In this document: one piece after another, positions 1 to 42,952 of the stretch | Layout: the number at the start of each line of letters is the position of its first letter | How positions within the stretch are numbered: position 1 is the first letter of the stretch | Source: Microscillaceae bacterium | GTDB taxonomy: Bacteria; Bacteroidota; Bacteroidia; Cytophagales; Microscillaceae | NCBI GenBank assembly: GCA_011390205.1 | Contig: JAABSX010000033.1 | Span: 1-42,952 of the forward strand | DNA: 42,952 nt | Direction: 5' to 3' | Position numbers and translations under genes: made by a program | The notes under the pieces: generated by a model | Databases searched by the model: none | The model's input: only the letters and a program-made list of their open reading frames with translations | Told to the model about the DNA's origin: nothing

Positions 1-4
1 TGAT

Positions 5-994
5 ATGTATCAGCCTATTTTTGAAGAGTATGGCATCACTGCCATCGATAAAATAGCCCAAGCTTGGCAAGAACCGCACAGGCACTACCACAATGAAGAA
101 CATCTTGCCTTTTTGCTACATCAAATAGAAGAACTGCATCAGGCTAAAAAAATCAATGAAGAAAATCATAAAACACTCGTTTTGGCTGCCTTTTTTCATG
201 ACATCATCTATGACCCCACTCGCCAAGACAATGAAGAAAAATCAGCAGAAATATTTGCCGATTTATCTACCAAGCATCTCCACAGTGAGTTAATCCAAGA
301 AATTATCTTAGATACCAAACAGCACCAAGGCAAGACTGAACTCTCTAAACAGTTTAGTGCCTTGGATATGGCAATTGTTACAGAAACCAGCTTTGCGGAA
401 CTGCTTGCTTGGGAGAGAAAAATTTTCAAAGAATTTCAGTTTGTAGATTATACACTCTACCGTGAGGGGCGAATGGCTTTGCTGCGTAAATTTATCAAAG
501 AATACCCTCAAAATGCTGTGAATCTAGGTTTTTTGCTGGAGTATGTCGCACAGCACCGCCCCCGAATAGGTGTTTATCCTGGTTCTTTTTACCCTTTTCA
601 CAACGGACATCTGAATATCTTAGAAAAAGCTGAAACCGTTTTTGACAAGGTCATCATCGCAAGAGGCATTAATCCAGACAAGCAAGACATCAACAAAGAT
701 ACCATTGGGAGTCAGACACTTAAATACAGACAAGTAGAAAATTTTCAGGGCTTTCTGACAAAATATCTGAGCTCCAAAGAAACCTATGCAGACATTACGC
801 TCGTGCGTGGCTTACGCAATGGCGATGACCTAGATTATGAAGTCAATCAGCTCAGATTTATGGAAGATATGAAAGACAATCTCAAAGTTGTCTTTCTACC
901 TTGTGATAAAGAATACGAGCATATTTCTTCTTCTTCCATCAAAAATTTAGATAAAATAGACCCAGATTTTAGCAAGCGTTATGTGCCAGCCTGA
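5..994 (+). CDS. HD-superfamily phosphohydrolase / phosphopantetheine adenylyltransferase (CoaD-like) fusion
   Basis: Two domains are visible in the 329 residues. Residues 1-180 resemble the predicted metal-dependent HD phosphohydrolases (COG4339 type): HYHNEEH near 27-33 and the HD pair in FFHDIIYD near 63-70. Residues 188-329 match CoaD, the enzyme that joins ATP and 4'-phosphopantetheine in coenzyme A synthesis. The nucleotidyltransferase motif is GSFYPFHNGHL, followed by LVRGLRNG and the C-terminal ISSSSIK motif. The CoaD part is near the usual ~160-residue length and keeps its signature motifs, so it may be active. The role of the HD half is unknown. The start is the first ATG in the window. 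The gene could in principle begin upstream, but the N-terminus looks like the normal beginning of the HD family. It lies 61 bp before the amine oxidase gene on the same strand. Confidence 0.85.
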   Translation: MYQPIFEEYGITAIDKIAQAWQEPHRHYHNEEHLAFLLHQIEELHQAKKINEENHKTLVLAAFFHDIIYDPTRQDNEEKSAEIFADLSTKHLHSELIQEIILDTKQHQGKTELSKQFSALDMAIVTETSFAELLAWERKIFKEFQFVDYTLYREGRMALLRKFIKEYPQNAVNLGFLLEYVAQHRPRIGVYPGSFYPFHNGHLNILEKAETVFDKVIIARGINPDKQDINKDTIGSQTLKYRQVENFQGFLTKYLSSKETYADITLVRGLRNGDDLDYEVNQLRFMEDMKDNLKVVFLPCDKEYEHISSSSIKNLDKIDPDFSKRYVPA

Positions 995-1055
995 TGTGTT
1001 CTTCTAAGGGTATGCAGGTGAATATTTATCTAAGAACTACTAAAAATATAGCAAA

Positions 1056-2411
1056 TTGAAAAGAAGAAAATTTATCAAAGATACCTTGGGGGGGCTGCCT
1101 TTGTTGGTGCTGACTCCTTCTCTTTTGGCTTCTTGTGCAGAAGATGAAATCAAACCCAATGGCAAGACTGTCATAGTTATTGGCGCTGGAATATCAGGGC
1201 TGGCAGCTGCACGAAGACTCAAACAAAATGGATTTACTGTGATAGTCTTAGAGGCACAAGGAAAAATAGGGGGGCGATTGCGGACAGACAGAACGCTAGG
1301 TGTTCCATTTGATGCAGGGGCAAGTTGGATTCACGGGCCCAACAGAAATCCCATTCGTAATCTAGCCTCACAAGCAGGGGCTACTACTTTTTTGACGGAT
1401 GATGAGCAGGTAAAAGTATTTGATACGAATGGTGTGCCTTATACAGATGCTTTTTTGACAAATGCTGAAAATCAATTTACAAATGCTTTGAGAGATGTGA
1501 AAAATGCCAGTACGCCTACACAGAGTTTTGAAGCAGTATTCAATACGCTATACCCCACACAATCTACCAACCGCCTTTGGAAATATATGCTCTCAGCATA
1601 TTTAGAATTTGATACAGGGAGTGATATTTCTCTATTGTCTGCCAAGTATTTTGATGATGATGAGGCATTTGGAGGAAGTGATGTCATTATTACCAATGGC
1701 TATGATAAAATAACAGATTACCTAGGGCTAGGGCTAGACATTAGGTTGAATAGCCCTGTGAGTGCCATTGATTATACTGAAAATAAGGTAAAATTAACAG
1801 TCAATGGAGAAGCACTCGAGGGCGAATATGCCTTGGTAAGTGTGCCTTTGGGAGTGCTAAAAAATAATCGCATTGCTTTTACGCCAGATTTACCAGTAGC
1901 AAAGTTAGATGCCATCCATCAGCTTTCTATGGGCAATATCAATAAATTTTTATTGGTATGGGACAGTGCATTTTGGGATACGAGTCTTCAGTACATTGGC
2001 TACACTCCTGAAACCAAAGGCAAATTCAACTATTTTTTGAATTTCAGAAAATTTACCAGCCACAATGCCTTGATGACTTTTGCCTTCGGCAACTATGCCA
2101 CACACACCGAAAGCCTGACCGATAGCGAAATCATAGACGAAATTATGCAACACCTAAAGGGAATCTATGGCAATAATATCCCGAACCCTAGCCACTTGCA
2201 GCGAACCAAATGGGGGCAAGATGAAAACACCTTTGGGGCATATTCATTTGTGAGCAATGCTTCAAGTTCAGAAGATTTTGACATACTTGCGAGCAGCCTC
2301 AACAATAAGGTGTTTTTTGCAGGCGAGCATACAGAAAGAGATTACAGAGGCACTACCCATGGGGCATATTTAAGTGGGATAAGAGAGGCCGATAAAATCG
2401 CAAGAATTTAA
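1056..2411 (+). CDS. FAD-dependent amine oxidase (monoamine/polyamine oxidase family), Tat-type lipoprotein
   Basis: The 451-residue protein begins with a twin-arginine segment (KRRKFIK), a hydrophobic stretch and a lipobox ending LLASC (Cys27), so export by Tat and lipid anchoring are likely. Residues ~38-60 form the dinucleotide-binding Rossmann motif (VIVIGAGISGLAAARRL), followed by the family's GGRLRTDR and a FDAGASWIHG segment. The C-terminus FFAGEHTERDYRGTTHGAY is the second FAD-binding motif. Such enzymes oxidise amines with oxygen, releasing peroxide; the substrate cannot be read here. The start is TTG: an in-frame stop (TAA at 1041) lies just upstream with no ATG between, and TTG places the Tat motif at the extreme N-terminus. 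Confidence 0.87.
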   Translation: MKRRKFIKDTLGGLPLLVLTPSLLASCAEDEIKPNGKTVIVIGAGISGLAAARRLKQNGFTVIVLEAQGKIGGRLRTDRTLGVPFDAGASWIHGPNRNPIRNLASQAGATTFLTDDEQVKVFDTNGVPYTDAFLTNAENQFTNALRDVKNASTPTQSFEAVFNTLYPTQSTNRLWKYMLSAYLEFDTGSDISLLSAKYFDDDEAFGGSDVIITNGYDKITDYLGLGLDIRLNSPVSAIDYTENKVKLTVNGEALEGEYALVSVPLGVLKNNRIAFTPDLPVAKLDAIHQLSMGNINKFLLVWDSAFWDTSLQYIGYTPETKGKFNYFLNFRKFTSHNALMTFAFGNYATHTESLTDSEIIDEIMQHLKGIYGNNIPNPSHLQRTKWGQDENTFGAYSFVSNASSSEDFDILASSLNNKVFFAGEHTERDYRGTTHGAYLSGIREADKIARI

Positions 2412-2575
2412 CTCAATTTACCATAATCAGATAATTGACCCTACAGCATCAACGCACCTTAATAAACTAGATTTTGGCTTGTATTGAGTATCACAAATCA
2501 ACATTTTTACAAAAAAAGAATGAATTTTGATTTATTTTATTAATATTGTTTTTAAAAATCATGATTACCTAAGCC

Positions 2576-3700
2576 ATGTCAATACACTACAAAATCATAT
2601 CTAAAAGTCCTGAAAGATTGGTCTTGCAAGAAAACACCTCGACTTCTTGGATAATTGCCATTGTAATAGGGATTTTGGGTGGACTTGCCTTTGCTCTTGG
2701 GCTTGTAGGCTTGTCTGCCGAGCCCATGCCCGCAGAATCCGAGCAGATTTCTTGGATTATGACTTTTATGGGAGGGGCATTTTTGCTTAGTGTATTGGTG
2801 ATATTAGATGCAAGAAATGACAATCCCAAAGAACTGATTTTTGACAATGCCTTACAAGAACTGCACATCCACCAAAAAACTGACAAGAAAAGCTATTATG
2901 CTGTGATTCCTTACAAAGATATCAAAGGGTTTTTAGTGCGTAGAGTAGCCCGAGGCAGTGGTAAAAGCAAGCAAACGGGCTATACAGTGTATATGCAAAA
3001 GACAGATATGAGCCTCTGGAGCCTGAATACATTCAATCACTTAGGACGTGCAGAAGTGCTTCATCAAGAAATAGAACAGTTTTTTGAGAGAAGAAATGAC
3101 CTGGTTTACAGTCCTTCTATCATTGCTGAGTTTCCGAGTAAAGTTATTCAACGTTATGAATATGCTGATAAAGTAGAGATGAGGTGGCGTAATAAGATCC
3201 ATATCAGAAAGATAGCTTTGCTAGGCATCATAGCTTGCTTTTGGGGGATAATCATCAAAGTAGTGCCCAGTGAATCATATATAGGATTTATTTTATTTTC
3301 TGCCGTCTTGACTTTGATTAGTGGCATCATCCTTTATAATCTCTTCTTAGATTTGACCACTACGTATGGCATAGAAATCAGCAAGACGGGCATTAGCTCA
3401 CTCCGAAATAAAAGAACAATCCGCACAATAGGTTTACAAGATGTGGCGGTGATAGGCTTTGATTTCTCAGACCAAGTGGGCGGCAAGCCACTCAGGGTGA
3501 TGACAAATGAGCAGCAGCAAGCCCTCAGCACGATGAATGTAGAAGATGGCATCAGTATGTCAGAGATAGGCACAGCTTTTAGGTTGGCTACTTCTATGTG
3601 GCAAATCAACATCGATAGATTAGATGTGGTCGGTAGGATAAACCTCGAGCATTTTATAGAGCAAGACCTCAAAAAATATGGGGCAAAACATGTAAAATAA
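2576..3700 (+). CDS. Polytopic membrane protein of unknown function
   Basis: This 374-residue product is not recognised. Two hydrophobic helices lie at about residues 23-47 and 58-81. A soluble basic stretch (~85-205, with KSKQTGYTVY) follows. A second helix pair sits at about 211-258, and a soluble C-terminal domain of ~115 residues ends the protein. The alternation of a membrane pair and a beta-rich soluble part, twice over, suggests a duplicated module, possibly a PH-like fold, but that is inference. It ends 22 bp from the convergent rlmI gene; no hairpin terminator fits between them. The 164-bp region before the ATG is AT-rich without a convincing promoter. Confidence 0.7.
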   Translation: MSIHYKIISKSPERLVLQENTSTSWIIAIVIGILGGLAFALGLVGLSAEPMPAESEQISWIMTFMGGAFLLSVLVILDARNDNPKELIFDNALQELHIHQKTDKKSYYAVIPYKDIKGFLVRRVARGSGKSKQTGYTVYMQKTDMSLWSLNTFNHLGRAEVLHQEIEQFFERRNDLVYSPSIIAEFPSKVIQRYEYADKVEMRWRNKIHIRKIALLGIIACFWGIIIKVVPSESYIGFILFSAVLTLISGIILYNLFLDLTTTYGIEISKTGISSLRNKRTIRTIGLQDVAVIGFDFSDQVGGKPLRVMTNEQQQALSTMNVEDGISMSEIGTAFRLATSMWQINIDRLDVVGRINLEHFIEQDLKKYGAKHVK

Positions 3701-3722
3701 ACCACAAAAAAATAAACCAAGC

Positions 3723-4916
3723 TTAACTTACATACAGTACCAAACCTTTCAGATATTCTCCTTCGGGGTGATAAATACTGACGGGATGGTCTAGAGGCTG
3801 TGTGATTTGGTGCAAAATACGCACCTCTCGCCCTACACTGGCACAGGCAGTAAATACGATTTTACGAAAAGTATCTCTGTCAATGCTTCCTGAGCAAGAG
3901 AAAGTAAAGAGAATCCCACCTGGAGCCAATTTTTTTAGACCTAATTCATTCAGGCTAATGTAGCCACGAGTGGCATTTTTTACGGAGCGTTTGTTTTTGG
4001 CGAAGGCGGGTGGGTCTAGCACCATTACCTCATATTTTTCGGGGGTAGTTTTAAGAAATTCAAAACAATCTTGGGCAAGGGCTGTATGTGGGGCATCTTC
4101 TCCAAAATTTGAGAGGATATTTTGTGTGCAAAGCTCAGTAGCTTCTTTAGAAATATCTACAGAGTGCACGTGTTTCGCTCCTCCCGCAAGGGCATAGACA
4201 CTAAAGCCGCCTGTGTAGCCAAAGGCATTCAAGACCGTTTTTTGGTAGGCATATTTCATCAGAAGCTGTCGGTTTTCTCGTTGGTCTAAGAAAAAGCCTG
4301 TTTTTTGCCCTTCTTCCACGTTTACTTCAAATTTTAAGCCGTGCTCAAGGATGTTTACTTTGGGCGAAGTAGCCTCAGTGAGCCATCCGCCTTTGAGGCT
4401 TGTTTTCTCAAATCTCTGCGTATTTTCTTTATTTTTAAGATAGACATGGGCAAACCCAAGCCGTTTTAGCCCAGCTACCAGCAAAGGATAAATTTTTTCT
4501 GTGCCTTTAGTAAGGATTTGCAGCACCACCACATCCGCATAGACATCAGCAATCAGTCCTGGCAAAAAATCACCCTCTGCATGGATGAGCCTGTAGGCAT
4601 TGGTTTGGGCATCTTTGATGTATTCTTGGCGAATGTCATAGGCTTGCTTGAGCTTCTGAAACCAAAATTCCTCGTTGATTTCTACTCTTTGTCTTCCTAG
4701 ATGTACCATACGGCAGGTAATCTGACTATTGGCATCATAAAAGCCTATGCCTAGGTATGCTCCATTTTCTTGCAGCACCTCCACCAAATCACCACTTTGG
4801 GCTTCAGGAGCAATGCGCTGTACAGCACCCGAAAATACCCAAGGATGCCTCTGCAAAAGTGATTTTTCTCGCTTGGATTTAAGAGTGAGTGTGGGCAAAG
4901 AAATATTTTGTGTCAT
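3723..4916 (-). CDS. rlmI: Class I SAM-dependent rRNA (cytosine) methyltransferase, RlmI family
   Basis: The protein (397 residues, the normal family length) has an N-terminal PUA-like RNA-binding part with the hallmark RHPWVFSGAV. A methyltransferase domain follows: LDQRENRQLL, the SAM-binding NAFGYTGGFSVYALAGG with the acidic HSVDIS, then VLDPPAFAKNK and FSCSGS, where the cysteine is the expected catalytic position for m5C enzymes. RlmI methylates C1962 of 23S rRNA in E. coli; the exact target here is inferred from that family. It is transcribed away from the DUF6089 gene at 5177. Confidence 0.9.
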   Translation of the reverse strand: MTQNISLPTLTLKSKREKSLLQRHPWVFSGAVQRIAPEAQSGDLVEVLQENGAYLGIGFYDANSQITCRMVHLGRQRVEINEEFWFQKLKQAYDIRQEYIKDAQTNAYRLIHAEGDFLPGLIADVYADVVVLQILTKGTEKIYPLLVAGLKRLGFAHVYLKNKENTQRFEKTSLKGGWLTEATSPKVNILEHGLKFEVNVEEGQKTGFFLDQRENRQLLMKYAYQKTVLNAFGYTGGFSVYALAGGAKHVHSVDISKEATELCTQNILSNFGEDAPHTALAQDCFEFLKTTPEKYEVMVLDPPAFAKNKRSVKNATRGYISLNELGLKKLAPGGILFTFSCSGSIDRDTFRKIVFTACASVGREVRILHQITQPLDHPVSIYHPEGEYLKGLVLYVS

Positions 4917-5176
4917 ATATAAATGTAATTAAGGGCTTGCTAGACGTTTGTTTAATAAAAGTAATATTTTTGAAGAGCCAAAATACACTCTAATAAAGTA
5001 TGTTCTACCAAGTATGTTGAGGGCATATCCAAATACAAATATAAGTAGATTTAGCATTGAGTCAGATAAAAGTCGTGATTTACTAAATTAGTTGAAGTCG
5101 TTTTTGAGTGTAATCAGTTTATAAACAACAAGTTACAAAAATTGACCATTCAAAATTTATCCCTATTTTATTGAAT

Positions 5177-6172
5177 ATGAATCATAGAAGTACAAAATAC
5201 ATTGTTCAGATTTTTTTATGTTTAGTTTTATTCTTGGCACTTAGCCCTGATACACAGGCCCAGAGAATGCGCCCAAGCAAGCCGATGAAGCCCTCAAATA
5301 CAGAAGGCTACGTGAGTGCGGGTATTCAGGTGAATGCCATGAACTATACAGGCGATATCCCCGCAGGCCCAAACTACACACGCCCAGGCATAGGAGCATT
5401 TATCTCTAGAAAAATCAGCCCAAAACTTCACATACAGCTTGGAGCGGCTTGGGGAAGGCTAGAGGCAGATGATGCAGGCACTGCACCAAGCAATGATACG
5501 TATGCACGTAATTTACATTTCAGAAATGACCTCAAAGAAATCTCGCTACTGGCTCAATGGGATGTAATAGGCAGCTACGGAAAGCATTTCAGACGAAAAG
5601 GAGTAAGCCCCTACCTCTACGCAGGCATCGCACTGTTTCACCACAATCCGCAGGCAAAAATACCCACAGCAGAGGGAGATGCTTGGGTAAATCTTCAACC
5701 TTTGGGCACAGAAGGACAAGGAAGGCCTGGCTATGCCCAAATGTATAGCAATATCCAAATAGCAGTGCCTGTGGGCTTCGGCTTCAAATTTAAACTGGAC
5801 CAACGCTGGGATATGGGTATAGAAACGGGTGTCAGGTTTACATTCTTTGATTATTTGGATGATGTAAGTGGAGATTATCCAGATATGGCAGATCTCGGCA
5901 ACCCCCTGGCAGTAGCTATGTCTAACAGGAGCTTAGAGCCTGCTGCTGCCCTGAGTGGAGAGTTGAGAGATTTAGATGCCATTGCAGCAAGGTTTGGTGC
6001 AACAGAAAATTACACAGGCTTTGATGGGCGGACTTATCGCACGGTGCCCAGCTTTAGGCGAGGACAAAGCACCAGAGGTAATGTCAATAGCAAGGACATG
6101 TACTTTGTTACGGGAGTTCGCCTAAGTTATATCATTAATGTAGGGCTCAAATGCCCTCAGTTTAGGTGGTAA
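5177..6172 (+). CDS. DUF6089-type outer-membrane beta-barrel protein (copy 1)
   Basis: A signal peptide (KYIVQIFLCLVLFLALSPDTQAQ) precedes an aromatic-alternating sequence typical of a small barrel: GIQVNAMNYTGDIPAG, RNLHFRNDLKEISLLAQW, GVSPYLYAGIALFHHNP. The protein is 331 residues from the ATG used here; a TTG two codons earlier (5171) is in frame but less likely. It is clearly paralogous to the gene at 16373, with the same order of blocks (RNLxFRND, SPYxxAGIAxFxHNP, LRTEGQG/LGTEGQG). I believe this family includes PorG-like components of the type IX secretion apparatus, but that link is from memory. It stands alone between rlmI (divergent) and the M23 peptidase gene. Confidence 0.78.
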   Translation: MNHRSTKYIVQIFLCLVLFLALSPDTQAQRMRPSKPMKPSNTEGYVSAGIQVNAMNYTGDIPAGPNYTRPGIGAFISRKISPKLHIQLGAAWGRLEADDAGTAPSNDTYARNLHFRNDLKEISLLAQWDVIGSYGKHFRRKGVSPYLYAGIALFHHNPQAKIPTAEGDAWVNLQPLGTEGQGRPGYAQMYSNIQIAVPVGFGFKFKLDQRWDMGIETGVRFTFFDYLDDVSGDYPDMADLGNPLAVAMSNRSLEPAAALSGELRDLDAIAARFGATENYTGFDGRTYRTVPSFRRGQSTRGNVNSKDMYFVTGVRLSYIINVGLKCPQFRW

Positions 6173-6504
6173 CCTTTGTAATAAGTGAAGGCTTCTTTTT
6201 ATTTTTCTGACAATCACCCACAAAAGGCACATGATTTTACACCAAACAACTTGACTAAAAGCAAGTTACGATTTTGTTAAATCATAAAAAAGCTGTCATT
6301 TATGATTGCTTTATCAATAGATGTTGTAATTTTACGGCATGGAGTAGCTTACAAATAATCCAAAGATTTTGGGTTGATTTTTGTAAATGCTTGTATGACA
6401 GTGTCTTAAATTTTATTGATTTTTGTTTGCATTTCTTGAATAAAAATGCTTTTAGAAACTAAAAAAAACTGAATAAAGACGCATTTTTGATTAAATTAAA
6501 TATT
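6173..6504 (+). other. Intergenic region, 332 bp
   Basis: AT-rich spacer between the DUF6089 gene and the M23 peptidase gene. A 62-codon open frame at 6274-6462 lacks any protein-like character and I do not call it. No clear TAnnTTTG promoter and no strong hairpin were found, so the promoter of the peptidase gene is not identified. Confidence 0.5.
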
Positions 6505-7563
6505 ATGAAACAGTCTATATATATCCTCTTCATATCACTTTTAGTAACAATTACTTGCACACTCTCTGCCCAAGAAACCGATAAAAAATTTGAAAAAGGA
6601 GAAGATGTACGCATCCCAGCCCTTTCTAAGGACCCTCTAAAAACCTCCCAGCCTAAAGAAGAAGCCAAACCCAAATCTGAAAGTAAGCCCGAAGAAGATA
6701 AAAAACCAAACAAAGATGCAGGAAAGATAGACGATGGAAGTTTTTCTGTATTTAAAGAAACCTCGCTAGTCAGCACTGACCCCCTTCAGAATACCATAGG
6801 AGAACTCAAAGTAGTCCGTATTTCCGAAGAACTTCAAATAGACTGTGTCTGGATTAAAGCAGCAGAATATTATGCCATCTGGGACTCAAAATATCCGAAC
6901 CCTTATCAAAAAGATGCAGCACTTTTTAGAGATACCGTGCAAATACAGCTTTATGATATCCCACAAGGAGAGCTTTGGGCTTCACCATTAGAAACTACCC
7001 TACAGACCTCAGGCTTTGGGCCTCGATGGGGGAGGTATCACCAAGGAATAGACCTAAACCTACAAATGGGTACACCGATTATGACTACTTTTGACGGAAT
7101 CGTCAGAATATCAGCTTTTGATAGAGGATTCGGGAATTATGTGGTAATAAGGCACAGAAACGGGATAGAAACCCTTTACGGGCATATGAGTGCAAGGAAA
7201 GTGGAGGTAGGGCAAGTACTCAAAGCAGGGCAAGTCATAGGCTTAGGCGGAAGCACAGGCTGGAGCACAGGCCCACACCTGCATTACGAAACACGCTACG
7301 AAGGAAATACCTTTAACCCTTTGCTCATTTATGATTTTTCACTCCCTGAGCAGCTACTCACCGATAAGTTTGACCTTATGCCACAGCATTTTAGCCATTT
7401 GGGAAACAAAATTCGCAAGACAATTGTGCACAAAGTAACTCCAGGCGAAACACTCTCTATCATCGGGGCAAAATACAATGTGTCTGTTACTACCCTCGCC
7501 AAACTCAACCGGCTGAGTGAAAACTCGGTTTTGCAAGTAGGGCAAACCATCATCATTAAATAG
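6505..7563 (+). CDS. Secreted M23-family peptidoglycan endopeptidase with C-terminal LysM domain
   Basis: The order is a signal peptide (residues 1-22, ending TLSAQ), a low-complexity Lys/Glu/Pro linker (about 40-75), an intermediate domain, an M23 (lysostaphin/LytM) domain, and one LysM at 308-352 (HKVTPGETLSIIGAKYNVS). The zinc ligands are readable: H179 and D183 in the HxxxD motif (HQGID), and H258/H260 in GPHLHYE; YGHMS is also present. All catalytic residues are intact, so hydrolysis of peptidoglycan cross-links is expected, with LysM binding glycan. I chose the ATG at 6505 over an upstream TTG at 6487 because it starts directly at the signal peptide. bshB1 follows after 23 bp and may be co-transcribed. 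Confidence 0.88.
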   Translation: MKQSIYILFISLLVTITCTLSAQETDKKFEKGEDVRIPALSKDPLKTSQPKEEAKPKSESKPEEDKKPNKDAGKIDDGSFSVFKETSLVSTDPLQNTIGELKVVRISEELQIDCVWIKAAEYYAIWDSKYPNPYQKDAALFRDTVQIQLYDIPQGELWASPLETTLQTSGFGPRWGRYHQGIDLNLQMGTPIMTTFDGIVRISAFDRGFGNYVVIRHRNGIETLYGHMSARKVEVGQVLKAGQVIGLGGSTGWSTGPHLHYETRYEGNTFNPLLIYDFSLPEQLLTDKFDLMPQHFSHLGNKIRKTIVHKVTPGETLSIIGAKYNVSVTTLAKLNRLSENSVLQVGQTIIIK

Positions 7564-7586
7564 TCTATCAAATCACTACTGACGCA

Positions 7587-8309
7587 ATGACCAAACTAGA
7601 CCTGCTCGTATTAGGTGCTCACCCTGATGATGCCGAACTAGGTGCTGGAGGAATCATCGCCTCACACATCGGAAAGGGTAAGACAGTGGGAGTCATAGAT
7701 TTTACCAAAGGTGAATTAGGCTCAAGAGGAACGCCACAAATACGCAAAGAAGAGGCTGATGCAGCCAGTAAAATACTCGGACTGACTGTCAGAGAAAACC
7801 TAGGACTGGCAGATGGTTTTTTTGAGAATAACCAAGCCTCCCAACTCACTTTAATACAAGCCATCCGAAAATACCGCCCTGAAGTAGTCTTGGCAAATGC
7901 ACCCATAGATAGACATATAGACCACGGAAGAGGAGCAGCCCTCGCAAAAGATGCTTGTTTCTTGTCAGGCCTTGCCAAAATACACACAAAAGACAGCAAC
8001 GGCAATGCCCAAAAGCACTGGAGACCCAAAGCACTTTATCATTATGTCCAAGATTATCACCTTACTCCCTTACTGGTGATAGACGTTACCGATTTTTGGC
8101 AGATTAAAATGCGAGCCGTCAAGGCATACAGCACTCAGTTTTATACCCCCAATCAAGAAGGCCCTCAAACACCGATTTCCTCTCCTGATTTTCTACACTT
8201 CTTAGAAGCCCGTGGAAGAGAAATGGGGCGTATGATAGGGGTAGAGTTTGGTGAAGGGCTTATCAAAGCCACTCCCATAGGCACAGATAATCTCTTCAAA
8301 CTGTATTAA
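7587..8309 (+). CDS. bshB1: Bacillithiol biosynthesis deacetylase BshB1
   Basis: A 240-residue LmbE/PIG-L family deacetylase. The zinc-site motif is AHPDDAE near residues 11-17, followed by DFTKGELGSRGT, ADGFFEN, and RHIDHGRGAALAKDA (the second metal-binding histidine region). These blocks are specific for BshB1, which removes acetate from GlcNAc-malate in bacillithiol synthesis; bacillithiol is known in many Bacteroidota. Full length and intact. The other bsh genes are not in this window. It follows the M23 gene by 23 bp. After the stop, a 219-bp spacer leads to the histidine kinase gene. Confidence 0.93.
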   Translation: MTKLDLLVLGAHPDDAELGAGGIIASHIGKGKTVGVIDFTKGELGSRGTPQIRKEEADAASKILGLTVRENLGLADGFFENNQASQLTLIQAIRKYRPEVVLANAPIDRHIDHGRGAALAKDACFLSGLAKIHTKDSNGNAQKHWRPKALYHYVQDYHLTPLLVIDVTDFWQIKMRAVKAYSTQFYTPNQEGPQTPISSPDFLHFLEARGREMGRMIGVEFGEGLIKATPIGTDNLFKLY

Positions 8310-8372
8310 GCACTGATTTTTTTGGATTTCTGGAAAATATCAGAATCTTGCACATCAATGCACTAAAACAAA

Positions 8373-8402
8373 TTTAAGAATAGATTTACTAAACTACCTT
8401 TG
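8373..8402 (+). promoter_or_regulatory. Putative promoter for the kinase/ABC unit
   Basis: TACCTTTG at 8395-8402 matches the Bacteroidota -7 consensus TAnnTTTG, with TTTA (a one-base variant of TTTG) 18 bp upstream at 8373-8376. It would give a leader of about 120 nt before the ATG at 8529. Confidence 0.5.
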
Positions 8403-8528
8403 TAAATAATCCGTTCTAAAGCTCGTCGTGTTTTTTTAATCTCTAAAATCTTTTCAATACAAGTATCAGTAAGCATGAGCAAATAGGCATATCTCTCTAG
8501 CTGACTGACAGCATATCCAAGCAAAAAT

Positions 8529-10310
8529 ATGATAAGAATATTGATAAAAATTTTCATAACATTGCTCCTTATCGCACATCATAGCACCTACTCAACAGCA
8601 CAAAACAAGCTCACCGTAGTCAAAGGACAAGTACTGGAAGTGCTTACAAGAGGAGATGGAAAAAAAATTACTGTAACAATACCCGAAACAAGCGTAAGCA
8701 TCTCGGATGATGCAGACCAAACCACCAAGACAAATGCGGAGGGTAATTTTGAACTCAAACTGAGCAAACCTATCAAAAAGGGGGAAGCTTTTGCCATCAA
8801 AGCCGAGAAAAGTGGCTATTATATGATTAGAGATGTATCAAGTGTACAGAAAACTTCTAAAATCATATTGATAAATGATATAAAATTAGACCCCAATGCA
8901 CTCATAATATACCTGACCAAAGTCCCAGTAGGCAGCGGACTTACCTCCAGCAATACAGATGACTCAAGAATAGCACTGAGCGGGTACATTACCTTTCAAG
9001 ACGAGGTCTTGGAAGACGTCAATGTCAAGATAAAAGGTGTAGAGGATGTCTATGACAATACCAATGAACAAGGCTTTTTTGAGATATATCTGCCAAGTGC
9101 CAACTTCAAACCACAAGAAATATTCACACTTGTACTTCAGAAAGATGGAAAATCAGAAGAAATACAATTCAAAGATATTAGAGATTTTCAGACACACCCA
9201 TTTATCTCTTTTCATAGCTACTCCCCCACAGTAGCCCAAGAAAATAAAAAAAATGAAATGGGATTGTCAAAAACAAAAGAGGAAAAATCAAAAGCCAATG
9301 TTGAAACGACTAAGAATCAAAATATCGAAAGAAATTTTAGAAGATTTATAGATAACCTAGACAAAATTAACCTCAAAGGACTCAGCTCTGATGAAATAAA
9401 AATATTGAAAGATAGCCTCAATCATTACGCTGATTATATCTCTGATATCTCTGAGCAAAACCAAAACTTAGAGCAGCAATCTAACGAGTATGTAACCCTC
9501 CTAGAAAAAACCAGAGACCAACAGCAAAAACTCATGGAAACCGAAAAAGAGCTTATCAGAGTAGAATTAGAAAATCAAAATAAAACCAATATCATTATCT
9601 CTATGTCTGCCATCCTGATGATTCTTTCTGGTTGGATTTACTATTACTTTTATGTCAATAAAAAAATTAGAATCCAGACAGAAGAGCTTAACAAAAGGCA
9701 TAGATTCATTGACTTTTTGCTCCAAGAGCTAAACCACAGAGTTACCAATAATCTACAGGTCATTTCTAGCATGCTGCGCCGAAAAATCAGACGATTGCCA
9801 GACGAAAACGCCAAAATCGCCCTCAAAGAAATCAACAAACGTGTCATGGATATTTCTGCCATACATCTAGGCTTGTATAGCCAAAACGATAGCCGCCCCA
9901 TCAACCTAAAACACTATATCCGAAACATCACCAACACCCTCGAGAAGTTATATGCCTTTGAAAAAAAACCCATCAAAGTACACATAGAAGTAGAGGGCAT
10001 TGAGATTGCACACAAAAATGCCGTCTTTTTCGGATTAATCGTCAATGAACTGGTAACCAATGCCATGAAGTATGCCTTCCACGAAGAAGAAAACCCAGAA
10101 CTTTGGATAGAAGTAAGCAAAAAAAACAATACACAATACCTTATGCAGGTCAAAGACAATGGCAAAGGTGTACCAGATGATTTTGATTTAGAAAAAGCCA
10201 AATCTTCGGGCTTAAAATTGGTCAATCTCATCACACAGATGCTAGATGGCTCTTTTAAGATGAGCAATGAACAAGGCTCTAAATTTGATATGACACTGCG
10301 TTTAATTTAA
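8529..10310 (+). CDS. Membrane sensor histidine kinase (HisKA_2 type) with extracytoplasmic carboxypeptidase-regulatory-like domains
   Basis: Layout of the 593 residues: signal peptide 1-24; two beta-sandwich modules resembling carboxypeptidase regulatory-like domains (about 28-125, with TNAEGNFELKL; about 150-230, with NEQGFFEIYL); a Gln/Glu-rich coiled coil (~300-350); one membrane helix (355-375); then the kinase. The phospho-acceptor block ELNHRVTNNLQ (His403) is of the HisKA_2/HWE-related kind. The ATPase keeps the N box NELVTNAMKYAF (~506-517), DNGKGVP (543-549) and SGLKLVNLI (560-568). No TPR or response regulator is attached or adjacent. Three genes follow at 29 bp, 43 bp and with a 4-bp overlap, encoding a small helical protein and an ABC transporter, so the kinase probably belongs to a transport-linked sensing module. 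Confidence 0.88.
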   Translation: MIRILIKIFITLLLIAHHSTYSTAQNKLTVVKGQVLEVLTRGDGKKITVTIPETSVSISDDADQTTKTNAEGNFELKLSKPIKKGEAFAIKAEKSGYYMIRDVSSVQKTSKIILINDIKLDPNALIIYLTKVPVGSGLTSSNTDDSRIALSGYITFQDEVLEDVNVKIKGVEDVYDNTNEQGFFEIYLPSANFKPQEIFTLVLQKDGKSEEIQFKDIRDFQTHPFISFHSYSPTVAQENKKNEMGLSKTKEEKSKANVETTKNQNIERNFRRFIDNLDKINLKGLSSDEIKILKDSLNHYADYISDISEQNQNLEQQSNEYVTLLEKTRDQQQKLMETEKELIRVELENQNKTNIIISMSAILMILSGWIYYYFYVNKKIRIQTEELNKRHRFIDFLLQELNHRVTNNLQVISSMLRRKIRRLPDENAKIALKEINKRVMDISAIHLGLYSQNDSRPINLKHYIRNITNTLEKLYAFEKKPIKVHIEVEGIEIAHKNAVFFGLIVNELVTNAMKYAFHEEENPELWIEVSKKNNTQYLMQVKDNGKGVPDDFDLEKAKSSGLKLVNLITQMLDGSFKMSNEQGSKFDMTLRLI

Positions 10311-10339
10311 AAAAATATTTTACATCAATATACTGAAAA

Positions 10340-10639
10340 ATGCCTGATTTGCAACCTACCGACCTCATCGCCCGTGCCGAAGAGATTTATGATTACTTGG
10401 CAAGCAATGATATTTCACAGACACTCAAAAGGTTACTTGATTTTGTGCAAGATTTTTCTACTCAAGATACGCATCAGCAGCAAGTTATTACACTTTATCA
10501 ATCTTTTAGAGTATATAATCAGCAACTACAAGACAAATCATTGGCTGAAATAAAACCACAAAGAGATGCCTTGGTGCAAGAGGTTTTTAATATCATAGAA
10601 CAAATAGAGCAAAGTTGGGAAGGTCAAAATAAGTCCTAA
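10340..10639 (+). CDS. Small all-helical protein (possible effector-associated-domain-like adaptor)
   Basis: 99 residues, no signal peptide and no membrane segment; predicted to be a short helical bundle with two main helices. The pattern TLKRLLDFVQDFS, then VITLYQSFRVYNQQL, then VFNIIEQIEQSW is reminiscent of the small effector-associated domains (EAD11 in particular), but this is by eye. The N-terminal ~80 residues of the next protein (ABC ATPase) have the same layout (AAREMIEFTKRFA, LMLKLDYSNAQQ, LEAMLVLINNVV). The shared pattern suggests the two can pair by like-with-like contacts. It lies between the kinase and ATPase genes with short gaps, so it probably acts with them. Confidence 0.75.
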   Translation: MPDLQPTDLIARAEEIYDYLASNDISQTLKRLLDFVQDFSTQDTHQQQVITLYQSFRVYNQQLQDKSLAEIKPQRDALVQEVFNIIEQIEQSWEGQNKS

Positions 10640-10682
10640 TTCATCTTCAAAAATCAAACGCAACATTTACGCAACTTTTGCC

Positions 10683-11948
10683 ATGACCGAAAAATCTATC
10701 CATACTTTAGCCCAAGAACTCAAAGATAAACTCAGCACAGACCCTACTGCGGCTGCCAGAGAAATGATAGAGTTTACCAAAAGATTTGCACATAATCCAC
10801 TCTTAAAAAGAGAGGCTCTGATGCTCAAATTAGATTATTCTAATGCACAGCAAGAAGATGAAAAAGAACACATCTTAGAAGCGATGCTGGTGCTAATTAA
10901 CAATGTGGTCAAAGATTACCTCCAACAGCCCGAAGCTGACCGAATAGAGACACAAAAATACTTAGCAAGAAAACAAGCAGCCCTCAAAACTACGGTTCAG
11001 CAAAAAATACCGAGCAAGACTTCTAGGATTTTGTTTGAAGGAAAGGGAGTAGGGAAAAGATTTAAAAATACAGGCTTCGAGCTTTCTGGCATAGATTTAA
11101 CCCTTAAAATAGGGCAAATTACGGGCGTAGTCGGTGAAAATGGCAATGGAAAAACAACACTCTTCAGAATCTGTGTAGGTGATTTAAAAGAAAATGCAGG
11201 GCAAATCCGATTTCCTGACCTTGAGCAAAATGAATGGAATCAACTGAACTGGCAGGAAATCAAAAAACACATCGCTTACATCCCCCAAGAACTGCCCAAG
11301 TGGCATGGCTCTATCCAAGAAAACCTACACTATGAAGCCACTACACACGGATTAAACCCACAAGAAAATCAAAAAGCAGTAGATTACATCCTCCACCGTC
11401 TGGGTCTGAAAGAATATGCACATCGCTCTTGGTCTGCTCTTTCAGGAGGCTATAAGTTGCGTTTTGCACTTGCTAAAGCCCTTGTCTGGAGACCCCGTCT
11501 TTTGGTGATAGATGAGCCTCTTGCCAATTTAGATGTAAAGGCACAAGCTACAGTTTTAAACGACCTCAAAAATCTCTCTCAAAGCCTAAAATATCCACTT
11601 GCTATCCTCATCAGCTCACAGCACTTGCACGAGATAGAGCGAGTGGCAGATTCTATTTTATTTTTGAAAGCAGGCAAAACGGTATTTTATGGCAATACCA
11701 GCGAAGTAGGCAAAGAAAGGCTTGAAAATTCTTTTGAGATAGAATGTAACCTCAGCTTATCAGCCTTAGAAGAAAAATTACAAGGTTTTGAGTACAATAG
11801 CCTAGACCACAACGGGCTTGTGTTTATAGTTCATGCACCTCTTCACATAAATTCACAAAATTTATTAGGGCATTTGTTGGGAAAAGAAGTAGAAATTCGT
11901 TATTTTCGTAACATTAGCCAATCGACTAAAAAATTATTTGTATCATGA
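10683..11948 (+). CDS. ABC transporter ATP-binding protein with N-terminal helical extension
   Basis: The 421-residue protein has a complete nucleotide-binding domain: Walker A GENGNGKTT (151-159), a Q-loop in IPQELPKW, signature LSGGYKLRFALAKAL (from 253) and Walker B LLVIDEPLANLD (273 on). The first ~115 residues are not part of a normal ATPase domain; they form a helical region resembling the preceding 99-residue protein. A C-terminal ~80-residue tail follows the ATPase core. Its stop overlaps the permease start (ATGA at 11945-11948), which implies translational coupling. The substrate is unknown. Confidence 0.88.
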   Translation: MTEKSIHTLAQELKDKLSTDPTAAAREMIEFTKRFAHNPLLKREALMLKLDYSNAQQEDEKEHILEAMLVLINNVVKDYLQQPEADRIETQKYLARKQAALKTTVQQKIPSKTSRILFEGKGVGKRFKNTGFELSGIDLTLKIGQITGVVGENGNGKTTLFRICVGDLKENAGQIRFPDLEQNEWNQLNWQEIKKHIAYIPQELPKWHGSIQENLHYEATTHGLNPQENQKAVDYILHRLGLKEYAHRSWSALSGGYKLRFALAKALVWRPRLLVIDEPLANLDVKAQATVLNDLKNLSQSLKYPLAILISSQHLHEIERVADSILFLKAGKTVFYGNTSEVGKERLENSFEIECNLSLSALEEKLQGFEYNSLDHNGLVFIVHAPLHINSQNLLGHLLGKEVEIRYFRNISQSTKKLFVS

Positions 11949-13792
11949 AAATTCTAAACAAACTTGTTCCCAAATTCTTGCGTCAGTTTGACCAGTATTT
12001 GTTGCTTCACCACCCTGTAATTTGGGAGACGAGAGGGCATTATTTTCTTTTTTACTCCTTTGTAGTCGTTAATTCTATTGTGCTAGGTCTAGGATTACTC
12101 TATCCTGTCAGTCTAGGGCAGCCGCTAGATTTTACATTTGTAAAACAAATGATTATAGTAGGAAATTTTTTGGGACTGATTGCTTGGGCTTTTTTTGTGT
12201 ATGTTCAGACTTTCAGACGTAAAAACGCTTATAACTGGCAGGAAAACCTTGTTCAATTAGGCGTGTATGCACTCTGCCTAGCTAGTTTGGGCATCAATAT
12301 CTTACTTTTCCCCAATGTGGTGAGAATGCGTGCTACTTCACTCCTTTCCAAAGAGGCGACTCTAAATGCGATTCATCAGTACAGTCAAGCTAAATACTTA
12401 GATGATTTGGCAAAAAAATATACCGTGAGTTTAAAACCTCACTCAAACCATACCTACTACTTAAAACGCATTCAGGAGATGTCTATGAATCAAGACAAGC
12501 AAGTAGAAGAGTATTTAAAGTTACAGGAGAAACTTATGGAACTGCTAGACATCAGTAAATCTCCAAATTATCAGCAGCACAAAGCACGCATAGATAAATT
12601 TGCAGCGGCTTACGTGGCTGCTCATAGTTCGCTCATATTAGATGATTTTGAGTTTGAGTATGTGTACAGAGAGGGGGCTTCAGAAGAGCTTGTCTATGCT
12701 GATTCGGAAGAGTATTCGGAGAGAGTACCGTATGAATATCAAGACTATCAGGCTTTCAATGAAGAACTTGCTTTTTGGAGAGAGGACAGCACTTATTTTG
12801 CACAGCAGATTTATGCCAATTCTAAATGGAATGAGGTTTTTAAGCAAGAGGTCATCCGTAATAACTTACATCCTGCACGCTTGCTCAATCTTTATCTTCG
12901 TAAAAGAGGTACAGCAGCACATCTTGTCTATATGAACAGCTTCTTTTTGCAAGGAAAAACCATGAAAGATTTATTCAAAAAAATGCAGTTAGACCCTTAT
13001 CAAGATAGAAAAGCACATGAAACACTTACAAGCCTTTTGTCAGATTTATATAATTTTCATGACAGCAATGTTTTCTTTTCTTCTTGGGAACATCTCATTT
13101 TGGATATGGGTATTTTAGATAAAATAGAACTTGATTACAAGTACAATCAAGGGTCAGGAAGCACCCAATATATGAATGCCATTCTTGCTTGGACCAATAC
13201 CCCGAGGGTAAAAGCACATTTTCAACAATGGTCAAGACCAGGTGCAGAGTTGGGGCTACTGCTTCGTTCGCTTTCTGTAGTTTTTGTGTTTTTCACCTTA
13301 TTGGCGATGGTTTTTAGGATATTTACTATTCGTAATTTATTCATTTCTGCGGTAATATGTGTGATAGGTGCTTGGGCAGTATTGTTTGGAATATATATTT
13401 TGGATATGGAGGGCATAGACCTTTTGTTTTCTTCATCTTATTATGGGTATGGCTATATTATAAGAGACGTTTTGTTGCTGTATTATCCTTTGGGGCTGCT
13501 TTTACTTTTACAAGGCATCAGCATAACATATTTTTTTAGTGTTCAGCATAGTCAAAAATGGATGAGGACTTGGATAGCCACCTTGTTAAGTGCGAGCTGT
13601 TTGGCAGGTGCTTTTTCTTTTTCTGTTTTGATGAGGCAGAATGTGGGTGATTACCCTAATAAATTTGGGGAAAGAATTATGTTTGAACCTTATTTTATGA
13701 GTTTGTATATAGGAGTTTTACTTGTTTCTGTACTTGGTTTTGTACTGTATCAGGCATATCAGCGACTAAACTACCTACCCAAGATGAGGTAA
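11945..13792 (+). CDS. ABC transporter permease-like membrane protein with ~300-residue insertion
   Basis: 615 residues with about eight hydrophobic helices: 32-54, 67-89 and 102-122 before, and 433-458, 465-486, 505-533, 541-562 and 582-606 after, a hydrophilic Glu/Tyr-rich insertion (about 125-430). The insertion contains long amphipathic helical stretches and is probably extracytoplasmic, although its side is not settled by the sequence. No known permease motif was recognised; the role is deduced from the ATGA overlap with the ATPase gene and the membrane topology. Large insertions of this sort occur in permeases of sensing or resistance ABC systems of other families, but homology to them is not visible. 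Confidence 0.72.
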   Translation: MKILNKLVPKFLRQFDQYLLLHHPVIWETRGHYFLFYSFVVVNSIVLGLGLLYPVSLGQPLDFTFVKQMIIVGNFLGLIAWAFFVYVQTFRRKNAYNWQENLVQLGVYALCLASLGINILLFPNVVRMRATSLLSKEATLNAIHQYSQAKYLDDLAKKYTVSLKPHSNHTYYLKRIQEMSMNQDKQVEEYLKLQEKLMELLDISKSPNYQQHKARIDKFAAAYVAAHSSLILDDFEFEYVYREGASEELVYADSEEYSERVPYEYQDYQAFNEELAFWREDSTYFAQQIYANSKWNEVFKQEVIRNNLHPARLLNLYLRKRGTAAHLVYMNSFFLQGKTMKDLFKKMQLDPYQDRKAHETLTSLLSDLYNFHDSNVFFSSWEHLILDMGILDKIELDYKYNQGSGSTQYMNAILAWTNTPRVKAHFQQWSRPGAELGLLLRSLSVVFVFFTLLAMVFRIFTIRNLFISAVICVIGAWAVLFGIYILDMEGIDLLFSSSYYGYGYIIRDVLLLYYPLGLLLLLQGISITYFFSVQHSQKWMRTWIATLLSASCLAGAFSFSVLMRQNVGDYPNKFGERIMFEPYFMSLYIGVLLVSVLGFVLYQAYQRLNYLPKMR

Positions 13793-13798
13793 AATAAA

Positions 13799-13952
13799 CA
13801 ATGGAGAAAGTGGTGCATAAGAAGACAAACGAGAGGAAGGAAACCTATCCCCTGCAGGGTGTTTCACCTTTGGAAATTTTGGTGATTCAACAAAATCCCA
13901 ACATCCAATGCACAGATATTTTTAAGTTTTAAATAAAATCACTTCTCCATTG
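13799..13952. repeat. 13/14-nt inverted repeat framing a ~127-bp spacer
   Basis: CAATGGAGAAAGTG (13799-13812) is mirrored by CACTTCTCCATTG (13940-13952), identical apart from one extra A. The pair occupies nearly the whole gap between the convergent permease and ligA genes. Between them sits a further palindrome around CCCTGCAGGG (~13850-13859). It could be a miniature element remnant or a large terminator structure; no T-run follows. Confidence 0.5.
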
Positions 13953-13980
13953 TCTGAGTTATATACACATCTACCGATTT

Positions 13981-16062
<2,082 letters not shown>

Positions 16063-16074
16063 TTATATTTAGCA

Positions 16075-16082
16075 CAAAAATA
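16075..16082 (-). promoter_or_regulatory. Putative -7 element upstream of ligA
   Basis: On the minus strand this reads TATTTTTG, matching TAnnTTTG, 25 bp upstream of the ligA start. No matching -33 TTTG at the expected distance. Confidence 0.35.
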
Positions 16083-16088
16083 ATATTG

Positions 16089-16114
16089 AAAATGCTTCAT
16101 GGAGCATTTTTTTT
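16089..16114 (+). terminator. Hairpin with T-run in the ligA upstream region
   Basis: AAAATGCT (16089-16096), loop TCATGG, AGCATTTT (16103-16110), then four more Ts. It has the shape of a rho-independent terminator on the plus strand, yet the gene before it (ligA) runs the other way. See findings. Confidence 0.45.
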
Positions 16115-16312
16115 CTTATTTTTGATTTTTGGCAGATGTGCTAAAAACTACACAAAACGTGAAAAGCCTGAATCCTTCTTAAAAGTCGGAGTTATGTGTT
16201 ATAATAATACAATATTACATTGATATATTTACATTTATAAAAAATATAGCGGGTCTGATGAATTAAAAACCTAAAATTCGCTCAAAAAAGTACATATTAA
16301 CTTAAAATTTTT

Positions 16313-16320
16313 TACCTTTG
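16313..16320 (+). promoter_or_regulatory. Putative -7 element for the DUF6089/PorE-like pair
   Basis: TACCTTTG matches TAnnTTTG and is the same octamer as at 8395. It would start transcription ~45 nt before the ATG at 16373. The rest of this 322-bp divergent region (16051-16372) holds only the hairpin and the ligA upstream site described separately. Confidence 0.45.
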
Positions 16321-16372
16321 GAGTACTAAATGCCACTTATATGAATCTATGATTTACTAAATCGTTCAAAAC

Positions 16373-17440
16373 ATGAAAGAATCAAGACTATTTATTTTAT
16401 TGTTGCTATTTTTATTTTCGTCACTGGCTGCACAAGGGCAGTCATCACGCCAAGAAAATTACTGGTCGGTAGGTGTTTCTCTGAACGCCTTCAACTATTA
16501 TGGAGACCTAGCACCCCTCCCCAAAACTGTCAGCTCAGACATTAAATTCACAAGACCAAATATTGGGATAGAATTGAGCAAAAAATTAGGGCCTCGTTTT
16601 TCTATGCGTGGTGCATTTGCTTATGGTCGTTTGCAAGGAGATGACTATGAATCTGCAGATGTAAACAAAAGAGAATCTATCGGAAGATACGGACGTAACT
16701 TACAGTTTAGAAATGACATTTTTGAGCTTTCTGCGGTGATGATGTATGAGTTTTTGCCGAGCAGAGGGCGTTTTTATCGTCGTCGTAATATTTCTCCTTA
16801 TATTTTTGCGGGGATTGCAGGCTTTTACCACAATCCTAAAGGAAAAGTATCCGAAAGTTTTAACGGTCCAGAAGCTGGAGAATGGGTAGCCTTGCGTCCA
16901 TTACGTACAGAAGGTCAAGGACTTACCCGCAGAGCTGGAGGAAGTGCTGACCCTGAGTTCGGAACATCTTACGCCAAGCAATACTCTCTCATTCAAGCTG
17001 CTGTGCCTGTAGGAGCTGGTGTGAAGATTAGAATCAGCGACAGACTTGACCTTGGTGTAGAAATGGGCTTCAGAATCTTGTTCTTTGACCACATAGATGA
17101 TGTGGGTGGAAGATATGCAGATGCCCGAGATTTGGAAACTCCTTTGGCACGTGCTATGGCTGATAGATCTGCTGAGCAGTTTGCTGTGGTAAGTGGAGAT
17201 AATCGCAATCCTACAAGTATTCCTCTAGTAGGTTCAATAGATACACGTAGTGGAATTGAGTTTGGAAATAATGAGTATGATTTGCAGGACATCGGCCTTC
17301 AGAGACTTACTGATTATGGTCTGCGTGGGCAGAAAAGAGGTAATACACCAAAAGACAATGATTTATACTTGGTTACAGGGTTTCACTTAAATTATATCCT
17401 GACCTCTAAGCGTTATCCTCGCTACAAAAGGAGATTCTAA
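16373..17440 (+). CDS. DUF6089-type outer-membrane beta-barrel protein (copy 2)
   Basis: 355 residues with a signal peptide (FILLLLFLFSSLAAQGQ). Blocks shared with the copy at 5177: NAFNYYGDLAP, RNLQFRNDIFELSAVMMYEF, ISPYIFAGIAGFYHNPKGKV, LRTEGQG and a C-terminal strand segment (LYLVTGFHLNYIL). Compared with copy 1 it has an insertion rich in Gly/Arg after LRTEGQG. An outer-membrane barrel is likely; a role in type IX secretion (PorG-like) is possible because the next gene encodes a PorE-like TPR-PD40-OmpA protein 107 bp downstream on the same strand. Confidence 0.8.
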   Translation: MKESRLFILLLLFLFSSLAAQGQSSRQENYWSVGVSLNAFNYYGDLAPLPKTVSSDIKFTRPNIGIELSKKLGPRFSMRGAFAYGRLQGDDYESADVNKRESIGRYGRNLQFRNDIFELSAVMMYEFLPSRGRFYRRRNISPYIFAGIAGFYHNPKGKVSESFNGPEAGEWVALRPLRTEGQGLTRRAGGSADPEFGTSYAKQYSLIQAAVPVGAGVKIRISDRLDLGVEMGFRILFFDHIDDVGGRYADARDLETPLARAMADRSAEQFAVVSGDNRNPTSIPLVGSIDTRSGIEFGNNEYDLQDIGLQRLTDYGLRGQKRGNTPKDNDLYLVTGFHLNYILTSKRYPRYKRRF

Positions 17441-17463
17441 TCTGATTTGGATTATGAACAGAC

Positions 17464-17487
17464 CTCAGGTAAGTAAAATTACTTGAG
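17464..17487 (+). promoter_or_regulatory. Intercistronic hairpin
   Basis: CTCAGGTAA (17464-17472), loop GTAAAA, TTACTTGAG (17479-17487): nine pairs with one G-U. No T-run follows, so it may attenuate or protect the message between the barrel and the OmpA-family gene rather than stop transcription. Confidence 0.4.
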
Positions 17488-17547
17488 TGGCTATTTAGGA
17501 AAAGTCTATTTTACAATATATCAAATGCTATAATAACTGGTGGAGTT

Positions 17548-19290
17548 ATGAAAAAAATACCTTACTTATTTTTATTACTAATTGTACTGATTCCTTTAGG
17601 TGTATCAGCACAAAACAGTGAGAAAGCACTCGCAAGAGATGCCGCCATCACTATGAAATACAACGAATACAGCACGGCGATTGAGCTTTATAATCAGCTC
17701 TTAAAGTCTAACCCTGATAACTTGGAATACAATTACCAAATAGGGGTGTGTTATCTAAATTCTTCTAAAAAGAGAATGGCGCTTCCTAAACTCCAAAAAG
17801 TCTATGAAGCCAATCCTACTTATAACACTGACCTAGAGTTTATGCTTGCTGAGGCCTACCAAGTGAATGGTAAGTTTGCTGAAGGAAAAGAACATTATGA
17901 GAAGGCTGTCGGTGCATACGAGCGTGAAAAATCAAGCATTGCAGACAGCAAAATGAAAGAAAAAGAAAGAACACAAAAACTTGCTACCAATGAAGCAATG
18001 ACCAATCTTGCCAAAAGGAGAATCAAGGAATGTGAAAATGGTTTAAAATACGAAAAAGAGCCAATCAATGCAAGCATTGAAAATCTAAAAAGCATTAATT
18101 CAGACCAGCCCGATTATGTGCCACTTATTCCAAGAGATACTTCTTTTATGATATTTACTTCTCGCAGAGAAGGAACTAAAGGTGGAAAGCGTGACTTTGG
18201 AGATGATTTCTTTTTTGAAGATATATACTCAGCCAAACAAAGTCAAAACGGATTTGGCTCTCCACAAGCCTTGACTATCAATAGAAAATACCACGATGCT
18301 GGTGCTGCACTCTCTTCTGATGGAAAAAAGCTTTATCTATACCGTGATGACCGAAAAACACGAGGAGATTTATACGTTTCTGAGTATGGTGAGGATTCAC
18401 AAACTTGGGGTGAGCCTAAGAAACTTAATGGAAATATTAACACCAAATACCAAGAAACTGCACTATGTGTATCTGCAGATGGACAAACGCTTTACTTCTC
18501 TAGTGATAGACCTGGTGGACAAGGTGGGCTGGATATCTATATGAGTAAGTGGGAAAATGGTGACTGGGGTACGGCCATAAACTTAGGCGAACCTGTAAAC
18601 ACGCCTTATGATGATGATGCTCCTTTCTTGACCAATGACGGTAAATTCCTGTATTTTAGCTCAAGAGGCCATGACAATATGGGTGGATATGACATTTTTA
18701 AATCAGTGAAGCAGGGTGATAAGTGGGGTGATCCTACCAACTTAGGCTTTCCTATCAATGGTCCAGATGATGATATACATTTAGTACTTACAGACGACAA
18801 TAGAAAAGGATACTATGTATCTGATGACCCTAGTGGAATGGGCTACGAAGACATTTACTCTCTTTCTGCACCTAAGCAAACACTGATGCCCCTTGACAAA
18901 TCAGGGCTTACACTTACTACACCTCCTTCTGCAATTAAAAAAGTGCCTGAGCCTAATTTCGCATTCAGGGTATTATTTGACTTTGACCAGAGTGTCATCC
19001 GTCAGAGTGATAAAGAATCTGTAGAGAACCTTTATGGCTTTATGAATGATAACCCCACAGTAAGAATAGAATTAGGTGGGCATACTTGTAACATCGGTAG
19101 TTTAGAATATAACCAAGCACTTTCTGAAAGAAGAGCCAAAGCAGTATCTAACTATTTGATAGAAAGAGGCGTAGATGCTAACAGAATGGAAATCAAGGGC
19201 TATAGCTATACCACACCTGCTGTTCCTAATAACTCTAATTCTAACAGAGCACTTAACCGCCGTACAGAGTTTTCTGTACTAGAAAAATAA
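17548..19290 (+). CDS. OmpA-family protein with TPR and PD40 (WD40-like) repeats, PorE-like
   Basis: 580 residues: signal peptide (1-21, ending VSAQN); TPR-like helices (~28-150; SPDNLEYNYQIGVCYLNS-type repeat); a PD40 beta-propeller (~180-430) with repeated LYFSSDRPGGQGGLDIY, LYFSSRGHDNMGGYDIF and YYVSDDPSGMGYEDIY; and an OmpA domain (~470-580) with LFDFDQSVIRQSD, GGHTCNIG and NQALSERRAKAV, the peptidoglycan-binding signature. This resembles PorE of the type IX secretion system, except that PorE also has a carboxypeptidase-regulatory domain between propeller and OmpA, and here only ~35 Pro-rich residues lie there. Many Bacteroidota carry several such proteins, so a direct secretion role is not certain. 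No lipobox was seen. Confidence 0.87.
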   Translation: MKKIPYLFLLLIVLIPLGVSAQNSEKALARDAAITMKYNEYSTAIELYNQLLKSNPDNLEYNYQIGVCYLNSSKKRMALPKLQKVYEANPTYNTDLEFMLAEAYQVNGKFAEGKEHYEKAVGAYEREKSSIADSKMKEKERTQKLATNEAMTNLAKRRIKECENGLKYEKEPINASIENLKSINSDQPDYVPLIPRDTSFMIFTSRREGTKGGKRDFGDDFFFEDIYSAKQSQNGFGSPQALTINRKYHDAGAALSSDGKKLYLYRDDRKTRGDLYVSEYGEDSQTWGEPKKLNGNINTKYQETALCVSADGQTLYFSSDRPGGQGGLDIYMSKWENGDWGTAINLGEPVNTPYDDDAPFLTNDGKFLYFSSRGHDNMGGYDIFKSVKQGDKWGDPTNLGFPINGPDDDIHLVLTDDNRKGYYVSDDPSGMGYEDIYSLSAPKQTLMPLDKSGLTLTTPPSAIKKVPEPNFAFRVLFDFDQSVIRQSDKESVENLYGFMNDNPTVRIELGGHTCNIGSLEYNQALSERRAKAVSNYLIERGVDANRMEIKGYSYTTPAVPNNSNSNRALNRRTEFSVLEK

Positions 19291-19324
19291 GAACAAATAG
19301 CATAATATTGTATTGTAGCAAAAA

Positions 19325-19354
19325 AGCGACTTCTTCCAAGAAGTCGCTTTTTTT
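19325..19354 (+). terminator. Rho-independent terminator
   Basis: AGCGACTTCTT (19325-19335) pairs perfectly with AAGAAGTCGCT (19338-19348) and seven Ts run to 19354. It lies 35 bp after the OmpA-family gene and closes the barrel/OmpA unit. Confidence 0.9.
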
Positions 19355-19427
19355 GTGTTTACACATCCTTTTAGCTCTCTAATCTCGTATAAAGTATGTA
19401 AATATTTATCACCTTATTTATTGTATA

Positions 19428-19967
19428 ATGTTTAAATACCTAGCTTTTTTATTAGTATTGTGTTTACTAAGTTTTTCTATCCAAGCACAAAGTTCTTTCA
19501 GAGGACTCATCGAGAATGAACTGGTTACCCAAGATGGCTTTTCGGTAGAGTACCGTGTGATGAACCATCAAAGCCGTGATGTAGGCAAAAAAGGAACACA
19601 TGAGCGCTATGAGGTGCGTCTGAGTGTTACAAATGAAAGTAGTAGGCAGGCAAACCGTGTATTTACGGAGTATCGTCAAGGAAATACTTCTCTCAAAGCA
19701 CCCGTTATCGTGGAGGTAAGCTGCCGCAATGCTACAGGTGCAAGACTGACCTCAAAGGTCGCAGAGTTTTCTGCTACGGTGCGTTATCTTGATTACAAAC
19801 GAAAGCGCAACAATGGCCCTGATGATGTAGAAGCAAATTGGGAGACCATCAGTGTGCCTACAGGATTCTTCTGGGATGTGGGTAATCGTCAAGAAAACAC
19901 CTTGATTTTTATAGTGCCTGAGGGTGAATCTCCTGAACTAGAATTTAGAGTGAATCCTATTTTTTAG
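19428..19967 (+). CDS. Secreted protein of unknown function
   Basis: 179 residues with a clear signal peptide (FKYLAFLLVLCLLSFSIQAQ). The mature part is hydrophilic and beta-rich (VEYRVMNHQSRDVG, YEVRLSVTNESSRQANRVF, VIVEVSCRNATGARL), ending PELEFRVNPIF. The text of conserved-looking phrases such as LSVTNES suggests an immunoglobulin-like sandwich, by inference only. It sits alone between two terminators, so it is probably transcribed on its own. Confidence 0.7.
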   Translation: MFKYLAFLLVLCLLSFSIQAQSSFRGLIENELVTQDGFSVEYRVMNHQSRDVGKKGTHERYEVRLSVTNESSRQANRVFTEYRQGNTSLKAPVIVEVSCRNATGARLTSKVAEFSATVRYLDYKRKRNNGPDDVEANWETISVPTGFFWDVGNRQENTLIFIVPEGESPELEFRVNPIF

Positions 19968-20040
19968 ATTTTCTATCAAAAGACATTTCTTTTTTCTAAG
20001 GATAGAAGAAGATGAACTTATAAAACCTGTGTGCTGACAC

Positions 20041-20083
20041 AAAAAAGCCTTTCGCAAGATCTTAGATTTACGAAAGGCTTTTT
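20041..20083. terminator. Bidirectional terminator between convergent genes
   Basis: AAAAAGCCTTTCG (20042-20054) pairs with CGAAAGGCTTTTT (20071-20083) across a 16-nt loop. With A-run on one side and T-run on the other it can serve both the secreted-protein gene (plus) and yidC (minus, ending at 20107). Confidence 0.85.
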
Positions 20084-20106
20084 CTATCAACAAGCACAGT
20101 GCTCAT

Positions 20107-22047
20107 TTATTTTTTCTCATTATTTTTCTTCTCAGCCGCCACCTTTTTGGCTGCTTCTTTTTCTTTTTGGGCTTTTTGAGCCTGCTGTGCTTTTTCTTCT
20201 AACCTTACCAAAAAGCTAGATTTTTTATTGGCTTTACCCTTATTTTTACGCTTATACTCTTCAAATTTTTCTTTTATTTTTTCTTCATCTATGAAAAATT
20301 TCTTGATGAGAGATTGTTGCCCTATGGTTACCACATTTTGCACCAAATAATAAAGGCTAAGACCAGCAGGATATGAATTTAAGACAAACATAAAGACCAC
20401 AGGCATGATGTAACCAATGTTTTTCATAGGGCCTTGCATAGCCGCAGCAGATTGGTTTTGGTTGTTAAAGTAAGTTAGCCCGATGGTAGAGAGCGTCATC
20501 AAGAGCGTAAACAAACTTACGTGCGAGCCATATCCATAGATATAAAAAGGCAAATCAAGAATAGAATCATAGGTAGATAAGTCATCTGCCCATAAAAAGC
20601 CCTCTTGTCTTAATTCTATGGCATTGGGGAAGAAGATAAACAATGCCAGCAGGATGGGCATTTGGAGCATCAAAGGGATACAGCCACCCATAGCTGCAAA
20701 AGGGCTACTGCCTAGCTCAGAGGATAGTTCCATTTGTTTTTTCTGTACTTTCTGCTGGTCTTCAGTGTTCATACCCATGATACTAGTAGATTTGATGCCA
20801 TTCTCTGCCTTGAATTTTTCTAGTTCAGGCTGTATGTATTCATTCAAGACCCTTGTTTTTGCCATGGCAAGGTAAGATTTGTAGGTCAGAGGAAGCAAGA
20901 ATGTCTTGATGATGAGTACTATCAAGATGATAATCACACCATAATTGCTAAATACACCTTCTAAAAGGCTAAAAAGAGGAATGATGACATACTTGGATAC
21001 AACTGCAAAGACCTCCCATCCGAGGTGTACATTCTTGTCAAGGTTTTCTATTTTGAGTTTTCGGAGTATGTTGTAATCATTGGGGCCGAAATAAAACTGA
21101 AAATCAGCCTTGCCTGCTTTCACTTCAGCGAAAGAGATGCGGGCAGTAGCTTGGGTATTTTTTACGGTAGAAGAATCATTTAATGGGGTGTTGCTTTTAA
21201 GCTTTACATCTTGGAGGTTTCTGTTTTTGGCAATCATGGCTGCTGAAAAAAACCTTTGCTTGAAGCTGAACCAGTGGATATTGTCTTTTCCGAATTCTAT
21301 GCTTTCTTCTGATTCGGAGGGCCAGTTAAGGTAATTGTAGTTTCCTTCTTGGTCAGAATAATTGACAGTAGCATAATAGCGTGCGTAATAAAGGTCTTTT
21401 TCAAACTTACGCATTTGGTCAGCCCATACAAAGTGTAGCCCTTGTTGTGCATTGATGCGCTGCTCTAGCCCTTGCATATTTAGTTTATAATCTAGCAAAT
21501 AACCCTTGGGGCTAAGGCTATAGATTTGTTCTATGAAGGCTTCATTACTCAGATTGGCACGGAATCGGATTTTCACAGACTTGTCTTTAAGCAAGACTTG
21601 CTCGGGGGCTTGTGTCTCAAAGTAAAGATCAGAGAGGTTAATCACTTGCCCTTGTTTGGTCTGGAAAGTAAGATTCATTTGGCTATTTTCACTGTCTAAG
21701 AGGACAATGTCTTTTTGCTCAAATGTCTTGTATTGTTTTAAGAATACGCGTTCTACTTTGCCTCCTTGTGTGTTGAATGTTATTTTTACATTTTCATTTT
21801 CTACACTTATTTTTTTAGATTCTCCTTCTAAAAGTGCGGCAAAATCACCAAAGGCGGCTTTCCTACCTGCCGAATCAGTAGGGATGGGTTTGTTTTCTTG
21901 AATGAGTATGTTATTCTCTTGTTGGGCAACTTGCTCTTGATTGCTCGTGTCTGTGTTTTGCTCTGTGGGTGGACCCGCAAAAAACTGAAAATAAAGGCTC
22001 AATAACAAGAAAATGAGCAGTAAGCCCGTGATACCGTTGCGATCCAT
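20107..22047 (-). CDS. yidC: Membrane protein insertase YidC/Oxa1 family
   Basis: 646 residues, in the range of the Gram-negative long form. The N-terminal anchor helix starts MDRNGITGLLLIFLLLSLYF, followed by a large periplasmic beta domain (~60-345) and the Oxa1 core of five helices (LLEGVFSNYGVIIILIVLIIKTFLLPLTYKSYLAM, then PFAAMGGCIPLMLQMPILLALF and GYIMPVVFMFVLNSYPAGLSLYY). The tail is very Lys/Ala/Glu-rich, typical of ribosome-contacting YidC tails in this phylum. It inserts proteins into the inner membrane with or after SecYEG. Start ATG at 22047 begins exactly at the anchor helix. Confidence 0.96.
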   Translation of the reverse strand: MDRNGITGLLLIFLLLSLYFQFFAGPPTEQNTDTSNQEQVAQQENNILIQENKPIPTDSAGRKAAFGDFAALLEGESKKISVENENVKITFNTQGGKVERVFLKQYKTFEQKDIVLLDSENSQMNLTFQTKQGQVINLSDLYFETQAPEQVLLKDKSVKIRFRANLSNEAFIEQIYSLSPKGYLLDYKLNMQGLEQRINAQQGLHFVWADQMRKFEKDLYYARYYATVNYSDQEGNYNYLNWPSESEESIEFGKDNIHWFSFKQRFFSAAMIAKNRNLQDVKLKSNTPLNDSSTVKNTQATARISFAEVKAGKADFQFYFGPNDYNILRKLKIENLDKNVHLGWEVFAVVSKYVIIPLFSLLEGVFSNYGVIIILIVLIIKTFLLPLTYKSYLAMAKTRVLNEYIQPELEKFKAENGIKSTSIMGMNTEDQQKVQKKQMELSSELGSSPFAAMGGCIPLMLQMPILLALFIFFPNAIELRQEGFLWADDLSTYDSILDLPFYIYGYGSHVSLFTLLMTLSTIGLTYFNNQNQSAAAMQGPMKNIGYIMPVVFMFVLNSYPAGLSLYYLVQNVVTIGQQSLIKKFFIDEEKIKEKFEEYKRKNKGKANKKSSFLVRLEEKAQQAQKAQKEKEAAKKVAAEKKNNEKK

Positions 22048-22136
22048 GTTGTTCGTATATTAATATCCTACTATTTGTACTTTGAATGAGTATTAACTAT
22101 AAGTAGGGCGTTTTAGTTAAAATTACATTTAGAGTG

Positions 22137-22144
22137 CAAAATTA
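22137..22144 (-). promoter_or_regulatory. Putative -7 element for yidC
   Basis: Reads TAATTTTG on the minus strand (TAnnTTTG), about 90 bp before the yidC start. No -33 TTTG was found at the usual distance. Confidence 0.35.
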
Positions 22145-22239
22145 CTATTTTTTTGCCATTAAGTGAAAGATAATTAAGGAAACTGCTCAAAAGCGATTTT
22201 TAAAAAGAAAGAAATCCATTTGACTGAATCTCTACAAAT

Positions 22240-22276
22240 AATCTACTAAAAACAAGGGAATTGTTTTTAGTAGATT
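22240..22276 (-). terminator. Perfect 15-bp hairpin overlapping a stop codon
   Basis: AATCTACTAAAAACA (22240-22254) and TGTTTTTAGTAGATT (22262-22276) pair perfectly with a 7-nt loop. The right arm includes the stop codon of the DUF1707-type gene (22267-22269). It is probably that gene's terminator, although the stretch beyond the stem on the minus strand is only moderately T-rich. Confidence 0.65.
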
Positions 22277-23022
22277 ATTTTAACATTTCCGAGCCAAAAC
22301 ACGCCAAGTATATTTACAGTCAGTTGTATGTCTTCGTTGTTTTCTTCCTTTTTGTTGCTTCCTGTAAGCCTTTTAATCCAGCTTCTTTGCTTGTCTTGCA
22401 CTTTGTATTCTGAGCCGAGCATTTGTATATTTCTTTGAATTTTTGCTCCTCTTGGAAGCATAATTTTAACATCTCCTAAAGCACCATTGATTTGAATATT
22501 GATTTGTTTGTTTTTTAGATTTTCATTGCGGAGGTCTATGACTGTAGAGCTCAGAATAGATTCTACTCTGATGTATATGGGCGTTTCGGATACTTGGCTG
22601 AGCCTGAAGTCTAGCGTTTGGCTGCTAAGGATGGCTGATATTTTGGGCAGAGCATTGCTAAGCTCGGCAGGGTTTCTGGAGTCATTGCCCATAATCACCT
22701 GCATTTTAGAAGATGCTAAAGTGGGCGAAAGCGTGCTAGTACTTGTATCAGTTGTCGTGTTTGTTTCGGGGAAGATGCTTGCTCGAATATCGGCAGGAAA
22801 ATCAAAAACCACCAGTTTTAAGGCCTCAATAGATTGGGCATTGGTTGCCTCGTGGAGTCTTCTTTCGTATTCGTGGTCTTCTAAGTTTTGATGGGTATAA
22901 GCCAGTTTGAGGGCTTCTATGACTTTTTCTCTTTTATTGGGCAATCCGTAAGTAGTAGGTTCTTTGGGCATAAGAATGTTTTTTTGTGTGTTTGAAAAAT
23001 AAGGGCTTATAAAACGGGTCAT
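22267..23022 (-). CDS. DUF1707-type (SHOCT-like) protein with LiaF-like C-terminal domain
   Basis: 251 residues without a membrane helix. Near residues 24-75 is the DUF1707 pattern KREKVIEALKLAYTHQNL followed by EYERRLHEATNAQSIEALKLVVFDFP: a helix pair used as a small interaction domain. A Ser/Thr-rich linker follows (~85-105). The remaining beta-rich part, with IDLRNENLKNKQINIQINGALGDVKIMLPRGAKIQ and a final IQLTVNILGVFWLGNVKI, matches the beta-helix-like C-terminal domain of LiaF-type cell-envelope stress proteins. An alternative ATG at 22971 would remove 17 poorly structured residues. It follows two glycosyltransferase genes after a 99-bp gap. Confidence 0.75.
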   Translation of the reverse strand: MTRFISPYFSNTQKNILMPKEPTTYGLPNKREKVIEALKLAYTHQNLEDHEYERRLHEATNAQSIEALKLVVFDFPADIRASIFPETNTTTDTSTSTLSPTLASSKMQVIMGNDSRNPAELSNALPKISAILSSQTLDFRLSQVSETPIYIRVESILSSTVIDLRNENLKNKQINIQINGALGDVKIMLPRGAKIQRNIQMLGSEYKVQDKQRSWIKRLTGSNKKEENNEDIQLTVNILGVFWLGNVKIIY

Positions 23023-23121
23023 CCTGATTTACAAAGCCTCCAACTAAGTTTTGGGTAGAGTAAGTAATTGGGTATATTTGGTTTGCAATATTTATATACA
23101 ATATACTGAAAATTAGCCTAT

Positions 23122-24090
23122 TTATTTAGAAAAAAAACCTTTCAGAAACCCCGTTCCGTAGCCACTTAATTGGATAAAAACGGCAGGAATACTGAGCAAG
23201 CCCACCCAGAGGTTTTTACTATGGGCAATGGAGTCAGAAAGAATCAGGGTAGCATATAGAAAAAAAACTGCCACTTGCAGCTGAAATAAGCCCATCCAGA
23301 GAAAATACACAGGGAGCATGCTCAACAAAGCCAGAAGCCAAAGGCTGGGAAATAAATGCACCCACTTAAACTGGGCTGGATATTTTTTGATGATACTCGC
23401 CCTCCCTTTTCCGAAAGAATGTGCCTGCTTAAAAAAATCTGCAAAAGTGCTTCTCCGCTTATGATATACAAATGCCTCAGGAATGAGCTGTAATTTAAAA
23501 CCTCCCTCCCTGATGCGGATGCTCAGGTCTATATCTTCACTCACACGCATTGCCCCAAAACCTTTGGTGGCTTCATAGACCTTGCGAGAGAAACCCATGT
23601 TAAAGCTGCGGGCTTGGTAAGTGCCAAGGTGTTTTTTTCTGCCTCTGATTCCGCCAGTGCTCAAAAAGGAAGTCATGGCATAATTGATGGCTTTTTGCAA
23701 AATACTAAACGAGACGTGAGAAGCATCGGGCCCTCCGAAGGCATCCAACTGATACTGCTGTGTTTTTTGATGCATAATCACTAGATAATCAGGTGGAATG
23801 ATACAGTCAGAATCAAAAAAAATAAAATAATCTCCCATTGCTTGCTCTATACCATAGTTACGGCTAGTGCCTGGCCCTGTGTTTTCTTTAAAAAAATAAC
23901 GCAGCGGTAGTTTGTCCGAAAAATCTTGGCAGACCTCCTCAGCAGTATGTGTTGAGCCGTCTTCTACAATGATAATTTCATACCTCATTTCATCTTGGGC
24001 AGGGGCATGCTGTGCAAGCAGTGAGCCAAGCAATTCACGTAGCTCTTCGGGGCGGTTATAGACCGGTATGATGAGAGAGTATGTAAGCAT
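23122..24090 (-). CDS. Family 2 glycosyltransferase with C-terminal membrane segments
   Basis: 322 residues. GT-A fold motifs: SLIIPVYNRPEELRELLGSL at the N-terminus, IIVEDGS, GPGTSRNYGIEQA, and the metal-binding FFDSDC (DxD). RVSEDIDLSIRIREGGF is the typical ED motif of processive or cell-wall type GT2 enzymes. Hydrophobic helices near 245-275 and 285-310 anchor it in the membrane. Sugar donor and acceptor cannot be told. The gene is preceded by another GT2 gene with a 49-bp gap, suggesting one pathway. Confidence 0.88.
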   Translation of the reverse strand: MLTYSLIIPVYNRPEELRELLGSLLAQHAPAQDEMRYEIIIVEDGSTHTAEEVCQDFSDKLPLRYFFKENTGPGTSRNYGIEQAMGDYFIFFDSDCIIPPDYLVIMHQKTQQYQLDAFGGPDASHVSFSILQKAINYAMTSFLSTGGIRGRKKHLGTYQARSFNMGFSRKVYEATKGFGAMRVSEDIDLSIRIREGGFKLQLIPEAFVYHKRRSTFADFFKQAHSFGKGRASIIKKYPAQFKWVHLFPSLWLLALLSMLPVYFLWMGLFQLQVAVFFLYATLILSDSIAHSKNLWVGLLSIPAVFIQLSGYGTGFLKGFFSK

Positions 24091-24139
24091 TGTAAGTATC
24101 TGAGTACTGAGCGTTTATTGTATTTTTAGATAAATAAGT

Positions 24140-25126
24140 CTAAGATTTCACCTCATTTTCTGGCGTGATATTGAGTGTCTCTGCAATCACATAGTCATCT
24201 AATTGCTGGGAGTTGGTCGTAATCATTTCACCTATGAAGCCCGCCAAAAATAGCTGTACGCCTACAATAATCGCCACCAATGAAAGAAAAAACAAAGGAC
24301 GCTGCACCACCCAGCTTTGCCCAGGGTAGCTAAAGAAAAACTGATCAATAATCAGCCAAAGCGCAATCACAGCCCCCAAAAAGAAAGACAGTGAGCCTAG
24401 AGTACCAAAGAAGTGCATCGGTCTTTTTCTGAATTTGCTCACAAAGGTGATAGAAAGCAAGTCTAAAAAGCCATACACAAAGCGGCTTAGCCCAAATTTA
24501 GTAACACCATATTTGCGGGCTCTGTGTTCTACTACTTTTTCACCTATATTGGCATAGCCTGCCCACTTGGCTATCACAGGGATATAGCGGTGCATTTCTC
24601 CATAGACTTCTATGTTTTTGATGACAGGGCGGCTGTAGGCCTTAAGCCCACAGTTAAAGTCATGCAGCCGAATGCCCGAAAACTTGCGTGTTACAGCATT
24701 AAACAATTTAGTAGGGAGGGTTTTGGTGATGGGGTCATAGCGTTTTTTCTTCCAGCCCGACACCAGGTCGTATTTTTCTTCACTAATCATGCGGTAGAGT
24801 CCAGGAATCTCATCAGGGCTGTCTTGCAGGTCAGCATCCATAGTGATGATGACATTGCCTTGAACTGCCTTAAAACCCATATTCAATGCTGCTGATTTGC
24901 CATAGTTGCGGTTGAAGCGAATCCCTCTACAGTGTGGGTTTTGGCTAGATATTTCTTTAATCACAGCCCAAGAGGCATCTCGGCTGCCATCATCTACCAA
25001 AATGACTTCATAAGTGAAAGCATTTTCTTTCATCACTCGGTCTATCCAAGCGCAGAGCTCAGGCAAGGATTCCTCCTCATTAAAGAGAGGCACTACCACC
25101 GAAATCTGAATAGGAGAATCAAACAT
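24140..25126 (-). CDS. Family 2 glycosyltransferase, GtrB/DPM1/ArnC-like
   Basis: 328 residues. The N-terminus SVVVPLFNEEESLPELCAWI, the DADLQDSPDEIP metal motif, SGWKKKRYDPITKTLPTKLFN and HDFNCGLKAYSRPV are diagnostic for polyprenyl-phosphate sugar transferases. Two C-terminal transmembrane helices (~235-258 and ~270-295) complete the family layout. The expected reaction is transfer of a sugar from a nucleotide donor to a polyprenyl phosphate lipid on the inner membrane. It stands 86 bp downstream of the DUF4199 gene and 49 bp ahead of the second GT2 gene. Confidence 0.9.
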   Translation of the reverse strand: MFDSPIQISVVVPLFNEEESLPELCAWIDRVMKENAFTYEVILVDDGSRDASWAVIKEISSQNPHCRGIRFNRNYGKSAALNMGFKAVQGNVIITMDADLQDSPDEIPGLYRMISEEKYDLVSGWKKKRYDPITKTLPTKLFNAVTRKFSGIRLHDFNCGLKAYSRPVIKNIEVYGEMHRYIPVIAKWAGYANIGEKVVEHRARKYGVTKFGLSRFVYGFLDLLSITFVSKFRKRPMHFFGTLGSLSFFLGAVIALWLIIDQFFFSYPGQSWVVQRPLFFLSLVAIIVGVQLFLAGFIGEMITTNSQQLDDYVIAETLNITPENEVKS

Positions 25127-25212
25127 ATTGTTTTGTGTTTTTATGAAATAAGTGTGTAAGTGAATGGATAATTGAAAATTACATAAATTATCAAATTACC
25201 AAATTGAAAAAA

Positions 25213-25746
25213 TTACATACCATCATCTTCAAACAAAGGAGGCGTTTTTTTGTGTACGGCAGCAGTAACCAAAGAGAGTAAGAGACCCATGATAAAATAG
25301 CCTATCACAGTAAGGATAAAAATACCACCCGGTGAAAGCATATAATTTATCATACCTTGCATAGCTTCTATCTGCTCTTGCGGTATGCCTTGCTCATCAT
25401 AGGCTTTGAGTATTTCTTCTTTCATTCGTACTATAAACTCAGGCTTGAAATAAAAATACACAGACTGCACAGCCCCTAGCAGCAAGCCTGAAATGGTAGA
25501 GATAATCAGACCAATGCCCAAGCCTTGGCCGAAGGTCATGTAGCCCTCATTGGCTTTTTTATAATCTCGCATACCTAGGTGAAGTGCCGCTATCAGGATG
25601 ACATAAGCAAGCAAACCTATCAAACCATCATCAGAGAGGCCTAATTCTAAGATTAAAACTTCATAGAGAGAAAGGGCTACACCGCCATACAGACCGAATC
25701 TAAGCCCAAAACGGGTAGTAGAAATAGGATTTAGTTCTTCATTCAT
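25213..25746 (-). CDS. DUF4199 family membrane protein
   Basis: 177 residues with four hydrophobic helices (about 15-33, 38-57, 75-100 and 140-165). The pattern HLGMRDYKKANEGYMTFGQGLGIGL and the following FKPEFIVRMKEEILKAYDEQGIPQEQIEAM segment match DUF4199, a Bacteroidota family of unknown role. In related genomes it tends to sit next to glycosyltransferase genes, as it does here; that is recalled, not tested. Confidence 0.82.
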   Translation of the reverse strand: MNEELNPISTTRFGLRFGLYGGVALSLYEVLILELGLSDDGLIGLLAYVILIAALHLGMRDYKKANEGYMTFGQGLGIGLIISTISGLLLGAVQSVYFYFKPEFIVRMKEEILKAYDEQGIPQEQIEAMQGMINYMLSPGGIFILTVIGYFIMGLLLSLVTAAVHKKTPPLFEDDGM

Positions 25747-25856
25747 ATTTGTGATATTCTTTTTTTAGATTTTTCAAAAAACAATCGTCTTCTCATTAAG
25801 ATTGCTACTTTAACACCTTAAAAATATAGTAGGCACAATGGGAACAATCTAGGAAG

Positions 25857-25864
25857 CAAAAGTA
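25857..25864 (-). promoter_or_regulatory. Putative -7 element for the DUF4199/glycosyltransferase unit
   Basis: Reads TACTTTTG on the minus strand (TAnnTTTG), about 110 bp before the DUF4199 start. The rest of the 287-bp divergent spacer (25747-26033) has nothing else recognisable except a weak TACTTTAG at 25937 facing the esterase gene. Confidence 0.35.
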
Positions 25865-26033
25865 TAAAAATTATGGCTTTTTTGGGGAGTTTCTAGCTTC
25901 ATTATTTAAAATTAAGTTTTTCATCAGACTATTTGTTACTTTAGACCCCTAATGACAGCATCAAAGCAATAGTACAAGGCTAATTTTGAGTAATTGCTCA
26001 GTTACATTAAATGAACCAAATCATCATCAAAAA

Positions 26034-27242
26034 ATGAATCTCAAATTGACAAAAATAAGCATACAGGCAGGGTTTTTAATCTTCTTTTGCTACATAAGCA
26101 CTCAAATAAGACTCAGTGCACAGACTTTGGTCTGCTTAGAAATCACCGACGTACCCAAAGACACCCCCGAAAATGCCACGATTTATGTCGCTGGGAATTT
26201 CAATAACTGGAACTCTAAGAGTGAACAATATCAACTCAAAAAAGATAGCAGCGGAAACTGGAAAGTTTGCTTCAACGCTAAATCTGAAGTGATTTATTTT
26301 AAATTTACGCTCGGAAGCTGGGAACAAGTAGAAAGTAATACAAACTTGGAAGACATAGACAATAGAACTCTAGACACCACCCGACAGAGGTATTACAGAG
26401 GAAAAATACACTCTTGGAAAAACCTTGGCCTTGATGCCCAAAAATCTACAGCAAGCCCCCAAGTGCTGGTGCTAGAAGATAGCCTCTGGATGAAGCAACT
26501 CAAAAGGCAAAGAAGCATCAGGCTTTACCTCCCTCCTGATTATTACCACAGCAAACGCAACTACCCCGTACTGTATATGCACGATGGGCAAAACTTATTT
26601 GACCAGATAACCGCATATAGCCAAGAATGGGGCGTAGATGAAATTATGGACTCAGTCTATTCTCAGAATATCAAAAATGCCTGCATCGTGGTAGGGATTG
26701 ACAATGGTGAAAGCAAGCGAATAGATGAGTATTCTCCCTGGAAAAACCCCCAATACGGAGGGGGTGAAGGGCGAGGCTATGCAGATTTTTTGGTGAATCA
26801 GCTAAAACCCTTCATTGACCAACACTTCCGAACCAAGCCACAGCCCAGGCATACTGCCATTCTGGGAAGCTCTATGGGGGGGCTTATTTCTTTTTATACG
26901 GCCCTTGAGTATCCCAATGTCTTTGGAAAGGTAGGGATATTTTCACCCTCTTTTTGGTTTTCTGATAAAATCATTGACTTCATCGGGCAAAAAGACCTCA
27001 GAAAACTAGGACATTCTCAGTGGTATTTCTTGGCAGGTGAAAAAGAAAGCACAGAAATGGTCAGAGATTGTAAAAAGGTGTACTACACACTCATGGACTT
27101 AGGAATCCCGCGCCGAAACCTAAAATTAGTCATCAAAAAAGATGGCAAACACCAAGAGTGGTTTTGGTACAGAGAGTTTGCACCAGCCCTATATTGGCTT
27201 GGTCTTTTTGAGAAGGAAAGAGGCGAAGACCACAGTCATTGA
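26034..27242 (+). CDS. Secreted alpha/beta-hydrolase esterase with N-terminal carbohydrate-binding-like domain
   Basis: 402 residues: signal peptide 1-30 (GFLIFFCYISTQIRLSAQ); a starch-binding/E-set-like domain (~31-125; IYVAGNFNNWN and SSGNWKVCFN are characteristic of CBM20/48-type folds); and a putative esterase domain (PF00756 type, ~155-390). The nucleophile is Ser280 in GSSMGG; the catalytic His is probably His373 in DGKHQEW. RSIRLYLPPDYYHS and YPVLYMHDGQNLF are typical of the Fes/IroE/esterase-D group. Function on an ester-modified glycan or siderophore is possible, not shown. I use ATG 26034 rather than the in-frame TTG at 25986 because it starts the signal peptide. Confidence 0.85.
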   Translation: MNLKLTKISIQAGFLIFFCYISTQIRLSAQTLVCLEITDVPKDTPENATIYVAGNFNNWNSKSEQYQLKKDSSGNWKVCFNAKSEVIYFKFTLGSWEQVESNTNLEDIDNRTLDTTRQRYYRGKIHSWKNLGLDAQKSTASPQVLVLEDSLWMKQLKRQRSIRLYLPPDYYHSKRNYPVLYMHDGQNLFDQITAYSQEWGVDEIMDSVYSQNIKNACIVVGIDNGESKRIDEYSPWKNPQYGGGEGRGYADFLVNQLKPFIDQHFRTKPQPRHTAILGSSMGGLISFYTALEYPNVFGKVGIFSPSFWFSDKIIDFIGQKDLRKLGHSQWYFLAGEKESTEMVRDCKKVYYTLMDLGIPRRNLKLVIKKDGKHQEWFWYREFAPALYWLGLFEKERGEDHSH

Positions 27243-27464
27243 TCAAATATCAATGTGCAAATCTACAACTGATCGTGTTGTTCGTACAGACCTGTGCCAT
27301 TCGCAAAATCACTGGGCTGACAAGCATGACTGAGAGCTTGAGTGAAGTAACTAAGGAGAGTATCAAAAATATGTTTAAGAAAGTATTAAATTTATCCAAT
27401 CTTGTAGATTAAATTGAACTTTTTGGGCTACTTTAGTTTAGATTTAGTAAACAATACCTCAACA

Positions 27465-30400
27465 ATGAATACTTCAAAAACCCAACCCTCACAAGAGGGT
27501 TTACAGATACCTAACCCACCCAGACTACCCATCATTGGTAATTTACATCAATTATCTTCCGAAAATCCTACACAACATTTTATGGGACTTATGGAAAAGT
27601 ATGGGGAGATTCTCCGAATTTATACGCCCATTGGTGATATGGTGGTGGTTAAATCTTACAGATTCGCCAATGAACTCTGCGATGAAAGCCGATTTACCAA
27701 AAACCTCAGCCGCCCTCTCTTAGAGCTGAGAGATGTGGGCGGAGATGGCTTGTTTACGGCGTGGGGAAGCGAACCTAACTGGCAAAAAGCACATAATATT
27801 CTACTACCAGGGCTAGGGCAAAGGGCTATGAAGGGCTATTTCCCGATGATGTATGACATCGCAGAGCGGCTGCTTGCCAAGTGGCATAACATTCCCGAGG
27901 AGCAGTATTTTAACCTCACAGATGACATGACCCGACTTACTTTTGATACCATCGGGCTCTGCGGTTTTGATTATAGATTTCATTCTTTTGCCTCACCTGA
28001 GCCACATCCTTTTATAGAATCTATGGTCATCGCCCTAGAAGATTCTATGAAACGAATGAACAAAGTGCCCATTCAAAGAAAATTACGCTTTAAAAGCAAC
28101 CGAAAATACAAAAAAAGCCTTCAGTATATGTTTGAAGTAGTGGATGGAATCATCGCTGAGAGGCAAGCCAATCCTGAAAAATACCAGCACAACACAGATT
28201 TTATGAGCCTGATGCTCAATGCCACTGACCTAGAAAGTGGCGAAAAACTGGACCCCATCAACATCAGGTATCAAATCCTGACTTTCCTCATCGCAGGGCA
28301 CGAAACCACCAGCGGCTTGCTTTCTTTTGCTTTTTATTACCTCATGACCCACCCCGAAGTACTCCAAAAAGTCTATAAAGAAGTAGATACCGTACTGGGC
28401 AATGACCTTAACACAAAAATAGATTACCAGCAAATCAATGACCTCAAATACACCCAACAGGTCTTAAATGAATCTCTCCGACTTTGGCCTACTGCACCCG
28501 CATTCAGTGTCTATGCCAATGCAGATACCACACTGGGTAATTATCAAATAGACAAAAATCAACGCTTTATCGTACTGCTGCCAGGGCTGCACCGTGACCC
28601 TGCCGTCTGGGGCAAAGACGCAGACCAATTTGACCCTGATAATTTTAGACCCGAAGCCATCGAAAACAGGCCTCCCAATGCCTTCAAACCCTTCGGCAAT
28701 GGGCAAAGGGCTTGTATCGGAAGGCAGTTTGCCGTTCTGGAAGCCACCCTCATCATGGGGCTCATCCTCCAGCGATACCAGCTCCAGCTCAAAGAAGGCT
28801 ATGCCTTGCATATCAAAGAAACCCTTACCCTCAAGCCTGACGAACTGATGGTCAGCCTCAAAAAAAGAGATGACAAAGACCGCTACTATGCCCCTGCCCC
28901 ACCCAAAAAAGAAAAAACAGAGGTTCAATACAATGAAAGGTTCAAGCAAAATCCTCTCTGCATCGCCTATGGCTCTAATATGGGGGCTTCAGAAGAATTT
29001 GCCCTTCAAATAGCCCAAAAAGCAGAAAAAATGGGTTTCCCTTGCAGTTGCCAGCCCTTAGACGAACTCGTAGAGAACCTCCCCAAAGAAGGGACGCTCA
29101 TCGTCATCACGGCTACCTACAATGGCACACCACCCAACAATGCACAGAAATTTGAGGCTTGGCTAGATGCACTAGATGCCAAAAACCCTCTTCAAAATTT
29201 AAAATATGCTGTATTCGGATGTGGCAATACCCAATGGAAAACTTTTCAGGTATTCCCGAGGTGGATAGACCATAAAATGAGTGAACTAGGTGCTACCAGA
29301 CTACTCACACAAGGGGAAGCAGATGCCGCAGGAAGTGATTTTGAAGATGATTTTCAGACTTGGCAAGCAAGCCTATGGAAAAGCCTGCAAGCAGAAGAGA
29401 TGCAGTCAGAATCGAATACAAGTAGTTGGAAGTCAGGAATTTACGGAATAGAAAAAATACAAACAGAAACGTATGTCTCCCCCTCTCCACCCAATAGACA
29501 GGGAGAAAAACCGATGCAAGTGCTGGCAAATAAAGAACTTCAAAGCATCACCTCTCCTAGAAGTACCAGGCACGTAGAGCTCAAACTGCCACAAGGAATG
29601 ACTTATCAGACGGGTGATCACCTTGGGGTATATCCTCAGAACCATGCCCAGCTTATTGAGCGGGTATGCCAGTGTTTTGGCTTAAAGCAGACTGATATTT
29701 TGCTTATCAAGACTTCGTCGCAGCTAAAATCTCATTTGCCCATAGAAAAACCTATTTCTGTAAAAGACTTGCTGCAAAATTTTGTGGAGCTGCAGAGTCC
29801 TATTACTGCAAAGCAGCTCCAAATATTGATAGATCATACAAGCTGCCCACCAGAGAAGGCAACACTAGAAAACTGGCAAAGTAATTTTAAAACGGCTGTG
29901 CAAGCCCTAAACCGCTCTGTGCTAGATGTTTTAGAAGAAATCCCAGCCTGTGAGCTGCCCTTTTCTGTCTTTTTAGAATTGCTGCCGCCTATGCAGGTGC
30001 GGTATTTTTCCATTTCCTCTTCGGCAAAAGTGCAGCCTGAGCTTTGCAGCCTGACTGTGGGTGTGATAGATGCCCTTGCCTACAGCGGCAAAAAAAATTA
30101 CTATGGTGTATGCACTAATTACCTCAAAACCCTCCAAAAAGGGGATACTGTGCAGGCATTTGTGCAGCAGGTGAGCAGTCCCTTCAGATTGCCTGATGAG
30201 CTTAGCCAAAAAACCATTATGGTAGGTGCTGGCACGGGCTTATCACCCCTCAGGGCTTTTGTGCATGAGCTGGCAGCACTGAAATCCAGGCAAGAGGATA
30301 TAGGGCAATCTATGTTATTCTTTGGCTGCAGACACCCCGAAGAGGATTTTATTTATCAAGAAGAACTTGAGGGCTTTGCTCAGAGGGGCATCATAGCACT

Positions 30401-30662
30401 TCACACAGCTTTCTCTAGGCTTCATTCAGAAAAAGAATACGTACAAGACCTCCTATTGGCACAGCAAGACAAGCTCTGGCAATGGATACAAGAAGGAGCG
30501 ATTATCTATGTCTGTGGAGATGCTGCGCACATGGCACCGCAGGTCAGAGAGGCTCTTCAAGAAATCTACCTTCATCAAAACAAAGACAAGGCAGCCTATG
30601 CTCAAGCATGGCTAGATGAGATGATTCAGAAAGGACAATACCGTGAGGATGTCTGGGCATAG
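27465..30662 (+). CDS. Self-sufficient cytochrome P450 / NADPH-P450 reductase fusion (CYP102, P450 BM3-like)
   Basis: 1065 residues, near BM3's ~1049. Heme domain (~15-470): GDGLFTAW, NWQKAHNILLP, I-helix AGHETTS (277-283), ExxR at E336/R339, and heme-ligand Cys417 in FGNGQRACIGRQF. Then an FMN flavodoxin domain (~498-640: YGSNMGASEEFA, TATYNGTPPNNA, VFGCGNTQWKTF) and an FAD/NADPH reductase (~680-1065: YQTGDHLGVYP, RYFSISSS, VGAGTGLSPLRAF, YVCGDAAHM, ending EDVWA). Nearly every block matches BM3, so it should hydroxylate a lipophilic substrate with NADPH and oxygen. The two residues that hold the fatty-acid carboxylate in BM3 (Arg47, Tyr51) align with Gly and Val, so the substrate may differ. 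Start ATG 27465 is preferred over TTG 27414. No CYP102-type repressor is adjacent. Confidence 0.96.
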   Translation: MNTSKTQPSQEGLQIPNPPRLPIIGNLHQLSSENPTQHFMGLMEKYGEILRIYTPIGDMVVVKSYRFANELCDESRFTKNLSRPLLELRDVGGDGLFTAWGSEPNWQKAHNILLPGLGQRAMKGYFPMMYDIAERLLAKWHNIPEEQYFNLTDDMTRLTFDTIGLCGFDYRFHSFASPEPHPFIESMVIALEDSMKRMNKVPIQRKLRFKSNRKYKKSLQYMFEVVDGIIAERQANPEKYQHNTDFMSLMLNATDLESGEKLDPINIRYQILTFLIAGHETTSGLLSFAFYYLMTHPEVLQKVYKEVDTVLGNDLNTKIDYQQINDLKYTQQVLNESLRLWPTAPAFSVYANADTTLGNYQIDKNQRFIVLLPGLHRDPAVWGKDADQFDPDNFRPEAIENRPPNAFKPFGNGQRACIGRQFAVLEATLIMGLILQRYQLQLKEGYALHIKETLTLKPDELMVSLKKRDDKDRYYAPAPPKKEKTEVQYNERFKQNPLCIAYGSNMGASEEFALQIAQKAEKMGFPCSCQPLDELVENLPKEGTLIVITATYNGTPPNNAQKFEAWLDALDAKNPLQNLKYAVFGCGNTQWKTFQVFPRWIDHKMSELGATRLLTQGEADAAGSDFEDDFQTWQASLWKSLQAEEMQSESNTSSWKSGIYGIEKIQTETYVSPSPPNRQGEKPMQVLANKELQSITSPRSTRHVELKLPQGMTYQTGDHLGVYPQNHAQLIERVCQCFGLKQTDILLIKTSSQLKSHLPIEKPISVKDLLQNFVELQSPITAKQLQILIDHTSCPPEKATLENWQSNFKTAVQALNRSVLDVLEEIPACELPFSVFLELLPPMQVRYFSISSSAKVQPELCSLTVGVIDALAYSGKKNYYGVCTNYLKTLQKGDTVQAFVQQVSSPFRLPDELSQKTIMVGAGTGLSPLRAFVHELAALKSRQEDIGQSMLFFGCRHPEEDFIYQEELEGFAQRGIIALHTAFSRLHSEKEYVQDLLLAQQDKLWQWIQEGAIIYVCGDAAHMAPQVREALQEIYLHQNKDKAAYAQAWLDEMIQKGQYREDVWA

Positions 30663-30701
30663 CTTATCTTACTTTCCAAACTTTCTGTGGCAGAATAGGA
30701 T

Positions 30702-30709
30702 TATCTTTG
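30702..30709 (+). promoter_or_regulatory. Putative -7 element for the 30732 gene
   Basis: TATCTTTG matches TAnnTTTG, 22 bp before the ATG at 30732, implying a very short leader. No good -33 element. Confidence 0.4.
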
Positions 30710-30731
30710 CAAAAATAAAAGAGTCAGAAAG

Positions 30732-31733
30732 ATGCTAAATGATTATTGGGTAATTGCACAACTTTTGGGTCAGTTTTGTACGCTTTTGCTGCTGATAGGG
30801 GGTGCTTTTTATGCGCTGTCTTTGATTCGGTATTGGGAGCAAGGCTCAAGCACTGAGCTGCAGATAGTGCTTGAGCGGCAAGGCTACCTCATCGGGGCGA
30901 TTATACAATTTGGGCTTTTTTTTCAGGTGCTGCTGCTGCTTATGTTCCTCAATACTGTCAATATTCACCTTACAGGACAAATAGAAGGAGCCATGTGTGC
31001 TACAGGTGTGCTAGGGGTGAATGACTATGGCTATCCGCTTTTGTACCTTAAAATAGGCAGTCTTTTGGGCTACATGGCATATTTGATGCTTAATTATTTT
31101 GACCAGCGTGAACCAGAGTATCCGCTTACCCCACTTAAATTTTGGTGGGTCTTCCCTGCTTTGCTGCTGATGTTGATAGATTTTTATTGGACATATCAGT
31201 TTTTTGCTGGCATAGAACCCAATATCATTGCGACTTGCTGTAGCGTCAGTTTTTTGGTAGAAAGCAGCTCACCCTACGCATTGTATGCTACTCCAGAGAA
31301 GCTAGAGAATTACCTTTCCATCTGGGGGGCTGCCTTTGTTGTGCTGCTTTTGCTGAGTACACTTTGGCAAAGAAAAATAGCGAAGCTACGCTTTTGGTCA
31401 GTACAGTTTGGACTTAGTTTGCTTTATTTGGGGCTATCTGTGTATGTATTGCGGCATTTCTTTGTGAAGTATATCTATGCCCTTCCTTCACACAACTGTT
31501 TATTTGATATTTTTTGGGCAAAGTATTATTACGTTGGTTATCTTTTATTTGGGAGTTACTTCGGGATTTTGTGCTGTGGATTATTGGGGGTTTTGTACCA
31601 CTTTTTTGCATTCAGGCTTCGGCGTATGTCTTTTCAGTTTTGGCAAAACCTTCAAGTATTTTATACCTGTCTGCTGCTGGTGAGTTTTGTATTGCCTTGG
31701 TTTTATTGGTATGCTTGGGATGGAGTATTATAG
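30732..31733 (+). CDS. Polytopic membrane protein of unknown function with Cys motifs
   Basis: 333 residues and about eight membrane helices spread over its length. Cysteines occur in phrases that look constrained: GAMCATG (~86), ATCCSVSFL (~170), SHNCLFDIFWAKYYYVGY (~255) and GILCCG. Similar TCCS...HxCxF arrangements occur in uncharacterised membrane proteins of other bacteria, possibly linked to thiol or metal handling at the membrane; this is recollection only. It follows the P450 gene by 69 bp with its own promoter-like site. Confidence 0.7.
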   Translation: MLNDYWVIAQLLGQFCTLLLLIGGAFYALSLIRYWEQGSSTELQIVLERQGYLIGAIIQFGLFFQVLLLLMFLNTVNIHLTGQIEGAMCATGVLGVNDYGYPLLYLKIGSLLGYMAYLMLNYFDQREPEYPLTPLKFWWVFPALLLMLIDFYWTYQFFAGIEPNIIATCCSVSFLVESSSPYALYATPEKLENYLSIWGAAFVVLLLLSTLWQRKIAKLRFWSVQFGLSLLYLGLSVYVLRHFFVKYIYALPSHNCLFDIFWAKYYYVGYLLFGSYFGILCCGLLGVLYHFFAFRLRRMSFQFWQNLQVFYTCLLLVSFVLPWFYWYAWDGVL

Positions 31734-31796
31734 CCCGCTTAGCCTCTGAGGGGTAAGCTCTTGGGTTTACCTATTACTTTGATTCAGAAAATATTT

Positions 31797-31828
31797 TTTG
31801 AAAATCTGGCAGTGTCATGCTATTTTTG
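31797..31828 (+). promoter_or_regulatory. Promoter for the SpoIIAA/STAS-like gene
   Basis: TTTG (31797-31800), 20 bp, then TATTTTTG (31821-31828): both parts of the Bacteroidota promoter with normal spacing. The ATG is at 31879, giving a leader of about 45 nt. Confidence 0.7.
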
Positions 31829-31878
31829 GCAAGTTGTTATAAATATAGATAATTTGAAAAACATAAAAAAAATAAAAT

Positions 31879-32274
31879 ATGAAGACTTTACAAGAAGATG
31901 TATATTGGGTATTTTCTTATGATGAATCTCTCAAGATTCTCAAAACCACCTGGAAAGGCCTAGACCTTGATGAGCATATATTCAAAGAAAAAATGCAAAG
32001 TATTGCAGCAGTTGTCCCCACTCATCCTGTGGCTGCTTTCTTGGCAAATACACTTCAATTTAACTTTGGCATTTCTCCTGATTTGCAAGAGTGGCACAAT
32101 GACTTGTTATTTCCTGTTTTTGAGAAGGCTGGGCTAAAAAAAATGGCAATCATCGTATCAAAAGATATTTTTTCACAGGTTTCTATTGAGCAAGCTTATG
32201 ATGTTAATACTTTTGGCTTTGTAACACAGTATTTTGAGACAGAACAGGAGGCAACTCAATGGCTTTCAGAATAA
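31879..32274 (+). CDS. SpoIIAA/STAS-like domain protein
   Basis: 131 residues, cytosolic. Alternating strands and helices: WVFSYDESLKILKTTWKG, then LLFPVFEKAGLKKMAIIVSKDIFS, ending FVTQYFETEQEATQWLSE. The final phrase (F.. ...A..WL) is typical of the SpoIIAA-like/STAS-related family found singly in Bacteroidota, often as a regulator of unknown partner. It has its own promoter and convergent neighbours only. Confidence 0.65.
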   Translation: MKTLQEDVYWVFSYDESLKILKTTWKGLDLDEHIFKEKMQSIAAVVPTHPVAAFLANTLQFNFGISPDLQEWHNDLLFPVFEKAGLKKMAIIVSKDIFSQVSIEQAYDVNTFGFVTQYFETEQEATQWLSE

Positions 32275-32326
32275 TCGTAAAACCGTAACTCAGTATATTT
32301 TCATACAATGCTAAACCAAGCAGGCT

Positions 32327-32355
32327 CAGGGCTTTCTTTCCTTAAGAATGCCCTG
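32327..32355. terminator. Weak hairpin between convergent genes
   Basis: CAGGGC (32327-32332) and GCCCTG (32350-32355) pair over a 17-nt loop. It is short and not followed by a good T-run, but it lies where the STAS-like gene and the lipoprotein gene converge. Confidence 0.25.
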
Positions 32356-32377
32356 CCCAGACTTCTTTAAAGATGGA

Positions 32378-33268
32378 CTAATTTGGTTTTTGAATTTGCT
32401 TTAGGGCAGTCTGCATCTGTGTCTTAAAATTATCCAGCAAATTTTTTTCGGCATAGTAATACTGTTGTTTTTGGGTAGTAGCTACTTGTTCTTGTGTAAC
32501 TACTTTGCTTCTGTCAGTAGTAAATCTTTTGCCATCATAGCGTTGTGTTTCTTTGATAGATTCCACTTGCTTGCTCGTCTGTTGTGGAGGTCTGAACCCT
32601 GATGTGTTGCTGGCTTGCAGCAGAATACTGCCCTGATAGACAGCCCTCTGAAAGTCAAAAATATGCCATTTGCCTTGCATTTTTCCTCCTCCATATTCAC
32701 TGATAGGAGATTTGTATTCTTGAATATCCAATAACAGCAGCCATTTGGCTTGAAAGAGCATTCGCACATCATAAAAATCACAGGTCATCTGACGTTGCAC
32801 AGACAAAAAGGGGGTGTCTTTAAACTGATGGTTGATGGGTCGGTATTCTTGCGTATGGATTGCCCAAAAATTACGAACATTTCGCTGAATATCATGTGGA
32901 GTAAGTTCGTGCCATTCATTTTTTGTTTGGCTGAGTTGCTCTTTTGTGATACTCAGGGCCAAATCAGGATAATCAAACCTGCAGCTGTCCGAATAGCCTC
33001 CGCAGGCAGGAAATTTAAGTGAAATCTGGTATTTTTCGGGCAAGGCTTTTGGTTTAAGCGTATCCAGACTTGCTAGAATCCATCCGATTTTTTGAGTAGT
33101 TGTTTCTAAATCACTTGCTCGCTCTTGCCTGAATGCCTTTAAATCAGCTACCAGTACCGAATCACGCTCTACCTCAGTCAAAGGTGCTTCTCTGTATCCA
33201 TTGCACTGGCACAAGACCAAAAGGACAGCCAAAGCCCATAAGTGCATGAGTTCTTTTTTGATGCACAT
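32378..33268 (-). CDS. Lipoprotein of unknown function
   Basis: 296 residues. KKELMHLWALAVLLVLCQC ends in a lipobox-like LVLC/QC, so lipid attachment is likely. The mature part has no recognised domain. FPACGGYSDSCRFDYPDLALSI and MTCDFYDVRMLFQAKWLLLLDIQEY are notable segments, and the last 90 residues are Gln/Lys-rich and helical. It begins 8 bp after the DUF4328 gene and is the last gene of the four-gene minus-strand unit. An alternative ATG at 33247 would still start a lipoprotein signal. Confidence 0.68.
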   Translation of the reverse strand: MCIKKELMHLWALAVLLVLCQCNGYREAPLTEVERDSVLVADLKAFRQERASDLETTTQKIGWILASLDTLKPKALPEKYQISLKFPACGGYSDSCRFDYPDLALSITKEQLSQTKNEWHELTPHDIQRNVRNFWAIHTQEYRPINHQFKDTPFLSVQRQMTCDFYDVRMLFQAKWLLLLDIQEYKSPISEYGGGKMQGKWHIFDFQRAVYQGSILLQASNTSGFRPPQQTSKQVESIKETQRYDGKRFTTDRSKVVTQEQVATTQKQQYYYAEKNLLDNFKTQMQTALKQIQKPN

Positions 33269-33276
33269 ATCAATGC

Positions 33277-33978
33277 CTATTTATTTTCATCTTCTTGAAT
33301 ATATATTTGAAGTAAAACGTTTTCTACGGCTCTGTAGTCTGTAATTATTTTGATGGTGATGATGCTCAACGGAATCATTGCTACAGCAATCACCATGTCT
33401 ATAAGGTCAGCGCTAAGGTAAGTCTCTATGTTTTCGCTACCCATCACAAGGCGTGCAGAAATATTGCTCACCACACCCGTACCAATCCAAAGCACCCACC
33501 AGAGAATCAGGATTCCATAGCTGTCTTGTACTGTAAAATCATTGCTTTTTCTTTTGATGATTTCATTGCCTTCTTCATACAGTTCTTTCATAATCTGAAA
33601 AGGCCTGACAAGGTTGATAAAAGGTATAAACCAGCCCCAAGCCGCCCAGCCTTCCGAGAAGTCAAGGTAATTGCTGCTGTTTTGATAGCCTATAGATTGG
33701 GAGAACGCATGCAGATTGGCATAGGCTCTTCTAAACCACCTAATGAAAGTAACTCCTGAAATGATAAAGACAAAAATATTAAGAAAAGTAAGTACTATTT
33801 GTCTGTAATCATTGGCATCAATGACCTCATCAGGGATAGACACTCCCTGCTGTAATTGGCTAAGTAGCTGATATTCAAAATAAGTAGAGATGCCAAGAAT
33901 TAACTCTGTGCCTAACACAATCCAGATGAGAAGGACGGCAGTCTTTGCACGCTGTTCGTTTGGTGAGGGATGTTTCAT
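33277..33978 (-). CDS. DUF4328 family membrane protein
   Basis: 233 residues with about four hydrophobic helices. The diagnostic DUF4328 phrases are present: FIRWFRRAYANLHAF, then EGWAAWGWFIPFINLVRPFQIMKELY (WxRPFQ). The family's role is unknown. An in-frame TTG at 34014 would extend the protein by 12 polar residues and overlap the upstream gene; I prefer the ATG at 33978, which leaves a 19-bp gap to the transglutaminase-like gene. Confidence 0.8.
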   Translation of the reverse strand: MKHPSPNEQRAKTAVLLIWIVLGTELILGISTYFEYQLLSQLQQGVSIPDEVIDANDYRQIVLTFLNIFVFIISGVTFIRWFRRAYANLHAFSQSIGYQNSSNYLDFSEGWAAWGWFIPFINLVRPFQIMKELYEEGNEIIKRKSNDFTVQDSYGILILWWVLWIGTGVVSNISARLVMGSENIETYLSADLIDMVIAVAMIPLSIITIKIITDYRAVENVLLQIYIQEDENK

Positions 33979-33997
33979 TTGATTAGATGATTGGGTT

Positions 33998-35926
33998 TTA
34001 GGTTTCTTTGACAAAAACTACCTTGTTCTTATCTGCTTTGATGATTTGGTTTATAAATTCTGTAAGGTCTTTGTATTTTTCTTTGGGGAATGTGCCTTGT
34101 TGTATTTCTAGTTTTCGTGTATATTGTAATTTACCTTCTTTCAATTCATATTTGGCAGAGTATTTACCAAAATCTGAGCTGATTTCTATGTCTTCGGGCT
34201 TATGTTCTAAGTTGTATTTTTCGGGGATAATAAATTCTAGGGCATCTGTATGCTGGTAAGCATATCTGAGTTTTACGTTGCTTTTTCGGTTTTCTACTTC
34301 GGGTGGTGCTGCACTTACTTTATTAAACAGATTGGGCACCAAGAAGATGCGTTTGCCGCTGATGCTCACACACTTTCGGATATTAAGGTTTAGTTTTTCG
34401 GTAGTTACAGGGATTCTGTCTTTTTTTCGGGCAAAGGAAAAATCTTTAATCTCAAAGCTCGGAATATCAAGGTTTTGGTAGAGCCATTTTTTTTGTTTTT
34501 CGGGTGCAAAATTTACCACAAAGGGCAAATCATCTTCCTGTAAGGCGTGGTATTCTGTAATAACACTGACATCTGCATCCCCATTTTCTTGGATATTCAC
34601 TTGTGCGGTTCTTTCTTGCAGGTTTTCATTTTTGCCATAGTAAGGTGTTCTGACGATTTTGCCACCTTCTGGAGTGATGATGAGTGCATCTCGGTTTCCT
34701 GTAAAGTCACCCATATACCCGAATGCTTCTGTCTGGCTAGTGCATTCTAGCCAGACAGTATCTCTGACAAGAGGCACACAAAGGATGACATGGTTAAACT
34801 GCTGCGTAGGGAAGTCAGTACGCACTTCACGAGCATACTTCCCTGAGTTTACCAATGTGTAGTAAGATTCAATGCCTATCACATCAAGGAGGCTTTTGGT
34901 ATAATTAGAGAGTGCCTTGCAATCACCATAGGCTTTTTCATCTACAAAAGATGCCTTGAAAGGCTGCCAGCCACCTATGCCCAGTTGAATACTGACATAG
35001 CGCACCTTAGACTGGAGATACTCATAAATAAGCTTGACTTTCTCTGGTGCACTGTCTGTGTTTTTGACAAGCTCTTTGACAAGGTTTTGAGTGCTTTCAG
35101 GCAGATCATTGCTGCCTTCATTGAGGAGGTTTTGCCATTCGCCAAAAGACTTCCAAGTGCTCATATCTCCTTTGTATTTTCCCATAGAGAATTGTGAGGG
35201 AGCAAGCAGCACAGCAGGGTAAAGTGGCTCTGCTCCATAAGGCTCTTGCCTGAATGGCTCTAGATTGGCCACCTCCCATCGGTAGATATTCATACCTCCT
35301 TGCTCAGTTTTGCTCACCTCTTTGGAGATATTGTAGGCTTTGTGGCGCAGGTTCATTTCTTTGGGGATACTGACCTCATAGAATGATTTCTCTACACCGA
35401 TGTAGGTATTTATTTGAGGATACCAGCCAGGATAAAACAGCAGTCCATCATAGATTTTTTCGTATTCAAACTCTACTGTGTAGGGGTATTGTGTATAGCT
35501 AAAACTTGCTATTTTTTCTCTGCCATCATCTTGAAAACTAAAACCATCACTGATGCTTTCATCTTTGATGTCTGATTTTTTGAGGCTTGATACTTCGTTT
35601 CCATATTGGTCATAGAGTGTACCTTTGAGGCTGCTTATCTTATTGAGGGAGCTGTAGTAGAGGTGGATTCGGCTGAGCTCTTCGGCTTTTTCGTCTAAGA
35701 TAGTATAGGCATATTTATGTGTAAGTTTGCCTTTGCCCTCTGAGATGACAGTGAAGTACTGCTCATCTATCCTGAGTACTGCATGTGCTTTGAGGCGCAG
35801 CACTAGGGGAATCTCTGAGGCTGGATATTTTTTGTCTTTGTCATAGGCGGCGGCTGTGTTTATGGTCAGCAGCAGCAATGTGATTGACCAGACAGCCTGG
35901 GTATAAAAACGGGGGAATACTTGCAT
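33998..35926 (-). CDS. Secreted DUF3857 / transglutaminase-like protein (Cys form)
   Basis: 642 residues: signal peptide 1-27 (SITLLLLTINTAAA), DUF3857 beta domain (~55-225), transglutaminase-like core (~285-410), and a C-terminal beta domain. In the core, YGDCKALSNYTKSLLDVIGI carries the nucleophile Cys336, FNHVILCVPL the His379, and WLECTSQ the acidic residue (Glu394). The triad is therefore plausible as a papain-like fold. The family is common in Bacteroidota envelopes; its substrate is not known. The 664-residue paralog lies 36 bp upstream on the same strand. Confidence 0.85.
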   Translation of the reverse strand: MQVFPRFYTQAVWSITLLLLTINTAAAYDKDKKYPASEIPLVLRLKAHAVLRIDEQYFTVISEGKGKLTHKYAYTILDEKAEELSRIHLYYSSLNKISSLKGTLYDQYGNEVSSLKKSDIKDESISDGFSFQDDGREKIASFSYTQYPYTVEFEYEKIYDGLLFYPGWYPQINTYIGVEKSFYEVSIPKEMNLRHKAYNISKEVSKTEQGGMNIYRWEVANLEPFRQEPYGAEPLYPAVLLAPSQFSMGKYKGDMSTWKSFGEWQNLLNEGSNDLPESTQNLVKELVKNTDSAPEKVKLIYEYLQSKVRYVSIQLGIGGWQPFKASFVDEKAYGDCKALSNYTKSLLDVIGIESYYTLVNSGKYAREVRTDFPTQQFNHVILCVPLVRDTVWLECTSQTEAFGYMGDFTGNRDALIITPEGGKIVRTPYYGKNENLQERTAQVNIQENGDADVSVITEYHALQEDDLPFVVNFAPEKQKKWLYQNLDIPSFEIKDFSFARKKDRIPVTTEKLNLNIRKCVSISGKRIFLVPNLFNKVSAAPPEVENRKSNVKLRYAYQHTDALEFIIPEKYNLEHKPEDIEISSDFGKYSAKYELKEGKLQYTRKLEIQQGTFPKEKYKDLTEFINQIIKADKNKVVFVKET

Positions 35927-35962
35927 CTTTTTAGAAATTAAGAGGATGAATGATTCTTGGGT

Positions 35963-37957
35963 TTATTCTTGGGTTTTTTTAAGAACTATCTGTTCACCAA
36001 ATTTAGCTACCATGAGTGTAAAGAGCTCTTTAAGCCCTGCGTATTCTACTGGCTCATAGATAGGTTTGGTGAGTGTGAGCGTGCTTCTAAACTGAATATT
36101 TTTGTCTTGATTGAGGATGCTGTAGCTAAATTCACCGCTATTGTTGGGTAGGCGGTATATTTGGCTTTTTGGGAGTTCTTCTACGGTATAATTTTCGGGA
36201 ATCGTAAGATTGACGAGGTACATCTCTTGGAAGGGATAGCCAAAATCTATGGGAAATCGGCGTTCCTCTTGTTTGAATGGATTCTCTGAGTAAGGATTTT
36301 TGATAAAGGGTGACCAGTAAATGCGTTCTCCAGCTTGGTCTGTCTCTATTTCTACCTGATATCCAGCATTGAGGGCTGTGTGTGCATCTTCTAATCCTTT
36401 AAAATTATATTTATTGACTTTAATACTGGTATTATCTAGCCATTTTTGTTTGATGTAAGCCTCTTGTCCTAGTTCATTGATGTTACTTCTCTTTGAGATG
36501 GCTATGTAAAGCTTGTCTTGTGTCTGAATAGTCCCTTCTATGATTCCGTTTTTATTCAGCTTAAGAATAGAGTTAGAGAGGTGTACACTTTTATCAAGAG
36601 AATAGAGAGAAAGCCACTCGTGGCCATTGTCTTTGATGACAAGTCCTTGGTCATTGAGGCATTCGTAGGGCAGCACGCCTGTGGGTGTATCCTTGCTGAT
36701 GGCATCCAATAAAATAATACCTTCTCCTATTTCTGCATAAGTGATGATGTGGTTAAACTGCTGTATGGAGGGATAAAGTATATTTACCTTGCCAAATGAG
36801 CGTGTACTAAGTAACACAGGATTGGCTTCTATCTCCATCTCACGAAGTATCATAATGAGCAATAGATTTAGGTCTGCAGAGTTTCCTGTTTTTTCTTGGA
36901 ATGCCTTTCTGACCCCTAGGTCAGTAAATTCTCCTCTTTTTTCATTCCATTTAAAGTTTTTTTGCAGATACTTGTATGCAGCATCTATTTGCTCTTCGGG
37001 GTTTTTGTATTGACCTTTGATGCTTGCTGCAATATCCTTGATGAGTCCATTTTTTTTGAGCTGCACCCCAAAATTGTCTGACTCACGGTATCTTTTGGTT
37101 ACCTCCTCCCAAGAGGTAGAAAGATTTCTAAGTGGTTGATTGGGATATTGAATTTGAGACAACTGGAAAGAAACCCTCATCATATAATCTTTTGGGGTGG
37201 TGATGTATTTTTCGTTTTTGAAGGCGGGAATGTCTTTGATAGCCCATTTATGAACCAAAAACCCCATTTGGTTAGAAAGCCCAGTAAGAATGCCTACACT
37301 TTGTTTGGATTCATTGACAGTGAAAGAATAATAGCCCTGTGAGACGGTCTTGTAGGTATAATATTCAGGTAGCTGGATTTCATATTCACTCCATAAAGCA
37401 GGGATATCACCCTGAAAATACCAACCCGATAAGTTTTCTAAATACGGAGATTGTATTTTGTAAGTATATTCAAAGATAGCTCCTTCTGCTATCTGAGGCA
37501 TTGTAAATTTAGTAACTGCATAGTTTTCAGTGACTTGTTCTTCAAAGATGCTGCTTCGTTCTAATTTATATTTTTCTACTTTTCCGTTTTCTAATCTATA
37601 CGTATAGCCTTTGAGGTCTGAAACCTTTTCACGGTCTGAGTTACTTTTGGGGAAGTAGTATCCAAAGCTAATATCAGCTTGGTCATAGCCAGTTTTTTTG
37701 AGTATTTTGATGCGTCTATGAACTTCCAGATTGCTCACCATGCCCTTGCCATCTATGTATTGAAAGGTGGTATTGCCAGTTTCAAAAAGTACAATCGCAG
37801 AGGCACTGCTATCAAGTGGATAGACATTGGTTTGAAAATCTTCTGCTTCCACTTTGCCAAATTTGGCTACTTGAGCATAGATTGGATTGGCTCCTAGGGC
37901 AATGCTTAATGACAAGACCAAAAGGAGAAATTTTGCTAGGGAGAATAGATGTTTCAT
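35963..37957 (-). CDS. Secreted DUF3857 / transglutaminase-like protein with Ser in place of catalytic Cys
   Basis: 664 residues from the ATG at 37957: signal peptide 1-29 (FLLLVLSLSIALGANPIYAQ), DUF3857 (~50-240), transglutaminase-like core (~325-430) and C-terminal beta domain. The core reads EKTGNSADLNLLLIMILREM: Ser360 takes the place of the cysteine seen in its neighbour, while FNHIITYAE (His403) and ILLDAI (Asp418) are kept. It may therefore be a binding protein rather than an enzyme. An in-frame ATG at 38059 would add 34 residues, but the promoter at 37997-38027 lies inside that extension, which supports the shorter form. Confidence 0.86.
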   Translation of the reverse strand: MKHLFSLAKFLLLVLSLSIALGANPIYAQVAKFGKVEAEDFQTNVYPLDSSASAIVLFETGNTTFQYIDGKGMVSNLEVHRRIKILKKTGYDQADISFGYYFPKSNSDREKVSDLKGYTYRLENGKVEKYKLERSSIFEEQVTENYAVTKFTMPQIAEGAIFEYTYKIQSPYLENLSGWYFQGDIPALWSEYEIQLPEYYTYKTVSQGYYSFTVNESKQSVGILTGLSNQMGFLVHKWAIKDIPAFKNEKYITTPKDYMMRVSFQLSQIQYPNQPLRNLSTSWEEVTKRYRESDNFGVQLKKNGLIKDIAASIKGQYKNPEEQIDAAYKYLQKNFKWNEKRGEFTDLGVRKAFQEKTGNSADLNLLLIMILREMEIEANPVLLSTRSFGKVNILYPSIQQFNHIITYAEIGEGIILLDAISKDTPTGVLPYECLNDQGLVIKDNGHEWLSLYSLDKSVHLSNSILKLNKNGIIEGTIQTQDKLYIAISKRSNINELGQEAYIKQKWLDNTSIKVNKYNFKGLEDAHTALNAGYQVEIETDQAGERIYWSPFIKNPYSENPFKQEERRFPIDFGYPFQEMYLVNLTIPENYTVEELPKSQIYRLPNNSGEFSYSILNQDKNIQFRSTLTLTKPIYEPVEYAGLKELFTLMVAKFGEQIVLKKTQE

Positions 37958-37996
37958 AGGGTAAATCGACAGCGTGAAGTAAATTGAATATGAAAG

Positions 37997-38027
37997 CAAA
38001 AATAGCAATATAAATTTTGGAGGCAAA
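37997..38027 (-). promoter_or_regulatory. Promoter of the DUF3857-DUF3857-DUF4328-lipoprotein unit
   Basis: On the minus strand TTTG (38027-38024), 19 bp, then TATTTTTG (38004-37997), matching the Bacteroidota consensus in both boxes and spacing. Transcription would begin ~33 nt before the ATG at 37957. Confidence 0.75.
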
Positions 38028-38130
38028 AAAACACGGAAAAATTTTGATTTTAGATGCAAAAAAGGAATAAAAGCACTTTTTTGGCAATGTGTTCATTATC
38101 AGCACACGGTATGAAGAATAATATAAACTA

Positions 38131-38152
38131 AGCATGTGCAGGCACATATGCT
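38131..38152. promoter_or_regulatory. Candidate operator dyad upstream of the ABC operon
   Basis: ATGTGC-AG-GCACAT (38133-38146) is a perfect 6+6 dyad, extended with a 2-nt offset to AGCATGTGC...GCACATATGCT. It ends 12 bp before the -7-like site at 38164, the position where a repressor or activator would act. Confidence 0.4.
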
Positions 38153-38163
38153 AGAAAACTTCT

Positions 38164-38171
38164 TATATTTG
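38164..38171 (+). promoter_or_regulatory. Putative -7 element for the ABC operon
   Basis: TATATTTG matches TAnnTTTG, 33 bp before the ATPase start codon (38204). The -33 TTTG is absent, which would fit an activated promoter. Confidence 0.45.
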
Positions 38172-38203
38172 AAGACCAGAATATCAAAAATCAATGGAAT
38201 CTT

Positions 38204-38863
38204 ATGTTTGAAATAGCAGCCCTAAAGCATCAATACCAGCATCAAGAAGTCTTAAACATCCCCGAATGGAAGGTAAGCAAAGCAGATGCTTGCTTGCTTT
38301 TGGGCAATTCGGGCAGTGGCAAGACTACCCTACTGCACATCTTGGCAGGAATCAGAGTGCCGAGTAGCGGCAAAGTATGGGTCAATCATACCCTCCTCTC
38401 GGAGCTGAGTGAGGCAAAAAGAGATCAATTCAGGGCTAAAAACATCGGACTTATTTTCCAAAAGCCCCACCTCATCGCTTCTCTCAATGTATCTCAAAAC
38501 CTCGTCCTTGCCCAATACCTGGCAGGCATTCCGCAAGATAAAAAGCTGTGCCAGCGTATTTTAGAAGATTTAGGACTGGGCGACAAACCAAAAGCCTACC
38601 CTCACCAGCTCAGCCAAGGACAGCTACAGCGGGTTTCTGTGGCTAGGGCAGTGCTCAATCAGCCCGCACTCCTCATCGCAGATGAGCCTACAGCCAGCCT
38701 AGATGATGAAAGTGCAGCACAGGTCATACAGCTTCTTAAGGCACAAGCCCAAAAATGGGAGGCTACGCTGCTCATCGCCACCCACGACCAAAGGGTCAAA
38801 CAGCATTTTACCCATATTAAAAACCTTAACCATACCTTCTCCGATGAATCTACTCAGTCTTAG
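38204..38863 (+). CDS. ABC transporter ATP-binding protein, LolD/MacB-like
   Basis: 219 residues, a bare nucleotide-binding domain. Walker A LGNSGSGKTTLLHILAG (~33-49), Q-loop GLIFQKPHLI, signature LSQGQLQRVSVARAV and Walker B LLIADEPTASLD. The signature has Gln where LSGGQ has Gly, a common tolerated change. The LolD/MacB-type group drives extracytoplasmic mechanotransmission permeases rather than channel transporters. It overlaps the permease gene by 20 bp. Confidence 0.9.
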   Translation: MFEIAALKHQYQHQEVLNIPEWKVSKADACLLLGNSGSGKTTLLHILAGIRVPSSGKVWVNHTLLSELSEAKRDQFRAKNIGLIFQKPHLIASLNVSQNLVLAQYLAGIPQDKKLCQRILEDLGLGDKPKAYPHQLSQGQLQRVSVARAVLNQPALLIADEPTASLDDESAAQVIQLLKAQAQKWEATLLIATHDQRVKQHFTHIKNLNHTFSDESTQS

Positions 38864-40103
38864 CAAACATTATCTCCTTCAAAATCGCCTCAATACCTTC
38901 CTCAATGTGCTGCTTCTGGGCTTGGGTGTGGGCGTGATTGTATTCTTGATGCTGGTACAATATCAGCTCGAAGATAAATTTAGAAAGGATGTAAAAGGCA
39001 TCAAAATGGTCATCGGAGCAAAGGGAAGCCCCTTGCAAATTATCCTCTGTTCGGTCTATCACATCGATAACCCTACGGGCAACATCCCTCTGGCAGAAGC
39101 CCAGCAAATAGCCAATGACAAACGCCTTGTCAAAAAAGCCATTCCCCTCGCCCTTGGAGACAATTACCAAAATTACAGAATCGTAGGCACGGATGCTTCT
39201 CTACCTGCCCACTACGAGGCAAAACTATCCAAAGGCAGCATGTTTGAGAAAGCCATGGAGGTAACTCTAGGAGCGAAAGTAGCCCAAGAAACTGGACTCA
39301 AAATAGGAGACACTTTTAACAGCTCACACGGTTTGCAGCAAGAAGAAGGCATGGACTTGAGCCACGAGGGGCATTCATTCAAGGTTGTGGGCATCCTGAA
39401 GCCTTCTTTTAGCATCTTAGACAAGCTCATCCTGACGGCTGTTCCTAGTTTTTGGCTCGTGCACGCCTCTCACGAAGAAGAAGAAGAAAATCACCCCGAA
39501 GAAGACAGTCTGCATCACACCGCTTCTTCAGTCTGGCAAATGCCTTCAGAAGGCAAAGAAATCACCGCTATGCTTATCACAGAATATCAAAATCCTATGG
39601 CTGCTATGAATCTCCCACGGCAGGTAAGCCAAATAGGGGTACTGCAAGCGGCATCTCCTGCAATGGAGCTAAATCGGCTCTTTGAGCAAATAGGCATCGG
39701 GCAGCAGATTGCCTCAGTTTTTGGGTTTATCCTCATCGGGATAGCGGTTTTGAGTACATTTATCGCCCTGTATAATGCACTAAAGGCACGCCGTTATGAT
39801 TTGGCGGTGATGCGTAACTTGGGGGCATCTCGCCTGAAGCTTTTTGGAATGATGCTTTTGGAGGCCTCTTTGTTGGCATTTTTGGGGGCTTTGGTAGGGC
39901 TGTCATTGGGGCACTTGGCGGTGGAAGTGGCAGGCTGGCAGGCTTCGGTGCAGGAGAAAGTCTATCTGACAGGAGCGATTTTCTTGGTAGAAGAGCTTTG
40001 GCTTGGGGCACTGGTGCTGGGGGTGGGCGTACTGGCTGCTTTGCTGCCTGCCTGGCAGAGCTATCATACCGAAGTAGCTGATATTCTGGCAAAGGGCGAA
40101 TGA
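38844..40103 (+). CDS. FtsX/MacB-type ABC permease with His/Glu-rich extracytoplasmic segment
   Basis: 419 residues with four membrane helices in the MacB pattern: 20-40, ~335-360, ~380-405 and ~430 region near the end. An extracytoplasmic MacB-like domain lies between helices 1 and 2. This domain contains HASHEEEEENHPEE and LHHTASS (207-228) and SSHGLQQEEGMDLSHEGH (162-178), dense in His and acids, suggesting metal binding. LNALKARRYDLAVMRNLGA-type text (NALKARRYDLAVMRNLGAS) is the conserved cytoplasmic FtsX motif. The start is ATG 38844; a longer frame from 38703 lies inside the ATPase gene and is not protein-like. Confidence 0.88.
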   Translation: MNLLSLSKHYLLQNRLNTFLNVLLLGLGVGVIVFLMLVQYQLEDKFRKDVKGIKMVIGAKGSPLQIILCSVYHIDNPTGNIPLAEAQQIANDKRLVKKAIPLALGDNYQNYRIVGTDASLPAHYEAKLSKGSMFEKAMEVTLGAKVAQETGLKIGDTFNSSHGLQQEEGMDLSHEGHSFKVVGILKPSFSILDKLILTAVPSFWLVHASHEEEEENHPEEDSLHHTASSVWQMPSEGKEITAMLITEYQNPMAAMNLPRQVSQIGVLQAASPAMELNRLFEQIGIGQQIASVFGFILIGIAVLSTFIALYNALKARRYDLAVMRNLGASRLKLFGMMLLEASLLAFLGALVGLSLGHLAVEVAGWQASVQEKVYLTGAIFLVEELWLGALVLGVGVLAALLPAWQSYHTEVADILAKGE

Positions 40104-40173
40104 TTTTGAAATGGAAATCTTGGAAAAATTATATCAAAATATTTGGAGTTTAAGATAGTATCTAAGAACAAAA

Positions 40174-40260
40174 TTACGAATCACTTAAACTCAAATATAA
40201 AATAAAATTCTGAAATAAACACAAATCAATACCCAAAACCACGACTGCATGATGCAAAAG
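40174..40260. repeat. 87-bp direct repeat, left copy
   Basis: Matches 42718-42804 in the same orientation with 6 differences in 87 positions (about 93%). It is followed by a small GC-rich hairpin, CGGAGGG...CCCGTCCG (40269-40286), and then CGACCAG, which also follows the right copy. The 246-bp spacer 40104-40349 holds no gene. Confidence 0.85.
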
Positions 40261-40349
40261 TCTTTGTTCGGAGGGAGACCCGTCCGACCAGTTTGCAGTT
40301 TTGGATTACGCTTAATGCCATAGCCTTAGACTAGATGGGGGTTCATGCT

Positions 40350-40628
40350 TTAAATCACAAAATCTTCATGTAGTATAATTAAATCAAGGAACTCATTCTT
40401 ATTTTTGTTTATAACTTCAGATAATTTAGTGCCACAAAAAGGACAAAAATGTATAGTAGTTTGTATTACTGATAAAGTTCCTTCTTTTTTATCGATATCT
40501 TGGCTTCTTGCCTGTAAAACAAAACAATATTGATTGGCAATTTTAGTAGCTAAAAGAGAGAATCCTTTCACACCTATTTCTGACAGACGATTTTCAAAAT
40601 TATCACAGCAACATCTAAATTTACACAT
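40350..40628 (-). CDS. Small putative zinc-binding protein
   Basis: 92 residues from the ATG at 40628. CKFRCCCDNFENRLSEIGVKGFSLLA at the start and IHFCPFCGTKLSEVI near residue 60 provide two cysteine clusters, compatible with one zinc site. The CPFCGTKL phrase is usual in short zinc-ribbon proteins. No function can be named. An upstream in-frame ATG (40721) would add a basic, unlikely N-terminus. The gene has fewer G/C bases than its neighbours and lies inside the segment bounded by direct repeats. Confidence 0.6.
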   Translation of the reverse strand: MCKFRCCCDNFENRLSEIGVKGFSLLATKIANQYCFVLQARSQDIDKKEGTLSVIQTTIHFCPFCGTKLSEVINKNKNEFLDLIILHEDFVI

Positions 40629-40749
40629 AAAGGTTAGTATTATTTGAATAAATATTTTTGAAGTTCTTCTGAAACTCTTGAAAAAAAAACGTATTTCCCC
40701 CACTGCTCTTAGCGTCCTCACATACCCTCAGAATTTATAATACCACCAC

Positions 40750-42519
40750 CTATTTATCCTTCTCTATATCGTTGAAATAACTCATGGTTTGGTCATATCC
40801 GTTTTGCAGGATTTCCTGCCATTTTGTGTCGTCCAACATTCCAAAACCCATTAAATTCAAATTAATATAATGTGTTACGTTGTGCTTTGCCAATTCTTGT
40901 TTTTGCTGGCTATTTATGGTAAGTGAGTTGATTACTATAGAAGCAAGACCAGGAATTGTATAGCGTTTTTTGAGGCTTATTTTGTCCCAAGCCAAACGCC
41001 AACTACTAGGTGCCTCTGCATAATCTACATCAACTATGTCAAAATTACTTAATGATACCGCAATGATGGTTTCTACTGGATAATAGTACATTGATTCTAT
41101 GGGAAGGTTGTCCATCACTCCACCATCAACGTGCAAATTTTTATCAATCACTACAGGAGGAAAAATACCAGGAATAGCCATACTTGCGAATACTTTTTTC
41201 CAAAGTAGTCCGCTTTTGTGTACCTCCATTTTTGCTTGGCTAAAGTTGGTGGAAACCGCAAACGAGGTTATCCATAAGTCTTCTATGGTATGTTCCTTAA
41301 AGGTTTCTTTAAGGTATTTTTTGAATTTTTTGCCCGACATCATAGAGACCAAAGGCAATGTTATGTCATTAGAAGTGAGTTTTCGCCTTACTGCTTCTTC
41401 ATTTAATGCACGAACTTTATCAAACTGAAAATCGGCATAACTCATTCCTAAACCATACAAAGCCCCTGCGCTTGTACCTCCCAAAAAATCAATTTCAAAA
41501 CCTTTTTCATACAATGCCTTCACTACGCCAACGTGTGCAAAACCCTTGGCTCCGCCACCTCCCAAAACCAGTCCTATGGCTTTGTGTGTAACAATACGGC
41601 AAAATCGCCTAATATCTGATAAATTGTTTTTACGTAAATGTAAATGCATAAAAACATTCCTTTTTGCTAACCATTTATCCGTATGCAGTGGTGCATCAGC
41701 CTTTATATGATGAAGCAATAAAAGGTATGTCCTCTTGTTCAATATGTTCTGACTATATAGACCTAGTTCTTGTTCAATTTCATATAAATCATTTTTAGCA
41801 TAGAAATCGGTGGCTACAATTACCAAATCGGCATAAATGATGCACGTTTTGCTCCACTCTTTATGCTGTGCATTGCAGGTGAGTATATTTAATCCGTCAA
41901 ATTTCTCGAGTGTATCAAAAAGATTGTTTTGAGTCTCTTCGCTCTGATTATCAAAGCTATAAATCTGTGCAGGAATTGTCATTTTGTCAAACTCCGCCTT
42001 TATTTCATTTATATAATCGGCCAACAGTTCTTCACTCTGAAGACTAAGAATAGCAATGTTTTTAGGTGGGCTAGTTCTGCTTGTTTCAAATGCATTCCGT
42101 TTCAATCGCTTTATAATAAATTGAATAAGCATAGTAGCAATCTCGGGATTTTGCCTTACTAAATGCTGATAACTCTGCTCATTAAACCGCAAAACCACTG
42201 AATCTCGAATAGCAAGAACTGATGCCATTCGTGGTTCTTGGGTAAAGAATGCAAACTCACCAACGGGTTCACCAGCACCTATATCCCCAAGCACAACCCG
42301 CGATTCATCGGCTTCTTTTTTTATAGCGCGTAATCTGCCTGAAAGTAAGATATATAGCACATCTGCTGTGTCTCCTTGCTTAAAAAGATACTCTCCCGTT
42401 TCAAGTAGCATCTCCTCACCTTGTTCAAGTATTTTCGCAATAGCCTCTGCACTCATAGTAGAGAAATTGCGACTTAAATGATGGCTTAAATTAGAATTGT
42501 GAAATTTGTTTTTATTCAT
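40750..42519 (-). CDS. Patatin-like phospholipase with N-terminal cyclic-nucleotide-binding domain (NTE/RssA family)
   Basis: 589 residues. Residues ~18-130 form a cNMP-binding domain (GEYLFKQGDTADVLYILLSGRL and GEFAFFTQEPRMASVLA, with Glu and Arg of the phosphate cassette position). A middle region (~150-310) resembles the linker of neuropathy-target-esterase relatives. The patatin domain follows: oxyanion block GLVLGGGGAKGFAHVG (316-331), nucleophile Ser350 in GTSAG, and Asp465 in VDGGVMDNLP. The Ser-Asp dyad is intact, so lipid hydrolysis gated by a nucleotide ligand is expected. No signal peptide or membrane helix. Confidence 0.92.
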   Translation of the reverse strand: MNKNKFHNSNLSHHLSRNFSTMSAEAIAKILEQGEEMLLETGEYLFKQGDTADVLYILLSGRLRAIKKEADESRVVLGDIGAGEPVGEFAFFTQEPRMASVLAIRDSVVLRFNEQSYQHLVRQNPEIATMLIQFIIKRLKRNAFETSRTSPPKNIAILSLQSEELLADYINEIKAEFDKMTIPAQIYSFDNQSEETQNNLFDTLEKFDGLNILTCNAQHKEWSKTCIIYADLVIVATDFYAKNDLYEIEQELGLYSQNILNKRTYLLLLHHIKADAPLHTDKWLAKRNVFMHLHLRKNNLSDIRRFCRIVTHKAIGLVLGGGGAKGFAHVGVVKALYEKGFEIDFLGGTSAGALYGLGMSYADFQFDKVRALNEEAVRRKLTSNDITLPLVSMMSGKKFKKYLKETFKEHTIEDLWITSFAVSTNFSQAKMEVHKSGLLWKKVFASMAIPGIFPPVVIDKNLHVDGGVMDNLPIESMYYYPVETIIAVSLSNFDIVDVDYAEAPSSWRLAWDKISLKKRYTIPGLASIVINSLTINSQQKQELAKHNVTHYINLNLMGFGMLDDTKWQEILQNGYDQTMSYFNDIEKDK

Positions 42520-42660
42520 TTACAGAAGATTACAATTGAAGTATTTATAAAACCACGATATTAAACCGAATTCAATGCGCAATATGACTACCAGCTACCA
42601 ACCTTTAAATCTAAAAGAGATAAAAAATAACATTTGTTGAGGAGGATTTTCGCCCCTTTA

Positions 42661-42849
42661 GTCGCAGCGTCTTGACCCACAAGCGCAAAGTTTTGAGCTT
42701 CTCACTCATAGCACACTTTACGAATAATTTAAACTCAAATATAAAATAAAATTCTGAAATAAACTCAAATCAATATCCAAAACCACGACTGTATGATGCA
42801 AAAATTTGAGCGAGAGGCTAAGAACAGTTGCGGGTCAAGACGCTGCGAC
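42661..42849. repeat. Perfect 18-bp inverted repeat framing the right 87-bp copy
   Basis: GTCGCAGCGTCTTGACCC (42661-42678) is the exact reverse complement of 42832-42849. Pairing continues imperfectly inward (AGCTTCTCACTCA against AGCCTCTCGCTCA, two differences). The resulting long cruciform-like structure encloses the direct repeat at 42718-42804. Confidence 0.8.
42718..42804. repeat. 87-bp direct repeat, right copy
   Basis: Second copy of the element at 40174-40260, same orientation, 2544 bp apart. The shared core includes AAATAAAATTCTGAAATAAA and CCAAAACCACGACTG. Confidence 0.85.
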
Positions 42850-42952
42850 CAGAGGGGGCAGTGCCCCCCTTCTCAAAAAAAAGCGACACTGCCCTCAGTA
42901 AGTTTTGAATACGTATCTCCCAAAAAGCATTTATACCAAGCTAAACTGCTTG

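Follow-up and report, generated by a model that had tools for sequence, protein, structure and literature searches.

REPINs, i.e., doublets of REP sequences associated with a REP-associated tyrosine transposase (RAYT), have been described to adopt both long-hairpin and clover folds (PMC3116915). Among the transposases of the Y1 type, TnpA-Y1 subclass 2.6 is characterized by a length of 179 aa, the motifs NH[LIV]H, WQ and YIH[QN]NP, and a median HUH-Y spacing of 82; for this subclass, which belongs to Bacteroidetes, atypical flanking structures without GT[AG]G were found by hand, with copies elsewhere in the genome (PMC6006769). In the TIRtrons, RAYT-like genes (TIRYT) are flanked by long inverted repeats, which form repeat families as well as dimers and carry a G-run motif (PMC3733652).

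Here, we analyzed a pair of repeats flanking two genes and consider it roughly 60% probable that they belong to a dispersed, non-autonomous, REPIN-like palindromic element, which is possibly moved by a RAYT, and that the bracketed genes are neighbors of the element and no cassette. Literature searches retrieved no description of such an element, which does not prove that none exists.

The repeat pair and the element around it

A reading of the sequence alone had proposed a two-gene accessory segment bounded by direct repeats of 87 bp with 93% identity. The repeats indeed run in the same direction on the same strand, but they measure 86 nt with 94% identity, at a spacing of 2544 (Table 1). The window, i.e., the whole stretch of 42,952 nt that was analyzed, is one entire contig (C51) of a 4.51-Mb genome with 124 contigs, which originates from a member of the Microscillaceae, a family of the Bacteroidetes. 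The similarity of both repeats continues past the 86 nt, and the pair is far above chance, with a genome total of about 30 related, core-bearing copies in addition to loose arms. The 86 nt form the central part of a larger, dispersed palindromic element.

Both window copies are damaged or rearranged, copy 1 being a truncated hybrid and copy 2 having a swapped right arm. The second repeat to which the left side of copy 1 is joined passes, on contig C57, directly into an element-like end, CTAAGACCAGTAGGGGGG. That a hairpin and CGACCAG follow both copies, as had been read from the sequence, is literally true, but the part concerned is not the same: CGACCAG is the closing part of the inner right-hand hairpin in copy 1, while in copy 2, it forms the outer terminus of the inverted left arm (about 42806-42858) that replaces the normal right arm. 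As a single strand, copy 1 folds no better than shuffled sequences (z -0.76), and copy 2 folds strongly (z -6.03). With gaps ignored, the identity of copy 1 amounts to 95.9% with a copy on contig C38 and to 94.2% with copy 2; for copy 2, copy 1 is the nearest (94.2%), followed by the C38 copy (93.2%). Judged from these identities, the window pair is not unusually alike. Past copy 2, the contig end (42858-42952) matches the opposite strand of contig C7 over the 94 bases with which C7 begins (96% identity), and the window contig therefore breaks inside a repeat.

Table 1. Coordinates of the features at the repeat pair (positions within the window).
Feature	Position	Strand	Basis
Stretch of a second repeat (~55 nt), joined to copy 1 on the left, with an overlap at the left end of copy 1	40115..40170	+	96-98% matches to C57:14-67 and C80 (L069:3799-3855)
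Element copy 1, left arm mostly missing	40156..40341	+	Matches to full copies
Copy 1 core, 86 nt, conserved (first repeat)	40174..40259	+	Genome-wide matches
Copy 1 right-hand hairpin, CGGAGGG AGA CCCGTCCG type	40265..40290	+	Helix 6 of the covariation count, row C51a
Copy 1 outer right arm, G run at its end	40291..40341	+	Alignment A1
Gene for a 92-aa protein between the copies, CPFCG motif (by eye), GC 28%; probably a neighbor and not a part of the element	40350..40628	-	
Gene for a 589-aa cNMP-binding/NTE-type patatin-like phospholipase between the copies; probably a neighbor and not a part of the element	40750..42519	-	Pfam PF00027, PF24179, PF01734
Copy 2 left arm: C run, outer stem, left hairpin	42653..42717	+	Inverted repeat I1; same arm in other copies
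Copy 2 core, 86 nt, conserved (second repeat)	42718..42803	+	Direct repeat; genome-wide matches
Copy 2 right arm, an inverted left arm with a G run at its end	42806..42858	-	Opposite-strand match to left arms of other copies, up to 100% over 32 nt

An alignment of 27 sequences (A1), several of which lack an arm and all of which were kept for the covariation count, revealed the order of parts as C run, outer stem of the CTGGTCTTAG type, CCCRCAACAGCAAAC stem, left hairpin, core, right hairpin, matching outer stems, and G run. On this structure, which was drawn from the same sequences as were scored, 74.9% of the cells are paired (69.9% after shuffling, 30.9-41.3% with slid partners), and the covariation score amounts to 0.226, compared to 0.153 for shuffled and 0.062-0.091 for slid versions, with 0/500 shuffles as high. 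The hairpin helices are 84-87% paired, and the outer stems are weaker with 65-67%. Two-sided changes are found in the hairpin helices (e.g., CG:11/UA:11 and CG:14/GC:6); the number of pairs with such changes, which related copies inflate, is 28 and not above the 26-28 of the slid versions. Since the hairpin in each arm shows compensatory changes and an outer stem is present in addition, the element has the two inverted hairpins of a REPIN. At the hairpin feet of the displayed copies, no GT[AG]G was seen by eye, and the GTAG of REPINs is lacking accordingly; the hairpin tip of the element reads GAGCGAGAYGC. Folded as single-stranded DNA, an intact copy reaches a z of -6.05 for one strand and -4.62 for the other, and its best fold pairs one hairpin with the other rather than each with itself.

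Parts of the element are also exchanged at other places: the row of the C80 copy shows a swap like that of copy 2, and on C52, there is a place where the core is connected to a different hairpin family. A second palindromic family of roughly 220 bp with GTAGTTTGAGCGNAGCGGAAACTAC hairpins and C/G-run ends was observed at L063:3351-3580, L073:460-681, and L070:4408-4630 (94-96% identical). Its sites are located on contigs C47, C57, and C104 as well as, in diverged form, on C80, and it appears to interrupt the element core on C47 and C57.

Dispersal of the element and the genes between the window copies

Using the core and right hairpin of copy 1 as a 127-nt query, 35 matches were found in the 4.51-Mb genome, and copy 2 with its surroundings, an arm-bearing query, yielded 54 matches, arms counted. 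An overlap of more than 40 bases with an ORF of at least 90 aa was found for 0/42 mapped places in this genome and for 1/10 places in the relative G009. The element is thus extragenic, dispersed, and present in multiple copies, as REPINs are, and this dispersal over intergenic sites supports the suggestion, already made from the sequence, of a non-autonomous or REP-like family. The same genome-wide count weighs against the accessory segment, for which a repeat found in intergenic spacers everywhere and without cargo had been named as the adverse outcome, since this is largely what was observed. Nor is it supported that the repeats delimit a unit, as copy 1 is truncated and fused, copy 2 has a swapped arm, and copy 1 is nearer to the C38 copy.

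The description of the two genes themselves holds. The smaller one has a GC content of only 28% and encodes 92 aa, and profile scans assigned no family above the cut-off to its CPFCG-motif protein; the larger one encodes a phospholipase with cNMP-binding, NTE P-loop-like, and patatin domains. Between the repeats, GC is 35.6%, compared to 40.1% for the window. A match spanning both domains of the patatin protein was found in 0/36 relatives and a partial match in 30/36, and no relatives of it were found in the searched genome contig collection. As had been noted before, no transposase or integrase is seen; Pfam names none among the 33 window ORFs of at least 90 aa. In a PADLOC search with the patatin protein (window 40750-42519), TIR effector and PycTIR models were hit by the cNMP domain (best E 4.2e-15), and phospholipase effector models by the C-terminus (1.9e-10). 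A defense role of this protein would be only a thought, as no cyclase was noticed beside its gene. Elsewhere in the window (27465-30662), a 1065-aa cytochrome P450 fused to a flavodoxin/FAD/NAD reductase is encoded.

The two genes might have entered as a cassette or circle by homologous recombination with an element already in place, so that a direct repeat remained on either side, a course of events that we regard as improbable. It would be in line with the frequent clustering of copies, since 11 pairs lie within 3 kb of each other compared to 0.58 expected, where placement is taken as uniform and not as intergenic, and two of the counted copies, on C58, are short partial matches. Five same-direction clusters, that of the window contig counted (C51, C103, C89, C58, and C47 at 8-10 kb), bracket seven genes, 7/7 of them pointing against the element, but in a sixth cluster, the copies are inverted around a CNNM/CBS gene. 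The likeness of neighboring copies, which are slightly more alike than random ones (mean 0.848 vs 0.808; 186/5000 permutations as high, with one of the two identical C47 copies dropped), speaks mildly in favor of a cassette, and so do the AT-richness of the segment and the lack of a both-domain patatin match in the 36 relatives. However, the left arm of copy 1 is missing and the copy forms a hybrid with a different repeat, it is closer to the C38 copy than to copy 2, and no integrase was found in the scanned window ORFs or among the bracketed genes. Furthermore, neither an empty site nor a movement event was seen. The left flank gene encodes an FtsX-like permease, for which 12/14 relatives of the same family have strong matches (E below 1e-60), and beside ftsX, only the ABC-transporter pair matches the window in 9/9 relatives examined; synteny around this gene is therefore too poor for an empty site to be found. 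Taken together, the cassette reading is weakened and a REP-like, non-autonomous family is the best reading, with the two genes between the repeats probably being just neighbors and not a mobile package.

At two other element pairs, additional sequences were observed. A Phage_pRha fragment (L066:2017-2325) adjoins the pair on C89, and a fragment between two copies on C79 (L071:4081-4154, i.e., C79:24080-24153) reads QHLSLGIDISKDKFDVCLMYL by eye, which we take to be reminiscent of IS110-type transposases. Finding an empty site via this interrupted fragment was ruled out, as it is unique in the genome.

Mode of movement and a candidate enzyme

Two identical 234-bp copies are located on one contig (C47:8023-8256 and C47:8391-8624), and their flanks differ at once on both sides. 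Therefore, the ends of the unit can be fixed, running from C run..CTGGTC to GACCAG..G run. The identity of these copies suggests recent copying, with gene conversion as a possible alternative cause. When target duplications of 2-10 bases were sought at common offsets, none fitted more than 2 of the 13 copies having both ends (one of the 14 chosen copies, C47p, was excluded, as it has no clear ends). While this is no proof, the missing duplication fits movement of the HUH type better than a DDE transposase.

The latter would be required if the element were a classical MITE, i.e., an internally deleted derivative of a DDE insertion sequence that is moved via its terminal inverted repeats. Long, imperfect terminal inverted repeats, C/G-run ends, and small, dispersed copies would all agree with this explanation. 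However, besides the target duplication that was not seen at common offsets in the 13 copies, no transposase gene framed by two arms was noticed at the mapped places, where neighbors are partly annotated and breaks between draft contigs may conceal such a gene. For a simple DDE end, one would not expect a hairpin within each arm. On balance, we consider a MITE origin unlikely.

Under the REPIN-like reading, by contrast, both window repeats would represent damaged or rearranged copies of a palindromic element of ~210-250 bp, which would spread as single-stranded DNA. Its folded hairpins would be recognized and cut in trans, as proposed for REPINs, by a Y1 (HUH) REP-associated tyrosine transposase of the Bacteroidetes type, and the two genes between the window copies would be accessory neighbors and not a cassette carried by the repeats.

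Two Y1-transposase matches were identified in the genome, an intact one at C47:7350-7901 and a broken one on C11. The intact RAYT corresponds to NCBIfam NF047646 (86.8 bits; cut-off 80) and comprises 183 aa, with HVH, WQ, and YLHNNP at residues 60, 123, and 144 and a HUH-Y spacing of 84; with NHVH, WQ, and YLHNNP (L in place of I), it carries the motifs of subclass 2.6. An element copy begins 122 bp downstream of this RAYT. The RAYT sits between inverted hairpins with the tip TGAGCGNAGCGGNNAC, as does a 62.5%-identical relative in the genome G014. This tip occurs 14 times in the genome studied here, compared to 1 match for a reversed control pattern, and is present in 12/37 genomes, including genomes where this RAYT type was not sought. 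It is similar to the element tip, yet the hairpins flanking the RAYT represent a different sequence family, and C-run/G-run ends are common to the RAYT flank, the second family of ~220 bp, and the element. In G014 (L238, G014:C260), 31 TGAGCGNAGCGGNNAC tips were observed, many of them near contig ends and two in inverted orientation around the RAYT, and they likely form a REP family of their own.

A co-evolution of element and RAYT was considered and found to be unsupported, as the RAYT is equally near to that of G014, a genome without an element match (62.5% identity), and to that of G009, which harbors the element (63.1%) and in which the tip TGAGCGNAGCGGNNAC is not found on the contig of the RAYT. 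A tight partnership of element and RAYT is disfavored, as G014 shows no element although its RAYT has the same degree of similarity as that of G009; this comparison covers 16 loci, two of them without an ORF, two spurious (G026 and G015), and several from other Y1 subfamilies. The RAYT is the best candidate for moving the element, which we rate as about an even bet.

The element is present in 2/37 genomes, own genome counted, and among the 389 other genomes of the order, only 1, which belongs to another genus of the same family, has substantial matches. This results in an order-wide tally of 2/390 genomes, own counted, with six genomes set aside; these six of the eight positive genomes have only AT-rich matches of 27-47 nt to the core, which we take as chance, and as two candidates were scored per genome, weak copies elsewhere may have escaped detection. 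A congeneric genome turned up in neither the 37-genome nor the 390-genome set. A 25-base core pattern matched only the Microscillaceae bacterium isolate SM2_1_3 in a genome collection of 84,980 species, from which the own record may be excluded, and had no match in viral contigs. The same pattern was found in 16 places of the sampled stretches of the own genome and in 2 of G009, and it misses diverged copies.

The conserved core and the relation to known systems

The core blocks are 84% and 82% identical between the two genera (15 copies vs 2), compared to 60% for the linker, 71% and 64% for the outer arms, and 77% and 73% for the hairpins. From this comparison, a core conserved better than the arms across genera is the odd feature of the element, since the spacer of a REPIN need not be. 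Such conservation would be explained if the core were a structured RNA or a mobile promoter, being transcribed or driving neighboring genes, with copies kept for that purpose. In line with this, the minus strand of the core has TATATTTG in 15/27 copies, which presumably resembles the Bacteroidetes -7 box, and to the left, 19/27 unique cases have a gene directed away from the element. A promoter on the minus strand of the core may thus be put forward as one idea, an unproved one.

However, no credible Rfam family was found for 7 loci, with 13 weak matches of which none reached the gathering score, and a match of copy 2 to a miRNA precursor (33 bits against a cut-off of 230; E 0.002) is taken as chance, given the long hairpin. 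Reading frames in the core are broken (by eye), and G-T versus A-C changes indicate no consistent strand, with 9 vs 9 for hairpin R and 19 vs 4 for hairpin L, 12/19 of the latter deriving from one column. The orientation bias is weak as well: 36/54 neighbors point against the element (left 19/27, two-sided p 0.05; right 17/27, p 0.25), a count in which six arm-only places are excluded and a gene lying on two sides is counted twice. We therefore hold an RNA or promoter function as the reason for the copies to be distinctly improbable. Two further ideas were dropped: a short peptide in the minus-strand core, as stops and frames vary among the copies (by eye), and an integron-like attC, as no conserved end box or integrase was seen.

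A bolder reading, which we judge to be unlikely, is that subclass 2.6 tyrosine transposases spread a tripartite mobile repeat, made up of two REP-like hairpin modules with C-run/G-run ends replacing GTAG and of a selected 86-nt core. If true, the core would be cargo with a function of its own, as a promoter or a protein site upstream of genes, and this would also explain the same-direction clusters bracketing accessory genes of a single orientation.

In the preferred reading of a non-autonomous REPIN-like element, a would-be mobile gene cassette is replaced by a repeat family with defined unit ends, which can be compared to known systems. Bacterial MITEs such as ERIC, NEMIS, and RUP (PMC3733652) resemble the element in their size, inverted ends, and intergenic spread, but the element has no target duplication that could be seen and contains an extra hairpin within each arm. 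With TIRtrons and their TIRYT genes, it shares long inverted repeats, the formation of repeat families, and a G run, whereas the motif GGGGWSAS was not found at the element ends inspected by eye (PMC3733652). The likeness to REPINs and REP doublets (PMC3116915) extends to inverted, hairpin-bearing ends, an intergenic location, the occurrence as single copies and clusters, a cluster beside a RAYT, and the ability of the two hairpins to also pair together. In contrast to these, the element lacks GTAG, is ~234 bp long, has a conserved core of 86 nt, and carries a hairpin that differs from the flank of its own RAYT. Finally, TnpA-Y1 subclass 2.6, or RAYT group 5, agrees in the length and motifs of the RAYT, in structures without GT[AG]G, and in copies elsewhere in the genome (PMC6006769); between the element and the structures flanking its own RAYT, likeness is confined to the tip and the C/G-run layout, and the element would be a candidate member of the structures described for this subclass. 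The element and the related hairpin families of the same genome provide concrete substrates on which a subclass 2.6 transposase could be tested.
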